From contig CAMJHQ010000014.1 in the NCBI GenBank assembly GCA_946405625.1, forward strand, positions 1 through 64,000: 64,000 bases of DNA. The letters are read 5' to 3'. The notes under the pieces are model-generated. The model saw only the letters and a program-made list of their open reading frames with translations. It did no database searches and was not told the origin of the DNA. Shown here piece by piece: positions 1-64,000 of the stretch. This DNA comes from an uncultured Lachnospiraceae bacterium (lineage in GTDB: Bacteria; Bacillota; Clostridia; Lachnospirales; Lachnospiraceae). Every line of letters starts with the position of its first letter. Within the stretch, counting starts at the first letter, position 1. The translations under genes were made by a program, and so were the position numbers.

Positions 1-55
1 CGTTTCCATCACTAGATCCTTAGTCTAGCCTGTCTGCCAATTCCAGCACTCCCGC
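1..55 (-). tRNA. tRNA-Leu(AAG), 3' part cut by window edge
   Basis: These 55 bases are identical to positions 9106-9160, the 5' part of the complete tRNA-Leu further right. They hold the acceptor 5' strand, D arm and anticodon arm with loop CUAAGGA, so the anticodon is AAG. The variable arm and T arm lie outside the window. It is a second gene copy, or one end of a duplicated attachment site. Confidence 0.9.
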
Positions 56-143
56 ATATTTACTTGTGTCGCCATTCCTACGCGACTTGCATATATTATC
101 ATTTTCATATAGTTTTGTCAATAACTTTTTTCAGATTTTAAAT

Positions 144-171
144 AGCCCGCAACACAAACGTATTACGGGCT
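144..171 (-). terminator. Hairpin after the VWA gene
   Basis: Inverted repeat with 12-bp arms (G-U pairs allowed) and a 4-base loop, 26 bp past the stop codon of the VWA gene. The following T-run is poor, so termination strength is uncertain. Confidence 0.5.
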
Positions 172-197
172 TTACTCACATCATATAAAGAATATTT

Positions 198-872
198 CTA
201 TCTATCTTTATGCCTTTTTTTGTAATCATCATTTATCTCTGCCAGCATATCACAATCATCCAGCATACTTCCTACTGATTGAGGAGCTGAACGCCTTACT
301 GCACTTACCATTTTTGACATTACACTATAGTTGAGCCTGGTGCCTTCACTGTCACATTCATATGTCACTGCCCTGCTCTTATCGACTCCGAATCTTCCGG
401 CCACTTCTACTGCATCGATATTTGCTCCCAGGAATATAAATTCCCAATTATATTTTTCTTTTTGACGTTCAATCATTTTCCTTACATTACTGTAACCATA
501 TTTCTTACTGGCATTTTCCATACCATCCGTCGTTATAATAAATAGTGTCTTCTCCGGTCTATCTTCATCGCGTGCATATTTATGGACATTTCCGATATGA
601 TGTATTGCACTTCCGATTGCATCAAGAAGAGCTGTGCAGCCTCTGACATAATACTGATCACTGTTCATTGGCTCAACCTTTCCAATCGAAACCCTATCAT
701 AGATAACTTCCGATTCACCGTCAAAAAGCACTGTAGAGATTAATGCTTCACCCTCTTCCGCCTTCTGCTTTTCGATCATTGAGTTGAATCCGCCTATTGT
801 ATCTCCTTCAAGACCTCTCATAGATCCGCTTCTGTCAAGAATAAAAACAACCTCTGTTAAACCTTTACGCAT
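198..872 (-). CDS. VWA (von Willebrand factor A) domain protein
   Basis: A 224-residue cytosolic protein without signal peptide or membrane segment. Residues 7-20 carry a complete MIDAS metal-binding motif (D-R-S-G-S-M); further metal-site positions are visible at RGCTALLDAI (about 78-87) and TTDGMEN (about 114-120). It is therefore a single VWA domain that probably binds a divalent metal and a protein partner; it resembles the TerY-like stand-alone VWA proteins of Firmicutes. The start is an ATG preceded by AAAGGAGG. It follows the gene at 979-1992 after a terminator, so it may have its own promoter. The partner is unknown. Confidence 0.85.
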   Translation of the reverse strand: MRKGLTEVVFILDRSGSMRGLEGDTIGGFNSMIEKQKAEEGEALISTVLFDGESEVIYDRVSIGKVEPMNSDQYYVRGCTALLDAIGSAIHHIGNVHKYARDEDRPEKTLFIITTDGMENASKKYGYSNVRKMIERQKEKYNWEFIFLGANIDAVEVAGRFGVDKSRAVTYECDSEGTRLNYSVMSKMVSAVRRSAPQSVGSMLDDCDMLAEINDDYKKRHKDR

Positions 873-934
873 AATGAATACCTCCTTTATGGATCATATT
901 TATCAATTTCTGTAATCACTATACTATAAAGGCC

Positions 935-962
935 AAAAAAACAGGTCGCCCGTAAAGCGACC
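935..962 (-). terminator. Rho-independent terminator
   Basis: GGTCGC/GCGACC stem followed on the minus strand by seven T residues, just after the stop codon of the gene at 979-1992. It separates that gene from the VWA gene. Confidence 0.75.
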
Positions 963-978
963 CGCTATCTAGATTATA

Positions 979-1992
979 TTATGAAATTATGCACGGAAGT
1001 CCGTGTTCCTCAAGCTGAATATCCAACTCAATCATGTCATAAATTTCATTTTCAATGAAATATGAGAAAATAATATCAGTCTTATCGCATGGAGATAATG
1101 CATACCCTGCTCTTGCCAGCAGATCCTTCGACTCATCCAGATTAAGCTTTGCGCCAACACATAGGCACAGTGCCGTAATCTTCTGAGGATGATAATCAGG
1201 ATTGTTCTTAATCTTTGAAAAGGTTTTCTTATCAACAATTGCCCTCTTATAAACCTCGGAATTTTCCATATTTTTATCATTGATCAAATAAAGAAGATAT
1301 TCAGAAAATGTATCGGATAAATGCTTCATCCTTTCAGCAAGTTTATTCTCATGTTCAAACTCAAAAGGAGTCGCCGCTTCATTTAGCACTTCCTGCATCT
1401 CAGCAGCGCTGTCCGAACACATAATAACATCTTCATCTTTTCTTGCTGCAGGCGAGTACGAAACAGATAAACTTTCTTTCTTTAATCTACTGCCAAACTT
1501 AAGACCACGTTCTTTTCTCGGACTTTCCTGACTGCTGTTAAATAATAATTTCTTCGCTTTATTAACGCCTTGATCAGCTATTTCTTTACCAGCTGTTTCT
1601 TTACCAGCTGTTTTTTTATCAGCTGATTCCTTAAATCCTTTTTCATCAGTATCCGAATAATTTCGACGTAAATAGAACTTAAGCTCCTGATGTACGCTTT
1701 TTCCATAATGATCTGCTTTATCATCTACAACGGCAAGGTAGATCATCATATCATTACTATCCGGGAAAGAACCGATTTCATTTATGGCAATGCGTAGAAT
1801 TTCTTCTCTGGTATATAATCCTTTATCATCAGCAATTATCGGAATCATTGTTTTATGCTTATCCTTATCTTTTGCACTATGAAGTGCATTTCGATAATAT
1901 GACCCAATTTCATCCTGACTGTTATAGGACTGTTTCTTATAACTGGTATCAATATTTTTGATATTTCTGCTTCTGACTATCTTATAAGGCAT
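979..1992 (-). CDS. Unknown protein with conserved C-terminal helical module
   Basis: About 337 residues from the ATG at 1992, which has GGGGGT 7 bases upstream; a GTG at 2025 behind GAGG is an alternative start. No full domain is recognised. The last ~100 residues (from YKRAIVDKKTFSKIKNNPDY, through LNLDESKDLLARAGYALS, to a Y-F-I-containing tail) match from memory a module found at the C terminus of Firmicute macro-domain and VWA-associated proteins; it reads like a small XRE-type helix-turn-helix. The middle is charged and low in complexity, with a 5-residue repeat (KETAG-like). It lies just upstream of the VWA gene, which supports a shared role. Function unknown. Confidence 0.7.
   Translation of the reverse strand: MPYKIVRSRNIKNIDTSYKKQSYNSQDEIGSYYRNALHSAKDKDKHKTMIPIIADDKGLYTREEILRIAINEIGSFPDSNDMMIYLAVVDDKADHYGKSVHQELKFYLRRNYSDTDEKGFKESADKKTAGKETAGKEIADQGVNKAKKLLFNSSQESPRKERGLKFGSRLKKESLSVSYSPAARKDEDVIMCSDSAAEMQEVLNEAATPFEFEHENKLAERMKHLSDTFSEYLLYLINDKNMENSEVYKRAIVDKKTFSKIKNNPDYHPQKITALCLCVGAKLNLDESKDLLARAGYALSPCDKTDIIFSYFIENEIYDMIELDIQLEEHGLPCIIS
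1576..1635. repeat. Four 15-bp tandem repeats inside a gene
   Basis: Units at 1576-1590, 1591-1605, 1606-1620 and 1621-1635 start with AGCT and differ at a few positions each. They encode the 5-residue repeat K-x-T/I-A-G/D of the hypothetical protein. Confidence 0.85.
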
Positions 1993-2040
1993 CACAGTAC
2001 CCCCCATATAAATATACTTCTTCACATATAAACCTCAATA

Positions 2041-2673
2041 TCAATCTAATACCTGTTGAGGCTTAAGATTTTCCCAATCGATCTTTTCATCTTTATAGAA
2101 GTACTCTCTGTCATGTTCACCGACACTTCTTAAAACACGGCATGGATTACCGACTGCTAAAGAATCATCAGGTATATCTTTTGTAACAACACTTCCGGCT
2201 CCTATAACACAGTTTTTACCGATTCTGATACCCGGTACGATAATGACTCCTGCACCTATCCAGGTATTTTCACCAATATATACTTCTTTATTATATTGAA
2301 GTCCTCTGGCTCTCAGTTCCGGATTAATAGGATGATTAGCTGTCGCAATTACGACATTGGGGCCAAACATCACTTTATCACCGATATATATATGCGCATC
2401 ATCAACCAGAGTCAGATTTGTATTTGCATAAACATAATTACCCAAATGGACATTATGGCAGCCCCAGTTTGAATGAAGCGGAAGTTCTATAAAGCATCCT
2501 TCCCCGCATTCGGCAAACATTTCCTTCATATATTTTTCTTTTTCTTCTATCTGAGATGGTTTAAGCTGATTGAATTCCCATAATTTATCCAGATAACTCA
2601 GCTGTTCTTTAAATACTTCTTTATCACCCGGATCATAGATCAATCCGGCAACCATACGTTCATATTGTGTCAT
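2041..2673 (-). CDS. Maltose/galactoside O-acetyltransferase family (hexapeptide repeat)
   Basis: A 210-residue acetyltransferase of the Maa/LacA type that would move acetyl from acetyl-CoA to a sugar hydroxyl in the cytosol. Residues 1-55 are the family's helical N terminus. From about 75 onward there are left-handed beta-helix hexapeptide repeats (VHLGNY, IYIGDK, VYIGEN, IRIGKN, VIGAGS). The catalytic His is in ATANHPI (about 112-118), and the tail AVGNPCRVLR is typical. Length matches the family. The acceptor sugar cannot be told from sequence. It ends 48 bp before the preferred start of the next minus-strand gene. Confidence 0.9.
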   Translation of the reverse strand: MTQYERMVAGLIYDPGDKEVFKEQLSYLDKLWEFNQLKPSQIEEKEKYMKEMFAECGEGCFIELPLHSNWGCHNVHLGNYVYANTNLTLVDDAHIYIGDKVMFGPNVVIATANHPINPELRARGLQYNKEVYIGENTWIGAGVIIVPGIRIGKNCVIGAGSVVTKDIPDDSLAVGNPCRVLRSVGEHDREYFYKDEKIDWENLKPQQVLD

Positions 2674-2784
2674 TTAAATACCTATAATCTAATTATATAT
2701 AATTAATAATCAGATTAATTCCTTTCCTATTAATGTTATATTTGAATATATTCAGTGAACAATTGAAATATAATATATCAATCC

Positions 2785-3477
2785 CTACTTTATTATCCTG
2801 TCGATCAGCTTATCGTCAATTCCCGGAAGTATCTTCTTAAAATGTTTAAACAATCTTTCATATGATTCCTCAGGAGTACGCTTATATACCTTATCAGTAA
2901 ACTTCCTTCCGAAAAACTTCTCAGGAGTGGAATATTCAGCTAATCCCCATCCGTACTCATTTCCGGACTTGTCGGTAGCATATATAAAATCAGAAACAGT
3001 TACATAGCATAATTTCTGCAGTCTGCTTATAGAGCTGTCAAATCCTCGTCTGCCACCCTTTCTATAATCCCCCAAACGTTTCAAAGATTTCGATATAATC
3101 GGTGCATTTGAATTAAGCAGCTCATAAAGATTATTATCATCAAATGAAGCAAGCCCATCTTCATACCTGGCATCAAAATCATATCCGTCCCTACGATAAT
3201 TTGCAAAATCAGGAAACCACTTAGCACTGATATACATAGCTTTTCCTTTAAGGAACTTTCCATATGCACATTTTGCCTTCTTAATAGCAGGACCCTTCCA
3301 TTCCCATGCATCCCAGAAGCCATTACTGGTATCATCATACCAATGCCCAGGCGCTATATGCTCTTCTATAGAAAATCCTTCTATTTCATTTTCGAAGAAA
3401 GGAACAAAACCAACGTCTTCGATTAGATTAATCAGATCATCCAAAGAATCAATTACAAAATCATCAAAAAAAGTCAT
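2785..3477 (-). CDS. AlkZ-like (winged-helix DNA glycosylase-related) protein
   Basis: About 230 residues from the ATG at 3477, placed 3 bases after GAGGTG; a GTG at 3483 overlaps that ribosome binding site and is less likely. The W-E-W-K-G-P segment, the long A-N-Y-R-R-D-G-Y-D-F-D-A-R-Y-E-D-G segment and the later Y-G-W-G-L-A-E-Y-S-T-P-E segment recall a Firmicute family often labelled AlkZ-related. That family is thought to be linked to the YcaQ/AlkZ glycosylases, but activity is unproven and I identify it from memory of the motif pattern. No signal peptide or membrane segment. Confidence 0.6.
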   Translation of the reverse strand: MTFFDDFVIDSLDDLINLIEDVGFVPFFENEIEGFSIEEHIAPGHWYDDTSNGFWDAWEWKGPAIKKAKCAYGKFLKGKAMYISAKWFPDFANYRRDGYDFDARYEDGLASFDDNNLYELLNSNAPIISKSLKRLGDYRKGGRRGFDSSISRLQKLCYVTVSDFIYATDKSGNEYGWGLAEYSTPEKFFGRKFTDKVYKRTPEESYERLFKHFKKILPGIDDKLIDRIIK

Positions 3478-4049
3478 ATTCACCTCATATAATGCATATA
3501 AATTCAGAAACGAATTACTGATCTTTAAATATCCAAAAACAAATTAAAAATTCATGATAAAATTATACTTCCTTACTATATATTCTTTCAATATATCAGG
3601 ATAAATATATTAACGTCAAAATGAATATGATTTTATTTCCAACCTTTTCATATTAAACAAATATTCTTTCTGATTAAAATTTTCACTTATTACATTAAGA
3701 ATCTACGTAACGTATATTAAATATATTCTTAATAATCATTATTTTTCTGCAACCGAACACTACAAATGAATAAATAAACCGATAATACATCGTCAAAATA
3801 TACATATATAGATTTGATTTTTAACAGATTTTTAGTATGTTTTCGAAGCCATTTTGTCTTTTTTGTACATCATGCACATATATATTTGTGCATTATTTCT
3901 TAAATATTCTTAAGATACCATATTGCAAACGAATTCAATAAGCGTTATAATCATCTCAAATATGAACGAACTATGAACAAACCGATAACATTTTGTAAAT
4001 TTACTATTTATAAACTGTAAATCCTGTTTCATTCGAAAGGGGCATTCCA
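3478..4049. other. AT-rich intergenic region between divergent genes
   Basis: About 570 bp separate the divergent AlkZ-like and prepilin-like genes. Apart from the sigma-A promoter at 3923-3951 I see no ORF or strong hairpin. The composition is very AT-rich. Confidence 0.6.
3923..3951 (+). promoter_or_regulatory. Sigma-A promoter of the prepilin-like gene
   Basis: TTGCAA (3923-3928), a 17-bp spacer, then TATAAT (3946-3951). The ATG is about 95 bp downstream, which leaves a leader of roughly 90 bases. Confidence 0.75.
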
Positions 4050-4757
4050 ATGAAAGAATCAAGAATCAAAAAACATGGCAATAAAGGTATGACTCTTGTT
4101 GAGTTGATCATTGTTGTCGCAATATTGGCTGTACTTGCAGCAACAATTGCATTATCAGTTATACACTATATAGAAAAATCCAGGCAGGCAAAAGATCTTT
4201 ATCACGCGAGCATTATAAAAGATGCAATGAATGTATACACATTCCCAAGTAATATGCCTGGTGAACACGTAGATTATTATGACCCGGATACACATGTATT
4301 GCTCGAATCATATAACAGAGCCTGGATATATGTAGACCACGAAGAAATCCGCTGTTCTAATCCAAGCTGTGCTCTTGCTATGATAAGTGCCGGTCTTATT
4401 AATGTTAGTCCGGAATTCGAAGAAGCTCTAAAAGAATGCGAAGAAAAGCCAAGATTGCAGTGGTATAGGCCAACAGGTCCTGATGGTGATTATTATCGAA
4501 GAGAAGGTGATGAATACGTATTCATGAACGACCTTCATTGCTATGCAACAAGAGACTGGAATACTTATCAGTTAGACATATATTTAGATGATGAAGGAAA
4601 CTTCCACAGAGGTGCAAGTGCATCTAACCTTAATAGAAGGGGCGATCCGGAAGGACAATCAAAAGACGAAGAGACCTCCCGTTATTTTGCAGACGCACTG
4701 GGATTTCATGATGCAAAAATCACACCTATCGGTAATCAATATACCGGAGGTCATTAA
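4050..4757 (+). CDS. Type IV prepilin-like (pseudopilin) protein
   Basis: 235 residues. A short basic leader ends in K-G followed by MTLVELIIVV, the prepilin peptidase site (cleavage after Gly, N-methylated Met or Phe at +1, Glu at +5). A hydrophobic helix of about 22 residues follows. The rest, rich in Tyr, Asp and Glu with two close Cys (CSNPSC), is not a known pilin head. No prepilin peptidase, assembly ATPase or inner-membrane platform gene is nearby, so it must use machinery encoded elsewhere. The start is supported by GAAAGGGG. It is an orphan plus-strand gene between minus-strand genes. Confidence 0.8.
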   Translation: MKESRIKKHGNKGMTLVELIIVVAILAVLAATIALSVIHYIEKSRQAKDLYHASIIKDAMNVYTFPSNMPGEHVDYYDPDTHVLLESYNRAWIYVDHEEIRCSNPSCALAMISAGLINVSPEFEEALKECEEKPRLQWYRPTGPDGDYYRREGDEYVFMNDLHCYATRDWNTYQLDIYLDDEGNFHRGASASNLNRRGDPEGQSKDEETSRYFADALGFHDAKITPIGNQYTGGH

Positions 4758-4792
4758 TTCACTGTAAACTAATACTCTCATATTTTCATAAG

Positions 4793-4833
4793 AAGTGGCA
4801 GTACCTGCTTTAAAACAGGCACTGCCACTTTTT
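4793..4833 (+). terminator. Rho-independent terminator of the prepilin-like gene
   Basis: AAGTGGCAGT...ACTGCCACTT stem with an inner CCTG/CAGG pair and a loop, followed by a run of T on the plus strand. Confidence 0.85.
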
Positions 4834-4848
4834 CAATTATCATATGTA

Positions 4849-6117
4849 TTATTTACAATTGTTTTCAATCGAATCATTCACTTCTTCAACTGTATCATAT
4901 ACTCCTATCAGCTTTGTCTCAAAATCTTCATAATCCATTTTATATAAATGATACTTTCCATCGAGATATACTATCATCGTATCACCACCGCCATATTGTA
5001 CAGTCTGATAATCTGAGATTTCAGGATTTTCTTCCCAATGCTCCATAGTAACATTAAGAGTTAATGTTGAAAGTATTATAGATTCAGAACTATCATATGA
5101 CATTATCATTGGTGCATTAATATAGTTTTCATCTCCGCCGTTCACCTTATAAAGAGATGCATTTTTAAGCAAAATTGCTTCACCGTCTTTTAAAGTAAAA
5201 TCTTTCGGCTGATTTTCAAAATCTTCATTCAGATATTCTATCCAGTTTCCATTATCCCCAAAAAGAATACTGCCGATATAAACCAGATATTTATCTCCGC
5301 ATCGAAAAACATATACACTATAATTTCCTGCACGTTCCATTAATGCACTCTCATCTGCCTTATCTCGTATTCCCAGCGCTGCCTCTGCCTCATATTGTGT
5401 ATTATATGTATCAAAATATACGCCATTTTTATATATCCTATATTTATTTCCATTTTCATAAGTGACAAGATAGTTATCGCTGCCCTCAGAATATGTAAAT
5501 ACAAAAGGAAATCCTGAATCAATCGAGTTATAATCTGCCAAAGATCCTGCTTTTTCAACATCGGATTGTGTCACAGCCTTCTGACTGTTTATCCTTTTAA
5601 TAGATGGTGATTTATAATACCCTTTAATACCGCCCGATACGAGCATAAGATCAGCATTTACTTGACAGAATTCGCCGTCATTCAAAATTAAATCATCCGG
5701 AACACCCGCACCATATGGTCTTACCCATCCGGATTTTCCGACGTATGAGAAAAAATATGAGTCACCGGCTCTTAATACAAAGATATCCTGCTTATCTGCA
5801 TAATCAAAATAAATCTTATCCGGATAATCATAATCATCCATATCAGAACTATCAATTGATGAATCTTCCGCAATTTGAATATTTATTGTTGCAGATTCAA
5901 TACTACCTGTCGAATTAACTGCATCAGTCTGTGACTCTTTGACTATCGAGTCTTCATCATCCGCCTGCACTTCTTTCTCCGGCAAGTCCCCACCTTCACT
6001 AATAACATTTCTATCCATCGAAGCTTCACTTCCGGTTTCCTTATTCGAGCATGCGCCGAATACTAACATCAAAACCAAAGCTGCAACATAAGCCATCACT
6101 TTACGCATGTATTTCAT
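4849..6117 (-). CDS. Secreted lipoprotein of unknown function
   Basis: 422 residues beginning with a basic segment, a hydrophobic stretch and a lipobox ending L-V-F-G-A-C, so Cys23 would be lipidated and the protein anchored outside the membrane. An acidic Ser/Glu/Asp-rich linker follows (about 25-95). The remainder contains repeated short Y-x-x-Y-K-N-G and D-G-K-Y-H-L-Y-K stretches suggestive of beta-strand repeats, but I recognise no family. The start ATG is preceded by GAGGTGGGG. It converges with the prepilin gene, separated by that gene's terminator. Confidence 0.75.
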   Translation of the reverse strand: MKYMRKVMAYVAALVLMLVFGACSNKETGSEASMDRNVISEGGDLPEKEVQADDEDSIVKESQTDAVNSTGSIESATINIQIAEDSSIDSSDMDDYDYPDKIYFDYADKQDIFVLRAGDSYFFSYVGKSGWVRPYGAGVPDDLILNDGEFCQVNADLMLVSGGIKGYYKSPSIKRINSQKAVTQSDVEKAGSLADYNSIDSGFPFVFTYSEGSDNYLVTYENGNKYRIYKNGVYFDTYNTQYEAEAALGIRDKADESALMERAGNYSVYVFRCGDKYLVYIGSILFGDNGNWIEYLNEDFENQPKDFTLKDGEAILLKNASLYKVNGGDENYINAPMIMSYDSSESIILSTLTLNVTMEHWEENPEISDYQTVQYGGGDTMIVYLDGKYHLYKMDYEDFETKLIGVYDTVEEVNDSIENNCK

Positions 6118-6255
6118 TTCCCCACCTCACACTTTTACCACAGGAACTTAGCCTATAGTAAATCATCCGAAACACACTATATTTATATAGTTACATTTAA
6201 TTATACGTTCCCGCAAGATGTTTTTATTGAATTAAATTTTATATATAAATATAAA

Positions 6256-6290
6256 TTCCGACAGTTCGAAAAAATGCCGAACTGCCGGAA
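6256..6290 (-). terminator. Hairpin after the esterase gene
   Basis: 13-bp arms with one G-U pair around a 9-base loop, about 50 bp past the stop codon of the esterase. On the minus strand an AT-rich stretch follows rather than a clean T-run. Confidence 0.55.
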
Positions 6291-6336
6291 CCATTTAAAC
6301 TATTACATGATGATTTTTATATGAAATATCTGTTTA

Positions 6337-8445
6337 TTATTTTATAGCTATTTCACACATTTGACTTGCATTAGATGTGTCGGTAGCTGAATATCTTACA
6401 TAATATATTCCAGCCGAAAGATCTGTTATCTCTGTTCCTTCACATATTTTTTTGTCACTGAAATCCGTCTTTGTAGCATATTCCATATCCTTTGACACAC
6501 CGGTAATCTTGCCGTCCTTTGCTCCCTTAGCTGTGGAATCCACTCCGACAACACCCTTAGGAGCTACAGAACCATAGCTTTTTTTTACAGCTGCTTCTGA
6601 TGAGGCACTTATGCTTCCTATAAGCTTACCGTCTTTATCAGTTACTACACATGTAAGCTTACAGCCTATATCTTCTGCCTGACATAAATAATCTTTATAT
6701 ACAGCATTTTTAATCGGCTTATCATCTCTATACCACTGATATGCAAATGCTGATGCATTACTATCTTCAACCTTTGCAGAGACACAAAACTCATACCTAA
6801 ACTCACCACCGAACTTGATTGTTCCTGTGATACTATTTACAGCTTCCGTTGTTGCTTCTGTTGTAGGTGCTTCTGTCTTTGCTTCTGTTGTAGGTGCTTC
6901 AGTTTTTTCTTCTGTCGTAGGTGCTTCCGTCTTCTCTTCAGCCTTAGCCTTGTCTGATTCAGTTACAGTTACTGTAGCTACACCACCACTACAGTGAGTG
7001 TCTGTGCTCTTAATTCTAACTAAATATGTACCCTTCTTAAGTCCGGATACTACACTACCATTACAAGGCTTAGCATCACTGAAATCACTCTTTGTAGCAT
7101 ATTCCATCTTATCTGTTGTATTAATGATTTTTCCGTCGCTTCCACCCTTTGAGCAAGGCTCTGAAGTAAGTCCTGAAGGCGCTGCAGGTCCGTAAGCTTT
7201 CTCAATAGGATCTGATGTTACTGAGAGATATCCCGAATACTTGCCTGTTATACTACTTACCTCACAAGTGATACGATGACCGATATCTTCAGGGCAAAGT
7301 GTATAGTAATCTTTTCTTTCACCTTTGATATAATCATTATCTCTCTTCCACTTATATGAATATGGTGTACGACTCTCCTCTCCGCAAGTGGAATCCTTAG
7401 CATTACAGTTCTTTACCGATGCTCTGAGTGAAAAGCCATATTTATAATCAACTTTACCCTGAGGATTTTTTGCGAATTCAAGAGTTCCGTTAATCGGAGT
7501 CTTTGAAACATTATCTCCTGGTCTAACAACTGTTCTTGTAATTGTTGTGTTCCATCCAGAAACCTTAGCCTTTGATAATTCATTATCTGTCGGCTCTTTC
7601 CCATTCTGTAACGTATACATGAAGTAGAATACGCTCTGAGAGAAATAATCAAGACGATGTACACCGTCTTTCCATGTAACATTTGTGAATTTAGCTGCTT
7701 CCCCGAATTCGTTATAATAGACATTCTTTACATCATCATACTTCGGTTCCTGTGAACCGGAAAACATCATAAACAGATGATCGCTGTCTGTATTCAGATT
7801 ATAATCTGCTGTATCAGGATCATTGGATATCCAGTCTTTCCAAACACCACCCGGATAGAGTCCGAATGGTGACGGACTGATCACTCCAAGAAAAGGGAAC
7901 GTATCCTTATACTTCATTCCGGCATATGCTGTAACAGCTCCACCAAGAGAATATCCTGAAAGAGCAATCTTCTTCGTTTTATCGATTTTACAGCTTATCA
8001 TATTTTCAAATGTTCCATTATTGATTCGATCAACAACTAACGGAAGCTGAACCTTTGCAAAATTCTCATGAGAATTATAACCATTTGCCTGAATTACATA
8101 TGGAGTAACAACGATCATAGGCTCTATTAGTCCTTCATTAACCCATTTTTCCATACACTTTTTCATATTACCTGCAACTGCATCATATGAATAGTCTCCA
8201 TGTTGAACAATAATTACTCTATATGTTCCTGATTTTTTCGGAGCAACAATAGCTCCACAATCTGCGCTTGGATTTTTTCCATATGAAATAACCTCATATT
8301 CGATTTTTTCATTAGAATTTTTCGTCTCTGTCTGTTTGTTTTGAAACGATTTAGTTTCCTGTACCTTAAAATTATAAGGTATCATCGTAAATGCCATGGT
8401 TAATACCAGAAACATAGCCACGCATCTATTACTTAAAACGTTCAT
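6337..8445 (-). CDS. Secreted esterase (alpha/beta hydrolase) with two repeated C-terminal modules
   Basis: 702 residues. A signal peptide (about 1-30) precedes an esterase-D/feruloyl-esterase-like alpha/beta hydrolase domain (about 50-280): nucleophile elbow G-Y-S-L-G-G and a late H-R-L-D that may carry the catalytic His. Two related modules follow, each an Ig-like part (Y-S-Y-K-W-K-R-D or Y-Q-W-Y-R-D; E-D-I-G-x-x-L/I-T-C) plus a part with MEYATKSDFSD or MEYATKTDFSD. They are joined by a Thr/Glu/Ala/Pro linker of repeats such as TEAPTTEEK. It is probably a surface or secreted enzyme acting on acylated polysaccharide; the substrate is not evident. No cell-wall anchor is seen. Start ATG behind AAGGAAGGG. 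Confidence 0.8.
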   Translation of the reverse strand: MNVLSNRCVAMFLVLTMAFTMIPYNFKVQETKSFQNKQTETKNSNEKIEYEVISYGKNPSADCGAIVAPKKSGTYRVIIVQHGDYSYDAVAGNMKKCMEKWVNEGLIEPMIVVTPYVIQANGYNSHENFAKVQLPLVVDRINNGTFENMISCKIDKTKKIALSGYSLGGAVTAYAGMKYKDTFPFLGVISPSPFGLYPGGVWKDWISNDPDTADYNLNTDSDHLFMMFSGSQEPKYDDVKNVYYNEFGEAAKFTNVTWKDGVHRLDYFSQSVFYFMYTLQNGKEPTDNELSKAKVSGWNTTITRTVVRPGDNVSKTPINGTLEFAKNPQGKVDYKYGFSLRASVKNCNAKDSTCGEESRTPYSYKWKRDNDYIKGERKDYYTLCPEDIGHRITCEVSSITGKYSGYLSVTSDPIEKAYGPAAPSGLTSEPCSKGGSDGKIINTTDKMEYATKSDFSDAKPCNGSVVSGLKKGTYLVRIKSTDTHCSGGVATVTVTESDKAKAEEKTEAPTTEEKTEAPTTEAKTEAPTTEATTEAVNSITGTIKFGGEFRYEFCVSAKVEDSNASAFAYQWYRDDKPIKNAVYKDYLCQAEDIGCKLTCVVTDKDGKLIGSISASSEAAVKKSYGSVAPKGVVGVDSTAKGAKDGKITGVSKDMEYATKTDFSDKKICEGTEITDLSAGIYYVRYSATDTSNASQMCEIAIK

Positions 8446-8833
8446 TTTACCCTTCCTTTCATAAATTAATAGTGTAAACTCTTATAATACGGCTAATCAT
8501 ATATTTTTAACCTCCTTTCATATTATTTTATCATTTAGCTTTTTAGTATTTCTCTAGCCGATTATAACGCACGTTAATTATATCATAGCGTTTTTAAATT
8601 TACTATAATTGGCCGTATAATTTATGATAGAACCAATAAAAAATATATACAAATTTATTTGTTAGTATTTTACAATATCTAATTACCATAATATGAATTA
8701 CTTTAATTCAAACAGTATATAATAATCCGTTTATTTTTCCCTGATTTTTACTGTCACTTCTAATAAAATAAAAAAATCACGGTGACTTGCACCATGATTA
8801 AATATGAGAATTATAATTTCATTATTCCAATTG
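8446..8833. other. AT-rich intergenic region upstream of the esterase
   Basis: This stretch holds the upstream region of the esterase gene. I see no ORF of note. One minus-strand hairpin with a T-run lies at 8768-8799; the rest is AT-rich without clear structure. Confidence 0.5.
8768..8799 (-). terminator. Rho-independent terminator
   Basis: AATCACGGTG / CACCATGATT arms (one G-U pair in the minus transcript) with a 5-base loop, followed on the minus strand by a T-rich run. It would stop transcripts coming from the tRNA-Leu side before they reach the esterase gene. Confidence 0.65.
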
Positions 8834-9031
8834 AAAAAAAAGCTCAAAACCGGCAAGTTTACGAGCTTTCTCTTTAAATCGTGTATGCGGGAGATGGGGA
8901 TTTGCCGTTTAGAAAAAGATCCGGTGGATCTTTTTCAGGCAAATCGGGCGAAGCTATGCTGAGCCCTGACCGACGCCTTGCTTTGCAAGGCGGAGACCTT
9001 GAACCCATGGGTTCAAGAGGCTCCGGCTTGC
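8834..9031 (-). ncRNA. Multi-hairpin element, candidate structured RNA or non-autonomous repeat
   Basis: Read on the minus strand, this 198-base stretch has, in order, an 8-bp-arm palindrome with inner CATG loop (8998-9017), a perfect 8-bp hairpin (8974-8992), a long two-step hairpin (8899-8945; arms GATTTGCC/GGCAAATC and GAAAAAGATCC/GGATCTTTTTC) and a final AAAGCTC/GAGCTTT hairpin followed by seven T (8834-8869). It also holds two pieces of the neighbouring tRNA-Leu: TGCGGGAGATGGG (8886-8898, as at 9077-9089) and CTTGAACCCA (8998-9007, as at 9091-9100). No ORF is present. Whether it is transcribed, a mobile palindromic element or tRNA debris cannot be settled here. Confidence 0.45.
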
Positions 9032-9072
9032 AATAACAAAAAGCAGGTACATTGTACCTGCTTTTTGTTATT
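9032..9072 (-). terminator. Terminator of tRNA-Leu
   Basis: Perfect 19-bp inverted repeat around a 3-base loop, with A- and T-rich ends on both strands. It starts 5 bp beyond the 3' end of the tRNA. Confidence 0.85.
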
Positions 9073-9076
9073 TACG

Positions 9077-9160
9077 TGCGGGAGATGGGACTTGAACCCA
9101 CACGACGTTTCCATCACTAGATCCTTAGTCTAGCCTGTCTGCCAATTCCAGCACTCCCGC
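9077..9160 (-). tRNA. tRNA-Leu(AAG)
   Basis: 84 bases that fold as a class II tRNA: acceptor GCGGGAG/CTCCCGC, D arm with AATTGGCAGA, anticodon stem CTAGA/TCTAG with loop CUAAGGA (anticodon AAG at 9124-9126), a variable arm ATG-GAAA-CGT and T arm with GGTTCAAGTCC. The discriminator is A and CCA is not encoded (the next bases are CGT). Its first 55 bases are identical to positions 1-55. Confidence 0.95.
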
Positions 9161-9272
9161 TAATTTTGTGTTGCATTATTCATACGACCTTGCGTATATT
9201 ACCATTATTGGTTTCATTTGTCAATATGATAAACAAAATTGATGTGTACATTTAGTTTGTGCCTAGAATCTG

Positions 9273-9304
9273 CTAAAAGGACCGATACATAAGTATCGAT
9301 CCTT
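9273..9304 (-). terminator. Terminator of the XRE regulator gene
   Basis: 12-bp arms with one mismatch (AAGGACCGATAC against GTATCGATCCTT), 4-base loop, then CCTTTT on the minus strand. Confidence 0.65.
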
Positions 9305-9315
9305 CTTTAATCATA

Positions 9316-10356
9316 TCAGCACCATTTTGCTTTAAACTCTTCCCAACCCTTTGAATCTCTTATAAACTGATATGCATCATCATTGCAATACTGTGTAAGC
9401 TGAGTATTCAGCATCATATCCAGCATTGCAGGTTTTTTCTCATTAAATGTCATATGCTCATAAAGGCTTGACTTCATGTAATCCATCAGGGTATCGGTAT
9501 TCGATAATAGGGAATCAATAAGCGGAAGTGCCTTATCAGCATCCTTACTTGCAATGGCATATTCCAGTTTTCCGGCAAGCTTATGATACTCGCCCATCTC
9601 GAATAGCTCCGCTAGAGCACTTTCCTTTTCAATGATTTTCTCAGCTTTCTTAAAATTCTCTGTCTTTACAGCAAGTCTGAAAATCTCATACATAAGTACG
9701 GATAGCCGCTGATAATCATTAAACATCACCTCTTCAAGAGTTTTGTACGCCTCTTCATATCTGCCGGTACCTATATAAATAGTTGCAAGCTTTCTCTTCT
9801 TTTCTGGATTAATATCCGAATAGTATCTCAGACAATCCTCAGCATCCTCGTATCTTTCAAGACTTATATAGAACGAATAAAGCCAGTCTGTTGCCTGATT
9901 TTTTATCTCTTCATCCTCACTGAGTCTCAGATTTTCAAATGTCTTTTCGATCCACGTGAAATACTCTTCTCTATCCTTAACTCCGAGAACCTGGCTGCTT
10001 CCATATAATATGGAAGTAAGCTGGAGTATCAACTTTTCCTCATTCGGATATTCACGGACTATCTCTACAATCTTCTGATATACGGCATCTGTAGATTCTG
10101 TTTCGAACATCGCGTATATCTCTTTTATGATATTTTTCACTTCAATATCCGACAGGTGTTCATTATATGACAGCAGCTCATCTAATGAACCCCCAAGCAA
10201 TCTTGCAATCGGTGCAAGCAGTGAAATGTCCGGCAATGATGCACCGCTTTCCCACTTATTTACCGCAGGTGCAGTAACTCCAAGTTTGTTTGCCATTTCC
10301 TCCTGTGTCATATTTTTTTCTTTTCTGTATTTTCTGATTACATCGTTTATCTTCAT
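9316..10356 (-). CDS. XRE-family transcriptional regulator with TPR-like C terminus
   Basis: 346 residues from the ATG at 10356, preceded by TGGAGGTAGTT; the in-frame ATG at 10368 overlaps that ribosome binding site. Residues 1-65 are a Cro/CI helix-turn-helix (IRKYRKEKNMTQEEMANKL, then APAVNKWESG). The rest is all-helical with TPR-like pairs (LRYYSDINPEKKRKLATIYI and GRYEEAYKTLEEVM), a layout common in Firmicute regulators that sense a peptide or partner protein. It stands alone between terminators. No target can be assigned. Confidence 0.85.
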   Translation of the reverse strand: MKINDVIRKYRKEKNMTQEEMANKLGVTAPAVNKWESGASLPDISLLAPIARLLGGSLDELLSYNEHLSDIEVKNIIKEIYAMFETESTDAVYQKIVEIVREYPNEEKLILQLTSILYGSSQVLGVKDREEYFTWIEKTFENLRLSEDEEIKNQATDWLYSFYISLERYEDAEDCLRYYSDINPEKKRKLATIYIGTGRYEEAYKTLEEVMFNDYQRLSVLMYEIFRLAVKTENFKKAEKIIEKESALAELFEMGEYHKLAGKLEYAIASKDADKALPLIDSLLSNTDTLMDYMKSSLYEHMTFNEKKPAMLDMMLNTQLTQYCNDDAYQFIRDSKGWEEFKAKWC

Positions 10357-10527
10357 AACTACCTCCATTTATCTAACCAGAATTTTTGTTTACATCCTCA
10401 TTATATATATGGATACTATAACATTGTAGTGAATGAAAATTAACTTTTAATTTATTTTTTTAACCAATACTCATATTTTGAAAATAAATACATAAAAACA
10501 AAATAGTGACGATATATAAAGTGTATT

Positions 10528-11133
10528 CTACGGAAGATTAAACTTTGTATTAGATACAACATCGTTATCCAACCTCTTCATCGGCTCTCCCCATCTGCCG
10601 AGATTTTTCCCTTCATAGCTCAGATAAGTCTGTGCTGTTGTTTTAACAGGCCTGATCTTTAAAAGCTTTTCAGCAACACTTTCATCTGAAGATAACGATT
10701 CATCCTGGAGTACATTTCTTATCTTGCATAGCATAACAGTTCCGTCGTCTTTTTCTATAAAATCTGTAACCTCAAGTTCAAAGATCACCGGAGAGTTATC
10801 TAATATAGGCACATCCAGCACTGCGCCCTTTCCGATTTCAAGATTGATATCCATTTTATTTGGATTTGTTCCACTGACACATCCAAGATAATCAGCCTCA
10901 GCGAGGAGATTTTCTGTTACAATATTAGCAGAAAAAACCTTATCACGTCTGATATTCTCAAGAGTAGTCTTATTTCCGCCTATACAGCACATTACTCCCA
11001 TCTCTTTGTCCCAGAAATAACTGAACCAGCAGAACAAACCAAAATCAGCCTTTTTCTGTTGATCATATGTTCCATATAAAAACAGTGTCTGTGGACAATA
11101 ATCGTTGTTTGGACTTAAACTTATCTTTCCCAT
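10528..11133 (-). CDS. Flavin reductase-like domain protein
   Basis: 201 residues. The pattern, F-C-W-F-S-Y near the start, then C-C-I-G-G-N-K-T-T-L-E-N-I-R-R and F-S-A-N-I-V, and a late Y-L-S-Y-E-G-K-N-L-G-R-W-G-E-P, fits the FMN-binding flavin reductase-like family, which binds FMN in a split beta-barrel and passes electrons from NAD(P)H to flavin or another acceptor. The start ATG is behind AAGGAGATGG. It lies 52 bp after the MarR gene and probably belongs to the same transcript. The acceptor is unknown. Confidence 0.8.
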   Translation of the reverse strand: MGKISLSPNNDYCPQTLFLYGTYDQQKKADFGLFCWFSYFWDKEMGVMCCIGGNKTTLENIRRDKVFSANIVTENLLAEADYLGCVSGTNPNKMDINLEIGKGAVLDVPILDNSPVIFELEVTDFIEKDDGTVMLCKIRNVLQDESLSSDESVAEKLLKIRPVKTTAQTYLSYEGKNLGRWGEPMKRLDNDVVSNTKFNLP

Positions 11134-11185
11134 TTTCCATCTCCTTATAACCCAATTATTTTATCAGTTTCTATTCATTCTATAG

Positions 11186-11626
11186 TCACCCTTCAGCATC
11201 ACGACAGTTATCAAGAACGCGCTGAAGAAGGCTCTCGAACTGATCTATTTCCTTATCGGTAAAGTTCTTGTAAAATACTTCATTCATTTCATCTGATACT
11301 ATCTGTATCTCATCTGTAAATCTGTCCTGTTTACCGGTTAAGCGGATCAATGTGGATCTTTTATCAGATTCATCCTTGGTTTTGGTTATATATCCGTCAC
11401 GTTCCAGTCGATTAAGTATACCGGTAAGCGTAGACTTATCGAGACAGGTTTTATCGCACAGCGTTTTGATCGGAACTCCCTCGCTTCCCCAAAGTGCAAA
11501 AATCACTCTTCCTCTGGCTCCTTCGAGATCAGCCATATCATGATTTCTGAGTATTCTGTTCCATACTCTTCCGCAGATCTGATGTGTCTGTGATAATAAA
11601 GTACCACCCTTAGTTTTCTTTTTCAT
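11186..11626 (-). CDS. MarR-family transcriptional regulator
   Basis: 146 residues from the ATG at 11626, one base after the TGA stop of the upstream gene (TGATATG), with GGTGAG as ribosome binding site; a longer frame from 11671 would overlap that gene by 44 bp. The winged helix is visible: IKTLCDKTCLDKSTLTGILN (recognition region), then RLERDGYITKTKDESDKRST (wing). A palindrome at the operon promoter is its likely operator, giving autorepression that a small molecule could lift. It controls, by context, the PNPOx-like and flavin reductase-like proteins. Confidence 0.85.
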   Translation of the reverse strand: MKKKTKGGTLLSQTHQICGRVWNRILRNHDMADLEGARGRVIFALWGSEGVPIKTLCDKTCLDKSTLTGILNRLERDGYITKTKDESDKRSTLIRLTGKQDRFTDEIQIVSDEMNEVFYKNFTDKEIDQFESLLQRVLDNCRDAEG

Positions 11627-11627
11627 A

Positions 11628-12074
11628 TCACTCACCGAATTTATGAATCTTCGAACTATACCATCCTTCAATTTTAGTCGACGTCAGTTTTAGCAGTGTA
11701 TAATCAGGATCCTTCTTTCCCTTATGATAGTAGATCAGCCAGCCCGTCTGCCAGAAGTCATCTTTAACACTCTCATCCGTAACCTCTTCTATTATTCCCG
11801 AAACACAGATTCCGTTGAACTTTTCAGGTTCACAGAAATATACCGCAGCATTATGATTACTACGTATCCTCTGTACCTTATTCGATGATGTATTTGTCGT
11901 GAAATACAGTACAAGCTGTTCACCCTCCTGTTTCAGAGCTTTTCCGACAAGCTTTTTATATTTCTTGGGATTGCACAGATTCAGCAATGCCCTGATCTCA
12001 GGCCTACCCTCACTGTCTACTGTGGCAAAATATGCGGCCTCGGCTTTTTCAATTATAGATATTACTTTTTTCAT
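11628..12074 (-). CDS. Pyridoxamine 5'-phosphate oxidase-like flavin-binding protein
   Basis: 148 residues with the split-barrel signature of PNPOx-like proteins: YFATVDSEGRPEIRAL (about 15-30), LYFTTNTSSNKVQRI (about 56-70), AAVYFCEPEKFNGICVSG (about 76-93) and a terminal LLKLTSTKIEGWYSS. Such small members usually bind FMN or F420-like cofactors and reduce unknown substrates or handle heme; they are rarely true PdxH. It is first in the operon, directly behind the promoter with a palindromic operator. Start ATG behind GAGGGACC. Confidence 0.8.
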   Translation of the reverse strand: MKKVISIIEKAEAAYFATVDSEGRPEIRALLNLCNPKKYKKLVGKALKQEGEQLVLYFTTNTSSNKVQRIRSNHNAAVYFCEPEKFNGICVSGIIEEVTDESVKDDFWQTGWLIYYHKGKKDPDYTLLKLTSTKIEGWYSSKIHKFGE

Positions 12075-12095
12075 GCTTTGGTCCCTCGCTAAAAT

Positions 12096-12113
12096 TAGTT
12101 TGTATACAAACTA
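12096..12113. promoter_or_regulatory. 18-bp perfect palindrome, likely MarR operator
   Basis: TAGTTTGTATACAAACTA is a perfect palindrome overlapping the last base of the -10 box and the likely start point of the minus-strand promoter. Size and position fit a MarR dimer site that blocks transcription. Confidence 0.75.
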
Positions 12114-12141
12114 TTATATTGTGAGTATTCCATAATGTCAA
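12113..12141 (-). promoter_or_regulatory. Consensus sigma-A promoter of the MarR operon
   Basis: On the minus strand: TTGACA (12136-12141), exactly 17 bp, TATAAT (12113-12118), both perfect consensus. A strong promoter immediately next to a palindrome indicates a repressed operon. Confidence 0.85.
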
Positions 12142-12187
12142 GTACCGACTATTTTGCGAAGTTACAATTAATAGAAAATGTAATTCA

Positions 12188-12382
12188 CTATAATAAGAGA
12201 TATCCAAGAAGTATCAAACAAATACCACAGATTATCTCTACTACACCAGCTTTCTTTGTCCTATTTACGGCATCCGGATTATTTCTGTTTTCCACTTTTG
12301 TAGCTGACTTCGGAAACACAACCATATAAAGACCAAGTGCAATTATCACTATACCCATTATTATCGGCATATAATCATACAT
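12188..12382 (-). CDS. Small membrane protein
   Basis: 64 residues from the ATG at 12382 behind GGAGGAGGAG. Two hydrophobic helices (IIMGIVIIALGLYMVVF and VVEIICGICLILLGYLLL) flank a short polar loop with K-S-A-T-K. It resembles small two-helix DUF-type membrane proteins of Firmicutes; no function can be given. It stands alone between the MarR operon and the ribosomal operon. Confidence 0.65.
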   Translation of the reverse strand: MYDYMPIIMGIVIIALGLYMVVFPKSATKVENRNNPDAVNRTKKAGVVEIICGICLILLGYLLL

Positions 12383-12476
12383 ATACTCTCCTCCTCCCAA
12401 ATCCTTATCACTCTAACATTCAATTAATAAAGCGAAAAAACACTATTAGATTATACCAAAAATACATTTCCGATCA

Positions 12477-12510
12477 CATAAAAAATACCCCGAATAAATT
12501 CAGGGTATTT
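12477..12510 (-). terminator. Terminator of the infC-rpmI-rplT operon
   Basis: 12-bp stem (AAATACCC plus four more pairs, one G-U) with TTTA loop, followed on the minus strand by T6, about 20 bp after the rplT stop. Confidence 0.85.
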
Positions 12511-12530
12511 CGATCAATAATTATTAAAAA

Positions 12531-12887
12531 TTAAGCAATAGCTGACTTAGCAACTTCTGCAAGCTTTGCAAAACCTTCAGCATCATTAACTGCCATCTCT
12601 GCAAGCATCTTTCTGTTGATGTCAACACCTGCTACCTTAAGACCATGCATAAGGTTGCTGTATGAAATATCATTAAGTCTTGCTGCAGCGTTGATACGAG
12701 CGATCCAGAGCTTACGGAAATCTCTCTTCCTCTCTCTTCTACCTGCAAGAGCTGTAGCCTCAGCTCTCATAACTGACTGCTTTGCAACTCTATACTGCTT
12801 TGATCTTGCTCCGATATATCCCTTAGCAGCCTTTAATGTCTTATTATGCTTTTTCTTGGCATTAGCGCCACCTTTAATTCTTGCCAT
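12531..12887 (-). CDS. rplT: 50S ribosomal protein L20
   Basis: 118 residues, the standard length. [20 protein letters not shown] at the start, then [17 protein letters not shown] and [18 protein letters not shown], are the L20 signatures; the basic N-terminal extension binds 23S rRNA. L20 also represses this operon in other bacteria by binding the infC leader; the leader at 13657-13847 shows the expected attenuator. Third gene of infC-rpmI-rplT, 46 bp after rpmI, with AGGAGG ahead of the ATG. Confidence 0.98.
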
Positions 12888-12933
12888 TTCAATATCCTCC
12901 TAATAATTTATCCTGACTGTCCTATCTTACAAA

Positions 12934-13131
12934 TTAAAGATATGGCAGAATCTTCTTCATGTTCTTTACATTTGTCTTGTCAGTCATGGCAGCTTTTCTA
13001 AGATTTCTCTTTCTCTTTGTTGTCTTCTTAGTAAGGATATGGCTCTTATAAGCCTTGTTTCTCTTAAGCTTACCTGTTCCTGTGGCCTTAAAACGCTTTG
13101 CAGCAGCCCTCTTTGTCTTTAACTTTGGCAT
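12934..13131 (-). CDS. rpmI: 50S ribosomal protein L35
   Basis: 65 residues, very basic, with the L35 pattern [20 protein letters not shown] and a terminal MKKILPYL. Ribosomal large-subunit protein. It starts 15 bp after infC with AGGAGG as ribosome binding site, in the universal infC-rpmI-rplT order. Confidence 0.98.
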
Positions 13132-13146
13132 TTCTTTTTCCTCCTT

Positions 13147-13656
13147 CTATTTACCTGACTTTGCAGCAAGGAACATGAACATGCTCCTGCCTTCAAACTT
13201 AGCCTGCTTATCAACAGTTGAAATGTCTGAAAGCTGTTCCGCAAAGTTATCAAGTATTACTTTACTTTGGTTAACATATGCAAGCTCACGTCCTCTGAAT
13301 CTCAGAGTAACCTTTACACGGTTTCCCTTCATCAGGAACTTACGAGCCTGAGTTATCTTGGTATTGAGATCGTTTTCTTCGATATTCGGCGAAAGACGAA
13401 CTTCCTTAATCTCTACAACCTTCTGCTTCTTCTTGGCATCCTTCTCCTTACGAGCCATCTCGTAACGGAACTTTCCAAAGTCGATGATCTTGCAAACCGG
13501 CGGCTTTGCATTTGGTGAAACCCTGACCAGATCAAGGCCTGCCTCTTCTGCCTTCTCACGTGCTTCAGCTATGGTCATTACTCCAAGCTGTCCACCTTCA
13601 GGTCCGATTACACGAACCTCGTTGTCTTTGATTTGTTCGTTAATTAAGTAGTCTAT
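13147..13656 (-). CDS. infC: Translation initiation factor IF-3, probable ATA start
   Basis: 169 residues counted from an ATA codon at 13656-13654, which sits 7 bases after GGAGGG. The in-frame ATG at 13671 lies directly in front of this ribosome binding site, and the ATG at 13716 is inside the leader terminator, so neither is likely. The sequence then runs LINEQIKDNEVRVIGPEG, the conserved IF-3 start. The C-terminal domain has MARKEKDAKKKQKVVEIKEV and the RGRELAY segment. IF-3 binds the 30S subunit and rejects non-canonical start codons, so an ATA start gives the usual infC autoregulation. Confidence 0.9.
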   Translation of the reverse strand: MDYLINEQIKDNEVRVIGPEGGQLGVMTIAEAREKAEEAGLDLVRVSPNAKPPVCKIIDFGKFRYEMARKEKDAKKKQKVVEIKEVRLSPNIEENDLNTKITQARKFLMKGNRVKVTLRFRGRELAYVNQSKVILDNFAEQLSDISTVDKQAKFEGRSMFMFLAAKSGK

Positions 13657-13847
13657 TGCTTTACCCTCCATAAAAAAACAAAAATGGATACTTAAGACAT
13701 AAGTATCCACACACAAAAAGACAGCATAGCTGCTTAATATCGTTATTAACCCGGCCGCTCATTTGCAACACAAGGTGAGAGTGGATACTCTGCTTAATAT
13801 CGAAGTTTTCACGATTCAAAAACTTCTTTTCAATTCACACTTGTGAT
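13657..13847 (-). promoter_or_regulatory. Leader of infC operon, L20-type attenuator
   Basis: The leader has two copies of CTGCTTAATATCG (plus-strand reading; 13730-13742 and 13790-13802) 60 bp apart, a GAAGTTTT/AAAACTTC hairpin, and a stretch (13781-13789) complementary over 9 bases to the outer arm of the terminator (13702-13710). It can therefore switch between antiterminator and terminator. Position ahead of infC fits the L20 leader of Firmicutes, where excess L20 favours termination. The two repeats may be part of the L20-binding fold. Confidence 0.8.
13672..13709 (-). terminator. Attenuator terminator in the infC leader
   Basis: Perfect 10-bp stem TGGATACTTA/TAAGTATCCA with a 5-base loop, then TTTTTGTTTTTTT on the minus strand, ending one base before the ATG at 13671 and just before the infC ribosome binding site. 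Confidence 0.9.
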
Positions 13848-13876
13848 AGATTATCACATCGACTATTGAATGTCAA
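13848..13876 (-). promoter_or_regulatory. Promoter of the infC operon
   Basis: TTGACA (13871-13876), 17 bp, TAATCT (13848-13853) on the minus strand; GATAAT with a 15-bp spacer is the alternative -10. The leader starts just downstream. Confidence 0.7.
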
Positions 13877-13951
13877 TAATAAAGTCGATAAATATCTAAA
13901 ATATAGTCGATCTATATCAAATATATATCTGAATAAATACATTTTTTTGGA

Positions 13952-15637
13952 TTAAAATGTACCCAGCACGTCCATTTCTCTGGACTCTGCCAGAATCTCT
14001 CCGAGAGCCTTACGCACATTCTTATCCGTAATCTTACCCTCAAAGCTCACATAGAATACATATTCCCACTTCTTTCTGAGAGAAGGACGGGACTCGATGC
14101 TTGTCATGTTGACACCATTCTCATTTATCCTTCCGAGTATTTCATACAGTGCTCCGGCCTTATGCTGAGTAGTAAATGATATACTGATCTTATCCGCTGT
14201 TGAGAGGAATACCTTCTTGTTTGTAACAATAACAAATCTCGTAGAATTATCACTCTGGAAGTTTATTCTCCTTGCAAGAATCTTGAGCCCATATATTTCA
14301 GCAGCTCTCTCGCTTGCTATAGCTGCCTCGGATACATTTCCCTTATCCATAACACGCTTTGCCGCAACAGCAGTGTTACTTACGCTTTCAGCTGTAAATC
14401 CGTGTTCATCTATATAGTCTTTACACTGCATAAGACCCTGCGGATGTGAATATACCTTCTTTATATCCGACATAACAGCCTCAGGAAGGCCGAGAAGAGC
14501 GTGTTCTATATCAAGTACCACCTCTCCTACTATATTTACTCCACTGGATCTTATAATGTCATATATGCCTGCTACAAAGCCCGCTGAGCTGTTTTCTATC
14601 GGAAGGACACCAAACTCCGCCTTTCCGGAAACCACCTCACTTACAACATCATCAAAACTCTTCACGTTATATACGTCGGCTTCCTCACCGAAATATTTCT
14701 TTGCTGCAGACTCAGCATAAGCTCCCGGAACTCCGCAGTATACTATCCTGCTGTCATCGCGAGTCAAAGCATCAACTTCAGTATATTCATCAACATTATA
14801 CAGCTCAGCCTGATGTTCAAGACGTTTTCTGAGCGAGGAATACAATTCTTTGACAGTCTTATGAAGGATCGGATGAAATGCATATGGTGCAATTTCAGCA
14901 AGCGGTTCAAGTACAAACTCTCTGTTTACCATTTCCGGATGCGGAATGGTAAGCTTCTCATCAGCCTGTATATTATCATCAAAAAGAATAATATCAATAT
15001 CAAGAGTCCTTGGACCCCAATGTACCTTTCTTTCACGTCCGGCTTCCGCTTCGATTGCGTTTATCACCTTTAGAAGTCTGTGAGGTGAATAAAGTGTACT
15101 TATCTCAACTGCTCCATTCAGGAAATCAGGCTGCTCTACAGGTCCGACAGGCTCTGTAACTATATACGAAGAAACCTTCTCAACGCTGATCAGTTCATCC
15201 TTGCCGAGCTTTTCAACAGCAAAATCAAGATAGCTTTCCTTATCTCCCAGATTTGAGCCGATGCTGAGATATGCTGTATGCCTGGAGCGTTCTATTTCAA
15301 CTGCAACATCATCAAACTCAAGCTCTATCGGAGCCTGCGGCTTACTGAGTCTTATAGAAACAGTCTGCAGTTCAGGAAATGCCAGTAAAAGTTCCATTGC
15401 AACATTTTCCGCAACCGTCTCAATCAGATCATGACTTTCGGCTTTAACTATCTTCTCTATCAGATGAGCAGCTTCATCATAATTGACAGTCTTGGAAAGA
15501 TCATCATTTCTGGCAGCCTTTCTCACGTCAAGATAAAGCTTAGCAGAAACAAAAAAGAGCTGTCCGTCCTTTTTCTCCTGCTCAAAAACTCCGTGATAAG
15601 CATATACCTTTAATCTGTCTATTGTAATAACATCCAT
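13952..15637 (-). CDS. FolB-FolK-prephenate dehydratase fusion
   Basis: 561 residues, one open frame with three enzymes. Residues 1-118 are dihydroneopterin aldolase (Y-H-G-V-F-E-Q-E near 14-21, catalytic-type K99 in SKPQAPIE). Residues 121-265 are HPPK (AYLSIGSNLGD, EPVGPVEQPDFLN, RTLDIDIILFDD, IPHPEM). Residues 298-475 are prephenate dehydratase (GAYAES, VLPIENSSAG, the T-R-F motif 466-468), followed by an ACT domain (483-555; GALYEIL, ESRP) for phenylalanine feedback. So it would act in folate synthesis and make phenylpyruvate from prephenate. The chorismate mutase domain often found ahead of PDT is absent. Start ATG behind GGAGTTGG. Downstream of folC-folP. Confidence 0.9.
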   Translation of the reverse strand: MDVITIDRLKVYAYHGVFEQEKKDGQLFFVSAKLYLDVRKAARNDDLSKTVNYDEAAHLIEKIVKAESHDLIETVAENVAMELLLAFPELQTVSIRLSKPQAPIELEFDDVAVEIERSRHTAYLSIGSNLGDKESYLDFAVEKLGKDELISVEKVSSYIVTEPVGPVEQPDFLNGAVEISTLYSPHRLLKVINAIEAEAGRERKVHWGPRTLDIDIILFDDNIQADEKLTIPHPEMVNREFVLEPLAEIAPYAFHPILHKTVKELYSSLRKRLEHQAELYNVDEYTEVDALTRDDSRIVYCGVPGAYAESAAKKYFGEEADVYNVKSFDDVVSEVVSGKAEFGVLPIENSSAGFVAGIYDIIRSSGVNIVGEVVLDIEHALLGLPEAVMSDIKKVYSHPQGLMQCKDYIDEHGFTAESVSNTAVAAKRVMDKGNVSEAAIASERAAEIYGLKILARRINFQSDNSTRFVIVTNKKVFLSTADKISISFTTQHKAGALYEILGRINENGVNMTSIESRPSLRKKWEYVFYVSFEGKITDKNVRKALGEILAESREMDVLGTF

Positions 15638-15671
15638 ATTCCAACTCCATTTAACATCTAAGAGATTTACC

Positions 15672-15760
15672 GTCGGGATACTGCTTCAGATTTGCTAATG
15701 TCTCAGATTTATTACACGCTGCAGTTCTGTTACATACTCCAGATCCGTTACATGCTGCAG
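15672..15760. repeat. Five degenerate 18-bp tandem repeats spanning the folP stop codon
   Basis: Units 15743-15760 (contains the folP stop), 15725-15742, 15707-15724, 15690-15706 (17 bp) and a weaker 15672-15689 fill most of the spacer between folP and the next gene. Most units keep the pattern NNNNNTTACATNCTGCAG (plus-strand reading). Confidence 0.8.
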
Positions 15761-16563
15761 GCAACCGCCTCAGCCATATCCAGTGCACGTCTGTTCATCT
15801 TTACATTATGAACCCTGAATATTCTGCAGCCACTGTTATAACCAAGAACATTAAGCGCTATCGTGCCTTCCTCTCTCTCGGTTACCGGAAGATTCAATGT
15901 GAGACCGATCACAGACTTTCTGGATACTCCGAGAAGCATCGGAAGTCCGGTTTCTTCGATGATCCGGTCTATGCCCTTAATCACCTGAAGATTATGCTCC
16001 CTTGTCTTACCGAACCCAACGCCCGGATCGAGTATCATCTTATCTTCAGGGATTCCAAACCCCTTCGCTATATCAACAGACTCCTTCAGATCATTTATCA
16101 CATCTCCGATAAAGTCACTATAGTCTGTATTATCTCTGTTATGCATAAGTATAATTCCGCATCCCGCCTTCGCAGCCGCTTTACCGGGATTCTTATCGTA
16201 CTTAAGACCCCATATATCATTTATCATATCTGCGCCGGCAAGAAGACCCGCTTCGGCAACAGCCCCCTTATACGTATCAAGTGTTACCGTTATATCAAAT
16301 CTTTCCTTTATCGCTTCAATTACTGGAGCCGTTCTGTCTATTTCTTCTTCATCACTGATCACTGTATAACCCGGTCTCGTGGACTCTCCGCCAACATCTA
16401 TTATCTCAGCTCCTTCGCCGATCATTTCCTCAACCCTGCGGAGTACATCCGACATATCCTTATATGAACCGCCGTCAGAGAAAGAATCCGGAGTAACATT
16501 CAGTATACCCATTATATAAGGATGTGGTCCATTTAGTTCAAAGTTGTGTTTTCCGATATTCAT
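15748..16563 (-). CDS. folP: Dihydropteroate synthase
   Basis: 271 residues. It joins p-aminobenzoate to 6-hydroxymethyl-7,8-dihydropterin diphosphate and is the sulfonamide target. Motifs: IMGILNVTPDSFSDGG (about 17-32), EIIDVGGESTRPG (about 53-65), TLDTYKGAVAEAGLLAGADMIND (about 94-116), LDPGVGFGKT, and a terminal region with R-V-H-N-V. Usual length. Start ATG behind AAGGAGCAG, 18 bp after folC; second in the folate operon. Confidence 0.97.
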   Translation of the reverse strand: MNIGKHNFELNGPHPYIMGILNVTPDSFSDGGSYKDMSDVLRRVEEMIGEGAEIIDVGGESTRPGYTVISDEEEIDRTAPVIEAIKERFDITVTLDTYKGAVAEAGLLAGADMINDIWGLKYDKNPGKAAAKAGCGIILMHNRDNTDYSDFIGDVINDLKESVDIAKGFGIPEDKMILDPGVGFGKTREHNLQVIKGIDRIIEETGLPMLLGVSRKSVIGLTLNLPVTEREEGTIALNVLGYNSGCRIFRVHNVKMNRRALDMAEAVACSM

Positions 16564-16581
16564 CGCTCTGCTCCTTAAAAA

Positions 16582-18336
16582 TCAATACTTTATATTCTTA
16601 TTCTTTTTATCTTCATCCCAGAAACATTCTTCATAAACATCACAGTTAAAACAGCTTCTGGACATCTTATCTGCTTTATAGAGAAGCCATGCAAGACTGT
16701 TTTCTCGCTCCGTATCTTCTCCATGGCACCTTATAGCATGTGTAATCTCGGAAATGTCTTCCTCACTGTAACCTGCCCGCCTGAGTATCTTCTCAGCATA
16801 TAAAGCGCCGGCTTCAGAATGATCTGACTCTTGTTCAAGCTGAGACCATCTTCCGATATCATGCAGAAGTGCAGTTGCATAAATCTTATCCCTGCTTATC
16901 TTCAGTCCTTCATCAGCCGCAATAAGAGCGCCTATCCTTGCAACACTTACAAGATGATCAAGCCCGTGTCTGCAGAACCGTCTTTCTTTCTCTGCTTCAT
17001 CTATCTCTTTCAATCTTTCTATAAATTCCGGATCATGTAGGACTATATTATGTCTGTTATCCGAAACAGCCCGCATTACCTTACCGCCAAACGACAGCGT
17101 ACCGCAGGCCACGATTATATCGTCCGTGTCATATGCAGCATCGAGAGCAGCATCCACAGCCCTGTCATAATAATTATCACCATCTATAAAATGTGCTTCA
17201 ACACCTCTGTCTGCGACAAGCTCAGCAAGCACATCTCCACCAAGTGCTCTCGAACTTGAGGTTGTAACCGTATAAACCTTTTTCATAATCGGAACAAGGC
17301 TGTCCAACATGGATTCATATTCCTTATCCGCAAGAACACCCAGAATAAATATATATTTCTTATTTCCGAAACAGTCTTTAAGTGTTTCAGAAAGTCTCTC
17401 CCAGGCATCACGGTTATGTGCACCGTCGACTACAAAAAGCGGCTTTTCGGATGCAATACTCATTCTGCCCTTCCATACGGTTTCGGCTACGCCCTTGTAA
17501 ATCTCGTCATATCCGAGGCTGAGACCCTGAATATGCGAAAGAACCTCGATTGCAGTAAGCGCATTTAATACCTGATATTCGCCCGGCATGGCAATATTAT
17601 ATTCCTTACCCTTGTAAGAAAATGTACTTCCTTTGATACTCTTCTCTAAAATCCGAAGACTGCCGGTATCAGGGTAAATAACATTATATCCCTTCTCTTC
17701 AGCATCCTTATCGATAACGCCGCGAACTTCTTCACACTGCGGATAAGAAACAAGTGTCTCATCAGGTCGAACGATACCGAGTTTCTCCTGCGTTATCTGA
17801 GATAAAGTATTTCCGAGGAACTGCATATGATCATAGCTTATTGAAGCAAGTGTTCTGATTTCTGCACTATCTATTACATTTGTTGCGTCACCCATTCCGC
17901 CCATTCCGCACTCGATGAGCATGTAATCACATTTTTCTTCCGCAAAATAAACAAATGCAGCTGCTGTTTCAATTTCAAAAGATGTCGGAGATCTAAATCC
18001 TGCAGATACCATTTCATTAACCTGATCAGCTACAAGACTGATGATATCAGCACATTTTTCCTCAGATATATATTCACGATTTATCTGCCACTTTTCCCTA
18101 TAACCAAAAACAGCAGGGGATATATAGCGCCCTACCTTCAGACCATGAAGGATAAGAACCGACTCAACATAAGCCATTATACTTCCCTTGCCGTTTGTGC
18201 CCGCTATATGAAGAGCCTTCACCTTATTCTCAGGATTACCGAGTCTTCTTAAAAGCTCCTTAATAGCGGAAATGCCCGGCAGACTGCCGAGCTTATTTTT
18301 TTCCGTTATATAATTTAAAACCTCTGAATAGTTCAT
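16582..18336 (-). CDS. folC: FolC-HD domain fusion (folylpolyglutamate synthase plus HD hydrolase)
   Basis: 584 residues. Residues 1-425 are folylpolyglutamate/dihydrofolate synthase: P-loop A-G-T-N-G-K-G-S, SPTSFEIETA, LIECGMGGMGDATNV, V-D-G-A-H-N. Residues 430-584 are an HD-family phosphohydrolase: CRHGLDH (H457), A-L-L-H-D (H492-D493), D-H-S-E-A-G (H506) and a Cys cluster (C562, C565, C571). Stand-alone HD proteins of this kind occur beside fol genes in Firmicutes; the HD part is a candidate for the dihydroneopterin triphosphate dephosphorylation step, which has no other candidate here. That role is inferred. It starts 9 bp after the deacetylase gene. Confidence 0.88.
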   Translation of the reverse strand: MNYSEVLNYITEKNKLGSLPGISAIKELLRRLGNPENKVKALHIAGTNGKGSIMAYVESVLILHGLKVGRYISPAVFGYREKWQINREYISEEKCADIISLVADQVNEMVSAGFRSPTSFEIETAAAFVYFAEEKCDYMLIECGMGGMGDATNVIDSAEIRTLASISYDHMQFLGNTLSQITQEKLGIVRPDETLVSYPQCEEVRGVIDKDAEEKGYNVIYPDTGSLRILEKSIKGSTFSYKGKEYNIAMPGEYQVLNALTAIEVLSHIQGLSLGYDEIYKGVAETVWKGRMSIASEKPLFVVDGAHNRDAWERLSETLKDCFGNKKYIFILGVLADKEYESMLDSLVPIMKKVYTVTTSSSRALGGDVLAELVADRGVEAHFIDGDNYYDRAVDAALDAAYDTDDIIVACGTLSFGGKVMRAVSDNRHNIVLHDPEFIERLKEIDEAEKERRFCRHGLDHLVSVARIGALIAADEGLKISRDKIYATALLHDIGRWSQLEQESDHSEAGALYAEKILRRAGYSEEDISEITHAIRCHGEDTERENSLAWLLYKADKMSRSCFNCDVYEECFWDEDKKNKNIKY

Positions 18337-18345
18337 CTTCTACTA

Positions 18346-19443
18346 TCAATCCTCTGCTGCAGACTCACCGTGGTGAACAGGAGTTGTCTTGCTGTCTATA
18401 GGAACTATCTCATATCCTTCACTTATCAGTGTATCTATAAGTGCAGGAAGTGCTTCAACAGTTGCTCCGTGATTAAGCTGATCATGAAGAAGTACCATTG
18501 AATCTCCCTGATTCGAATGAACATATCCCATGACATTCATATTGAGCTCCTCTGCCGAATAATCAACATACTCAGCATCGCCGTTAAGTGCATTCCAGTC
18601 AAAATATGAAATATCCTGACTATCAAGATAATCTATACATTCATCTATAGAAACTCTTGAAACCGTATTTGAGCTTCCGCCCGGAAAACGGTAAAACTTA
18701 GAATCAACGCCTGTTATATCAAACAGCAGATCATGTACTCCCTCAACATCCTTCTCAAATGCAGCGAGATCCTTGTATATAACCTCATACTTATGGCTCA
18801 TCGAATGCATTCCGAGTGTATGTCCCTCATCAACAATACGATTAAGCTCATCTGTATAAGTATAATCATCAACTACTACAAAGAAGGTAGCTTTAACTCC
18901 CTTCTCTTTAAGGATATCAAGTATCTGATCCGTATAAATACTAGGACCATCATCAAATGTAAGATAAACCTTATGACCGTTCTTAACCGGCTTCAATGCT
19001 TCCTCAGTTGAAGCTGCTTCTGTAGTTGCTGCCTCAGTCGAAGCATCGGTTACTGAAGCTGCATCGCTTCTCGTTGCGAGATTGGTCTTAATAAGATCTC
19101 CGCCTTCGAGTGATTTGTCGAGTGAATTGATTGCTGCAGCATCTTTCCTGGCTACTTCAATATCATCTTCGGTATCATCTTCATCCGGATTTTCAAATAC
19201 TACAGTAACCTTACTGCCGGCCGTATTGGCCGCAAGAATAGAATCGGACATCGTCGCGGTTCCCAGACTGGTTCCCGAATCAACAACTGTATCGAGCTTT
19301 TCCTCAATCTTACCGAGTTTGATAAAAAGCACTATACAAAGCACCAGTGGAACTATCATTAAAAGCAGCAGTCCGCCGATTATGATCTTCTTTATTCTGT
19401 TTACATTCTTTCTGTTATCTTCTTCCATAAGCTTTCCCTGCAT
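18346..19443 (-). CDS. Membrane-anchored polysaccharide deacetylase (NodB domain)
   Basis: 365 residues. A cytosolic tail and one membrane helix (about 19-43) anchor it; a long acidic Thr/Ala/Glu linker leads to a NodB domain from about 160. Metal and catalytic motifs: Y-L-T-F-D-D-G-P-S (two Asp), G-M-H-S-M-S-H (two metal His), R-F-P-G-G and a late L-L-H-D. It would remove acetyl groups from peptidoglycan or another amino sugar outside the membrane. An ATG at M6 is an alternative start. First-position neighbour of folC with only 9 bp between, so probably co-transcribed with folate genes without obvious link. Confidence 0.88.
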   Translation of the reverse strand: MQGKLMEEDNRKNVNRIKKIIIGGLLLLMIVPLVLCIVLFIKLGKIEEKLDTVVDSGTSLGTATMSDSILAANTAGSKVTVVFENPDEDDTEDDIEVARKDAAAINSLDKSLEGGDLIKTNLATRSDAASVTDASTEAATTEAASTEEALKPVKNGHKVYLTFDDGPSIYTDQILDILKEKGVKATFFVVVDDYTYTDELNRIVDEGHTLGMHSMSHKYEVIYKDLAAFEKDVEGVHDLLFDITGVDSKFYRFPGGSSNTVSRVSIDECIDYLDSQDISYFDWNALNGDAEYVDYSAEELNMNVMGYVHSNQGDSMVLLHDQLNHGATVEALPALIDTLISEGYEIVPIDSKTTPVHHGESAAED

Positions 19444-19525
19444 GTCTTACTTCCATATAATGAAATAAGAAACTTTGTAATGTAAACACCACAAAAAACC
19501 TACTTTTCTAGTGGGGTAACTTCAA

Positions 19526-19891
19526 TTATAATCTTTCAGAAAAGGCTTTGTCAACGCCTTCTTTAAGTATAACCATTTTATCATACTGTCTATACATATA
19601 TTGAACCTTGTTTTCGAGCAGATAATAATGCATACAATACGGTACCAGAAGCACAAAAAGCATGATAATAAGCGGAAGGAGAACGATCTCTCCGGATATG
19701 ACAAGAGCTATGATCGATCCCACCGTGCAAACAGCAACAAGGCAGAATACAATAAGATGGACAAGCCTCTCATGTGCAAAAAATGCAATCTGGGTAAGGT
19801 GCTTCTCTATCTCTCTGCCCCAGTCATCAGTTCCCTTAGTTTCGATCAGATTATCGATATACTCAACATACTCAGTTATTCTTTTCTTCAT
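19526..19891 (-). CDS. Small membrane protein overlapping the phosphodiesterase gene
   Basis: About 121 residues from the ATG at 19891 behind GGAAG, overlapping the upstream gene by 20 bp, which suggests coupled translation. A charged N terminus (KKRITEYVEYIDNLI) precedes two adjacent hydrophobic helices (LVHLIVFCLVAVCTVGSIIALVI and VLLPLIIMLFVLLVPY) and a short charged tail. The family is not recognised. Confidence 0.65.
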   Translation of the reverse strand: MKKRITEYVEYIDNLIETKGTDDWGREIEKHLTQIAFFAHERLVHLIVFCLVAVCTVGSIIALVISGEIVLLPLIIMLFVLLVPYCMHYYLLENKVQYMYRQYDKMVILKEGVDKAFSERL

Positions 19892-20615
19892 AACGGTGCT
19901 TCCTCTTCTTCGAATAGAATTCTTTCCTAACATACAATCCCGCATCAGGCTTATCTGTTATAATCCCGTCAACTCCGAGTTTCAGAAACTTCTTCATTCT
20001 TGAACTCTTATTCACCGTCCAGACATAAACAGGCATTTTGATCATCTTCATTCTGAAAATAAAGCCCCTCGTTGCCAGCCATTCATTCGGTGAAACAAAG
20101 TCACATTTACATCTTAGTATTTTTCCTATAGGAAATGATTCTTCAATCCTCTGCCAGAGCTTGATCTTTCTCGAACCAAGCAATATTCCCGTCTTTATAT
20201 TATTATCAAGTTTTTTTATCCTGTAGACAACCTTTTCTTTAAAGGATTTGATCGTATATTCGCTGTAATCGAGATATTTAGTGCACATTTTAACAACTTT
20301 ACTCTCGAATCCGGCTTCTTTAATCTCTATATCCATAGGTATTCTGTTATGGCAAAGCTTTATAACCTCTTTAAGCGTCGGTATATGAAACCCTCTGTCC
20401 TCAGCCTCATTTTCAAGCTGTTCATAGGTCTGCCATGATATCGGAGTGTCGGCAAATGTACTGTCATGTATAACAACAAGTACATTATCCTTTGTACTTC
20501 TCACATCGAACTCAACCATATCTGCGCCTAAATCAATGGCAAGCTGAAAGCTTTCAATCGTGTTGTCGATCCCCGCAAGATACGATGCACCTCTGTGCGC
20601 TATAACCTTCGTCAT
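19872..20615 (-). CDS. Glycerophosphodiester phosphodiesterase
   Basis: 247 residues of the GDPD TIM-barrel family, which releases glycerol 3-phosphate from glycerophosphodiesters using a divalent metal. Signatures: I-A-H-R-G-A-S at the start, N-T-I-E-S-F, D-M-V-E-F-D-V-R, V-I-H-D-S, and a final V-W-T-V-N...G-V-D-G-I-I-T-D-K-P-D. No signal peptide, so it acts in the cytosol. Start ATG behind AAAGGATATT. It diverges from the clpX-like gene. Confidence 0.9.
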   Translation of the reverse strand: MTKVIAHRGASYLAGIDNTIESFQLAIDLGADMVEFDVRSTKDNVLVVIHDSTFADTPISWQTYEQLENEAEDRGFHIPTLKEVIKLCHNRIPMDIEIKEAGFESKVVKMCTKYLDYSEYTIKSFKEKVVYRIKKLDNNIKTGILLGSRKIKLWQRIEESFPIGKILRCKCDFVSPNEWLATRGFIFRMKMIKMPVYVWTVNKSSRMKKFLKLGVDGIITDKPDAGLYVRKEFYSKKRKHRYEEKNN

Positions 20616-20691
20616 CAGAATATCCTTTCCCTATATAATACTCTAATACTCCACCCGCGCATTTTAACACGATGCGCCAATCATTTCAATA

Positions 20692-20721
20692 TTGTAATGT
20701 CTTACAGAGTTTTGATATAAT
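20692..20721 (+). promoter_or_regulatory. Promoter of the clpX-like gene
   Basis: TTGTAA (20692-20697), 18 bp, TATAAT (20716-20721), about 40 bp before the start codon. Confidence 0.6.
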
Positions 20722-20760
20722 CATCATAGTTTTTCAGAAATGTGTCCAAAAGGAGAAAAT

Positions 20761-22212
20761 ATGTCAGACAACAACAATAACAACAATAATAACAATAATG
20801 ATAATAATGAGAATGAATACGAAAAGTATTGCTATATGTGCAAGCGTTCCGAATCTCAAGCCGGAAAGCTGATAACCTTCGCAAAAGGAATGAGTGTATG
20901 TGCCGACTGCATGAATAAGACACTTAACTCACTCACAAACAATCCGTTTACCATCCTCGGAAATATTCCGGGTATAGATAATCTGAATATGGTATTCCCG
21001 AATATGGATATTCCGGAATCTCAGAAACTGAAACGCCGCCAGGCCAAGAAGCGTGCCGCCGGAGATGAAGCTGCAGAGAATGCCGATAATTCAAGCGAAT
21101 CAGTATCAACAGGCAAGATTAAATCACTGAAGGATCTGCCTGCACCTCATGATATCAAGAAAATGCTCGATCTGGATGTAGTTGGTCAGGAGAAAGCAAA
21201 GAAGGTTATATCAGTTGCCGTATATAACCATTATAAAAGAGTATTCTCTGACGAAACAAAGACAAAGAACACTCCGGACGAACTTGATAATGTTGAAATC
21301 GAGAAGTCCAACATGCTTATGGTAGGACCTACCGGATGCGGTAAGACATATCTCGTAAAAACCATTGCCAAGATTCTTGATGTTCCTCTTGCAATTACAG
21401 ATGCAACATCGCTTACAGAGGCGGGCTATATCGGTGATGACGTCGAAAGTGTTCTTTCGAAGCTTCTGGCTGCAGCCGGAAATGATGTTGAACGTGCCGA
21501 ACACGGAATAGTATTTATAGATGAGATTGATAAGATCGCAAAGAAGCAGGAACAGCGCTCTCGAGATGTAAGCGGTGAAGCCGTACAGCAGGGACTCCTC
21601 AAGCTTCTTGAAGGTTCCGAGGTTGAAGTACCTGTAGGTTCGGGAAGCAAGAATGCTATGACCCCTACTACAATGATGGATACAACCAACATACTCTTCA
21701 TCTGTGGAGGTGCATTCCCTGATATTGAAGATATAATCAAGGAACGTCTGTCAGCACAGTCTTCAATGGGCTTCGGAGCCTCTCTTCGTTCAGAGCTTGA
21801 TAATGATACTGCTCTGCTGTCACATGTTACTACAGATGATCTTCGTGCTTTCGGAATGATACCTGAATTCATCGGAAGACTTCCTGTTATATTCGCTCTT
21901 GATGCCCTTGATAAGGAAATGTACCAGCGAATACTTAAAGAACCTCGCAACGCTATCGTAAAGCAGTATCAGAAGCTTCTGAGACTCGATGAAGTAAAGC
22001 TCGAGTTCGATGACTCTGCATATGAAGCAATAGCTGAAAAGGCAGCTGAGAGAAAAACCGGAGCCAGGGCTCTCAGATCCATTATGGAAGAGTTCATGCT
22101 TGATATAATGTATATGGTTCCACGAGACGACACTATCGGTTCGGTAACCATAACAGGCGACTATATCCGCGGTAAGGGATCACCTATAATTAAACTTCGC
22201 GGACAGGACTGA
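20761..22212 (+). CDS. clpX: ClpX-like AAA+ unfoldase with poly-Asn N terminus
   Basis: 483 residues from the ATG at 20761 behind AAAGGAG. Residues 4-13 are ten consecutive Asn. The zinc-binding domain follows (C24-x2-C27, C47-x2-C50). A Lys/Ala/Glu-rich linker of about 60 residues precedes the AAA+ module: Walker A GPTGCGKT, pore loop G-Y-I-G, Walker B V-F-I-D-E-I-D, sensor region IPEFIGRLPV, sensor 2 G-A-R-A-L-R. The ClpP-docking loop reads M-G-F where I/L-G-F is typical, so ClpP binding is plausible. It is longer than usual ClpX (~420) and has no clpP or tig neighbour; it could be a second ClpX. It diverges from surrounding minus-strand genes. Confidence 0.85.
   Translation: MSDNNNNNNNNNNDNNENEYEKYCYMCKRSESQAGKLITFAKGMSVCADCMNKTLNSLTNNPFTILGNIPGIDNLNMVFPNMDIPESQKLKRRQAKKRAAGDEAAENADNSSESVSTGKIKSLKDLPAPHDIKKMLDLDVVGQEKAKKVISVAVYNHYKRVFSDETKTKNTPDELDNVEIEKSNMLMVGPTGCGKTYLVKTIAKILDVPLAITDATSLTEAGYIGDDVESVLSKLLAAAGNDVERAEHGIVFIDEIDKIAKKQEQRSRDVSGEAVQQGLLKLLEGSEVEVPVGSGSKNAMTPTTMMDTTNILFICGGAFPDIEDIIKERLSAQSSMGFGASLRSELDNDTALLSHVTTDDLRAFGMIPEFIGRLPVIFALDALDKEMYQRILKEPRNAIVKQYQKLLRLDEVKLEFDDSAYEAIAEKAAERKTGARALRSIMEEFMLDIMYMVPRDDTIGSVTITGDYIRGKGSPIIKLRGQD
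20770..20808 (+). repeat. AAY trinucleotide run coding poly-Asn
   Basis: Mixed AAC and AAT codons encode N10, then D-N-N. The mix of both codons suggests the tract is kept at protein level and is not a fresh slippage product. Confidence 0.85.
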
Positions 22213-22230
22213 TAATAAGCATAAACAGCA

Positions 22231-22266
22231 AAGCGGCTTAGAAGTTATTCTAAGCCGTTTATTTAT
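22231..22266 (+). terminator. Terminator of the clpX-like gene
   Basis: CGGCTTAGA/TCTAAGCCG stem (22234-22258) followed by TTTATTTATT on the plus strand. Confidence 0.8.
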
Positions 22267-22285
22267 TGTGCAAAAAGCTGTAGAG

Positions 22286-22320
22286 CACAAAAAAGCCACG
22301 GAATAAAACCGTGGCTTTTT
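22286..22320. terminator. Bidirectional terminator
   Basis: AAAAAGCCACGG/CCGTGGCTTTTT with a 7-base loop; T-runs on both strands. It ends the KA-rich gene on the minus strand and backs up the clpX terminator. Confidence 0.85.
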
Positions 22321-22346
22321 CTATATATTTCATTTAAAAGCAATTC

Positions 22347-23072
22347 TTAGTAATTGAAAGAACCGTTCTCGCCGTCAGCTGTGAAGTAAACCATGTTGTT
22401 CTCCGGCTGATAGTAGATGTTAAGCTCCTTAACTGACTTCTTTCCTGAAACCTCAAGAGCCTTTGCTACGATATCATCTGTAGAAACATTTCCACCCTGA
22501 TACTGAACATAGAGTGTTGTCTTCTTTGAAGCTGCTGCCTTCTTAGGAGCTGCTGCCTTCTTTGCAGGTGCCTTCTTAGCTGCTACTGCCTTCTTAGGAG
22601 CCTCAGCCTTCTTTGCAGGTGCCTTCTTAGCTGCTACTGCCTTCTTAGGAGCCTCAGCCTTCTTTGCAGGTGCTTTCTTAGCTACTGCTGCTGCCTTCTT
22701 TGCAGGTGCCTTCTTAGCTGCTGCTGCCTTCTTAGGAGCTTCTGCCTTCTTTGCAGGTGCCTTCTTAGCTGCTTCAGCCTTCTTTGGAGCCTCTGCCTTC
22801 TTTGCAGGTGCCTTCTTTGCAGCTGCTGCTGTCTTCTTTGGAGCTTCAGCCTTCTTTGCAGGTGCTTTCTTTGCAGGTGCCTTCTTAACTGTCTCAGCCT
22901 TCTTTGGAGCCTCAGCCTTCTTTGGAGCTTCTGCCTTAGCCTCAGTCTTTACTTCAGCCTTCTTAACTTCTTCCTTCTTAACCTCAGCCTTTACTTCAGC
23001 CTTAGCATCAGCCTTAATAGCTGCTGCAGCCTTCTCAGCGAGATCTGCTACACTTGCTTTCTTAACTGCCAT
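22347..23072 (-). CDS. KA-rich (histone H1-like) protein with C-terminal DUF6465-type domain
   Basis: 241 residues from the ATG at 23072 behind ACGGAGGAATTG. Residues ~25-185 are almost only Lys, Ala, Pro and Glu in blocks such as KKAPAKKAEAPKKA, repeated about ten times. Such tails resemble histone H1-like bacterial proteins (HctB/AlgP type) and would bind DNA or RNA non-specifically. The last ~55 residues (TTLYVQYQGGNVSTDDIVAK to the end) form a folded domain of unknown function that I recall as DUF6465, common in Lachnospiraceae. It has its own promoter and terminator. A nucleoid role is inferred only. Confidence 0.8.
   Translation of the reverse strand: MAVKKASVADLAEKAAAAIKADAKAEVKAEVKKEEVKKAEVKTEAKAEAPKKAEAPKKAETVKKAPAKKAPAKKAEAPKKTAAAAKKAPAKKAEAPKKAEAAKKAPAKKAEAPKKAAAAKKAPAKKAAAVAKKAPAKKAEAPKKAVAAKKAPAKKAEAPKKAVAAKKAPAKKAAAPKKAAASKKTTLYVQYQGGNVSTDDIVAKALEVSGKKSVKELNIYYQPENNMVYFTADGENGSFNY
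22527..22930. repeat. Imperfect tandem repeat coding the KA-rich region
   Basis: Blocks near 24-60 bp built from the codons for KKA, PAKKA and EAPKKA recur about ten times with few changes. Adjacent copies near 22560-22680 are nearly identical, so copy number is likely to vary between strains. Confidence 0.75.
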
Positions 23073-23151
23073 TTTCAATTCCTCCGTTAAAAATGTTAAT
23101 CGTTAATCAATTCAATTTGCTGTTTAAATGATTCAGTCTTTTACCTTAAAG

Positions 23152-23180
23152 ATTTTAATATTAAATTAACATTTTTGCAA
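23152..23180 (-). promoter_or_regulatory. Promoter of the KA-rich gene
   Basis: TTGCAA (23175-23180), 17 bp, TAAAAT (23152-23157) on the minus strand, about 80 bp upstream of the ATG. Confidence 0.6.
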
Positions 23181-23327
23181 CAGTTCTACAAATTTTCTCC
23201 ATTTTATATAAAATATCCGACATCTTAACGCTTCTTTTGTACAAAACTTACATGTATTTTTGTTAAAAATCACACAAATTTATTTTTGTGAAATATTACT
23301 TAAATATCTGCTCCGAAATATACAAAA

Positions 23328-24335
23328 TCACTCAAACGAAATTGCAAAGCCTGTGGATGAATATTCTAGCAATAATTTTATATCTTCTGCATCTTCCGGA
23401 AAACTGTCTGTCATTCCATCAACACTATTCCATCCGAGTGTAAGAGCTCCCTTCTTAAATGCCGGGAATTCTGTCTGACAAAGCTCTTCATATTCCTCAA
23501 TTGTAAGTGAATTTTGGTTTTTATCAAAATATTCGGTTTCTACCGTTTCACCTTCATCAGATGAAAACATATGACTTGAGCCGATTACTTCACCATCTAC
23601 AACTCCGTTCTTTAATGTAACCGATTCCATCACCTCATAGATATCAGCTGCAGAAGCCTTTACCACATCGTCGAAAATATAATAAAGAGTTCCATCAGCC
23701 TCATTTATATAAGCATCAGCCATATCTATGGTTATATCAGGTTCAGAACTTCCTTCAGGAACTTCCCAGACTACTTTATCCAAAGACTTATAATCCGCAC
23801 TGACTTCATAGAATTTGGAAGTCGTAAACAGTCCGCTCCCCTGAACAGTCGAAGTTATAACCTCAAGTCTTCCGTTCTTATCAAGATCAGTTACGGTATA
23901 TAACCATTCCGGTCCTGCAACAATACCATCCTCTTCAGATGGACCCGCGAGCTTCCAGATTCCTGCATTTTCAGCTATAACAGTAAGCTGTTCATCAAGA
24001 TTCTCTATATCTGTAAGCAGATATTCTTCAGACTGATCTTCAACATCCTCAGTAGTCGCTTCGGTAAGTATTTCCGTAGACGGCTCTACAAGCACTTCAT
24101 TCTTGTCCTCCGCCTTTTCTGTCGATGAAGTTTTTGAATTCTCCTTTGATTCAGTTGAAGCTGAAGCCTCTGTAGCAGAAGCCTTCACATCTTCAATATC
24201 AGCTTCGCTTTGAGCTTCCGTAACAGCTTCACTGTGAGATTCTTCGGTTGATTCACTCTGTCTTTTACCTTCAGAACCACAACCGCTCAAAGTAAGAACA
24301 GTGATCAAGGAAATACAAACCAGTCTTTTTTTCAT
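23328..24335 (-). CDS. Lipoprotein at the end of the hscC operon
   Basis: 335 residues from the ATG at 24335, behind GGGGGATTTC. A short signal peptide ends in the lipobox T-L-S-G-C. Residues ~25-110 are a low-complexity Ser/Glu/Thr/Ala linker. The C-terminal ~220 residues (from ENLDEQLTVIAENAGIWKLA) include PEWLYTVTDLDKNGRLEVIT, a D-x-D-x-N-G-R-L-E calcium-loop-like motif seen in FG-GAP or VCBS-type repeats. The ATG overlaps the hscC stop (TGATG), so translation is coupled. An extracytoplasmic lipoprotein coupled to a cytosolic chaperone is unexpected. Function unknown. Confidence 0.8.
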   Translation of the reverse strand: MKKRLVCISLITVLTLSGCGSEGKRQSESTEESHSEAVTEAQSEADIEDVKASATEASASTESKENSKTSSTEKAEDKNEVLVEPSTEILTEATTEDVEDQSEEYLLTDIENLDEQLTVIAENAGIWKLAGPSEEDGIVAGPEWLYTVTDLDKNGRLEVITSTVQGSGLFTTSKFYEVSADYKSLDKVVWEVPEGSSEPDITIDMADAYINEADGTLYYIFDDVVKASAADIYEVMESVTLKNGVVDGEVIGSSHMFSSDEGETVETEYFDKNQNSLTIEEYEELCQTEFPAFKKGALTLGWNSVDGMTDSFPEDAEDIKLLLEYSSTGFAISFE

Positions 24336-26032
24336 CAGAAATCCCCCTTCTCCCAATTATCCAGGAACTCAATTAGGATACCGCGTTCCTTCTCTATCAT
24401 ACGCTTATCCTGTGATGAAAGTGCAAGTTCAAACTTTCTTACATGATCCTCTATTACTTCTCTGTCCATACCGAGACTTTCCTCATATAGTCTCTCACAT
24501 CTGAGAAGGACGAGTTTATTCTCTTCCTGATCTCTCGGATGGATCTTCAGATAAGATAATTCTTTAAATCTTTCTTCTATCTCTTCATCAGTCATCTCGG
24601 TATACTGACCCTTGATGATCTGTCTGACCTTCTTTCCTGTAGAAACAACCGTAACCTCAACCTCAAGTATCGAATTGATATCATAGGTATAGGTAACATC
24701 AACAGACTGTTCTCCGGCCTTTCCTTTAGGTACATCCAGCTCAAGCTTTCCGAGCAGCAGATTATTTTTTGCCATTCTGCTTTCACCCTGAAGTACTTCT
24801 ATATCAATCTTCGTCTGATCATCCCTGATCGTATAGAACCTCTCTGTACGGCTTGCAGGAATAATAGTATTACGTTCAATGATAGGACAGAAATGTCCTG
24901 CTTCCCTATGATTATCACCAAGGTCAACAGACACTTCGGTTCCGAGAGTAAACGGACATACATCAGTGAGGACCACTTCTCTGATGGAATCCTTTCTCTC
25001 TTTCATAGCACCCTGAACCGCCGCTCCGAGAGCAACAGCTTCATCCGGGTTTATACTTGTATCAGGAAAACTCTTGAAGAGCTTTCTTACAAAGCTTCTT
25101 ACTCCCGGAAGTCGGGTAGCTCCTCCGACCAGTACTATTTTACTGATATCGCTCAGCTTAAGCTTGGCATCTGCAAGAGCTCTCTTAACCGGAACTCTGA
25201 TCCTCTCATAAAGGTCTTCGCATTTCTTCTCATACTCTGCATCAGTAATATCTGTTTCTATTATCTCGTCGCCGATCTTACACTTCATAGTAACGGTTCC
25301 ACTGTCACTAAAGGCTTTCTTTGCAAGTTCAGCCTGTCTGTAGATCATCTTCATCTCACGATATTCAAGATCATCCGCAGAGAGCTCCTTATTCTTCTCA
25401 AAGAAAATTTCGATCAACGCCTCAGTAAAGTCTTCTCCTCCGAGGAAGTTATCACCCGCAACAGCTCTTACCTCAAGGATCGGCGGAAAATAATCAAGTA
25501 TGGATACATCGAAGGTTCCCCCTCCGAGATCGAACACAAGATTCTTCGCAGGCTTCTTGTCATTATAAAGTCCATACGCAATCGCAGCCGCAGTCGGCTC
25601 ACTGATTATTCTTTCAACCTTGAGTCCGGCAAGCTCTCCTGCCCTCTTGGTTGCCTTTCTTCTCATATCATTAAAATATGCGGGTACGGAAATAACCGCT
25701 TCGGTTACTTCTTCCCCAAGAAATGTTTCCGCATCCTCCTTAAGAGAACGTAAAACAAAGCTTGAAAGCTCTTCTGCCGTAAAACTCTTGCTTCCGAGAT
25801 CAAACTTCTTATCTGAACCCATGCTTCTCTTAAATACCGAAGCACTGGTCTGCGGATAAAGCTGCATTCTCTCGACTGCAGTCTTACCGACATAAACATT
25901 ATCATCTTCATCGATGCTTACCACTGACGGAGTAAGCACCTCTCCAAACCTGTTGGGTATAACCTTCGGTCCTTCGTCCGTATAATATGCAACCAGACTG
26001 TTAGTCGTACCCAGATCAATTCCTATTATCAA
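24335..26032 (-). CDS. hscC: Hsp70-family chaperone, HscC type
   Basis: 565 residues, shorter than DnaK (~610-640) and close to E. coli HscC. ATPase motifs: IGIDLGTTNS (3-12), DLGGGTFDVSIL, and L-V-G-G-A-T-R-L-P. HscC-like segments: FKRSMGSDKKF, ELSSFVLRSLKEDAETFLGE, VAGDNFLGGEDF, VLTDVCPFTLGTEV, P-I-I-E-R-N-T and Y-T-Y-D-I-N-S-I-L-E-V-E-V. A shortened substrate-binding lid follows and there is no acidic DnaK tail. It overlaps the upstream J-like/TPR gene by 4 bp (ATGA) and the lipoprotein gene by 1 bp. In E. coli HscC works with J proteins of the DjlB/DjlC type; here the J-like/TPR protein is the natural partner candidate. Confidence 0.9.
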   Translation of the reverse strand: MIIGIDLGTTNSLVAYYTDEGPKVIPNRFGEVLTPSVVSIDEDDNVYVGKTAVERMQLYPQTSASVFKRSMGSDKKFDLGSKSFTAEELSSFVLRSLKEDAETFLGEEVTEAVISVPAYFNDMRRKATKRAGELAGLKVERIISEPTAAAIAYGLYNDKKPAKNLVFDLGGGTFDVSILDYFPPILEVRAVAGDNFLGGEDFTEALIEIFFEKNKELSADDLEYREMKMIYRQAELAKKAFSDSGTVTMKCKIGDEIIETDITDAEYEKKCEDLYERIRVPVKRALADAKLKLSDISKIVLVGGATRLPGVRSFVRKLFKSFPDTSINPDEAVALGAAVQGAMKERKDSIREVVLTDVCPFTLGTEVSVDLGDNHREAGHFCPIIERNTIIPASRTERFYTIRDDQTKIDIEVLQGESRMAKNNLLLGKLELDVPKGKAGEQSVDVTYTYDINSILEVEVTVVSTGKKVRQIIKGQYTEMTDEEIEERFKELSYLKIHPRDQEENKLVLLRCERLYEESLGMDREVIEDHVRKFELALSSQDKRMIEKERGILIEFLDNWEKGDF

Positions 26033-29000
26033 TTTTTCCCTCCGGTCAACAAATTCATTGCCGAAATAACCTCACTGTCTTCAGCACCTGTTTCATTCGC
26101 TTTTTTATAATACTCCAAAGCGGCCGGAATGTCATGCTCAAATTCACATATCTTCGCATTCATAAGATAAGCTTCATAACATTTCGCATGTCTGCAGGCT
26201 CTGCATCTCGGTGCATCAGCCAGTTCTCTGAGCATCTGAAGAGCCTTATCCTTCTCTCCGAGAAAATAAAGCATCAGTGCATATTCTTTCTTTCTGTATG
26301 TTGAATTTTCAGTATACTCCAGATAATTATCTACCTTATCCTTCGATATAGCCTTGATACATTCATTTATTTCTTTTGCAGCATCCCGCGCTCTGTCCGG
26401 CTTACCTATATAAGCAGCCGAAACCATAATGGTAGATGAAATATCCATATAAGTATGAAGCAGATTATTATCTTTGATCTGCCTGTAAGGTCCAAGGTAT
26501 GAAAGCGCTCTCTCGGCAATCTTAAGTGCTTTCTTATATTCTCTGAGACTATAAAGATAAAATGCGGAATATCTCTCAAGAATATATGCAGCCACATTCT
26601 TGTTTTCAAATCTGACGGCATTCTTTCCGCCCAGATCAAGCAGCCTGTAATCATCGATGAATTTCTTGAGCATCGTCTTAAATATAGCATCTGCCGCCTT
26701 CTTATTATGCTCATGCAGTCTTGTATTATATATATCTACATAAACTTCAAAAAGGTTATTAAGATTCCATTCATTCTTTGAATTCCTGAAGCTGTCCTCA
26801 TTAATGCGGGCTACCTTCATATATTCTTTTACTGATTCATCAAATCGCTTTGCTTTATTAAGAGCAAGCGCAAGTCTGTAGTGAGTTGTTTTATTCTCCC
26901 CGAATCTTTTCAAAAGCTCTTTCAGTATTTCTACAGACTTCTCATATTTAAACTGCATCTCATAACATTTAGCAAGATTATGATAGAGATTAGGAAGTGC
27001 ATCATCATTTGAGACACCTTCCATTTCCTTAAGACCTCGCAGGAAGCTTTCCTCTGCCTTCTCATAATCTTTTAACATCATAAGAGCAACACCCTTTGCA
27101 TTATATGCATAATAATTGGTGTCATCTTTTTCGAGCGCCTTATCACAGTCTATGACTGACTTCTCATATTCCGCTCCCTTATTATACAGCAGTGCGCTCT
27201 CAACATAATAATAATCATCATTATCATTTTCAAGCTGTTTTACGGCATGTTCCGCTGCTTTTCTGTAATTATCCGGATCTTCGGTCTCATAATACAGACT
27301 GTCATACACCCTTGAAAGCTTATTATGAGCCGCACGATGATGCGGGTTAAGTTCAAGTGTTCTGTCAAGATATTCTATTGCCTCATTATACCTGTCATTC
27401 TCAAACTTTAACACACCCATCGAATAATTGAGCCCTATACTGTCAGGACTCTTCTCAAGGCCTTCTTTATAGCATTCCTCAGGAGATTTTCCTATCATCC
27501 TGTAATATCTTCCAAAAGACAGATAATAATCATTCAGAACATTAAACTTGATGATATCATTTTCCTCATCCTGAAGGCCGCTCTTTATCTCTTCCAAAAG
27601 ATTTCCCGCTTTATCGGTATCTCCTTTATCAAGATACATATCCGCTTCTACAAGTTTAAGTGCAGAACTGTCAATGTCTTCTTCACGGGCCTTAGCAAGA
27701 ACCTCCTCAAGATTTTTATACTGATCATAGATATAGAACACCTTTGCGGCATAATAATAGCTCTTTACGTATTTTCGGGCATGAGCCTGAAGTATATAAT
27801 AATCATCAATAACAAGCTGTGCATCATGCATTTCAAATGCAGTTGCCTGTCTCCTTACATACGCAGCAATATAAAACCTGTTCTCCTCGATCATCTGATT
27901 CCAGATTTCCATAGCCTTTACATATTCATGATTCTCATGATAGCAGCATGCAAGTCCCTCCTTATAATACGGAACATCAACCTCATCATGCTCATTTGCT
28001 ATGGCATACTTAATATACTCCTCTGCTTTTTCATAATCACCGCTATCACCCTTACAGATTCCGTTAAGATAGAAGCAGTATGCAAGTCTCTTAAGTTTCT
28101 TTGTTTCTTCCTCACTGACGCTTTCAGGATTCTTCTCTTTCTTCGACTCAAAGAAAAGAAGAGCTTCCTTCCATTTTTCAAGATAAGGAAGGGCACTCCT
28201 AAAGTCCTCCTTCTTGAAATAGCATCTTCCGAGTATATTATAATAATCCGAATAATAAATGCTGAAAGGCTCGGGAATATCGGTAGCATTCAATAGCTCG
28301 ATCGCATCATCCACTCTGTCGCTTCTGAAAAGTCCCCAGCATTTATCTATAACATACTTAACCTCACCCGGTTCCTCTTCGATCTTCTTATCATAATATT
28401 CAACCAGCTTGCCGTTTACATACGGCAGGATCTTTATCGCATCCGCATTATTCGCGTCAATCTCAAAGAGACTCATAAGAGTATCATTTGCCTTCTCATA
28501 ATCCCTGATAACACAGTAATAGAATACTCGTGCTCTTAAAGCTATATTGAACTTCGGCCTTGCTTCGAGAACCTCATCGATGATCTCTTTGATCTGAGAA
28601 AGATATTCATACCCCTCTCCGACTTCATCATATGCCATCTCTTTCATGAGATAATAGCATGCTGTTGCCTTCATATAATAATCAGCTATATCATTCAGCC
28701 TGCCTGTCACAACCTGCTCAGCAAGATATCTTGCCTTGTCATGTTCATCAAGAAACCCGAACAGCCTGATAAGGCCACTGTATTCAACCGGATGGAAAAT
28801 CCTGCTTTTCCTTGCAAATGTAAGATTTCCGTACAATTCGTCGATACATTTTCCAATCTCTTCCGGCGCATTATCAAGCGACGGAATGCTCTGATAATTT
28901 ACGACTTCTTCTATATCTCTGACAATCGGAGAAATAGCACTCAGATAATCATCTTCAGGGCATGAATAATCAGGCTCGACGTAATCAACCTTCCTTTCCG

Positions 29001-29592
29001 GAAACTCCGGAATTACAATGCCTCTTTCTTCGAGCAGATCATTAAAGTTATCTCTTTTAATTATGCTTGAAAAGCCTATGAAATCCTCATTATCTATATG
29101 ATAATCGATATAATCGATGAAATCTTCCGCAAATCTCTCTTTAAGAGACGCAGATTCATTTCTTATCATAAAAACAGTGTCTGCGAGTTTATAAACATAA
29201 TGAGGAAGATAGAATCTTTCGAGCAGGACCTTGAGAAATTCTTCCCTGGCTCTGTCGGCCGTATCAAGTTCATTGCAGATCGGATCTTCAAAAAGCTCCT
29301 TCCACAACTCTATATCGACTCTCTTATCTATATCATCATAGATTTCTCTTATCTTCTCCACAAAAGGTCTGAACTGAGGATCCACTTCATCAACCTCATC
29401 ATGTGCACTTTCGGACTCATCCGAATTTGCATAAGCCATGGCAGTTTCAAAAGCTTCACGAAGAGCCTTAAAGCCCTCCGGGTCATCCTCGGGATTTACA
29501 GTTACAACCTTACTTCTGTAGGCGTCAACTATAGCGTCAACATCTTTTGTTTCCCCTATTTCAAGTATTTCCCAAACCTTCTCAATTTTCAT
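26029..29592 (-). CDS. Large TPR protein with degenerate N-terminal J domain
   Basis: 1187 residues, no signal peptide or membrane helix. Residues 4-55 read as a J domain (W-E-I-L-E-I-G, A-Y-R-S-K-V-V, F-K-A-L-R-E-A-F), but the H-P-D tripeptide that activates Hsp70 is N33-P34-E35. From about 225 to the end there are many TPR pairs (ALPYLEKWKEALLFF, ALEKDDTNYYAYNAKGVALM, AIEYLDRTLELNPHHRAAHN). Near the end is a Cys cluster (C1130, C1133, C1138, C1149). It starts 7 bp after tex, whose last codons supply AAGGGAA as ribosome binding site, and overlaps hscC by 4 bp. Likely an HscC cochaperone or scaffold; inference. Confidence 0.8.
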   Translation of the reverse strand: MKIEKVWEILEIGETKDVDAIVDAYRSKVVTVNPEDDPEGFKALREAFETAMAYANSDESESAHDEVDEVDPQFRPFVEKIREIYDDIDKRVDIELWKELFEDPICNELDTADRAREEFLKVLLERFYLPHYVYKLADTVFMIRNESASLKERFAEDFIDYIDYHIDNEDFIGFSSIIKRDNFNDLLEERGIVIPEFPERKVDYVEPDYSCPEDDYLSAISPIVRDIEEVVNYQSIPSLDNAPEEIGKCIDELYGNLTFARKSRIFHPVEYSGLIRLFGFLDEHDKARYLAEQVVTGRLNDIADYYMKATACYYLMKEMAYDEVGEGYEYLSQIKEIIDEVLEARPKFNIALRARVFYYCVIRDYEKANDTLMSLFEIDANNADAIKILPYVNGKLVEYYDKKIEEEPGEVKYVIDKCWGLFRSDRVDDAIELLNATDIPEPFSIYYSDYYNILGRCYFKKEDFRSALPYLEKWKEALLFFESKKEKNPESVSEEETKKLKRLAYCFYLNGICKGDSGDYEKAEEYIKYAIANEHDEVDVPYYKEGLACCYHENHEYVKAMEIWNQMIEENRFYIAAYVRRQATAFEMHDAQLVIDDYYILQAHARKYVKSYYYAAKVFYIYDQYKNLEEVLAKAREEDIDSSALKLVEADMYLDKGDTDKAGNLLEEIKSGLQDEENDIIKFNVLNDYYLSFGRYYRMIGKSPEECYKEGLEKSPDSIGLNYSMGVLKFENDRYNEAIEYLDRTLELNPHHRAAHNKLSRVYDSLYYETEDPDNYRKAAEHAVKQLENDNDDYYYVESALLYNKGAEYEKSVIDCDKALEKDDTNYYAYNAKGVALMMLKDYEKAEESFLRGLKEMEGVSNDDALPNLYHNLAKCYEMQFKYEKSVEILKELLKRFGENKTTHYRLALALNKAKRFDESVKEYMKVARINEDSFRNSKNEWNLNNLFEVYVDIYNTRLHEHNKKAADAIFKTMLKKFIDDYRLLDLGGKNAVRFENKNVAAYILERYSAFYLYSLREYKKALKIAERALSYLGPYRQIKDNNLLHTYMDISSTIMVSAAYIGKPDRARDAAKEINECIKAISKDKVDNYLEYTENSTYRKKEYALMLYFLGEKDKALQMLRELADAPRCRACRHAKCYEAYLMNAKICEFEHDIPAALEYYKKANETGAEDSEVISAMNLLTGGKN

Positions 29593-29598
29593 ACTTTA

Positions 29599-31731
29599 TC
29601 AGATTCCCTTCATTGAAAGACCGATCCTGTTCTTTTCAGTATCGATGCTTATAATCTTAACATCAACCACATCTCCGACACTTACAACATCGAGCGGATG
29701 CTTTACAAACTTTTTGTCCGAAAGCTGTGATATATGTACAAGTCCGTCCTGATGAACTCCGATATCAACAAATGCACCGAAATCGATTACATTTCTAACT
29801 GTACCCTTAAGAACCATTCCGACCTCAAGATCCTTGATATCAAGGACATCGCTTCTGAGGATCGGCTTAGGCATATCAAGTCTCGGATCACGGCTTGGCT
29901 TGGAAAGCTCTTTGATAATATCATCAAGTGTGATATCACCGATTCCGAGTTTACCTGCAAGTTCTGTCTTTTCCTTCTTAGAGAACTTACCGAGCTCCGA
30001 TCCGCTTGCCTCTGCATATTTGAGTATCTCATCCGCAGCTCCGTAGCTTTCCGGATGAACAGCAGTATCATCAAGAGGATTTGATCCACCGTGAATTCTG
30101 AGGAAGCCCGCACACTGCTCATATGCCTTTGCCCCAAGTTTCGGAACCTTAAGAAGTTCCTTCCTCTCCCCGAATCTTCCGTTCTCTTCTCTATATACAA
30201 CGATATTCTTCGCAATAGTCTTATTTATACCGGAAATGTATGTAAGGAGTGATACTGAAGCTGTATTCAGATCTACGCCAACGCTGTTAACGCAGTCCTC
30301 GACAACATTTGAAAGAGATTCTCCGAGCTTCTTCTGGTTCATATCATGCTGATACTGACCTACACCGATCGACTTCGGATCGATCTTAACAAGCTCAGCA
30401 AGAGGATCCTGCAGACGTCTTGCTATAGATGTCGCAGATCTCTGGCCTACATCAAATTCCGGAAATTCCTCTGTAGCAAGCGCACTGGCTGAATAAACAG
30501 ATGCTCCTGCCTCATTGGTTATCACATATTCAACCTTCTCCGGAATCTCTTTAAGTATCTCTACTATAATCTGTTCGGATTCACGTGAAGCTGTTCCGTT
30601 ACCTACGGAAATAAGTGATATATTGTACTTCTTTATAAGTTTCTTTACGGTCTCCTTGGCATTTCTTATCTTCTCAGGAGTTGTAGGAGCAGTAGGATAA
30701 ACTACCGTAGTATCAAGAACCTTTCCTGTCTCGTCTACAACAGCAAGCTTGCATCCGGTCCTGAAAGCCGGATCCCACCCGAGTACTACACGCCCGCTTA
30801 CAGGAGGCTGCATAAGAAGCTGAGTCAGGTTCTTTCCGAAAACCTTAATAGCTCCATCCTCGGCATCCTCGGTAAGCTTGTTTCTTATCTCTCTTTCAAT
30901 AGAAGGAGCGATAAGTCTGTCATATGCATCCTCTGCCGCATTTCGAAGTATTTCAGCAGTATCAGCATCTTCTTTTCCGACAATCTTCTTGTTCAGATAT
31001 TCGAGTATCTCATCACGAGGTGCCTCGATCGTAACTGTAAGTACCTTTTCCTTCTCGCCTCTGTTAACGGCAAGAGTCTTATATCCTGACATTTTAGATA
31101 CAGGCTCATGGAAATCATAATAATTCTCATATACAGATTTTGCTTCAGGATCCTTGGCAGCCGAATTTAAGATACCCTTCTTCTCTGTGAGCTCTCTGAT
31201 ATAAGTCCTGTAATCAGCATCATCGGATATATTTTCAGCTATTATGTCCGATGCTCCCGCAATCGCATCATCGGCGGATGCCACGCCCTTCTCCTCTGAT
31301 ATGTAATCTGCAGCTTCATCCATGATGCTTTTCTTATTGATCTGCATATAGATAAGATTTGCAAGAGGTTCAAGTCCCGCTTCCTTTGCAATAGTAGCTC
31401 TTGTTCTTCTCTTTGGCTTATACGGCCTATATATATCTTCAAGAGCAACCATTGTCATCGCATCTTCTATAGCCTTCAGGAGTTCCGGTGTCATCTTACC
31501 CTGTTCTTCAATGGTAGAGATGACTGTTGCCTTTCTCTCTTCAAGATTTCTGAGAAATGTGAGCCTGTCGTAAAGCTGTCTCAGCTGTTCATCATTAAGC
31601 GCTCCCGTCTTCTCCTTTCTGTATCTCGCAATAAAAGGCACCGTACAACCATCATCCAAAAGCTCAACGGCTGCCGCTACCTGTCCCTGTCTAACCTCAA
31701 GTTCATCTGCAATTGTCTTAACTATATCCAT
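29599..31731 (-). CDS. tex: Tex-family RNA-binding transcription accessory protein
   Basis: 710 residues, the family length. N-terminal helical Tex domain (VPFIARYRKEKTGALNDEQLR), a YqgF/RNase H-like core (VVLGWDPAFRTGCKLAVVDE), helix-hairpin-helix segments (SVGVDLNTASVSLLTYISG) and a C-terminal S1 RNA-binding domain (VGMVLKGTVRNVIDFGAFVDI, VHQDGLVHISQLSDKKFVKH). It binds nucleic acid and associates with transcription in other bacteria. First gene of tex - J/TPR - hscC - lipoprotein. Its upstream leader on the sense strand holds 124 bases without a G. Ribosome binding site AAAGGA lies 12 bases before the ATG, longer than usual. Confidence 0.95.
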   Translation of the reverse strand: MDIVKTIADELEVRQGQVAAAVELLDDGCTVPFIARYRKEKTGALNDEQLRQLYDRLTFLRNLEERKATVISTIEEQGKMTPELLKAIEDAMTMVALEDIYRPYKPKRRTRATIAKEAGLEPLANLIYMQINKKSIMDEAADYISEEKGVASADDAIAGASDIIAENISDDADYRTYIRELTEKKGILNSAAKDPEAKSVYENYYDFHEPVSKMSGYKTLAVNRGEKEKVLTVTIEAPRDEILEYLNKKIVGKEDADTAEILRNAAEDAYDRLIAPSIEREIRNKLTEDAEDGAIKVFGKNLTQLLMQPPVSGRVVLGWDPAFRTGCKLAVVDETGKVLDTTVVYPTAPTTPEKIRNAKETVKKLIKKYNISLISVGNGTASRESEQIIVEILKEIPEKVEYVITNEAGASVYSASALATEEFPEFDVGQRSATSIARRLQDPLAELVKIDPKSIGVGQYQHDMNQKKLGESLSNVVEDCVNSVGVDLNTASVSLLTYISGINKTIAKNIVVYREENGRFGERKELLKVPKLGAKAYEQCAGFLRIHGGSNPLDDTAVHPESYGAADEILKYAEASGSELGKFSKKEKTELAGKLGIGDITLDDIIKELSKPSRDPRLDMPKPILRSDVLDIKDLEVGMVLKGTVRNVIDFGAFVDIGVHQDGLVHISQLSDKKFVKHPLDVVSVGDVVDVKIISIDTEKNRIGLSMKGI

Positions 31732-31745
31732 TGTCTGTAAATTCC

Positions 31746-31869
31746 TTTGTGTTGATTTGATTTTTGTATTTTGATTTTGTTTTTTTGTGTTAAATATTTT
31801 TGTATTTATATTTAAATAATTATATTTATGTATTTGTATTTATGTATATTTATTTATGTATTGTATTTA
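31746..31869 (-). other. G-free A/T-rich leader upstream of tex
   Basis: For 124 bp the plus strand has no C, so a minus-strand tex transcript would have no G here. The sequence is built from short AAATACA/ACATAAAT-like words. Such RNA can hardly fold. Confidence 0.7.
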
Positions 31870-31941
31870 CGCTTTTATGTATTTCTGTTTATATATTGTA
31901 TTTATATACTCTGATCGAAAAGTCTTTTTTCATTCAGCCCT

Positions 31942-31986
31942 AAAAAATAATAGGAGCAGAGGTTTTAGCCTCTGCCCCTCTTATTT
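31942..31986 (-). terminator. Terminator of the HU gene
   Basis: GGGGCAGAGG/CCTCTGCTCC stem with a CTAAAA loop, flanked by A- and T-rich ends; TATTATTTTTT follows on the minus strand. Confidence 0.8.
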
Positions 31987-32010
31987 TACTTTGATCAAGC
32001 CGAAGTATAA

Positions 32011-32313
32011 TTACTTCTTCTTTGCTGACTTCTTAGGCTTTGTATTAACAAGGTCCTTAAGAGCCTTACCAGCCTTGAACTTTGGAACTGCTGCTGCCTT
32101 GATCTTGATAGCCTCACCGGTCTGAGGATTACGAGCTGTTCTAGCCTTTCTCTCGCCAACTTCGAATGTACCGAATCCGATAAGCTGTACCTTGCCCTTA
32201 TTCTGAAGCTCTGAAGATACAACGTTAACGAATGACTTTACTGCTGCCTCAGCATCCTTCTTTGAAAGACCTGTCTCTGCAGCAATAGCTGTTACAAGTT
32301 CTGTCTTGTTCAT
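32011..32313 (-). CDS. hup: HU-family DNA-binding protein
   Basis: 100 residues. MNKTELVTAIAAETGLSKKD, VQLIGFGTFEVGERKART and ARNPQTGEAIKIKAA are the HU/IHF signatures; the beta-arm RNP motif (ARNPQTG) inserts into the DNA minor groove. A Lys-rich tail (KPKKSAKKK) extends the usual 90 residues. It bends and compacts DNA as a homodimer. It has its own consensus-like promoter and terminator. Start behind GAGAGGT. Confidence 0.97.
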   Translation of the reverse strand: MNKTELVTAIAAETGLSKKDAEAAVKSFVNVVSSELQNKGKVQLIGFGTFEVGERKARTARNPQTGEAIKIKAAAVPKFKAGKALKDLVNTKPKKSAKKK

Positions 32314-32366
32314 AGTATTTACCTCTCAATACATATTATTTTTCCGTTGCTAACACAACTATACTG

Positions 32367-32395
32367 ATTATACTGTGTTAAAGCCCGTATTTCAA
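32367..32395 (-). promoter_or_regulatory. Promoter of the HU gene
   Basis: TTGAAA (32390-32395), 17 bp, TATAAT (32367-32372) on the minus strand, about 55 bp upstream of the start codon. Confidence 0.8.
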
Positions 32396-32493
32396 TCTAT
32401 TTCTTACATTTTTTTACACTTTTTTTATAAAAATGTAACAAAAATAGTACATTTTCTGTAAAAAAGAGCGATTGGGACCGAAAAACGTCCGTT

Positions 32494-34410
32494 TTACATG
32501 TCAATATTGGCATCTCGGCTGTTTTCTTCGATGTATTGACGACGCGGAGCGACCTCTGTTCCCATCAGAATTTTGGTTATCGTACTCGCTTCCGCAACAC
32601 TTGAAACCGAAACCTGTTTCAGAACCCTGCTCTCCGGATCCATAGTGGTTTCGAAAAGCTGATTGGCATCCATTTCACCGAGACCTTTATAACGCTGAAT
32701 AGTGAACTTATTCTTATGGGCAGCTCTGTACTTTTCAAGTTCATCATCAGAATACAGATATTTTATATTCTTTCCCTCTCCGACTCTGTAAAGAGGCGGG
32801 ATTGCTATATAGATATGGCCTTCTGTAATAAGGTCAGGATAAAATCTGTAGAAAAACGTAAGCAGGAGCGTTGCTATATGTGCTCCGTCGACATCGGCAT
32901 CAGTCATAATGATTATCTTATCATAATTAAGCTTTGTGATATCAAAATCATTTCCGAATCCCGTACTGAAGCCGCATCCGAAGGCATTGATCATAGCCTT
33001 GATCTCGGCATTTTCAAGAACCTTCGATACAGGAACCTTCTCAACATTGAGTATCTTACCTCTGAGCGGAAGGATTGCCTGATATTTACGGTTTCTTGCA
33101 GTCTTTGCAGAACCGCCGGCGGAATCACCCTCAACTATAAATATCTCACATTTCTCAGCTTCCGAACTCTCCTGTCTTACAAGCTTACCGTTTCCTTCAA
33201 AAGAAAACTTACTGAGATTAACCTTGGATTTGGACTTTGCCTTCTCCTTTGCCGTCTCTATCGCTCTATCTACGATATCCTTAAGAACATCATAATTACG
33301 GTCGAAATAAACCGTAAGCTGTTCACGCATTATAGCATCTATCGCATTTGTGACATCGGTATTTGAAAGTCTTGTCTTGGTCTGTCCTTCAAACTGAGGA
33401 TTAGGATGTCTTATGGAAACTATAGCCTGTATTCCCTGTCTTATGTCGGCACCCGAAAGATTTGCATCCTTCTCTTTAAGTGCACCGAGTTCATTTCTTG
33501 CATAATTATTTATTATCTTCGCAAATGCTGACTTGAATCCGGAAACATGAGTACCACCTTCAGGGTTTGTAATGTTATTTGTAAATCCGATAACATTCTC
33601 ATCTCCGTCTTCTGTCGCAACGAAAACTATATCGGCCGCTATGTCATTCTTCTCACCTGAAATAGCAACGACCGGTGATGTTTTTGTAAGATCGCTGGAA
33701 ATGTCCTCTACAAAGCTTGAGAGTCCTCCCGGCTGATGGAAGGTCTCAGGCGGATAATTATCACGCTTATTTTCATAAACTATAGTAAGATTCGGATTGA
33801 GATATGCTGTTTCCTTCAGCCTCTGACGGATTGCCGAAGATTTGAATCTTACAGTCTCGAAGATAGTTTCATCCGGATATAGAGTTACGGATGTTCCCGA
33901 CTTCTTGCCGCGTACAGGCTCTGACGGAAGCAGACCGTCTATAAGCTGAGTAGTCGGCTTACCGTATTCATAGGTATCATGATATACATTTCCATCTCTA
34001 TATACATCTACTATAAGCTTCTTTGAAAGTGCATTTACGACCGCAGATCCAACACCGTGAAGTCCACCGCTTATCTTGTAGATAGAATCATTGAACTTTC
34101 CTCCGGAGTGAAGTACCGTAAATACAACTCTTTCAGCACTCTTCTTTTCGGTAGGATGCATATCAACGGGAATTCCTCGTCCATCATCCGTTACCGTTGC
34201 CGAACCGTCTTCATTTAGAGTTACTCTTATATTCTTGCAGAAACCTGCCAGGTGCTCATCAACCGCATTATCTATCAGCTCCTGAACCAGATGATTAAGA
34301 CCGGACCTTCCGGTACTTCCGATATACATTCCCGGTCTGAGTCTGACAGGTTCAAGGCCCTTGAGGACCTTTATCGCCTCTGAATTATAATCCTGATTTT
34401 TTCCTGCCAT
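32494..34410 (-). CDS. parE: DNA topoisomerase IV / gyrase-type subunit B
   Basis: 638 residues. GHKL ATPase domain (LIDNAVDEHLAGF, V-T-D-D-G-R-G-I-P-V, GGLHGVGSAVVNALS), transducer with Q-T-K-T-R-L (QTK loop lysine) and TOPRIM domain (IVEGDSAGGSA, P-L-R-G-K-I-L-N, M-T-D-A-D-V-D-G-A-H-I). The GyrB-CTD tail ends RRQYIEENS. Its ATG overlaps the parC stop by one base (TAATG). Pairing directly after the A subunit rather than recF/gyrB context favours topoisomerase IV, but family split cannot be proven here. Separates daughter chromosomes and relaxes supercoils. Confidence 0.92.
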   Translation of the reverse strand: MAGKNQDYNSEAIKVLKGLEPVRLRPGMYIGSTGRSGLNHLVQELIDNAVDEHLAGFCKNIRVTLNEDGSATVTDDGRGIPVDMHPTEKKSAERVVFTVLHSGGKFNDSIYKISGGLHGVGSAVVNALSKKLIVDVYRDGNVYHDTYEYGKPTTQLIDGLLPSEPVRGKKSGTSVTLYPDETIFETVRFKSSAIRQRLKETAYLNPNLTIVYENKRDNYPPETFHQPGGLSSFVEDISSDLTKTSPVVAISGEKNDIAADIVFVATEDGDENVIGFTNNITNPEGGTHVSGFKSAFAKIINNYARNELGALKEKDANLSGADIRQGIQAIVSIRHPNPQFEGQTKTRLSNTDVTNAIDAIMREQLTVYFDRNYDVLKDIVDRAIETAKEKAKSKSKVNLSKFSFEGNGKLVRQESSEAEKCEIFIVEGDSAGGSAKTARNRKYQAILPLRGKILNVEKVPVSKVLENAEIKAMINAFGCGFSTGFGNDFDITKLNYDKIIIMTDADVDGAHIATLLLTFFYRFYPDLITEGHIYIAIPPLYRVGEGKNIKYLYSDDELEKYRAAHKNKFTIQRYKGLGEMDANQLFETTMDPESRVLKQVSVSSVAEASTITKILMGTEVAPRRQYIEENSRDANIDM

Positions 34411-36896
34411 TACTGTTTTCCTTTCTTGTTACCTTTGCCGCCGCGTTTAACCGCTTTCATATCCGACAAGCTGATACCGTTAAAGCTGTCGGAATTGCTT
34501 CCGCTCATCGCACTGACAACCTTATCTCCCTTTCTGAGCGAGATAAGAGTTACACCTCCGGCTCCCTTACCCTGAACCGGAATATCGGTAGCTTTAACCT
34601 TTATCGAATAGCCTTCCTCTGTTTCGGCTACTATATAATCATCTTCAAAGCCGACATAGACAGGTCTGCTCTTAATAGCTGCCGCTGTCTTTCTGGCAGT
34701 ATCAAAAAGTGCAGCATTTACACGTTTAGCCTTACCTTCTTCTGTAACAAAGATAAGATTTCTGCCTATATTCATTCCTCCTATATCCGTATCGGTATAG
34801 TCGGTCTCGGCATCATAACCGAGAAGTGCCGTACTGTCAGCAGACTCATCGGAATAACCTGCTCCCGATTCATCCATAAAGTCCTCAAAGCTTCCGCCTG
34901 AAAGACTTCCGTCGACCATATCATCAAACTGCATTTCAGCAGAAGCATCAGGAATAGCAGCTGCTACATTTACAGGCACAGCTCCTTCACCGGATACTGT
35001 ACCTGAACCGTCAGCCGACTCATCTGTTATCGTTCCTGCAGGATTAAGCTCCGATACTGCCATCATTGCAACAACATCAGCACTGTCTGACATTCCGCAG
35101 AATTCGAATATCTGTATACCCTTATCGGTTATCCTGAACTTCTTATCCTTCTTGGTCTGCTTCTTTAAAATGTCAGAAACCTTGATTATATGTACCATTC
35201 CTTCGCTGTCGAAAAGAGCAACTCTGTCATCACTCATACAATCCACAGCGAATTTATATGCAACATCCTTATTCTTTGCAAAGACACTGCGAGGAGCCGA
35301 CTTGATATAGAAGAATCTGTCAAGAAGTACCGTTTCCTCTGTAGCAACAGCCTTCTCCTTTGCAACTATTACCTCTCCGAGATTTTCTATAACTGTACGT
35401 CTCGGAACGGCATATTTCTTCTTAAGCTCCTCAATATCTGCGATCATCTGCTTCTTCATCTCACGATCAGACTCAAGAAGTCTTGTATATCTTGCAAGAA
35501 GCTTCTCCGTTTCGGCAAGCTCTTTTCTCAGAACATCAACTTCGAGTCCGATAAGCTTCTGAAGTCTCATTGCAAGGATTGCATCTGTCTGTCTTTCGGT
35601 AAAATGCAGCTGCTTCGCATCATCTATCGAGCCCTTATAACGGAATTTGATATTGTCGGTCTTTCCGAACATCAGGCATTCCTTGGCATCCTTGGTATTC
35701 TGTGATCCACGAAGCACTTCAATTATAAGATCGATCACATCAACCGCCTCAAGAAGTCCTGTCTTTATTTCCTTCTGAACCTCCTGATCTGCCTTGAGTG
35801 CAGTATACTTATCCTTATATACTTCCCACTTATATTCAGTATAAGTTTCAAGAACTCTTCTGAGTCCCATAACTTCCGGTTTTCTGTTATATATGCAGTT
35901 AATATTTACGCTATATGTATCCTCAAGTCCGGCCTTCTTATAAAGAATATTGATAATCTTCTGAATCTCTTCTTCGGTCGTTCCCTTCTTAACGTCAATA
36001 CACAGGCACTCGCCTTCCTTATCACCTCTGTCGGCTATATCGACAACAGCAGGAAGCGATCCCTTACGGACAAGCTCTGCCACAGTATTTAAAAACTTTT
36101 CAGTCTGGTTGATCATTGTATAAGGGATTTCGGTAACACATATGGACTTACGGCCCTTTCCGATATCTCTTACTTCAACCTTACCGCGGACCTTCAGCTT
36201 TCCGAGACCTGTCTCATATATCTGAAGAAGTGCATCCTCATCGATATTTATGATTCCGCCTGTTGCAAAATCCGGTCCCTTTACAATTCTGAGAAGAGCT
36301 TCTGTTGAGATTGACGGATCCTGAAGATAAGCTATTTCAGCATCAGCAACCTCTTCCATGTTATGAGTCGGGATATTTGTTGCCATTCCGACCGCAATAC
36401 CGGTTGCTCCACTGGTAAGCATATTCGGAATAAGAAATGGTATATGAACCGGCTCTTTCTCTGTTCCGTCGAAATTCGGAATAAAATCACAATACTTAAG
36501 ATCCTTCAGACCTTCTTCGGCATATTTAGAAATTCTAGCCTCAGTATAACGCATAGCCGCAGCGCCGGATCCTGATACATCACCGAAATTTCCGTGAGGA
36601 TCAACAAGCGGTATTGGAAGCTTCCAACTCTGAGCCAGGTTTACAAGGCCTTCATATATTGAGCTGTCACCGTGGGGATGATACTTACCCATTGTATCAC
36701 CGACGATTCTCGCACATTTTCTGTGAGGGCTGTCAGAACGTGTAAGCTCTGAGAGTGAATAAAGAATTCTTCTCTGTACAGGCTTCAGTCCGTCCTTAAC
36801 ATCCGGAAGGGCACGTTCGGTAATTACCGACATGGCATAATCCACATAATCCTGCCCCATCTCATCTTCATAATTGACTGTTTTAATCTTTTCCAT
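34410..36896 (-). CDS. parC: DNA topoisomerase IV / gyrase-type subunit A
   Basis: 828 residues from the ATG at 36896 behind AGAGGTGG; an upstream in-frame start at 36950 has no such site. Breakage-reunion domain: LPDVKDGLKPVQRRILY, the quinolone-region GKYHPHGDSSIYE (drug-sensitive-type Ser and acidic residues), catalytic Tyr in A-M-R-Y-T-E-A-R. The C-terminal beta-pinwheel is broken by ~91 acidic, Gly/Ser/Ala-rich residues (about 618-708, encoded 34773-35045) that do not fit the blade pattern. A basic tail (KRGGKGNKKGKQ) ends the protein. Translationally coupled to parE. Confidence 0.92.
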   Translation of the reverse strand: MEKIKTVNYEDEMGQDYVDYAMSVITERALPDVKDGLKPVQRRILYSLSELTRSDSPHRKCARIVGDTMGKYHPHGDSSIYEGLVNLAQSWKLPIPLVDPHGNFGDVSGSGAAAMRYTEARISKYAEEGLKDLKYCDFIPNFDGTEKEPVHIPFLIPNMLTSGATGIAVGMATNIPTHNMEEVADAEIAYLQDPSISTEALLRIVKGPDFATGGIINIDEDALLQIYETGLGKLKVRGKVEVRDIGKGRKSICVTEIPYTMINQTEKFLNTVAELVRKGSLPAVVDIADRGDKEGECLCIDVKKGTTEEEIQKIINILYKKAGLEDTYSVNINCIYNRKPEVMGLRRVLETYTEYKWEVYKDKYTALKADQEVQKEIKTGLLEAVDVIDLIIEVLRGSQNTKDAKECLMFGKTDNIKFRYKGSIDDAKQLHFTERQTDAILAMRLQKLIGLEVDVLRKELAETEKLLARYTRLLESDREMKKQMIADIEELKKKYAVPRRTVIENLGEVIVAKEKAVATEETVLLDRFFYIKSAPRSVFAKNKDVAYKFAVDCMSDDRVALFDSEGMVHIIKVSDILKKQTKKDKKFRITDKGIQIFEFCGMSDSADVVAMMAVSELNPAGTITDESADGSGTVSGEGAVPVNVAAAIPDASAEMQFDDMVDGSLSGGSFEDFMDESGAGYSDESADSTALLGYDAETDYTDTDIGGMNIGRNLIFVTEEGKAKRVNAALFDTARKTAAAIKSRPVYVGFEDDYIVAETEEGYSIKVKATDIPVQGKGAGGVTLISLRKGDKVVSAMSGSNSDSFNGISLSDMKAVKRGGKGNKKGKQ

Positions 36897-37087
36897 CTGC
36901 CACCTCTGAATATAATTTTTTACCACCCGGATAAGAAAGCGCCTCGGCACGAATTCCTATAATCAATCCTGCGTTGGTAAATATTTCATAAACAGCGTTA
37001 CACCATCCATTAAATGTCGCAATAATTCAACATCTAGTGGGATAACCCATAATACTTTACCATATCTTGTTTATTTAATCAACGAAG

Positions 37088-37123
37088 AAAAAGCCCCGTA
37101 ACATATGCTTGTTACGGGGCTTT
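37088..37123 (-). terminator. Terminator after thioredoxin
   Basis: Perfect 14-bp stem AAAGCCCCGTAACA/TGTTACGGGGCTTT with a 6-base loop, ending in T-rich sequence on the minus strand. It closes the long run of genes that starts near 49878. Confidence 0.9.
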
Positions 37124-37145
37124 AAACCGCTATATATTCACAAAT

Positions 37146-37457
37146 TTACTGTGATATAAACTCCTCGAGTTTTGACTTCATAATAAATCCGATGGATCTG
37201 TCAACCTCTTCTCCGTTCTTAAAAAGGATGAGGCAAGGAATATTGCTGATTCCGAACTTCATGATAAGCTCTTCAGCATCATCGGCATTTACTCCGACGA
37301 ACTTTACATCGTCACGCTCATCAGCCATTGTATCGAGTATAGGCTTAAGCATCTTACATGGTCCGCACCACTCTGCCCAAAAATCAACAACAACAGGCTT
37401 ATCGCTCTTAAGAACAACCTCTTCAAATTCATTTTCAGTAATCTGTATTGCTCCCAT
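37146..37457 (-). CDS. trxA: Thioredoxin
   Basis: 103 residues, classic thioredoxin fold with FWAEWCGPCKMLKPIL and cis-Pro segment S-N-I-P-C-L-I-L-F-K-N-G. A Cys directly after the cis-Pro is unusual. Cytosolic dithiol reductase. Start behind GGAGGG, 14 bp after the NhaC gene; last gene of the run before a strong terminator. Confidence 0.93.
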   Translation of the reverse strand: MGAIQITENEFEEVVLKSDKPVVVDFWAEWCGPCKMLKPILDTMADERDDVKFVGVNADDAEELIMKFGISNIPCLILFKNGEEVDRSIGFIMKSKLEEFISQ

Positions 37458-37471
37458 AATGTCCCTCCTGA

Positions 37472-39112
37472 CTAGGCTTTTTCTTCAACCGGTTCATTTC
37501 CGGCTATCTTCTCTATGATAAATAAGGTAACGATCATCAATACTATTCCGATTGGAAGACTGATGACCGGACTCTTAGTGAATCCTGCGATAATGTATGT
37601 CACACAAGAAACCGCCGCACATGTAAGTGCATAAGGCAGCTGTGTCGACACATGATTTATATGATTACTCTCAGCTCCTGCCGAAGCCATGATCGTTGTA
37701 TCAGATATAGGTGAACAGTGGTCTCCGCATACTGCACCCGCAAGACATGATGCTATAGATATAACCATCATCTCTCCACCCGGGAATACACCGAGCACGA
37801 TAGGAATGAGTATTCCGAATGTTCCCCATGATGTACCCGTCGCAAAGGCAAGTCCTAGTGCAACCAGGAATACTACTGCCGGAAGCATTGACTGAAGTCC
37901 TGCAGCACTTCCTTCCACAAGGCCTGCTACAAAGTACTTTGCTCCGAGAAGATTTGTCATTCCCGAAAGCGTCCATGCAAATGTGAGAATCAGGATTGGT
38001 GCAACCATTGCTTTAAATCCATCAGCCACACATTTCATAAAATCCTCAAATGTGATAATGTCTCTCAGCAGATAGAAGAAAAATGTGAATAAAAGTGTTA
38101 TAAATCCGCCGAAAACAAGTGCTACAGACGCATCAGCATCTCCGAATGCAGTTACGAAATCAACTCCGCTGAAGAAGCCGCCTGTATAGACCATTGAGAA
38201 TATACATATAACTATGAGGAAAAGTACCGGAAGCACAAGGTCAACAACCTTACCCTTCTTACTTACCTGTTCCTCTACCATTTTCTCTCTTGATTCATCG
38301 GTTCCGGATGTGAAGAGGTCACCGTCATAAGCATTAAGCTCATGTTTTCTCATCGGACCATAGTCAAGTCTTCTGATAACCAGGTAAAACATCATTATAA
38401 CTGTAAGTATCGCATAGAAATTATACGGTATCGTTTTGATAAACACCTGAAAACCATTGAGTCCGGCGTCCTCAGGAACTGATGATGTTACAGCCGCTGC
38501 CCAGGAACTTATCGGAGCTATGATACATACAGGTGCTGCAGTAGCATCAATAAGATAAGCAAGCTTTGCACGGGAAACCTTATGAGTATCAGTTACTGGT
38601 CTCATAACGCTTCCGACTGTAAGACAGTTAAAATAATCATCTATGAAAATCAGCATTCCGAGTGCTATCGTCGCAATCTGAGCACCGATTCTAGTCTTAA
38701 TATGCTTTGATGCCCATTTTCCGAAAGCTGCGGATCCGCCTGCCTTATTCATCAAAGCTACAAGGATTCCGAGCAGAACAAGGAATACAAGAATACCGGC
38801 ATTGAAGGTATCCGAAATCTTATAGAGCATTCCGCCTTCTTCATTGAAGAACATCGTATTGATTGCAAGCTCAAGATTGAAATTCGAATATAAAAGCGCA
38901 CCGCTTATTATTCCGATAAGGAGCGATGAATATACTTCCTTCGTGATAAGAGCCAGAACTATGGCAATTACCGGAGGAAGAAGTGCTATGGGTTCCGCAT
39001 AGAAAGAAGGCGTATACCCCTCGAGTGCACCCATATCCACCGGGTTCGTGAAAGTATAAACAAGCAGTCCTATCAACCCCAAAAGGAACATAAAAAGTAA
39101 TATTTTCTTCAT
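37472..39112 (-). CDS. Na+/H+ antiporter, NhaC family
   Basis: 546 residues from the ATG at 39112 (AAAGGGG about 10 bases upstream; a GTG at 39136 is less likely). About 11-12 membrane helices. Family segments: FIDDYFNCLTVGSVMRPVTD, C-I-I-A-P-I-S-S-W-A-A, T-G-T-S-W-G-T-F-G-I-L-I-P-I and GDHCSPISDTTIMASAGA. It exchanges sodium for protons across the membrane; related members exchange amino acids or carboxylates, so substrate is not certain. Neighbour of a D,D-carboxypeptidase and thioredoxin. Confidence 0.88.
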   Translation of the reverse strand: MKKILLFMFLLGLIGLLVYTFTNPVDMGALEGYTPSFYAEPIALLPPVIAIVLALITKEVYSSLLIGIISGALLYSNFNLELAINTMFFNEEGGMLYKISDTFNAGILVFLVLLGILVALMNKAGGSAAFGKWASKHIKTRIGAQIATIALGMLIFIDDYFNCLTVGSVMRPVTDTHKVSRAKLAYLIDATAAPVCIIAPISSWAAAVTSSVPEDAGLNGFQVFIKTIPYNFYAILTVIMMFYLVIRRLDYGPMRKHELNAYDGDLFTSGTDESREKMVEEQVSKKGKVVDLVLPVLFLIVICIFSMVYTGGFFSGVDFVTAFGDADASVALVFGGFITLLFTFFFYLLRDIITFEDFMKCVADGFKAMVAPILILTFAWTLSGMTNLLGAKYFVAGLVEGSAAGLQSMLPAVVFLVALGLAFATGTSWGTFGILIPIVLGVFPGGEMMVISIASCLAGAVCGDHCSPISDTTIMASAGAESNHINHVSTQLPYALTCAAVSCVTYIIAGFTKSPVISLPIGIVLMIVTLFIIEKIAGNEPVEEKA

Positions 39113-39166
39113 AGTTTTGCTACCCCTTTTTGACACAAAAACTATGTTGATTATAACCTTTATCGG

Positions 39167-40594
39167 TTACTTTGTAAACGCACGATAGAGAGAAATATGA
39201 TCGAATATCGTTCTCCAGTTACCGTCTGAATTTGCAGTCACACATACATAATGTTTTCCGCTGTACGTCTCCAGATAACTTACACAGCAGAATCCGGCTT
39301 CTGATATGAATCCGGTCTTTGCAGCAACCACTCTTCCGTTTGTCTCATAGGTTCCGATACGTCTCAGGAACCAGTTCGATATATCAACGCCCTCTTCATC
39401 CTTCTGAGTCGGAACCGTACGATATTGTTCGGTCGACATTGCATCCAGAATAAGCGGATTCTGTACAGCTGTCGACATGATCACTGCTATATCATATACG
39501 GTACAATGATGATCGGGATCAAAAGCACCAATAACATTTGTAAAATGTGCGGTATCGCTGATACCCATTTCCCAGGCTCTCTTATTCAGGAGCTCTACCA
39601 TATTCTCTTCATTTCCGGCAAGCATTTTGGTAAGTGCATAATCTGCATCCGCCCCTGAGCATACCATCATTCCATAGAAAAGATCCTTCGCCGGAAGTAT
39701 ATCTCCCGGAGTCGTACCTACCGCACTGAAGTTTTCTTCCTTGGTCTTTTGTATCTCAGCCTTGCCCATCTTATAATCACGGCTCAGCATTCCCGGCGTC
39801 AGATAATCCGCCATACAGATAGCAGTCAAAACCTTTGACATAGATGCGGGATAAAGAACCTTATCAGATTCTCTTGAAACTATAACCTCATCTGTATCAA
39901 GATCCACAAGGATAATATTTGTACTGTATACAGCATTCATCTTATCCGGATCCATTTCTGATTCCGCAATCTCATCCTTTACACCCGGTTCATAATCCCC
40001 TTCGATATCATCAGGACTTATGACTTCACCTTCGATATAAGGATTTGCGGCATCCGGAAGAGATTCAAGTCTAAGCTGATTATAGATTGACAGATTCGGT
40101 TCCGGTTTCTCGATAGGTTCTCCGTCAGGACCTATCTCCGTAGTCTCCTCCTCATCATCCTTATCATCAGCCAGAATTACCTCTATACCCTGCGACTCCA
40201 TATAGGCTTTCTTCTCCTCGAATATTTCCATATATGGTCTGAGTTCTACAGTATTATCAGTATATTCAAAAGAATGATATTCATACTTAAATGTTGCATC
40301 AGCCGGTGTCGCTATAGGATTAGTCCATTCCTCTTCCCAGTACTTTGCTTCCATTTCTTCGGGAGTAAGCTGAATTTCCTCTTCAGTTGTCTCCTCTTCG
40401 GTTTTTAAAGCTTCTTCTGTTAAATCTCCTTCTATTCCGGAAGAAAGACTCGGCGATTCTGTTACCGCCTCTTCTTTATCCTTTATAAAATATTTATCAC
40501 CGAAATAATTGATTGAAAAAAGAATTAACGCAACCACACCTATTCCGCATGCTATAAAGAGTAGATATGTAAGGAACTTCTTTATACCGCTCAT
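39167..40594 (-). CDS. D-alanyl-D-alanine carboxypeptidase (PBP5-type)
   Basis: 475 residues. One N-terminal membrane helix (about 4-27) and a Glu/Thr-rich linker place the enzyme outside the membrane. Serine peptidase S11 motifs: S-M-S-K (SxxK, in YPASMSKVLTA), S-G-A-D in place of SxN, and K-T-G in VAAKTGFISEAGF. It trims the terminal D-Ala of peptidoglycan stem peptides. A second Asp/Glu-rich segment lies at about 120-200. The C-terminal PBP5 beta-domain and amphipathic anchor are missing, in line with the N-terminal anchor. Start behind GAGGTAACGG. Confidence 0.88.
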   Translation of the reverse strand: MSGIKKFLTYLLFIACGIGVVALILFSINYFGDKYFIKDKEEAVTESPSLSSGIEGDLTEEALKTEEETTEEEIQLTPEEMEAKYWEEEWTNPIATPADATFKYEYHSFEYTDNTVELRPYMEIFEEKKAYMESQGIEVILADDKDDEEETTEIGPDGEPIEKPEPNLSIYNQLRLESLPDAANPYIEGEVISPDDIEGDYEPGVKDEIAESEMDPDKMNAVYSTNIILVDLDTDEVIVSRESDKVLYPASMSKVLTAICMADYLTPGMLSRDYKMGKAEIQKTKEENFSAVGTTPGDILPAKDLFYGMMVCSGADADYALTKMLAGNEENMVELLNKRAWEMGISDTAHFTNVIGAFDPDHHCTVYDIAVIMSTAVQNPLILDAMSTEQYRTVPTQKDEEGVDISNWFLRRIGTYETNGRVVAAKTGFISEAGFCCVSYLETYSGKHYVCVTANSDGNWRTIFDHISLYRAFTK

Positions 40595-40610
40595 TTCCCG
40601 TTACCTCATA

Positions 40611-40670
40611 AAATCAATATAAACTTAGCTGTTCTGCTTTAAATCAATATATACTTAACTGTTCTGCATT
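40611..40670. repeat. 30-bp tandem duplication spanning a stop codon
   Basis: Units 40611-40640 and 40641-40670 match at about 26 of 30 bases. The right unit contains the last codons and stop of the TgpA-like gene; the left unit fills the spacer before dacA-type gene. Confidence 0.9.
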
Positions 40671-41902
40671 TTCTTCAGATATTTCTGATCCGGATGAACA
40701 TTTCCGTACCTTACAGCTTCATAAAGTTTCGTAACCTCTGTTAAGTCTTTGGGATTATCCGGCTTCAGATCCAATTCAGCCCGATTATATCTTTCAAGAA
40801 TATCTCCTGCCGTATGGTTCATGGCAGGAATATATTTTTTCCTGACAGACTCAACCTTCTTTTTATAAATACGTCTGGCCTTCTGCTCAGGTGTGAAGTA
40901 GCTGTCCTTCTTCTCTTTTGATATTTTCTCGACCTTCGTTTTTGACATATCCGGTTTCGAAATCTTAATTATCGCATCACCCGATGCCTTCTGTCTTCTG
41001 ACAATAAGATATCTGTAAAATGCTCTGAACAGCCTTACTATAAGATAAATAGCAATAGCGAGAATTATAACCTTAAGCAGGAAAGTAACTATATCATCAA
41101 GAATGCTCGAATCTTCGACAGTCTCCTGAACTATCATCATATCTCGCTGAAATCCCGTAGAGTCTCCTCTTTCCGGTCCGAACAGGCTTCCGATTATTTT
41201 TATAAACGCCGAGATCAGTTTGAATATAATAAACAGCACCTTAAGCGATGCTTTAATAAATCTCCAGATTGCATCGGCAAATCCAAGCTTGTCCGCAAGA
41301 ATTACAGCAACTGTCATAATCGTAAAGATGCATAGGACTATGACCGAATTCATCGGTACCATCTTCTCAAGAGGAACTCCGGATACATTTTTCGTCGACT
41401 TTATATATGCATCAAGATTAATGAGATAGATCAACAGAATATAAAGCAGATATATGAAAATTCCGACTATAAAAGTTTCTCGAAGAAGTACGGAATCCTT
41501 CATATAAACAGCATAACCCGAAGTAAATACCAGAAGAACAAAGGACGGATACGGCATTTCCATATCTTTAACAAGAACATATCCCGAAATAATATATCCT
41601 GCCGCAAATAATGTTTCGACTCCTATCTCTATGGCGATGATAATCTTTAGTTGTAAATCCGGAATAATTAAACATACCAAGAAGATCATAAGTGCATGAA
41701 CAATGATAATTCCGATTGCCCTGGAGAAAACTTCTCTGAATATATACGATATTATTATCGCTCCGAGCAGTATCATACAAGGAATCCATCCGGCTTTCGG
41801 TAAATTCCCCATAGACAGTACCAGATTCAAGATAAGAAAATAATGCAGATATTGCGAAGTCATTTTGGAAACTATCGCAAAAAAACCAAGTTTTTTATTC
41901 AT
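40655..41902 (-). CDS. TgpA-like membrane protein without transglutaminase core
   Basis: About 415 residues from the ATG at 41902 behind GGGAGGTG, overlapping the DUF58 gene by 8 bp. Eight or so membrane helices fill the first ~320 residues, then a cytosolic tail whose end (ILERYNRAELDLK, LTEVTKLYEAVRYG) resembles the DUF4129 tail of TgpA proteins. In the usual MoxR-DUF58-TgpA cluster the third protein carries an extracellular transglutaminase-like domain; none is visible here. Role unknown. Confidence 0.7.
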   Translation of the reverse strand: MNKKLGFFAIVSKMTSQYLHYFLILNLVLSMGNLPKAGWIPCMILLGAIIISYIFREVFSRAIGIIIVHALMIFLVCLIIPDLQLKIIIAIEIGVETLFAAGYIISGYVLVKDMEMPYPSFVLLVFTSGYAVYMKDSVLLRETFIVGIFIYLLYILLIYLINLDAYIKSTKNVSGVPLEKMVPMNSVIVLCIFTIMTVAVILADKLGFADAIWRFIKASLKVLFIIFKLISAFIKIIGSLFGPERGDSTGFQRDMMIVQETVEDSSILDDIVTFLLKVIILAIAIYLIVRLFRAFYRYLIVRRQKASGDAIIKISKPDMSKTKVEKISKEKKDSYFTPEQKARRIYKKKVESVRKKYIPAMNHTAGDILERYNRAELDLKPDNPKDLTEVTKLYEAVRYGNVHPDQKYLKKMQNS

Positions 41903-43013
41903 TGATAGGCACCTCCCATCCCTGAATATAATCCTTTTCCGGCTTATACGGATAAGCATCATAATACGGAACTATCATAGATACGCCCGCTCCGAGTTCA
42001 TGCAGACGATCAACCCTGTCCATAACATCCTTTTTATGATATGAAGATATGATAAGATAATGAATATTCTCGGATGCTTCTTCGATCTCCTCATCAAGTT
42101 TTTCGATAAATGCATCCAATCCGATAGAATTCTTTATCTCCGTAAGCGATTTATCTATCTTTATGGCATGTGAAATATCTGCTCCGCTTTCACTCTTCGG
42201 AATAACACGTCCCGATGCATCACATGCATTTACATATAGAGATACCGCCATCTTGGAATTGATTATCCTCCTGACGCAGCTGCTTGCGATAGAAATTGCT
42301 TCCTCCATGAGTCTGTCGATCTCTACCATGGAATTTGTATCCAGATTCAGAAGCACTCTTACTTCACAGTCCATCGTATAGCCTCTGACATTTACCATAA
42401 GTTCATGCGATTTTGCAGACTGTTTCCAGTTAATGCTTCTCATTCCATCAAAAGGCTGATACGGTCTGATCCCACGAAAAGTAAGCCTGTCCTCGATCAG
42501 GCTTTGTCTGATTTCAATATTACCTATGATACCATGGAATAACATATTGAAAGGCATGTCCGTCTTCTTCTTGGGGAAGACGTAAATTATATCCGAATCG
42601 TTTACATACTTTGCATAGGTCGATATCATAAAGAAATCTTTCGCGATCATCGAAACATTGCTTATCTCAACAACCCCTCTTTCCTGACCGACAAATGCAA
42701 CCTTCCTTGAAACCTTCTGATTTCCGGAAAGAGCGAATACTTCATTCTTATGATACTTATCGGTAATAGCCGCATTTTCCATATCAAAGAATTTAAGTGA
42801 TCGGTCGAGTGAAAACTTGAGCTGAAAGATAGGCAGCGGAAGACTCTTCTCATTCGTTACAACCAGCTTCAGATCTGCTCCTTCACCACATTCGATGAAA
42901 TCTCTTGAAAAGCGGCAGGTTGCAGAGAGACCTTTAGCCCACAATTTGGCATAAACGATCTTCTGAATAATAAATACCAGAAATATTATAATTGTAGCCG
43001 TTACAAGCCGCAT
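41895..43013 (-). CDS. DUF58 domain protein (MoxR partner)
   Basis: 372 residues with one N-terminal membrane helix (about 1-16), a beta-rich region, and the DUF58 signature near the middle: RGIRPYQPFDGMRSINWKQS followed by A-K-S-H-E-L-M-V-N. The rest resembles a VWA-like fold (D-x-N-S-M replaces the full MIDAS). DUF58 proteins work with MoxR AAA ATPases in assembly or activation of membrane complexes. Start behind AGGTATG, 20 bp after the MoxR gene. Confidence 0.88.
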   Translation of the reverse strand: MRLVTATIIIFLVFIIQKIVYAKLWAKGLSATCRFSRDFIECGEGADLKLVVTNEKSLPLPIFQLKFSLDRSLKFFDMENAAITDKYHKNEVFALSGNQKVSRKVAFVGQERGVVEISNVSMIAKDFFMISTYAKYVNDSDIIYVFPKKKTDMPFNMLFHGIIGNIEIRQSLIEDRLTFRGIRPYQPFDGMRSINWKQSAKSHELMVNVRGYTMDCEVRVLLNLDTNSMVEIDRLMEEAISIASSCVRRIINSKMAVSLYVNACDASGRVIPKSESGADISHAIKIDKSLTEIKNSIGLDAFIEKLDEEIEEASENIHYLIISSYHKKDVMDRVDRLHELGAGVSMIVPYYDAYPYKPEKDYIQGWEVPINE

Positions 43014-43033
43014 AAATCATACCTCGCCGCAGA

Positions 43034-43987
43034 TCATGAATTCCAATCTTCTACATTAACCTCTACGCTGCTTACAGCTTCTTTTATAAGTTTTCTGGAA
43101 TCTTCAAGACTTGTGCTTCCCGAAGAAGGTATAATTCTGTGAGCAAATACATACGGAGCCAGGAATCTTACATCATCCGGAGTCACATAATCTCTTCCGG
43201 AAATCGCTGCAAAAGCCTGCGAAACTCTCATAAGCGAGAGCGCTGCTCTAGGACTTACTCCAAAGAATATCTTTGATGATTTTCTGGTTGAATCAGCCAG
43301 AAGTGTTATATATTTCATAACCATAGGTTTAACAGTAACTGTCTTTACAACGCGTGCGGCTTCAACAATATCAGCAGCATTGCAGATAGGATTTACTTCC
43401 TTAAGAGGTTCACTGTTGATGAATCTCTCAAGTATCATAGTTTCCTCTTCTACAGTCAGTTCACCCATAGTAAGCTTAAGTGCAAATCTGTCGAGCTGGG
43501 CTTCCGGAAGCGGAAATGTACCTGTAGTTTCGATTGGATTTTCTGTTGCTATAACTATGAACGGTTCACCTACCGTCATTGTTTCGCCGTCAATTGTCAC
43601 TTCTCTTTCTTCCATTGCCTGAAGAAGCGCACTCTGTGTTCTCGGAGTAGCTCTGTTGATCTCATCGGCAAGAAGAATATTTGAAAAGATCGGTCCCTTT
43701 ACAAGATGGAACTCTCCATCCTTCTGACTGAAGATATTAAGACCTGTAATATCCTGAGGCATAAGATCCGGAGTGAACTGAATACGTCTGAAATCTCCGT
43801 TTATACTTGCCGCAAGGACCTTTGCCATTGTGGTCTTTCCGGTTCCCGGATTATCCTCAAGAAGTATATGTCCCCCCGCAAGCATCGCCGAAAAAATCAG
43901 AGATGAAACCTCTTCGTTGCCTATCATAACCGACTTAATATTTCCGAGAACCTTTAAATACAGCTCCCTTATCTCACTTACAACCAT
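43034..43987 (-). CDS. MoxR-family AAA+ ATPase
   Basis: 317 residues, usual length. Walker A EDNPGTGKTTMAK, Walker B L-L-A-D-E-I-N-R-A, pore segment TPRTQSALLQAMEER, sensor F-I-V-I-A-T-E-N-P-I-E, and lid with VSPRAALSLMR. Acts with the DUF58 protein directly downstream. Start behind AAGGAGAAGG; 26 bp after the CoA-transferase gene. Confidence 0.93.
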   Translation of the reverse strand: MVVSEIRELYLKVLGNIKSVMIGNEEVSSLIFSAMLAGGHILLEDNPGTGKTTMAKVLAASINGDFRRIQFTPDLMPQDITGLNIFSQKDGEFHLVKGPIFSNILLADEINRATPRTQSALLQAMEEREVTIDGETMTVGEPFIVIATENPIETTGTFPLPEAQLDRFALKLTMGELTVEEETMILERFINSEPLKEVNPICNAADIVEAARVVKTVTVKPMVMKYITLLADSTRKSSKIFFGVSPRAALSLMRVSQAFAAISGRDYVTPDDVRFLAPYVFAHRIIPSSGSTSLEDSRKLIKEAVSSVEVNVEDWNS

Positions 43988-44013
43988 TAAACCTTCTCCT
44001 TACAATAAATACA

Positions 44014-45540
44014 TTACTTTAAATTATCTGCTACCTTTACAGGAAATGCCATCTGTGACAGGATATCCCTGTCTATATCGATTCCCGGATAAACCTCGAT
44101 CAGTTCAAGACCGTCGGCTGTAAGGCGGAATACACATCTTTCCGTAATATATAATACCGTCTGTCCGTTTTCTATAGCCCTTTTTCCCGAAAAGCTTATA
44201 CTGCTTACCTTATTCACAAATTTAGGAATCGTACCTTCCTGAACTATCGTAACCTCTCCGTCATTATCCTCTACAAAAAGCCCCTTTGCAGTAAAGGAAA
44301 GGCAGAATACAACCGTAGGAGTTTTTGCTGTGATATTTGCAAAGCCTCCGATTCCTGCATAAGCTCCTTCACCTCTGTGAGCGTTTACATTTCCATTCTT
44401 ATCTACTTCGAGTGCTCCCATGAAGCATATATCAAGTCCGCCGTTATCATAAAGATCGAACTGGTTAGCCATATCATATACGGAAGCCGCTCCTATCATA
44501 GCACCGAATACCGGACCCGAAGCAGGGAATCCGCCGACTCCGCCGGATTCAACCGTAAGTGTTATCTTATTAAGTATGCCCGTTTCCTTTGCATACTTTG
44601 ATACACTCTCCGGAATACCTATTCCTATATTAACAATATCATCCTCATGAAGCTCCTTTGTAGCCCTTCTTCCGATGATATTTGCAACAACACTGTTCTG
44701 TCTCTGAGATGATGAGAGTCTCTCTATGATCTCAACCCACATATCCCACTGGCCGGATGGGATTTCAAAGCTACCTGTAAGCGCTTCATAACCGCTTCCG
44801 ATAGGTTCCTGCTCAACAACTACTATCGCATCTACAAGACAGCCCGGAATGATTGCATTTCTCGGACGACTCGGCTTTCTGACAAGCTTATCTACCTGAA
44901 CGATAACCTTACCGCCGTTTGCTTTGGCTGCCTGACATATAGAAAGCGCATCTCCGGACATATACATATCATCAAAAGATATATTTCCTCTTCTGTCTGC
45001 GGCAGTGCCCTTAATAAGAGCTATATCTATCTTCGGAAGTTTATAATATAAGAACTCCTCACCGTCAACGTCAACGATCTTTACATATGATTCGTCCTTG
45101 GAAATCTTGTTGATCCCCGGTCCTTCGATACGAGGATCGACAAATATATCAAGTCCGACCTTTGAGAGTGCTCCTGGGATTCCGCCCGCCTGAGCTCTGA
45201 TCGCATGACTTATACATCCGAGCGGAAGGTTATAAGCTTCAAATTTATCCTCAAGAACAAGTTTCTTGGTACTGAGCATAGCTCCGAAATGACCGCATAT
45301 AAGCTTATCGACTGCACCTTCTCTTATATAACTCTCGGCATTCTTGTTTTCATCCCAGAGTCCGAAGCCGGCACTCGAAATAATTGTAAGGTTCTTCGGT
45401 GAGCCCTTTTCCTTAAACTTCTGATATATAGCCTCATGAAGTTCAACCGGATTCTCGATTCCGACAAATGAATTAACGCATATACAATCCCCGTCGTGGA
45501 TAAGATCGACCGCCTCGGCCGGCGACATTATTTCAAACAT
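44014..45540 (-). CDS. Family I acyl-CoA:acetate/3-ketoacid CoA-transferase
   Basis: 508 residues, single-chain fusion of alpha and beta parts. Substrate and CoA motifs: CVNSFVGIENPVELHEAI at the start, I-G-I-G-I-P-E-S-V, and the catalytic Glu in TLTVESGGVGGFPASGP. It moves CoA between acetate and a short acyl or ketoacid; propionate CoA-transferase/YdiF types look the same, so the acid pair is not fixed. In Lachnospiraceae such enzymes take part in butyrate or acetate exchange. The ribosome binding site TAGGAG lies in the stop of the upstream gene, so translation is coupled. Confidence 0.9.
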   Translation of the reverse strand: MFEIMSPAEAVDLIHDGDCICVNSFVGIENPVELHEAIYQKFKEKGSPKNLTIISSAGFGLWDENKNAESYIREGAVDKLICGHFGAMLSTKKLVLEDKFEAYNLPLGCISHAIRAQAGGIPGALSKVGLDIFVDPRIEGPGINKISKDESYVKIVDVDGEEFLYYKLPKIDIALIKGTAADRRGNISFDDMYMSGDALSICQAAKANGGKVIVQVDKLVRKPSRPRNAIIPGCLVDAIVVVEQEPIGSGYEALTGSFEIPSGQWDMWVEIIERLSSSQRQNSVVANIIGRRATKELHEDDIVNIGIGIPESVSKYAKETGILNKITLTVESGGVGGFPASGPVFGAMIGAASVYDMANQFDLYDNGGLDICFMGALEVDKNGNVNAHRGEGAYAGIGGFANITAKTPTVVFCLSFTAKGLFVEDNDGEVTIVQEGTIPKFVNKVSSISFSGKRAIENGQTVLYITERCVFRLTADGLELIEVYPGIDIDRDILSQMAFPVKVADNLK

Positions 45541-45543
45541 TTT

Positions 45544-46371
45544 CTACTCTCCTATAGGGTCTCCTTTTTCGATAGATGATATAAAACTGTTTATATCATC
45601 TTCATACGAATACCCGTTTTCCTCTAAAAATATAAATGTATATATATTCTTGCCAATCTGGCAATAAATAACTGTACCCTTTCCTGTTCCGCCCTGTCCG
45701 TCCGGAGCATCACCCTTTAATACATAACCCGTCTTTTCTCCGACCTGAAAACTCTGAACATGTTCAACGTTCGAGAAACCGCCTTCTTCAACACCCACTA
45801 TACAATCCTCGAGCGAGCCTTCAGCATTAAGGTCAACTCCCGTTCCGAGAAACTGCTTATTCAGCATCAGCGCTCCATGATCTGAATAGAAGAAATAACA
45901 TTTATTCTGATCAGGCTGATTTGAACCTACCCAGTTTGCCGGAAGTGTAAATCTAAGCCTCTCATAGCTTACCTTAGTTTCATGTTCTTTAGATCCTACT
46001 GTAGTAAGTACAGATGTATTATCATCCTTAAGCACCACATATCCCGAACTGTCAGGTTCCGCCTGAGGCGGAGTAGCTATGTCCGTGGTCTCTTCTTCTG
46101 TTGAAACTTCTGTTGTAACTTCCGTAGTCTTTTCCGAAGTTGTGGCCTCCGTAGTTTCACCGGAATTCTCTTCTGACACTCCCGCAGCCGCACCGCTTCC
46201 GGCACTTTCTTCAGCTGCCGTATCGGAGCTTGCTTCCGTAACATTCTCAGTACGTGAAGCGACTTCATCATCATTTTTCTTCTGTAAAAAAATAACAATA
46301 ATACCAATGATCACTACGACCAGTAAAAGAGCCGCTATGACCGCAAAATTCTTTGTTTTTTTATCCTTCAT
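45544..46371 (-). CDS. Membrane-anchored extracellular protein, unknown function
   Basis: 275 residues. Short basic N terminus, one membrane helix (about 9-28), then a Ser/Thr/Glu/Ala-rich linker with T-T-E repeats (about 35-105) and a ~165-residue globular part (from SGYVVLKDDNTSVLTTVGSK) outside the cell. Segments LRFTLPANW and CYFFYSDHGALMLNKQ resemble small stress or lipoprotein-like domains that I cannot name. The stop sits in the ribosome binding site of the CoA-transferase gene. Start behind GAGGTTAAG. Confidence 0.7.
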   Translation of the reverse strand: MKDKKTKNFAVIAALLLVVVIIGIIVIFLQKKNDDEVASRTENVTEASSDTAAEESAGSGAAAGVSEENSGETTEATTSEKTTEVTTEVSTEEETTDIATPPQAEPDSSGYVVLKDDNTSVLTTVGSKEHETKVSYERLRFTLPANWVGSNQPDQNKCYFFYSDHGALMLNKQFLGTGVDLNAEGSLEDCIVGVEEGGFSNVEHVQSFQVGEKTGYVLKGDAPDGQGGTGKGTVIYCQIGKNIYTFIFLEENGYSYEDDINSFISSIEKGDPIGE

Positions 46372-46391
46372 TACTCTTAACCTCTTACCAT

Positions 46392-47030
46392 TTATGCTTT
46401 TATAGCTTTCACCGTTTTTGCAATCTCTTCCGCAAAAATGCCATGTGCTTCAGCCGAAAGATGAAGAGAATCAATCTCCGAAGGCTTTATAACCGAAGCC
46501 GCATCAAAGAATATACATCCGTATTTTTCTGCAACCTTGAGGTATTCAACCGGAAATTCCCGTGATCTCTCTATTGCATTAAGAGAGAAACTTCCAAAGA
46601 ACGGTGAGCTTTCGATTTCCTCTCCTATTTCAGGCGGCGATACAAGTATGATTTTCGGAATGAACCCCTGTTTTTCATCCGTAAAATCTATTATATCCCT
46701 GACAAGCGTTGCTGCTCCCTCAGCTATCTCAGCCGCACTTGCATGAAAATACTCCTTAAGGTCATTACTACCGAGCATCATGATCACTATATCAACAGGC
46801 TTATGAGAATTAAGACATGGTCTAAGATAACTGAGTCCCGCTTTCCAGCCCTCTATAGGATCCTCAAATACGGTAGTCCTTCCGTTGCAGCCTTCTTCGA
46901 TAACTCTGTATTCATCACCGAGGATTGCCTGCAGTCTTCCTGTCCACCTTACATTCGATGGATATCTGAGTCCGTTCTCGGGATTATATCCATAAGTATT
47001 AGAATCCCCAAAACATAAAACCGTTTTCAT
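46392..47030 (-). CDS. SGNH/GDSL hydrolase
   Basis: 212 residues. Block I C-F-G-D-S-N-T-Y-G-Y (nucleophile Ser), block III L-G-S-N-D-L, block V D-S-L-H-L-S (Asp and His of the triad). The G-D-S-N form and the Y-G-Y-N-P-x-x-G-x-R-Y-P start fit arylesterase/acetylxylan-esterase-like members. No signal peptide, so it acts in the cytosol, perhaps on acetylated sugars taken up. Start 24 bp after the phosphatase-family gene, behind GGAAAGGG. Confidence 0.88.
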   Translation of the reverse strand: MKTVLCFGDSNTYGYNPENGLRYPSNVRWTGRLQAILGDEYRVIEEGCNGRTTVFEDPIEGWKAGLSYLRPCLNSHKPVDIVIMMLGSNDLKEYFHASAAEIAEGAATLVRDIIDFTDEKQGFIPKIILVSPPEIGEEIESSPFFGSFSLNAIERSREFPVEYLKVAEKYGCIFFDAASVIKPSEIDSLHLSAEAHGIFAEEIAKTVKAIKA

Positions 47031-47054
47031 ACATGCCCTTTCCGATCTGAATAA

Positions 47055-48161
47055 TTACTCCTGTTCGGTATCTGAAGCCGCTTCTCCAAGCTGGAACTTC
47101 ATAACGACCGGATTATGATCTGTGTACAGATATCCGGTACTTATATTCTGAACATAATTGCATTTAACGTTATCCGAAATGATAAATCCGTCAAGAATAA
47201 CGGTAAAGCTTTGAGGCGAATAAGGAATATTGGTATATCGTGTAGTTGAAACCATTCCCTCGGCGTAATCTGTACATTTGCTGAAGCCTTCCGGAATTAT
47301 GCTGTCCGGAAACGGTTCACACCATGTATAAGACTTATCCGTACCGGGATTGAAGTATTCTTTTGAATCGGTTGTGAAATCATGATTGAAATCACCGCCG
47401 CAGATAACATAGTTACCCTTATCATATTCTGCCTTCATATCAGCAAATAGCTTCTCAAGCTGTGCATTTCCCTGAGCAGCATCTGTACCGTAAGCAGACA
47501 GATGTGTATTGATGAGAACAAGCTCTTTGCCGTCTTCAACAGGAATTCTCGATATACTATAGCATCTGTCAAGATCAAGTATCTTCTTAAAGCCGTCAGA
47601 TATCGGAAGACTCCTTCTGAGAGCTGATGTAATATCAAATCTGCTTTCCGTAAGAATTCCCGAATTCGACGCTCCGTGAGGCTCCGTGATTGGATACATA
47701 AGATATGCCGAATGATAATTCTGAGCAAATACATTATCAAAGTCTCCGGCTGCGGAATATTTCTCGTTTATAAGATTTCTTTCCTCAACCTGATGGCTTC
47801 GTGTCGAACCGATATCAACCTCCTGATATAAAGTGAAATCAGGTTCATATGAGAGTGCCGTATCAGCACAGTTGTTAATACAATTAATTACGCTGTCCTT
47901 TGATCTCGCACGGCTTTCCTTACCTTCATCCATGAAAAATGTAAAGTCGTCGGTATATGCACCGAATCCGACATTATAAGTTACTATCGTATATTCTTCA
48001 CCGGCCTTTGCCTGCTCCGTAACACTTCCTTCCGGCTGAAGAACAAGATTATCTTCTATTCTTGAATAAGATAAAAATACATATGCCACATATCCGCCTG
48101 CAACAAGAACCACAAGCAGGATGCAGAGCAGCAGAACCTTCCACCATTTTAGCTTTTTCAA
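47055..48161 (-). CDS. Endonuclease/exonuclease/phosphatase family protein, membrane-anchored
   Basis: 368 residues, probable TTG start at 48161 with GGAGG 9 bases upstream. One N-terminal membrane helix (about 7-30) puts the catalytic domain outside. EEP motifs: Y-N-V-G-F-G, L-Y-Q-E-V-D (metal Glu), N-T-H-L-S-A-Y, G-G-D-F-N-H-D and a late T-D-H-N-P-V. Could be a nuclease, sphingomyelinase-like or phosphodiesterase; substrate unknown. Confidence 0.85.
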   Translation of the reverse strand: MKKLKWWKVLLLCILLVVLVAGGYVAYVFLSYSRIEDNLVLQPEGSVTEQAKAGEEYTIVTYNVGFGAYTDDFTFFMDEGKESRARSKDSVINCINNCADTALSYEPDFTLYQEVDIGSTRSHQVEERNLINEKYSAAGDFDNVFAQNYHSAYLMYPITEPHGASNSGILTESRFDITSALRRSLPISDGFKKILDLDRCYSISRIPVEDGKELVLINTHLSAYGTDAAQGNAQLEKLFADMKAEYDKGNYVICGGDFNHDFTTDSKEYFNPGTDKSYTWCEPFPDSIIPEGFSKCTDYAEGMVSTTRYTNIPYSPQSFTVILDGFIISDNVKCNYVQNISTGYLYTDHNPVVMKFQLGEAASDTEQE

Positions 48162-48306
48162 AATATAAATCCTCCGATCAATTGTATTTTATAAATCTAT
48201 TATCCATTAAACACAATTGTAAAATATTATATCATTCATAGATTTAGCTTTCCACCTACAATATCTGATTTTTTACCTTACGTTCATATGCTGTTTAATG
48301 GATTAT

Positions 48307-49878
48307 CTATATAATTTCAAATATATTCATACGGACATTAATTTCCTCCGAATCTATTCTTATGGACTTTCTTAAAATGTCATCCTCACTTTCAATTGCG
48401 GTATACCGCAGTCCGTCCTCTGACAGGCATTCGATAATACCATGATCGATTATAAGAACTGCCTTTTTTTCTGGATTTTTGATATTTAATACCGAATCAC
48501 CGATCCTTAATGTCAGAGTCTTTGTACCTGTACCAACACCTTCACATTCAGACCCCGGAACATCACATTCAGTATCCGGAGCATCATATTGAGTGCCCAC
48601 AGCATCACATTTGTTATTCAATGCATCATATTCGATTTCTGCAACAACCGGCCTTCCTGTCAGAGATATATTTTCTCCTGAACGGACTGCAGCGAGCTTC
48701 CTCGTCCTGTCCCATAACTCCTTTACCGGCTTAAAAGCGATCCTCAGCCCTTCCTCTGTTTCAATCAGCGAAAGCTCTGTCGGTATCGACATCATTCCTC
48801 TGAAGCCGCCTTTATCATTCTCAGTTCTGTACCAGGCTATATGTACAGTTCTGTCTTCAATTCCCGAATAGGTCTGTGCGGCATACGGAAGCTTTGTATC
48901 ATATGCTTCGAGAACCTCCGTCTCCGGAGTAAACCGGTAACCGTCAAACTCACCGATCATATAATATCCGTCTGCAGACCAGAAAACCCACTTGCTCTCA
49001 TATCGGTCATCTCCGCCGCTCTGTTTACGTACTGGAAGTTCCATAAGATTCGGGCATTCCCACATTTTATCCGCACAAAATCGCTGACTCTCTGTCCAAT
49101 GAAGCAGATCCTCTGAACGAAGGATCATAAACTCTGTCTCCTCTAAGTATAGAACCATAATATAGGCACCTGATTTCTTATGCCAAAATACCTTCGGATC
49201 CCTGTTTTCGCCGATAATATTCGGAATTATGGTTTCTTTCTTAAGAAGTGTCTCTCCCCCGTCATTAGAAACAGCAATCCTCTGTGTATGGAGATTTCCT
49301 CTTTCAAGAGACCATTCGTTTCTCCCTCCGGAAGCTGTGTAATAGAAAAGCATAGCATCCTTCCCGAAGCCCGAAGCATTTACCGAATCTCTGAAAGCAC
49401 TTCCCGAATATATAGTTCCATATTCATCCGGTTCCATAGCCGTCGGGCGATGTTCCCATCTGATAAGGTCACTGCTTACGGCATGCCCCCAGTGCATATT
49501 GCCCCAGTCCGTACCATAAGGATTCCATTGATAATATAAATGATACACCCCATCTGCATATATCAGTCCGTTTGGATCATTGATCCATCCGTACTCCGCA
49601 GTGAAGTGTATCTCAGGTCTGAAGCTGTAAGACGTCTCCGGTTTAAGATCATTGCAGCTTATCGCCCCCTCCGACGTCCCGTCAACTCCGGTTATATCAA
49701 TCATTTTGCCTTTAAACCTGCTGACATCCATAGGGAAGAAGAAATCAGGATCATAAGCGTCAAGTCTTATATCCAGTTCCGCAATCTTTTTATTATCCGC
49801 ATAAAAATGCAGCTTTCTCTCTTCACTATTACGTGATACAGCAAACCATATAAAATTTTTATCTAACTTCAGTTTCAT
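48307..49878 (-). CDS. Glycoside hydrolase family 32 (fructan/sucrose hydrolase)
   Basis: 523 residues. Catalytic five-blade propeller motifs: W-I-N-D-P-N-G-L-I-Y (nucleophile Asp), E-N-R-D-P-K-V-F-W (transition-state Asp) and M-W-E-C-P-N-L-M-E (acid/base Glu). An N-terminal ~75-residue extension and a C-terminal beta-sandwich flank it. No signal peptide, so it cleaves imported fructo-oligosaccharides or sucrose (phosphate). A run of 7-residue repeats (KCDAVGT-like) interrupts the C-terminal domain. No strong ribosome binding site precedes the ATG. No sugar transporter is adjacent. Confidence 0.9.
   Translation of the reverse strand: MKLKLDKNFIWFAVSRNSEERKLHFYADNKKIAELDIRLDAYDPDFFFPMDVSRFKGKMIDITGVDGTSEGAISCNDLKPETSYSFRPEIHFTAEYGWINDPNGLIYADGVYHLYYQWNPYGTDWGNMHWGHAVSSDLIRWEHRPTAMEPDEYGTIYSGSAFRDSVNASGFGKDAMLFYYTASGGRNEWSLERGNLHTQRIAVSNDGGETLLKKETIIPNIIGENRDPKVFWHKKSGAYIMVLYLEETEFMILRSEDLLHWTESQRFCADKMWECPNLMELPVRKQSGGDDRYESKWVFWSADGYYMIGEFDGYRFTPETEVLEAYDTKLPYAAQTYSGIEDRTVHIAWYRTENDKGGFRGMMSIPTELSLIETEEGLRIAFKPVKELWDRTRKLAAVRSGENISLTGRPVVAEIEYDALNNKCDAVGTQYDAPDTECDVPGSECEGVGTGTKTLTLRIGDSVLNIKNPEKKAVLIIDHGIIECLSEDGLRYTAIESEDDILRKSIRIDSEEINVRMNIFEII
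48542..48646. repeat. Five 21-bp in-frame tandem repeats in the GH32 gene
   Basis: Units at 48542, 48563, 48584, 48605 and 48626, each 21 bp and beginning TCAYATT, encode the 7-residue series KCDAVGT, QYDAPDT, ECDVPGS, ECEGVGT after the seed E-Y-D-A-L-N-N. They lengthen a loop in the C-terminal beta-sandwich. Confidence 0.9.
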
Positions 49879-49917
49879 ATTATAATCTTATATACTTTTC
49901 TATTCTTTAAAATATCT

Positions 49918-50220
49918 TTAATTTTTTTTACTGTTCTTATAGATAAACTTTGCGGCTTTAAACATATTTTTTATATTCTTAAAACCGTTAACTATATAAT
50001 TTTTTGCCCTTACGAAGAAGTTATCCTTCTTCTTATCAGTAACATACTGAACTTCCTCTTTTCTCGGGCGCTGTCCGGCCAGAGCAACCTTATGTTTTCC
50101 TGCCTCATTTCGATATATCTTCAGTCCCGATCTTTTAAGCTCGTCGCACCTTGCGATATATTCCCTTATTTCAAATTCATATAATCTGTCAAGTTCCTCA
50201 GCTAAACTGTCTAAATTCAT
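49918..50220 (-). CDS. Small basic protein after the histidine kinase
   Basis: 100 residues, rich in Lys and Arg, no membrane helix. An acidic helix (LAEELDRLYEFEIREYIARC) is followed by a basic half (KNYIVNGFKNIKNMFKAAKF). Start behind GAGGGAATTAAT, 17 bp after the kinase gene, so it is probably the last gene of that operon. Family not recognised. Confidence 0.6.
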   Translation of the reverse strand: MNLDSLAEELDRLYEFEIREYIARCDELKRSGLKIYRNEAGKHKVALAGQRPRKEEVQYVTDKKKDNFFVRAKNYIVNGFKNIKNMFKAAKFIYKNSKKN

Positions 50221-50237
50221 ATTAATTCCCTCTTCAC

Positions 50238-51134
50238 TTATTTCTTAAATAAAACCTCTATAGTGAATATCCCGTCCTTCAGATAGGCTTTGATGCTTCC
50301 TCCCATTCGTTCCGTCAGATTCTTCGAGATGGTAAGACCCAGACCCGAATTACTGCTTGATCTTACAGCATCCTTCGTGAAATATCTCTCAAATACCTTT
50401 TCAGCATCATCCTGCGTCATCTTCGAAGCACCGTTTGCCATCGTAAATCTGTAGCCCTCATCAGTTTCTTTTAGAGAAATACTGTAAGAACCCTCTCCAT
50501 GACTGAGGGCGTTACTGATAATGTTGGAGAATATCCTGACGAAGCCGTCCTTATCACCTACGACCGTCATCTTCTTCTCATCTATATCAACCTCCGGCTC
50601 TGAATTCTGCTTCTCAAAATCCACGTAATAAAGAGCTATCACTGAGGTGACTATGCGCCTCAGATCCAGCTCTTCCTGCTCAAGAGTTACGGAATCGGTC
50701 TTAAGTCTTGAATAATAATAGAGCTGATTGATAAGCTGATTTGTTGTATTCTGTCTCTCTATTATAACATCAAGATATCTGGACTTTTCTTCCTCCGTAA
50801 GATCTACGGAGCGGAGCATTTCCGCATAACCTCCCGCCGATGTCATCGGCGTTCTCAAGTCATGCGACAGTTCTGAGATAGTTTCTCTGATATTTACCAT
50901 GCTCCGATCCACATCTTCTATTCTTTTTTTATCCTCGTCGAGAATATCATTCATATCATTTATGAGACCGTTAAATGTATCCTGCCCGGTTACATTTCTT
51001 AAAAGGGCATTGGTTCTTATCCCCTTCATAGCTTGAAGCTGCTTTCTCACGGTATTAAGAGACATATGTACCCTTACGATATAAACCGCCATGAGAATTA
51101 ATAGAATTGTCTCAGCAATGATAATTAATAACAT
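50238..51134 (-). CDS. Sensor histidine kinase with a single N-terminal membrane helix
   Basis: 298 residues. One membrane helix (1-20) with practically no outside loop, then a coiled region and HisKA (ISELSHDLRTPMTSAGG; phospho-His in S-H-D-L-R) and HATPase_c (N box I-F-S-N-I-I-S-N-A-L-S-H-G; G box S-N-S-G-L-G-L-T-I-S-K). Lack of a sensor loop suggests that it reads the state of the ABC transporter encoded just upstream, as in bacitracin-type systems. Last but one gene of the operon. Confidence 0.9.
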   Translation of the reverse strand: MLLIIIAETILLILMAVYIVRVHMSLNTVRKQLQAMKGIRTNALLRNVTGQDTFNGLINDMNDILDEDKKRIEDVDRSMVNIRETISELSHDLRTPMTSAGGYAEMLRSVDLTEEEKSRYLDVIIERQNTTNQLINQLYYYSRLKTDSVTLEQEELDLRRIVTSVIALYYVDFEKQNSEPEVDIDEKKMTVVGDKDGFVRIFSNIISNALSHGEGSYSISLKETDEGYRFTMANGASKMTQDDAEKVFERYFTKDAVRSSSNSGLGLTISKNLTERMGGSIKAYLKDGIFTIEVLFKK

Positions 51135-51136
51135 TT

Positions 51137-51868
51137 TTAGTTGATATCTTCCTTTCTGAAGATTCCTATAGCTGCTATGGTTAATATGATTGTCATAACG
51201 ATAAGTATAGCATAAGCTGTCACATTTTGCGTAGGATCCGGACTGATCACAGTTACGTCAGTCATAAGATTTATATATGATGAATAATGCGCTAATTTTT
51301 CGTTATGTGTCATTGCTCCGATAAACATAGATCCCACATCGGATATGATCGGCATAAATGATGCGATCATTATAACACCTGATGATTTTTTAATGAATGT
51401 ATAAAGGAACAATATTAAAGCTGTAAAATTAAATATAATAACTAAATATCCAAGCAGGCTGAATCCTACGCTTTTTATATCAAAGAGTCCGACACCGTTT
51501 CCGATAAGCGTTCCCATTACGAATCCGGCAAACTGCATTATTACTGTAAATATATATGTGGATATTCCGGCTACCAAGATAGTACCGAGACAATATTTTG
51601 TTCTGTCCACACCTTTTCCGAGCATCTGCTTAACACTTGAGGTTGTCATATCAGCGGATATTATATTATTTATAAATACTGTAATAAACAGATAAATGTA
51701 TGTTTCAGATAGTGCCTTGAACATATCTGCACCTGTTACAGGTTCATAACTAAACCCCATCGCCATCAGTACTATAAAAACCGCAAAACAGATACTTGAT
51801 ATTCCCGTAATTTTGGTTGAATGAAGTTTTCTTGTTTTAAAAAACTGACTTGATATTACATTACTCAT
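51137..51868 (-). CDS. ABC transporter permease (BcrB/ABC-2-like)
   Basis: 243 residues with six predicted membrane helices and no large outside domain, the size of ABC-2 permeases that pair with BcrA/LanF-type ATPases. It overlaps the ATPase gene by 8 bp and has GGAGGTAATAG before its ATG. Probably exports or shields against a peptide antibiotic or lipid; substrate unknown. Confidence 0.8.
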   Translation of the reverse strand: MSNVISSQFFKTRKLHSTKITGISSICFAVFIVLMAMGFSYEPVTGADMFKALSETYIYLFITVFINNIISADMTTSSVKQMLGKGVDRTKYCLGTILVAGISTYIFTVIMQFAGFVMGTLIGNGVGLFDIKSVGFSLLGYLVIIFNFTALILFLYTFIKKSSGVIMIASFMPIISDVGSMFIGAMTHNEKLAHYSSYINLMTDVTVISPDPTQNVTAYAILIVMTIILTIAAIGIFRKEDIN

Positions 51869-52772
51869 GACTATTACCTCCCATACGCTCCATAAAGTAT
51901 TCTTCGAGATCCTGACCGCTTACACCAATAGCCTCCACATCTACGCCTGCTTCTACAAGCATCTTGTTGACCAGGCTGACCTCATCCAGATGGTCAAAGA
52001 TATAAATAGTCATATCATCCACAACCTTATAATCAGTACAGGACAGATTATTCTCAAGCACATAAGCCGCACTCTTAACATCATAGGTCTTAAGAGTAAT
52101 GTTCTTCTTGCATCTCTCGAAAAGCTCTTCTTCAGTGAACTCTTCAAGCAGATTACCGTTGTCAATTATTCCGTATCTCGTGGAAAGCTTTGAAAGCTCT
52201 CCTAAAATGTGTGAAGAGATAAGGATTGTCATATTCTTTTCTCTGTTTAACTTGGTAAGAAGATTTCTCACCTCTACGATACCTTCCGGATCGAGACCGT
52301 TAACCGGTTCATCAAGTAGAAGGAAATCAGGATAACCGAGAAGTGCTATTCCGATAGCAAGCCTCTGCTTCATACCCATTGAATACTTCTTGGTAACCTT
52401 GCTGTTTCCCTTGAGTCCTATCATATCAAGTATTTCATCTATATTTCTGTTATCGGTAATTCCGACAAGCTTGTTATAAAACTTCAGATGATCTGCAGCA
52501 TTCATGTCCGGATAAAGTGCCGGCTGCTCTATGAGACATCCTACACGGTTAAGGACATTCTTAGTTCCGTCATTTCCGAAAAGCTTTATCTCACCCTTTG
52601 TCTGACAAGCAAGACCTCCTACCATTTTCATGATAGTTGTTTTACCTGCTCCATTCTTTCCGATAAGACCGTATATATCACCTTCATATATGGTCATATT
52701 CACATCATCAACAACCGATTTACGTCCGTAGTTTTTTGTAAGTCCGTATGTTTCAAGTACCGTTGTTCCCAT
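51861..52772 (-). CDS. ABC transporter ATP-binding protein (BcrA type)
   Basis: 303 residues from the ATG at 52772 behind AAAGGAGCAG. Walker A GKNGAGKTTIMK, Q-loop Cys-Leu-Ile-Glu-Gln, signature S-M-G-M-K-Q-R-L, Walker B FLLLDEPVNGLDPEG, H-loop ISSHILGEL. The C-terminal ~85 residues are the extension usual in bacitracin or lantibiotic immunity ATPases. It powers the permease encoded next. Confidence 0.9.
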   Translation of the reverse strand: MGTTVLETYGLTKNYGRKSVVDDVNMTIYEGDIYGLIGKNGAGKTTIMKMVGGLACQTKGEIKLFGNDGTKNVLNRVGCLIEQPALYPDMNAADHLKFYNKLVGITDNRNIDEILDMIGLKGNSKVTKKYSMGMKQRLAIGIALLGYPDFLLLDEPVNGLDPEGIVEVRNLLTKLNREKNMTILISSHILGELSKLSTRYGIIDNGNLLEEFTEEELFERCKKNITLKTYDVKSAAYVLENNLSCTDYKVVDDMTIYIFDHLDEVSLVNKMLVEAGVDVEAIGVSGQDLEEYFMERMGGNSHE

Positions 52773-52798
52773 CAATCTGCTCCTTTCTGCAAGCATTA

Positions 52799-52818
52799 AT
52801 TATCTTATGTAAGATAAT
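52799..52818. promoter_or_regulatory. 9-bp inverted repeat before the ABC genes
   Basis: ATTATCTTA-TG-TAAGATAAT, a perfect palindrome about 27 bp upstream of the ATPase start codon. It may be an operator or simply part of the leader. Confidence 0.45.
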
Positions 52819-52843
52819 CTAACAGAGAAGTTTCAGATTATCC

Positions 52844-52870
52844 TTTAAAAAGTTTAAAGAAAGTTTAAAG
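52844..52870 (-). promoter_or_regulatory. Direct repeats, candidate response-regulator site
   Basis: AAGTTTAAAG occurs at 52850-52859 and 52861-52870, spaced 11 bp (one helical turn), with another TTTAAA at 52844. On the minus strand a -10-like GATAAT follows. Spacing fits OmpR-type regulator dimers activating the ABC genes. Confidence 0.5.
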
Positions 52871-52873
52871 TTT

Positions 52874-53557
52874 TTACTCGGACATTTTAAAGCCGATTCC
52901 CCACACCGTCTTTATATACTCTTTCTCGTTTCCGAGAGCCTCAAGCTTTTTCCTTATATTGCTGACATGCACATTTACCGTATTATCCTCGGGGATATAG
53001 GCTTCTCCCCATACCGATTCATAAATGTTATCCTTTGTGAAGACCTTCTTCGGATTCCTTACCATCAGCTCGAGTATTTCAAACTCCTTACGAGTAAGAT
53101 CGAGCGGTTTTCCTCCGACTGAAGCAGAATGATTTTCAATATCTATTTCTATATCCTTAAATGTTATCTTGTCTGAGCCTTTTGGTATATCCCTTTTTCC
53201 TATACGCCTTAATATCGCTTCTATACGGACAAGAAGGTCGCTGTTTTCAAAAGGCTTTACTATATAATCATCGGCGCCTTCCCTCATCATTCCTACTCTT
53301 GTATCAAGTGCATCCAGCGCAGATACGCAGAGTATTCCCGCATCGGTCCTACCCTTCAGCTTCTTCAAAACCTCATCCCCCTGCATTCCCGGAAGCATGA
53401 TATCGAGAATTATCAGATCAAATTCCTCTCTCTCGACGAGAAGCATTGCTTCCGTACCCGAATAAGCAGATACAGTCTCATATCCGCTCTTCGTGAGGAG
53501 CTCCGTCTCCATTTCCTGAATCTCTACATTATCTTCAACTATAAGAATCCTGTTCAT
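52874..53557 (-). CDS. OmpR-family response regulator
   Basis: 227 residues. Receiver domain with acidic D-N pair, phospho-Asp in L-I-I-L-D-I-M-L-P-G, Thr/Ser switch region and K-P-F. Winged-helix DNA-binding C terminus (TRKEFEILELMVRNPKKVFT; NTVNVHVSNIRKKLE). First gene of the operon with the ABC transporter and kinase. Start behind AAAGGACTGA. Likely partner of the kinase at 50238-51134. Confidence 0.93.
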   Translation of the reverse strand: MNRILIVEDNVEIQEMETELLTKSGYETVSAYSGTEAMLLVEREEFDLIILDIMLPGMQGDEVLKKLKGRTDAGILCVSALDALDTRVGMMREGADDYIVKPFENSDLLVRIEAILRRIGKRDIPKGSDKITFKDIEIDIENHSASVGGKPLDLTRKEFEILELMVRNPKKVFTKDNIYESVWGEAYIPEDNTVNVHVSNIRKKLEALGNEKEYIKTVWGIGFKMSE

Positions 53558-53589
53558 AGTATCAGTCCTTTAAAAACTATTTCAAAAAA

Positions 53590-53631
53590 ATCAAAACATA
53601 ATTATCAAAACAGAAATATCAAAACATAATT
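53590..53631. repeat. Three 14-bp tandem repeats upstream of the response regulator gene
   Basis: ATCAAAACATAATT, ATCAAAACAGAAAT, ATCAAAACATAATT at 53590, 53604 and 53618, 33 to 74 bp upstream of the start codon, where regulator binding or promoter elements would lie. Confidence 0.85.
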
Positions 53632-53795
53632 ATATAATATAACAGGAATAAATTATAAATATAATTCAAGTCTCGATCAGATCCGCTTAACTTTAACATT
53701 ATATCACAGCTTATCAATTAATTCTTCAAATGAGTATTTTCTTAATGAAATATATACGATATAATTATTTCTATAAATTATTTAGGGGATTTTTT

Positions 53796-54887
53796 ATGTG
53801 GATTGCGATTCTGATAATTTCATTACTCGCCCTGATCCTGGGAATCATTTATATGATGTTTAAGATCAGGCATATACCGTTTATTCTCAAGCTTTCAAAA
53901 GATAAAAGAGGTCTGAGCTTCTTTATTTCGCTGCTTATTATAATTATTTTCCTGGTAATAATGAGTTTCATAACCACCGTGATCAATTCGGTAGTCATTT
54001 TCCTGCATCTGATTCTTTTTACTTTGATTTTTTCCCTGTTAGTCCGAATATTGAAAAGAGTCTTTAAGCTGAATTATCCGGCATATTCAGCATTATATCT
54101 GGCAGTACTCTTCAGCATTGCTTATCTTTCAACTGCTTTTTATCTTTGTAAAAATGTATGGCCGGAATATTACAAGCTCACTACCGAAAAAGAAACAGGA
54201 TCGATCAGAATTGCTCTTTTAGCCGATTCTCATCTTGGTACAACCTTTAATGGTGAAGGCTTTGCAAAGCTGCTCGTTAAAATCGAATCAGAATCTCCGG
54301 ACCTGCTTGTTATTCCGGGAGATTTCGTTGATGATTCAACTACCCGTGAAGATATGGTAACGGCATGCAGTGCTCTCGGCAGCTTTAAATGTAAGTATGG
54401 AGTATACTTTGCATACGGAAATCACGATAGAGGCTATAGCAGAAACGAATCCTCAGATTTCAGAGAAGCTGACCTTATCTCGGAACTCGAAAAAAACGGA
54501 GTTACAGTCCTGAAGGATGATCATGTACTTCTTGATAACAGATTCTATGTTGTTGGAAGAGAAGACGCATCTTACGAAAGAGCCGACATAGATACACTTC
54601 TTTCCGGACTTGATACCGATAAATATATAATTGTACTCGATCATCAGCCTAACGATTATGAAAACGAAGCCGATTCATCTGCAGACCTTGTACTATCCGG
54701 TCACACGCACGGCGGTCAGCTTTTCCCTATCACATATCTCGGCGAATTAATGGGTGCAAATGACAACACTTATGGATATAAGCAGATCAATAAGACAGAT
54801 TTCATCGTAACCTCAGGCATCTCCGACTGGGCTATAATCTTTAAAACAGGCACAAAATCGGAGTATGTAATAATCAATATCGAATGA
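53796..54887 (+). CDS. Membrane metallophosphoesterase (YkuE/YaeI type)
   Basis: About 363 residues from the ATG at 53796, behind AGGGGATTTTTT; an upstream in-frame ATG at 53730 lacks a good site. Four hydrophobic helices fill the first ~140 residues. The phosphoesterase domain then shows L-A-D-S-H-L-G, I-P-G-D-F-V-D-D, Y-G-N-H-D-R-G, L-D-H-Q-P and L-S-G-H-T-H-G-G-Q-L, the full set of two-metal ligands. It is likely to act on a lipid or other phosphoester at the membrane. Single plus-strand gene with its own strong terminator. Confidence 0.88.
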   Translation: MWIAILIISLLALILGIIYMMFKIRHIPFILKLSKDKRGLSFFISLLIIIIFLVIMSFITTVINSVVIFLHLILFTLIFSLLVRILKRVFKLNYPAYSALYLAVLFSIAYLSTAFYLCKNVWPEYYKLTTEKETGSIRIALLADSHLGTTFNGEGFAKLLVKIESESPDLLVIPGDFVDDSTTREDMVTACSALGSFKCKYGVYFAYGNHDRGYSRNESSDFREADLISELEKNGVTVLKDDHVLLDNRFYVVGREDASYERADIDTLLSGLDTDKYIIVLDHQPNDYENEADSSADLVLSGHTHGGQLFPITYLGELMGANDNTYGYKQINKTDFIVTSGISDWAIIFKTGTKSEYVIINIE

Positions 54888-54912
54888 TTGATCGATACTA
54901 TTCACAGTTACA

Positions 54913-54962
54913 AATAGCCATATGCAGTCTGCTTACTCGTAAGCAGACTGCATATGGCTATT
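54913..54962. terminator. Perfect 23-bp hairpin between convergent genes
   Basis: Arms of 23 bp (AATAGCCATATGCAGTCTGC...) around a CTCG loop, 26 bp past the phosphoesterase stop. Very stable but with only a short T-run; it may act as a terminator in both directions. Confidence 0.7.
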
Positions 54963-55001
54963 ATAAACTCAGTATCAGCTACTTCAACTCATTAATAATG
55001 T

Positions 55002-55082
55002 CAGACCCTCCGGTAAATTATAATAGATTTTGCCGGAGGGTTAGTCACGTTTGAAAATCTATAAAACAAGCCGGAGGGTCTG
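55002..55082. repeat. One inverted-repeat arm with two competing partners
   Basis: CAGACCCTCCGG (from 55002) can pair with CCGGAGGGT at 55033-55041 or with CCGGAGGGTCTG at 55071-55082. The second match is longer. It lies between convergent genes. Confidence 0.6.
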
Positions 55083-55134
55083 TGGTAAATAACAATATGA
55101 CATTTACGGTTGCTATTAATAGTAAATGTATATA

Positions 55135-56007
55135 TTATCCTCTTCCGTACACCTCTATCTGGGTAAGTGCAGGAAAAGGAGAAGGATCATCTGCTTTTAT
55201 CAGCTTACTGAGTGTCAGCCAGCTGATCTTCTTTTTATCTATTTCTATAATATGCGGTTTAATACTCTTTTCAAGCTTCTGAACCAGTTCGGTTCCGTCT
55301 GAAAAACTGATAGTCACTTCCTTCCACCAGCTGTCATGAGGAAAATCCGCTCTTGTATATAAAACAATCTTATCTATCTCAACGTCTCTTCCGAAATCAA
55401 GTTTCATCTCGGCATCCGGATTACGATTGATCCCCCAGGATTCATACGGCCACTCACCATGCGATAGATTTGCCGTAACTCCGTCTATTGCATTTCTTGC
55501 GGCAAATACGGATTCGCCTCGAGTCTCTACATTTGCGGTCGCATGCGGATAGCAATTTGTATCTCCGTGCTGATCGCACACATTCAGAGAAAGATTCCGA
55601 TATGCTTCTATCTCATCTTCCCTTGCAATCCTGGCATAGAGATAATGCCTGTTTCCCGTAAAAACTTTAGGAGAATAACAGATACGCTTCTCTCCGAACG
55701 GAACATAGAAAGATACATTATCGGTTATATAACAAAATGCAGCTCCGAGAGCATCATCCACTTGAAGAAATACGTGAATATTCTTTCTTGATGTCTCAAG
55801 CACTATTCTGTCACCCTCTTTATATTCCGCGGTGCAGACCAGATCAACCGAGTCCTCTCCGTGACTCACACATATTGTTTTATCATTTTTATCAAGAACC
55901 TTTAATGTAAGCATATCCATATCATTATCTCGCTTTCTTTTATTCATCTGATCAATCTTCCGATACTCAGAAACAACCCTCACATATTTCAGATTTATCT
56001 CCGTCAC
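55135..56007 (-). CDS. F5/8 type C-like (DUF7402-type) carbohydrate-binding protein
   Basis: 290 residues as an open frame, but the first ~30 lie in a tandem-duplicated spacer; the Met at 55914 (MLTLKVLDKNDK) is a likelier start although its ribosome binding site is weak. The C-terminal ~140 residues have Y-P-H-A-T-A-N-V-E-T-R, AARNAIDGVTANLSHGEWPY, S-W-G-I-N-R-N-P-D-A and DFGRDVEIDKIVLYTRADFP, a galactose-binding/discoidin-like jelly roll. I recall this family from plant-polysaccharide loci. No signal peptide. Last gene of the uronide operon; role there unknown. Confidence 0.7.
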   Translation of the reverse strand: MTEINLKYVRVVSEYRKIDQMNKRKRDNDMDMLTLKVLDKNDKTICVSHGEDSVDLVCTAEYKEGDRIVLETSRKNIHVFLQVDDALGAAFCYITDNVSFYVPFGEKRICYSPKVFTGNRHYLYARIAREDEIEAYRNLSLNVCDQHGDTNCYPHATANVETRGESVFAARNAIDGVTANLSHGEWPYESWGINRNPDAEMKLDFGRDVEIDKIVLYTRADFPHDSWWKEVTISFSDGTELVQKLEKSIKPHIIEIDKKKISWLTLSKLIKADDPSPFPALTQIEVYGRG

Positions 56008-56064
56008 ATCAGATCAATCTTCTCATATTTCATATTTATCACAGTCACATTAGATCAGTCTTCC
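55983..56064. repeat. 41-bp tandem duplication spanning the DUF624 stop codon
   Basis: Units 55983-56023 and 56024-56064 match at most positions (CATATTTC...GATCARTCTTC). The right unit includes the last codons and stop of the DUF624 gene. A shorter third piece appears near 55953-55970. Confidence 0.9.
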
Positions 56065-56723
56065 GAAGTCACCTCAGCTTCAATGTCATCCTCTTCATCC
56101 TTCAGATTCCATCCGTACTTTGGAAATACGAATTTCGTGAGAATTATACTGTTAACATATGCAGCAACTCCCGGAGTTATAAGGAGGATCGGCCAGAATA
56201 CAAAAATCGAAACCGCGATCATACATGCCAGAATAACTGTCATAAAAAGCGCCCACGAAAAATGCTTTATGCATACCATAAAAGTCATCATAAAAAGATT
56301 AGGTATTCCGGTAGATAATCTTCCGTTAAGAGCAAAAATAACTGTAAAGATAAGAAGATATAAAAATGCAAATATTATAAGTGCCCATAACAGTGTAAGT
56401 GCAACCTCAGAACCAACCTTCTGATATTGTATTATCGAAAATGACAGCATACCTCCGATAAGCCCAAGAATGATCCATATCACTGTCGACTGCTTAAAGC
56501 TCTCCTTAAAGCCCTTCAAAAAAGTCTTGAAGAGATATCCTTCTCTGTTTTCGGCCAGCTTAAGTGTCGTATAATAGAGCGCACTTGTAGATGCTCCGAT
56601 AGTAATTACAGGAAGACTGAATAAGAACCAGAAGAATGACAGGATCATTGCATCTGCAACCTTACCCATAAATACCCATATAGGATTATCATATGCAAAC
56701 AGTTTCGACATATTATTCATCAC
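56055..56723 (-). CDS. DUF624 (YesL-like) membrane protein
   Basis: About 222 residues, with GTG, ATG or a later ATG as possible starts near 56723. Five to six membrane helices; start region IWVFMGKVADAMILSFFWFL and the segment TTLKLAENREGYLFKTFLKGF are typical of DUF624. YesL-type proteins accompany CUT1 sugar transporters and YesMN sensors in Firmicutes; biochemical role unknown. Between DUF2264 and the F5/8-like gene. Confidence 0.88.
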   Translation of the reverse strand: MMNNMSKLFAYDNPIWVFMGKVADAMILSFFWFLFSLPVITIGASTSALYYTTLKLAENREGYLFKTFLKGFKESFKQSTVIWIILGLIGGMLSFSIIQYQKVGSEVALTLLWALIIFAFLYLLIFTVIFALNGRLSTGIPNLFMMTFMVCIKHFSWALFMTVILACMIAVSIFVFWPILLITPGVAAYVNSIILTKFVFPKYGWNLKDEEDDIEAEVTSED

Positions 56724-56729
56724 CCCATA

Positions 56730-58448
56730 TTATGAAATGCATTCAGCGGTAACAATCGTATTTAAAACATTTATGCCCTTCTTAATCTCGTAACGTACTG
56801 CCGGTATCCGGGTCATCGGATACAGAAGATTTGTATTCGGGTCAGCATTTATAACTACTCCCTCTCCCGTTTCGTCAGCAGACTTAACTTCACAATAAGA
56901 GAAACTGTTCTCTACCTTTGCGGAATGCTTCTCTTCTGTCAGTTTTTCACCGTCAGTATCTATTTCCACGGAAAATCCGCAATCATATGCTATACAATCC
57001 CTGTCGCTGGTAACAGTATGTTCTCTTACATGTCCCGTCTCAGTAGGGATAATCCTTGTTCTTACGGTTATACCTTCATAACACTCCCATGTAGAATCTA
57101 CTTCTTTTTCATTCACGGTAAACTCTTTACATATTCTTCTGGTATAAACATATCCGTTTATGTAAAATGCAAGCATCGAATCAGGTGCAGCTTCATGTAT
57201 CTCACATGTAGACTTTGCAACACTGAAAGCGAAATATGTATCATATGCAAATTTACCGTATTTTGCAGGAGTCTGACCGTGGCCCGCCGGGCTGTATTTT
57301 CCGGGAACAAATGCCGTTACATGATCCGGATATCTGTGAATCAGCATATCCGCCTTCATCAGTGCCTTCTGCTTATCAAGTTCAGGAAGTGGTTCCGCAT
57401 CGGTACTCCAGAAAGGATGATCATCCGGAAGCATAAGTATTGCGAAGGTCTTCATAGCCCAATAAGGTGAGCCCGGACCGTTATAACGTTCTCCCATTAC
57501 AAGGTTCGGATAACCGTATCCTATAGTTAGTATATCGTCTCTATCAAAAATTGGTTTCTTAAACCAGTCACATATATGCCTTACTATAAGCCCCTTCATA
57601 ACTCCTATCGGGAAAGGTTCTATTCCTGCCATAAGACAGGCAGAGAAGAAACTTACCTGGGAAAATCTATAGGTCAGCGATCTTCCATACGGAAGAGACG
57701 CTCCGTTTTCATCAAACCAATATATAAATTCCTTGGCAAAGAGCATGGCTCTTTCTTTATAGATCCTGCATCTCTCCGGGTCTTCGTCTTCCATTACCTT
57801 TGCATAAAAAAGGCTATAGAAATGTATGGCAAAGGATATATAATAATCCTTCTGTCCTGAATCTCCGTCCTGATACCATCCGTCGCCCAGATAGAAGGAA
57901 TCAGCACCGTCCAGATATTTCTTTAGTTTTTCCTCATCATATCTGCATCCAAGTTTCTTAAGTGCAATATTTACAAGAACCGCAAACATTACCCAGTTGC
58001 ATACCGGAAGCTCATATTTATTTATCTCATATAACCATTCGGCCAGGTTATCTTTTTCCTTATCGGAAAGCGGATTCCACAGAATTTCCGGAGCAAGTAT
58101 AAGTCCATATGCCATAGCCGCCATTTCGACAAATCTCTGATCAAATGCATGGCACTCACCCCAGTACTCTTTCGAATCCGGATCAGTTCCAGCTATAAAT
58201 CCTTTATTATAATATTCTTCAAAGACCTCATGCCTGCCTCCGCCTGCCCAGAACGGAACCAGCGCCCATAAAGGTCTTGAGAATGCTTCAAATCTGATAA
58301 CATTCTCAGGGTATGTCGTTGCAGTCACCCCAAGATCTATCCCGGCTTTTTCTTCGGTAAAATGATCTATAAGAGGCTCAAGAACCGAAAGCATAAGCTT
58401 TCTGAAATCTTCTTTACTGCTTAAACAATCCTTCCAATCTGTCTTCAT
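56730..58448 (-). CDS. DUF2264 domain protein
   Basis: 572 residues. The N-terminal ~360 residues form an alpha/alpha-barrel-like part (FSRPLWALVPFWAGGGRHE, YGLILAPEILWNPL, GDGWYQDGDSGQKDYYISFA) and the rest is beta-rich (VTAFVPGKYSPAGHGQTPAKY). This is the DUF2264 family, found beside GH88/GH105 hydrolases in pectin and glycosaminoglycan loci and possibly a lyase or hydrolase. No signal peptide. Start behind AGGAAAGG. Confidence 0.88.
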   Translation of the reverse strand: MKTDWKDCLSSKEDFRKLMLSVLEPLIDHFTEEKAGIDLGVTATTYPENVIRFEAFSRPLWALVPFWAGGGRHEVFEEYYNKGFIAGTDPDSKEYWGECHAFDQRFVEMAAMAYGLILAPEILWNPLSDKEKDNLAEWLYEINKYELPVCNWVMFAVLVNIALKKLGCRYDEEKLKKYLDGADSFYLGDGWYQDGDSGQKDYYISFAIHFYSLFYAKVMEDEDPERCRIYKERAMLFAKEFIYWFDENGASLPYGRSLTYRFSQVSFFSACLMAGIEPFPIGVMKGLIVRHICDWFKKPIFDRDDILTIGYGYPNLVMGERYNGPGSPYWAMKTFAILMLPDDHPFWSTDAEPLPELDKQKALMKADMLIHRYPDHVTAFVPGKYSPAGHGQTPAKYGKFAYDTYFAFSVAKSTCEIHEAAPDSMLAFYINGYVYTRRICKEFTVNEKEVDSTWECYEGITVRTRIIPTETGHVREHTVTSDRDCIAYDCGFSVEIDTDGEKLTEEKHSAKVENSFSYCEVKSADETGEGVVINADPNTNLLYPMTRIPAVRYEIKKGINVLNTIVTAECIS

Positions 58449-58546
58449 ATCTTGCCTTTCCTATTTTCACCGGTATCTACGGTCAGTCCGCATTTTCCTA
58501 TGATATTCTCTTATATTATTCTTCTTTCGGGACGATCCTCGGATAT

Positions 58547-59725
58547 TTACCAGTAAAGTTCCCAGTTCTTATATAGTCGCATGAGCGCTTCCATGTAGAA
58601 ATAGTCTCCCCAGGAGTTACACTCATCCACTCCGTAATGATTACAGGTATTATACGGTGAATGGTTAGAATATGTACTGTGAAGTACAAGTCCGTTGGAT
58701 TTATTCATATCCCTGACCGCATAATTATCATATAACGACTTCATGATCTGCATAGCATATTTTCTATATACTCCGCCTTCTTCTTCCGTCATATTTTTGA
58801 TCATTTCAAGCATACCGCATGCCGCTATCGAACCTGAAGACGAATCTCTCGGCTGATCATCACCGTCCGTAAACTCCAGATCCCAGAAAGGAACCATATC
58901 CTTCGGCAGATGCTTCATAAAGTATTCGGTTACGCCTTTAAAAATATCTATATATTCTTTTCTTTTCGTATATTTATAGGCAAGAGCCATACCATATATT
59001 CCCCATGCCTGTCCTCTTGCCCAGGCTGAGCCGTCTCTATAGCCCTGACATGTGGCACCGTGATCAGGTTCACCTGTCTTCATATCAAAGAAAAATGTAT
59101 GCCACGTTGAGAAATCGTCTCTTATAACATTTTTGACCGCTGTATGGATATGCTTTTCGGCAATCTCCTTATACTTCACATCTCCTGTCTCTTCCGACGC
59201 CCAGTATAAAAGCGGAAGATTTAGAAGGCAGTCTATTATAAGTCTGTAATTTTCAGGCTCATCCATCGGTCCCCATGCCTGAATGAATTCACCGACCGGA
59301 TGGTATCTTGTAATAAGCTGATCCGCTGCCATTATCGCAGCCCGCTTCGCTTTTTCACTGCCTGTCAGCTTATATGCCGAAACACAGGACGGTGAATATA
59401 AGAATCCCATATCATGGTGGTCAACCTCTATCTTTTTATCTATCCTGTCAAAGAAACTATCGACCTGCACCAATGCAGCATCCTTCAGTTTCTCAGTATA
59501 TTCATCATTATTATCTCTCGCCCATTCATAGGCAAGCCATATTTCTCCGGTCCAGAAACCTGTTGTCCAATAATTATTTTCGATAGGCTGATAAAACCCG
59601 TTTTCACTGTAAGCCTTCTGGAACATATCAGTAAATGTATCAAGATTATTCACAACCTGGTTTTTCGAAAATTCCAAAGCATTTTTTATTTCCTCACGGT
59701 TTATGATCGGCATATTATCGAACAT
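58547..59725 (-). CDS. GH88-family unsaturated glucuronyl hydrolase
   Basis: 392 residues. Alpha/alpha-barrel with the two key Asp: one in D-H-H-D-M-G-F and one in L-I-I-D-C-L-L-N-L-P. W-T-T-G-F-W-T-G-E near the start and R-G-Q-A-W-G-I-Y-G support the family. It hydrates the unsaturated uronic acid left by polysaccharide lyases and so opens the disaccharide. No signal peptide: works on imported unsaturated oligosaccharides. Start behind CGGAGGG, directly after the permease pair. Confidence 0.92.
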   Translation of the reverse strand: MFDNMPIINREEIKNALEFSKNQVVNNLDTFTDMFQKAYSENGFYQPIENNYWTTGFWTGEIWLAYEWARDNNDEYTEKLKDAALVQVDSFFDRIDKKIEVDHHDMGFLYSPSCVSAYKLTGSEKAKRAAIMAADQLITRYHPVGEFIQAWGPMDEPENYRLIIDCLLNLPLLYWASEETGDVKYKEIAEKHIHTAVKNVIRDDFSTWHTFFFDMKTGEPDHGATCQGYRDGSAWARGQAWGIYGMALAYKYTKRKEYIDIFKGVTEYFMKHLPKDMVPFWDLEFTDGDDQPRDSSSGSIAACGMLEMIKNMTEEEGGVYRKYAMQIMKSLYDNYAVRDMNKSNGLVLHSTYSNHSPYNTCNHYGVDECNSWGDYFYMEALMRLYKNWELYW

Positions 59726-59755
59726 ATTTTCCCTCCGAACTTCTTTTATTGAAGA

Positions 59756-59778
59756 AGGGGCTGCATCAAACAGCCCCT
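59756..59778 (-). terminator. Hairpin between permease and GH88 genes
   Basis: AGGGGCTG/CAGCCCCT stem with a 7-base loop, weak T-run after it on the minus strand. It may trim the transcript between transport and enzyme genes. Confidence 0.5.
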
Positions 59779-59783
59779 ATTCA

Positions 59784-60656
59784 CTATCCCTTCAAACCAA
59801 CCGAGGTTACTCCTGTTACAAAGTACTTCTGCATAAATGCGAACATTATAATAACAGGAACAAGTGATATAATCGAACCAGCCATTATGAGACCGTACTC
59901 AGACGAATACTGTCCTATAAACATTTTCAGTCCAAGCTGGATTGTTTTCTTTTCTTCGGACTTTAAGTAAATAAGTGGTCCGAGATAATCATTCCATGTG
60001 TTTACAAAGGTAATGATTATAAGAGTTGAGAGTGCCGGTTTTGAAAGCGGAAGCATGATCTTCAGATAAATCTGATATTCACTCATTCCGTCTATTCTCG
60101 CGGCCTCACACAGGTCACTCGGTATCCCTTCAAAGAACTGTTTCATAAGGAATACACCGAATGCCGAAAATGCCTGAAGACATATCATAGCAAGGAGCTT
60201 GTCATTAAGTCCCATCTTACGCATCATTATGAACTGAGGTACCATATATACCTGCCATGGTAATGCAATAGTTGCTATATAAGACATAAAAAGAAGTTTC
60301 TTATGCTTAAATTCAATCTTTGCAAATGAATATGCCGCAAAACTTGATGTTAAAAGCTGTAACAATGTTACTACTACAGTAAGAATTACTGTATTCGATA
60401 TAAATTTTAACATCGGTATCTTTGTCCAGATATCAATATAATTACTCCATCTGGGTTTTGCCGGAATCCATCTGAACGGATTCATCATGAATACTTCTCT
60501 ATCGGATTTTATCGAAGCAGATAACATCCATAAGAAAGGAACGATCATGATTGCCGTTATGATCAGAAGGATTAAATATATAACAATTTTACTTATGATG
60601 TAATTGGCATGTATAGAGCTGGTTTTAGTCTTTTTTACATTTTTTGCCTTTGTCAT
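59784..60656 (-). CDS. Carbohydrate ABC transporter permease (MalG/CUT1)
   Basis: 290 residues, six membrane helices, and the EAA motif C-E-A-A-R-I-D-G-M-S-E...I-M-L-P-L-S-K-P. N-terminal M-V-P-F-L-W-M-L-S-A-S-I-K and terminal Y-F-V-T-G-V-T-S-V-G-L-K-G are classic for MalG-type proteins. Partner of the next permease upstream and the binding protein; the ATPase must come from elsewhere (as with MsmK sharing). Confidence 0.93.
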   Translation of the reverse strand: MTKAKNVKKTKTSSIHANYIISKIVIYLILLIITAIMIVPFLWMLSASIKSDREVFMMNPFRWIPAKPRWSNYIDIWTKIPMLKFISNTVILTVVVTLLQLLTSSFAAYSFAKIEFKHKKLLFMSYIATIALPWQVYMVPQFIMMRKMGLNDKLLAMICLQAFSAFGVFLMKQFFEGIPSDLCEAARIDGMSEYQIYLKIMLPLSKPALSTLIIITFVNTWNDYLGPLIYLKSEEKKTIQLGLKMFIGQYSSEYGLIMAGSIISLVPVIIMFAFMQKYFVTGVTSVGLKG

Positions 60657-60677
60657 ATTGCCCTCTCCTTTCCCGGA

Positions 60678-61727
60678 TTATTCATCTACTTTCTTCTCAT
60701 ATTTGAACTGGATAAGTGTAACAACGAGAACTATAATGAACAGAACCATTGCAATAGCACTTGAATATCCAAGATCCCAATAATTGAAAGCATTCTGATA
60801 AATGTAATAAACAAGAACCGTAGCGGATGTACTAAGCTTTCCGTCTCCGCCTCCGGCAAGCATTACCGCAATATCGTATACCTTGAAGCAGTTTATAGTC
60901 AGCATAACAAGTACGAAAAACGATGTTGCTCTAAGCTGCGGTAAAGTTATATACAAGAATTTCTGTTTAGCATTTGCTCCATCAAGACTTGCTGCTTCAT
61001 AAAGTTCCGGAGATATTCCCTGAAGACCGGCAAGATAGATAAGCATGTAGTAGCCCATATACTTCCATACACTGAATAAGATAAGTGTCAGAAGAACAAG
61101 GCTTCCGCTGAACCATTTCGGAAGATTGTTCTGATCTACGCCGAATACTGTAAGAAGCATATAATTAACAGGTCCCTTTGAAGGATGGAATATCATACTC
61201 CAAACAGAGGTTATAGCTACAAGTGAAGCTACATAAGGGAAGAATGCAACTGTTCTGAAGAATCCTCTTCCTTTAACACGCTGATTCAGAAGCATTGCAA
61301 GTCCCAAAGATGCTGCCATAGTAAGCGGAACAGTACCGATAACATAAATTATCGTATTCTTTAATGCCGCCCAGAAGAAAGTATCCGTAGCAAGCTTTGC
61401 AAAATTACCGGTTCCAACAAATGTTGCTTCATTATTGCCATCCCATTTCATAAAGGCAAGTGCAAAAGCAAAGATGATCGGAACAAGTGTAAATATGCAA
61501 AATCCTATAAAATTCGGCGCTATGAATGAATATGCAACCAAATTTCTTTTTGCGGCACGACTCAGAATCTTGTTGTTTCTGATCATATCGATCTTTGTAT
61601 TCAACTTGTTTTGCTTCTTTAGCAGTTCCTGTTTTCTTTCATTATTCTTTTCGGTTGCAATAGCCTGCTTCACTTCTTCCATCTCTTCAAGAAGCAGTTT
61701 TACTTTTGCTCTTTTCTTATCATCCAT
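60678..61727 (-). CDS. Carbohydrate ABC transporter permease (MalF/CUT1)
   Basis: 349 residues. A charged coiled N-terminal extension of about 60 residues (LLEEMEEVKQAIATEKNNER) precedes six membrane helices; typical APNFIGFCIFTLVPI and EAA motif Y-E-A-A-S-L-D-G-A-N-A...I-T-L-P-Q-L. The extension is longer than usual for LacF/UgpA-type proteins. Start behind AAAGGTCGGG. Confidence 0.92.
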   Translation of the reverse strand: MDDKKRAKVKLLLEEMEEVKQAIATEKNNERKQELLKKQNKLNTKIDMIRNNKILSRAAKRNLVAYSFIAPNFIGFCIFTLVPIIFAFALAFMKWDGNNEATFVGTGNFAKLATDTFFWAALKNTIIYVIGTVPLTMAASLGLAMLLNQRVKGRGFFRTVAFFPYVASLVAITSVWSMIFHPSKGPVNYMLLTVFGVDQNNLPKWFSGSLVLLTLILFSVWKYMGYYMLIYLAGLQGISPELYEAASLDGANAKQKFLYITLPQLRATSFFVLVMLTINCFKVYDIAVMLAGGGDGKLSTSATVLVYYIYQNAFNYWDLGYSSAIAMVLFIIVLVVTLIQFKYEKKVDE

Positions 61728-61753
61728 ATCACACCCGACCTTTCATCTGATAA

Positions 61754-61779
61754 TTAGGGCCGGTATAAGCCAGCCCTAA
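61754..61779 (-). promoter_or_regulatory. Hairpin between binding-protein and permease genes
   Basis: TTAGGGC...GCCCTAA stem with an inner GG/CC pair. A partial terminator or mRNA-stabilising hairpin here is usual and lets the binding protein be made in excess over the permeases. Confidence 0.55.
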
Positions 61780-61805
61780 CATCAGAAAAGTTTATGTATT
61801 AATCA

Positions 61806-63191
61806 TTACTGTCCGAGGATTTTGCCAACTTCATCATTCATAGCTGCGATACCTTCATCAATAGTCATTTCTCTGTTCATGATTGACTTATGATATGTAT
61901 CAAGAATGTCATTGATCTCAGATACGTTCTCTGCATAAGGAACTTCGAGATAAAGATTTGAAACCTTTAAAGCTTCCTTACTTTCAGCATCTGTTGGGAA
62001 TCCCTCAAGTCCGCAGATAATGTTAAGAGCATCATCTGTCATAAGTGCAGGGAAGTTACCTGTTTCAGCCATAACCTTTGCTCCCTCAGGTCCTGATACC
62101 CACTGTACGAAATCAAACGCAGCATCCTTCTGATCGGAAACAGCTGTTACTGAAAGTCCTGTAATAGTACCGAGTGTTGAACCAGGCTCTACACCTTCTG
62201 CATGAGGATACTTAACTATTCCCCAGTTACCGCAAAGGCTTGCGTCATACTCGCCACTCTTGATGTTTGAAATAAGTGTAGATATAAACCATGAACCCAT
62301 ATTGAGCATAGCTACATCTCCGCCTGAAAATGCTGCTGAATAATGAAGACCTTCAGCACTGAGATCTGCATAATTTCTGCAGATATTATCATCTTCCTGC
62401 TTTAAAACCATTTCATAATAAGGCTTGAAGAAATCATATTTTCCGCTGAGAATGTTGTTCTTTCCGTCAAGAACACCAAAGAGCTGAACAGCACTTCTCC
62501 AAGTATGATAATGTGTACCATAGATCTGCTGACCGAATGTAGGATCTGCAACCTTTCTTGCGAGCTCATCATACTGTTCAAATGTCATATCATTTGTAGG
62601 ATAGCTGACACCGGCTGCATCAAATATATCTTTGTTATAGAAAATAACCCAGAAGTCATTTCTGAAAGGCAGCTCATAAAGGCTTCCGTTTACAGAAATC
62701 TGGCTGTCAACACCGCCGTACTGACTTAAATCAATACCAGCATTGCTAATATAGCTGTCAAGCGGTTCAAGAGTATTCTTGGAAACAAGTGTTGCATAAC
62801 CCGGAACATCCTTAATTGTTACAACGTCGAAATCAGATCCACTTCCCGAAAGCTCTGTTGCAAGAACTGTCATATAATCTGTAGATCCAAGATCAACCAT
62901 CTCAATAGTTACATTTGGATGAGATTCCTGATATGCTTCCTGAAGAGCTATCCAGTAAGGAGTAGCATCCTTGTCCCAAATTGCCCATTTAAGAGTAATA
63001 GCTTCAGAACCTGTGTCATCCGGCTTTGCTTCAGTTGCATCTGAGCCACCATCATCTTTTGCCGTAGCTGCTTCTGTTTTTGCCTCAGTAGCTGCTGCAG
63101 TTGTGCTTTCCGATCCACCTGATCCGCATCCTGCGAGTAATCCGGTCATCATAGATGCCGCTAGCAAGATACTCAAAAACTTTTTCTTCAT
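61806..63191 (-). CDS. Sugar-binding lipoprotein of the ABC transporter
   Basis: 461 residues. Signal peptide with lipobox L-L-A-G-C (Cys22), a Thr/Ala/Glu linker (about 28-60) and a family 1 solute-binding domain (TLKWAIWDKDATPYWIAL, F-D-V-V-T-I-K-D-V, A-M-L-N-M-G-S-W-F). It would capture the uronide oligosaccharide outside the cell. First gene of the operon, start behind AAAGGAGG. Confidence 0.93.
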   Translation of the reverse strand: MKKKFLSILLAASMMTGLLAGCGSGGSESTTAAATEAKTEAATAKDDGGSDATEAKPDDTGSEAITLKWAIWDKDATPYWIALQEAYQESHPNVTIEMVDLGSTDYMTVLATELSGSGSDFDVVTIKDVPGYATLVSKNTLEPLDSYISNAGIDLSQYGGVDSQISVNGSLYELPFRNDFWVIFYNKDIFDAAGVSYPTNDMTFEQYDELARKVADPTFGQQIYGTHYHTWRSAVQLFGVLDGKNNILSGKYDFFKPYYEMVLKQEDDNICRNYADLSAEGLHYSAAFSGGDVAMLNMGSWFISTLISNIKSGEYDASLCGNWGIVKYPHAEGVEPGSTLGTITGLSVTAVSDQKDAAFDFVQWVSGPEGAKVMAETGNFPALMTDDALNIICGLEGFPTDAESKEALKVSNLYLEVPYAENVSEINDILDTYHKSIMNREMTIDEGIAAMNDEVGKILGQ

Positions 63192-63478
63192 TTTCTACCT
63201 CCTTTGTAAAACATGAATAGTAATCGGTCGTTTTTTGATATGTTCAGTATAATTTTTTATTGAAATGTTATAAATGAAATTTATTATCTTTTTATTCACT
63301 ATTTATTCAGACTATCTTTCCTCCTTAAAAAATTATGCATTATTTTATGATTTATGTACTATTTTATACTATCCTGTATTTATAGTCTTTAATAATTCGA
63401 TTTCTGTGTTAAAATCAATAATATATCGAAATATTTATATTAAAATATTACCCAGAACTGTTTTAAGGATCATATTTT
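63192..63478. other. Divergent promoter region, uronide operon / sensor kinase
   Basis: 287 AT-rich bases between the divergent binding-protein and kinase genes. AT content is too high to fix a single promoter with confidence; no strong palindrome or cre-like site was found by eye. Confidence 0.4.
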
Positions 63479-64000
63479 ATGAAAAAAATAAATTCAAAAT
63501 CTTCAAGCATAAGATTACGAATACTGATCATTACGATATCCACTGTTATCTGTATCAGTATTGCAATTCTTTTTGCGGGTTATCAGATAGTTTCCAAAAA
63601 TCTTCTAAATAATATGATCCAGACATCGGAGATAAAAGTCTCTTTCTTAAGCAACTCCATCAACTCAAACATCAACAATGTCATGAATTTCATATATACA
63701 TGTAAAGCAAACAGAAAGATCATAAATTTTGCGATGGATGACAATACCGGATCGGCTTTGACCAAAAGAGATGCTCATGATTTTGTTTTCGAAAACTACC
63801 GGGCCAACAAAAGTATCGCTCAGAGTCTTGTCAGAGTCGTAATACTCGGAAATGAAAGAAGTGACATCATTCAGGTTGTGGAGGTCAGCAACTCCTCCAC
63901 CTTTGTTTCATCCGAGAGCATTTTGTCACTGCCCTATTTTGACAAACTTATAAACAAAGACGGTAAAGACAGCGTCGGAATTCTATCTGATCCATTTTTT
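63479..64000 (+). CDS. YesM-like sensor histidine kinase, N-terminal part
   Basis: An open frame of 174 codons from the ATG at 63479 (AAGGAT 8 bases upstream) to the window end. A basic start is followed by a membrane helix (about 15-38) and an outside sensor domain rich in Asn, Ser and Lys. Size, orientation and place divergent from a CUT1 operon with a DUF624 gene fit a YesM-type kinase (cache-like sensor, HAMP, His_kinase), whose catalytic half would lie beyond the edge, usually followed by a YesN regulator. Confidence 0.75.
   Translation, partial: MKKINSKSSSIRLRILIITISTVICISIAILFAGYQIVSKNLLNNMIQTSEIKVSFLSNSINSNINNVMNFIYTCKANRKIINFAMDDNTGSALTKRDAHDFVFENYRANKSIAQSLVRVVILGNERSDIIQVVEVSNSSTFVSSESILSLPYFDKLINKDGKDSVGILSDPFF

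Follow-up and report, generated by a model that had tools for sequence, protein, structure and literature searches.

A probable HscC/J-TPR chaperone pair with an altered J-domain signature in Lachnospiraceae

An HscC-type Hsp70 is encoded directly behind a very large J-domain protein in the window, the 64,000-nucleotide stretch of DNA from an uncultured Lachnospiraceae bacterium that was analysed here. The partner combines an N-terminal J domain with a long TPR superhelix (J-TPR protein) and carries NPE at the site of the canonical HPD signature. We consider it probable that HscC and the J-TPR protein operate in the cytosol as a working pair, a two-gene system with an altered J signature. This reading was computed from homology, the J domain, HscC membership, pairing of the genes across genomes, interchange of Asn and His at the signature and the lack of a hydrophobic segment in the J-TPR protein. 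Counting against it are the evidence on the fold and three lost DnaK contact residues.

The two genes are embedded in a run of four on the minus strand (Table 1). Direct reading of the sequence confirmed the gene order and the spacing of 6, -4 and -1 bp given by the sequence-only reading: the tex stop and the J-TPR ATG are 6 bases apart, the J-TPR stop overlaps the HscC start by 4 bases (TTGA) with GGAGG just 5', and the HscC stop overlaps the lipoprotein ATG by 1 base (TGATG). The interval assigned to the run in that reading, 24335..31731, contains three of the genes, while the lipoprotein gene falls outside it; in the program-made list of open reading frames the latter opens 7 codons earlier, at TTG. 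The TTG start of HscC, lying behind GGAGG and spanning the J-TPR stop, fits translational coupling of HscC to the J-TPR gene. A terminator-like hairpin and a promoter-like site upstream of tex make one transcript for the four genes plausible, and tex is probably on the same transcript as J-TPR and HscC in the window. Promoter-like sites outnumber shuffles all over the region scanned. Zero RNA families reached the Rfam gathering score between positions 19000 and 37500. PADLOC matched none of the four proteins to a family at E 0.001, and an anti-phage defence reading was dropped. Positions 22347-23078 of the window encode a Lys/Ala-rich protein whose C-terminal part is DUF6465.

Table 1. Features of the J-TPR/HscC locus, in positions of the window.
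Feature	Position	Strand	Description
Terminator-like hairpin	31979-31952	minus	Behind HU gene; consensus scan only
Promoter-like site	31848-31819	minus	Before tex, 10/12; consensus scan only
tex	29599..31731	minus	710 aa; Tex domains (profile search)
J-TPR protein	26029..29592	minus	1187 aa; open reading frame and domain search
J domain	29425..29592	minus	Residues 1-56; helices 3-10, 18-31, 38-56
NPE (Asn33-Pro34-Glu35)	29488..29496	minus	HPD in canonical J domains; alignment
Post-J helical region	28993..29358	minus	Residues 79-200; common to HscC J partners in other Bacillota
TPR superhelix	26032..28992	minus	Residues 201-1187; TPR families by domain search
CxxC-x4-C motif, C-terminal (C1130, C1133, C1138)	26179..26205	minus	Motif in 57/69 aligned rows
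HscC-type Hsp70	24335..26032	minus	565 aa, TTG start behind GGAGG
Lipoprotein	23328..24335	minus	335 aa from ATG; no Pfam family above cut-off

The Hsp70 had been read as HscC rather than DnaK, and wider comparison bears this out. It matches PF00012 at E 1e-132. Its identity is 45% to E. coli HscC across 551 aligned positions and 42% to the DnaK of its own genome across residues 2-496. In an IQ-TREE tree of 35 rows, a branch with 100/100 support set E. coli HscC, together with 28 HscC-type proteins of Lachnospiraceae, apart from six DnaK/HscA sequences, with E. coli HscC and HscA as long branches. We compared the protein with the features of the HscC subfamily set out in passages of PMC8215388. 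Its length lies inside the HscC range of 550-580 residues given there. The GrpE signature is absent, a gap common to the window HscC and E. coli HscC in a region that DnaKs of this order keep, and an 11-column gap in the lid is likewise common to E. coli HscC. The linker aligns as VxLTD, and L1,2 has 9 residues more than DnaK (4 in E. coli HscC), one above the stated HscC range. Deletions at DnaK 76-101 and at the D211 loop are both present in the alignment but do not discriminate, because DnaKs of this order have both. NCBIfam lists no HscC model, and the window Hsp70 reached none of its curated cut-offs. By these sequence comparisons the window Hsp70 is an HscC. Below, group A denotes HscCs 53-95% identical to it and group B those 41-47% identical, whose J partners are shorter.

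Profile searches and a structure model likewise agree with the J-like start previously proposed for the TPR protein. PF00226 (J) matched 82 of 83 J-TPR N-termini at E <=10 (best 3.8e-8), and a profile compared with PDB sequences gave E 4.1e-9. The predicted structure of the N-terminus shows the helices of a J fold, with Asn33-Pro34-Glu35 in the loop that joins helices 18-31 and 38-56. Foldseek matches of this N-terminal model by itself were weak, and searches of solved structures with the whole J-TPR protein as query returned TPR matches only. The full-length model (mean pLDDT 93.1) gave Foldseek matches that include many long TPR scaffolds. DjlC is 28% identical to the J-TPR protein over 127 positions covering the J domain and the stretch that follows (E 7e-15), and the profile of an alignment of 83 of 84 J rows (L134 left out, its frame being split) matched DjlB and DjlC at about 3e-31 in a set of 4336 sequences. 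An HMM of residues 60-200 found five other Bacillota J proteins at E 4e-26 to 2e-6 and E. coli DjlC at 0.018, with DjlB absent among the matches listed. As judged from profiles and models, the J-TPR protein is a relative of DjlB/DjlC with an N-terminal J domain.

Beyond the J domain, full-length proteins were compared in an alignment of 69 of 74 rows; L142, L145, L146, L147 and L157, being short or divergent, were left out. Conservation is highest in the J domain, with a median identity to the window of 54% versus 14-32% elsewhere. Over 19 residues, hydropathy stays below 1.8 in all 69 large J-TPR proteins, with a peak of 1.03 in the window protein, whereas E. coli DjlB and DjlC exceed this value. 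The J-TPR protein is thus apparently soluble and without a membrane anchor, and for want of a hydrophobic segment the membrane complex that had been suggested as a target of the chaperone is not indicated. The CxxC-x4-C motif is missing in all seven aligned HPE-type rows of the window's genus (L095-L098, L173-L175).

Neighbour conservation across Lachnospiraceae, the check put forward in the sequence-only reading, supports the HscC/J-TPR pair as the conserved unit. Neither of the outcomes named there as refuting the idea, missing adjacency in relatives or a TPR protein N terminus that is not a J fold, was observed. Among 299 Lachnospiraceae genomes (298 genera), 49 have both a group-A HscC and a J-TPR protein, one has HscC only, two have J-TPR only and 247 have neither. 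In the HscC-only genome (G191) the contig that carries the gene is 3 kb long, and the open frame ahead of HscC is cut; of the J-only genomes, G244 is fragmentary and G322 has a group-B HscC. Fisher's test of co-occurrence gave 1e-52, a value that does not account for kinship and uses thresholds chosen after the lists (HscC, E <=1e-118; J, <=1e-30, weaker J matches including ordinary DnaJ). The scans scored the best 4 and best 10 candidates per genome, and nine genomes with only a group-B HscC were not counted as HscC carriers. A J gene adjoins 47 of the 52 group-A HscC copies in 50 genomes; HscC follows J in 46 (one with the split J frame of L134) and precedes it in one (L140). Four copies are not beside J (G042, G171 C61, G087, G275) and one more is at a contig edge. 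Counting only cases in which HscC follows J on the same strand at a distance of up to 400 bases, we obtained 111 distinct pairs, with a gap of <=60 bases in 93 and an overlap of 4 or 1 bases in 30. In a named collection, HscC lies directly behind on the same strand at 68 of 79 J loci (best 80 matches), including those of Tissierella pigra and T. simiarum. Of 398 genomes drawn from the phylum, 13 match J-TPR at 1e-10, three of them Lachnospiraceae.

The genome that contains the window has three J-TPR genes, one HscC and a DnaK, and no HscC was found in the 16 kb read around each of the two other J-TPR genes. In the window's genus, a near type of HscC is 69-95% identical to that of the window and a second, far type 54-57%. 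For the J-TPR protein, identity to the window falls from 73% and 49% in the two nearest genomes to about 31-37%, in best segments, for other near-type partners in the genus. These values, together with the J domain as the most conserved part of the protein, would suit a constant engine whose surfaces for clients or targets diverge. One further locus (L229, 5980-12507) contains two tandem J-TPR genes and no HscC within the stretch.

Asn replaces His at the signature in most partners. The HPD site reads NPE in 65, HPE in 17, NPV in 1 and RPD in 1 of 84 Lachnospiraceae rows; in the 111 pairs the counts are 97, 12, 1 and 1 (L199 scored as NPE by eye). The named-collection scan alone is unfit for such frequencies because its search pattern required N or H. 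Group-B partners of L149, L151 and L155 escaped the query and stand outside the motif and hydropathy counts; by eye, two of the three have HPE. E. coli DjlB and DjlC align with HPE, unlike the window protein, and according to a 2026 review this DjlB/DjlC signature is the sole tolerated replacement of HPD (PMC13254874). Mapped onto a tree of 75 HscCs, the letter of the partner needs 5 changes between Asn and His, and well-supported branches force 5. This tree came from a quick search with SH-aLRT support only; it excludes L147 and those HscCs that lack a J gene within 400 bases, and it adds L189, L193 and L250, chosen because they are HPE. At L147 (6887-13892, G171), an RPD-type J-TPR gene lies between two HscC-type genes, one very divergent.

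Residues of HscC expected at the J contact were examined alongside. Group-A HscCs keep R167, P419 and D393 in 68/68, L391 in 66/68 and Q378 in 61/68; R167, L391, P419 and mostly Q378 are kept whether the partner has Asn or His. N170 is Ser in 63/68, again independent of the partner's letter. No covariation with the partner's Asn or His was detected among the 54 HscC positions examined, some taken from passages of PMC8215388 and others hand-picked, and the columns that best separate Asn from His partners overall are variable positions. DnaJ H33 bonds to the L391 backbone according to the same source (PMC8215388, in part), and Asn could give the same bond. On balance we lean slightly towards a J-protein branch, in Lachnospiraceae and Tissierella, that functions with Asn where His is supposed to be obligatory, the Asn, like His, hydrogen-bonding to the HscC linker.

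The main rival holds that the NPE domain is a pseudo-J (type IV) domain, which binds HscC without triggering hydrolysis, so that the role of the J-TPR protein would be to tether, store or restrain HscC. Passages of PMC8215388 and PMC13254874 report loss of stimulation upon H-to-Q exchange in all systems tested and term proteins with an altered HPD pseudo-JDPs, and Asn is the commoner letter in our pairs. Against this, none of the inspected HscC contact columns follows the five swaps on the HscC tree, a pattern easier to understand if both letters work alike. Conservation of the J domain above all other parts is also unlike decay, yet a domain that only binds would be conserved too. We regard the pseudo-J explanation as unlikely. 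Service to the housekeeping DnaK, with the place beside HscC due to operon history only, is very improbable in our estimation: a DnaK is present in the same genome and two J-TPR copies have no HscC nearby, but J-TPR occurs in 49 of 50 genomes with a group-A HscC and in only 2 of 249 others, which expectedly have DnaK, and the Glu for Asp at the HPD site is that of DjlB/DjlC.

A functional unit of all four genes was the sequence-only reading's proposal, and we give it the least credence. Tight spacing and overlaps speak for joint action of tex, J-TPR, HscC and the lipoprotein in the window, and tex is also directly upstream in L081, L082, L182 and L183. These make up, with the window, only 5 of the 111 pairs, and other genes are upstream elsewhere; in L119 tex lies two genes upstream. 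The two nearest genomes (L081 = L181, L082 = L185) have the lipoprotein, but it is absent in L182 and L183, two of the five tex-bearing pairs, which leaves the four-gene unit unsupported. Accounts of tex and the lipoprotein as conserved members were rejected on these counts; both are only local neighbours in a small clade. What survives of the "dedicated chaperone system" is the HscC/J-TPR pair. No recurrent third partner emerged from the 111 pairs beyond lineage-specific neighbours, the two commonest, glycerophosphotransferase-like (PF04464) and isocitrate-dehydrogenase-like (named by eye from sequence), lying directly upstream in 10/111 each. One lineage (L083, L084, L087, L088, L091, L094) has a CDP-glycerol glycerophosphotransferase-domain protein of ~860 aa upstream of the pair, PF04464 being confirmed in the two scanned. 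As for the suggested transcription complex, we found no link beyond tex itself and the published effect on sigma70 in E. coli, where overproduced HscC binds and inhibits this factor (PMC3861889, in part).

The E. coli HscC/DjlC/DjlB system resembles the HscC/J-TPR pair in its Hsp70 subfamily, in having J-partner and HscC genes side by side and in the Glu that replaces the Asp of HPD. DjlB and DjlC, however, are proteins of 475/483 aa with HPE and a C-terminal hydrophobic segment (2.39 and 1.99), whereas J-TPR proteins in pairs have 860-1340 aa, mostly NPE and a TPR superhelix in addition, and no such segment. Like the genome of the window, E. coli has more than one J-partner gene for a single HscC, with djlB and djlC near one hscC. 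A further difference is that in Lachnospiraceae the J gene and HscC share one strand, usually with J first. E. coli becomes more sensitive to Cd2+ when either hscC or both djlB and djlC are deleted (PMC8215388, in part). Other Bacillota (L263, L264, L265, L267) also combine a J domain with TPR repeats, but the J domain is HPE-type and HscC precedes the J gene: an HscC-like Hsp70 is directly upstream in L263, L265 and L267, with none in the stretch of L264. L264 and L267 are truncated where their stretches end, the L265 protein has a hydrophobic segment of 2.06, and that of L263 (1483-3501, G529; 672 aa) ends in a DUF1266 domain. In E. coli the genes directly before djlB and djlC, ybeR and ybeU, are DUF1266 genes, and DUF1266 may thus belong to HscC systems. 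Sel1 repeats are TPR-like, and the Sel1-repeat genes ybeQ and ybeT are situated around djlB in the vicinity of hscC (E. coli K-12, 675570-679406); they are a possible in-trans counterpart of the TPR part of J-TPR.

Eukaryotic DNAJC7 and DNAJC3 are likewise single proteins in which TPR repeats are joined to a J domain, and TPR parts of DNAJC7 bind clients such as Tau (PMC13254874, in part). Their TPR repeats come before J, the reverse of the J-TPR order, and DNAJC7 also holds the Hsc70 EEVD tail, which the HscCs here lack. The two architectures are presumably convergent. In the literature on HscC, J-domain/TPR proteins and HPD variants, none of the titles and abstract openings listed indicated the Lachnospiraceae pair. 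The bacterial J-protein survey of Barriot 2020 may list J-TPR partners, and the pair is therefore not claimed as unpublished.

In the working pair as we picture it, the TPR superhelix would take the place of the DjlB/DjlC membrane anchor. Within the cytosol it would bind either clients or a target complex, which it would hand to HscC. The J domain, NPE notwithstanding, would dock on the HscC interdomain linker and thereby promote ATP hydrolysis and client trapping, with nucleotide exchange predicted to proceed without GrpE. Extra J-TPR copies may act as further targeting factors for the single HscC.

HscC is a little-understood bacterial Hsp70, here accompanied by a dedicated, huge partner in 49 sampled genera of this major family of gut bacteria, and the pair is carried by many gut and rumen Lachnospiraceae. 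With a partner that is so large and apparently soluble, HscC clients can be sought through its TPR part. The natural swaps of Asn and His offer a direct test of the role of a J-domain histidine held to be indispensable, and a partner that mostly has Asn makes this poorly understood HscC branch testable. Should Asn indeed work in place of His, HscC and its giant soluble J-TPR proteins would form an Hsp70 system of their own in the cytosol, marked by a distinct J signature; some genomes would then hold several interchangeable targeting factors for one HscC.
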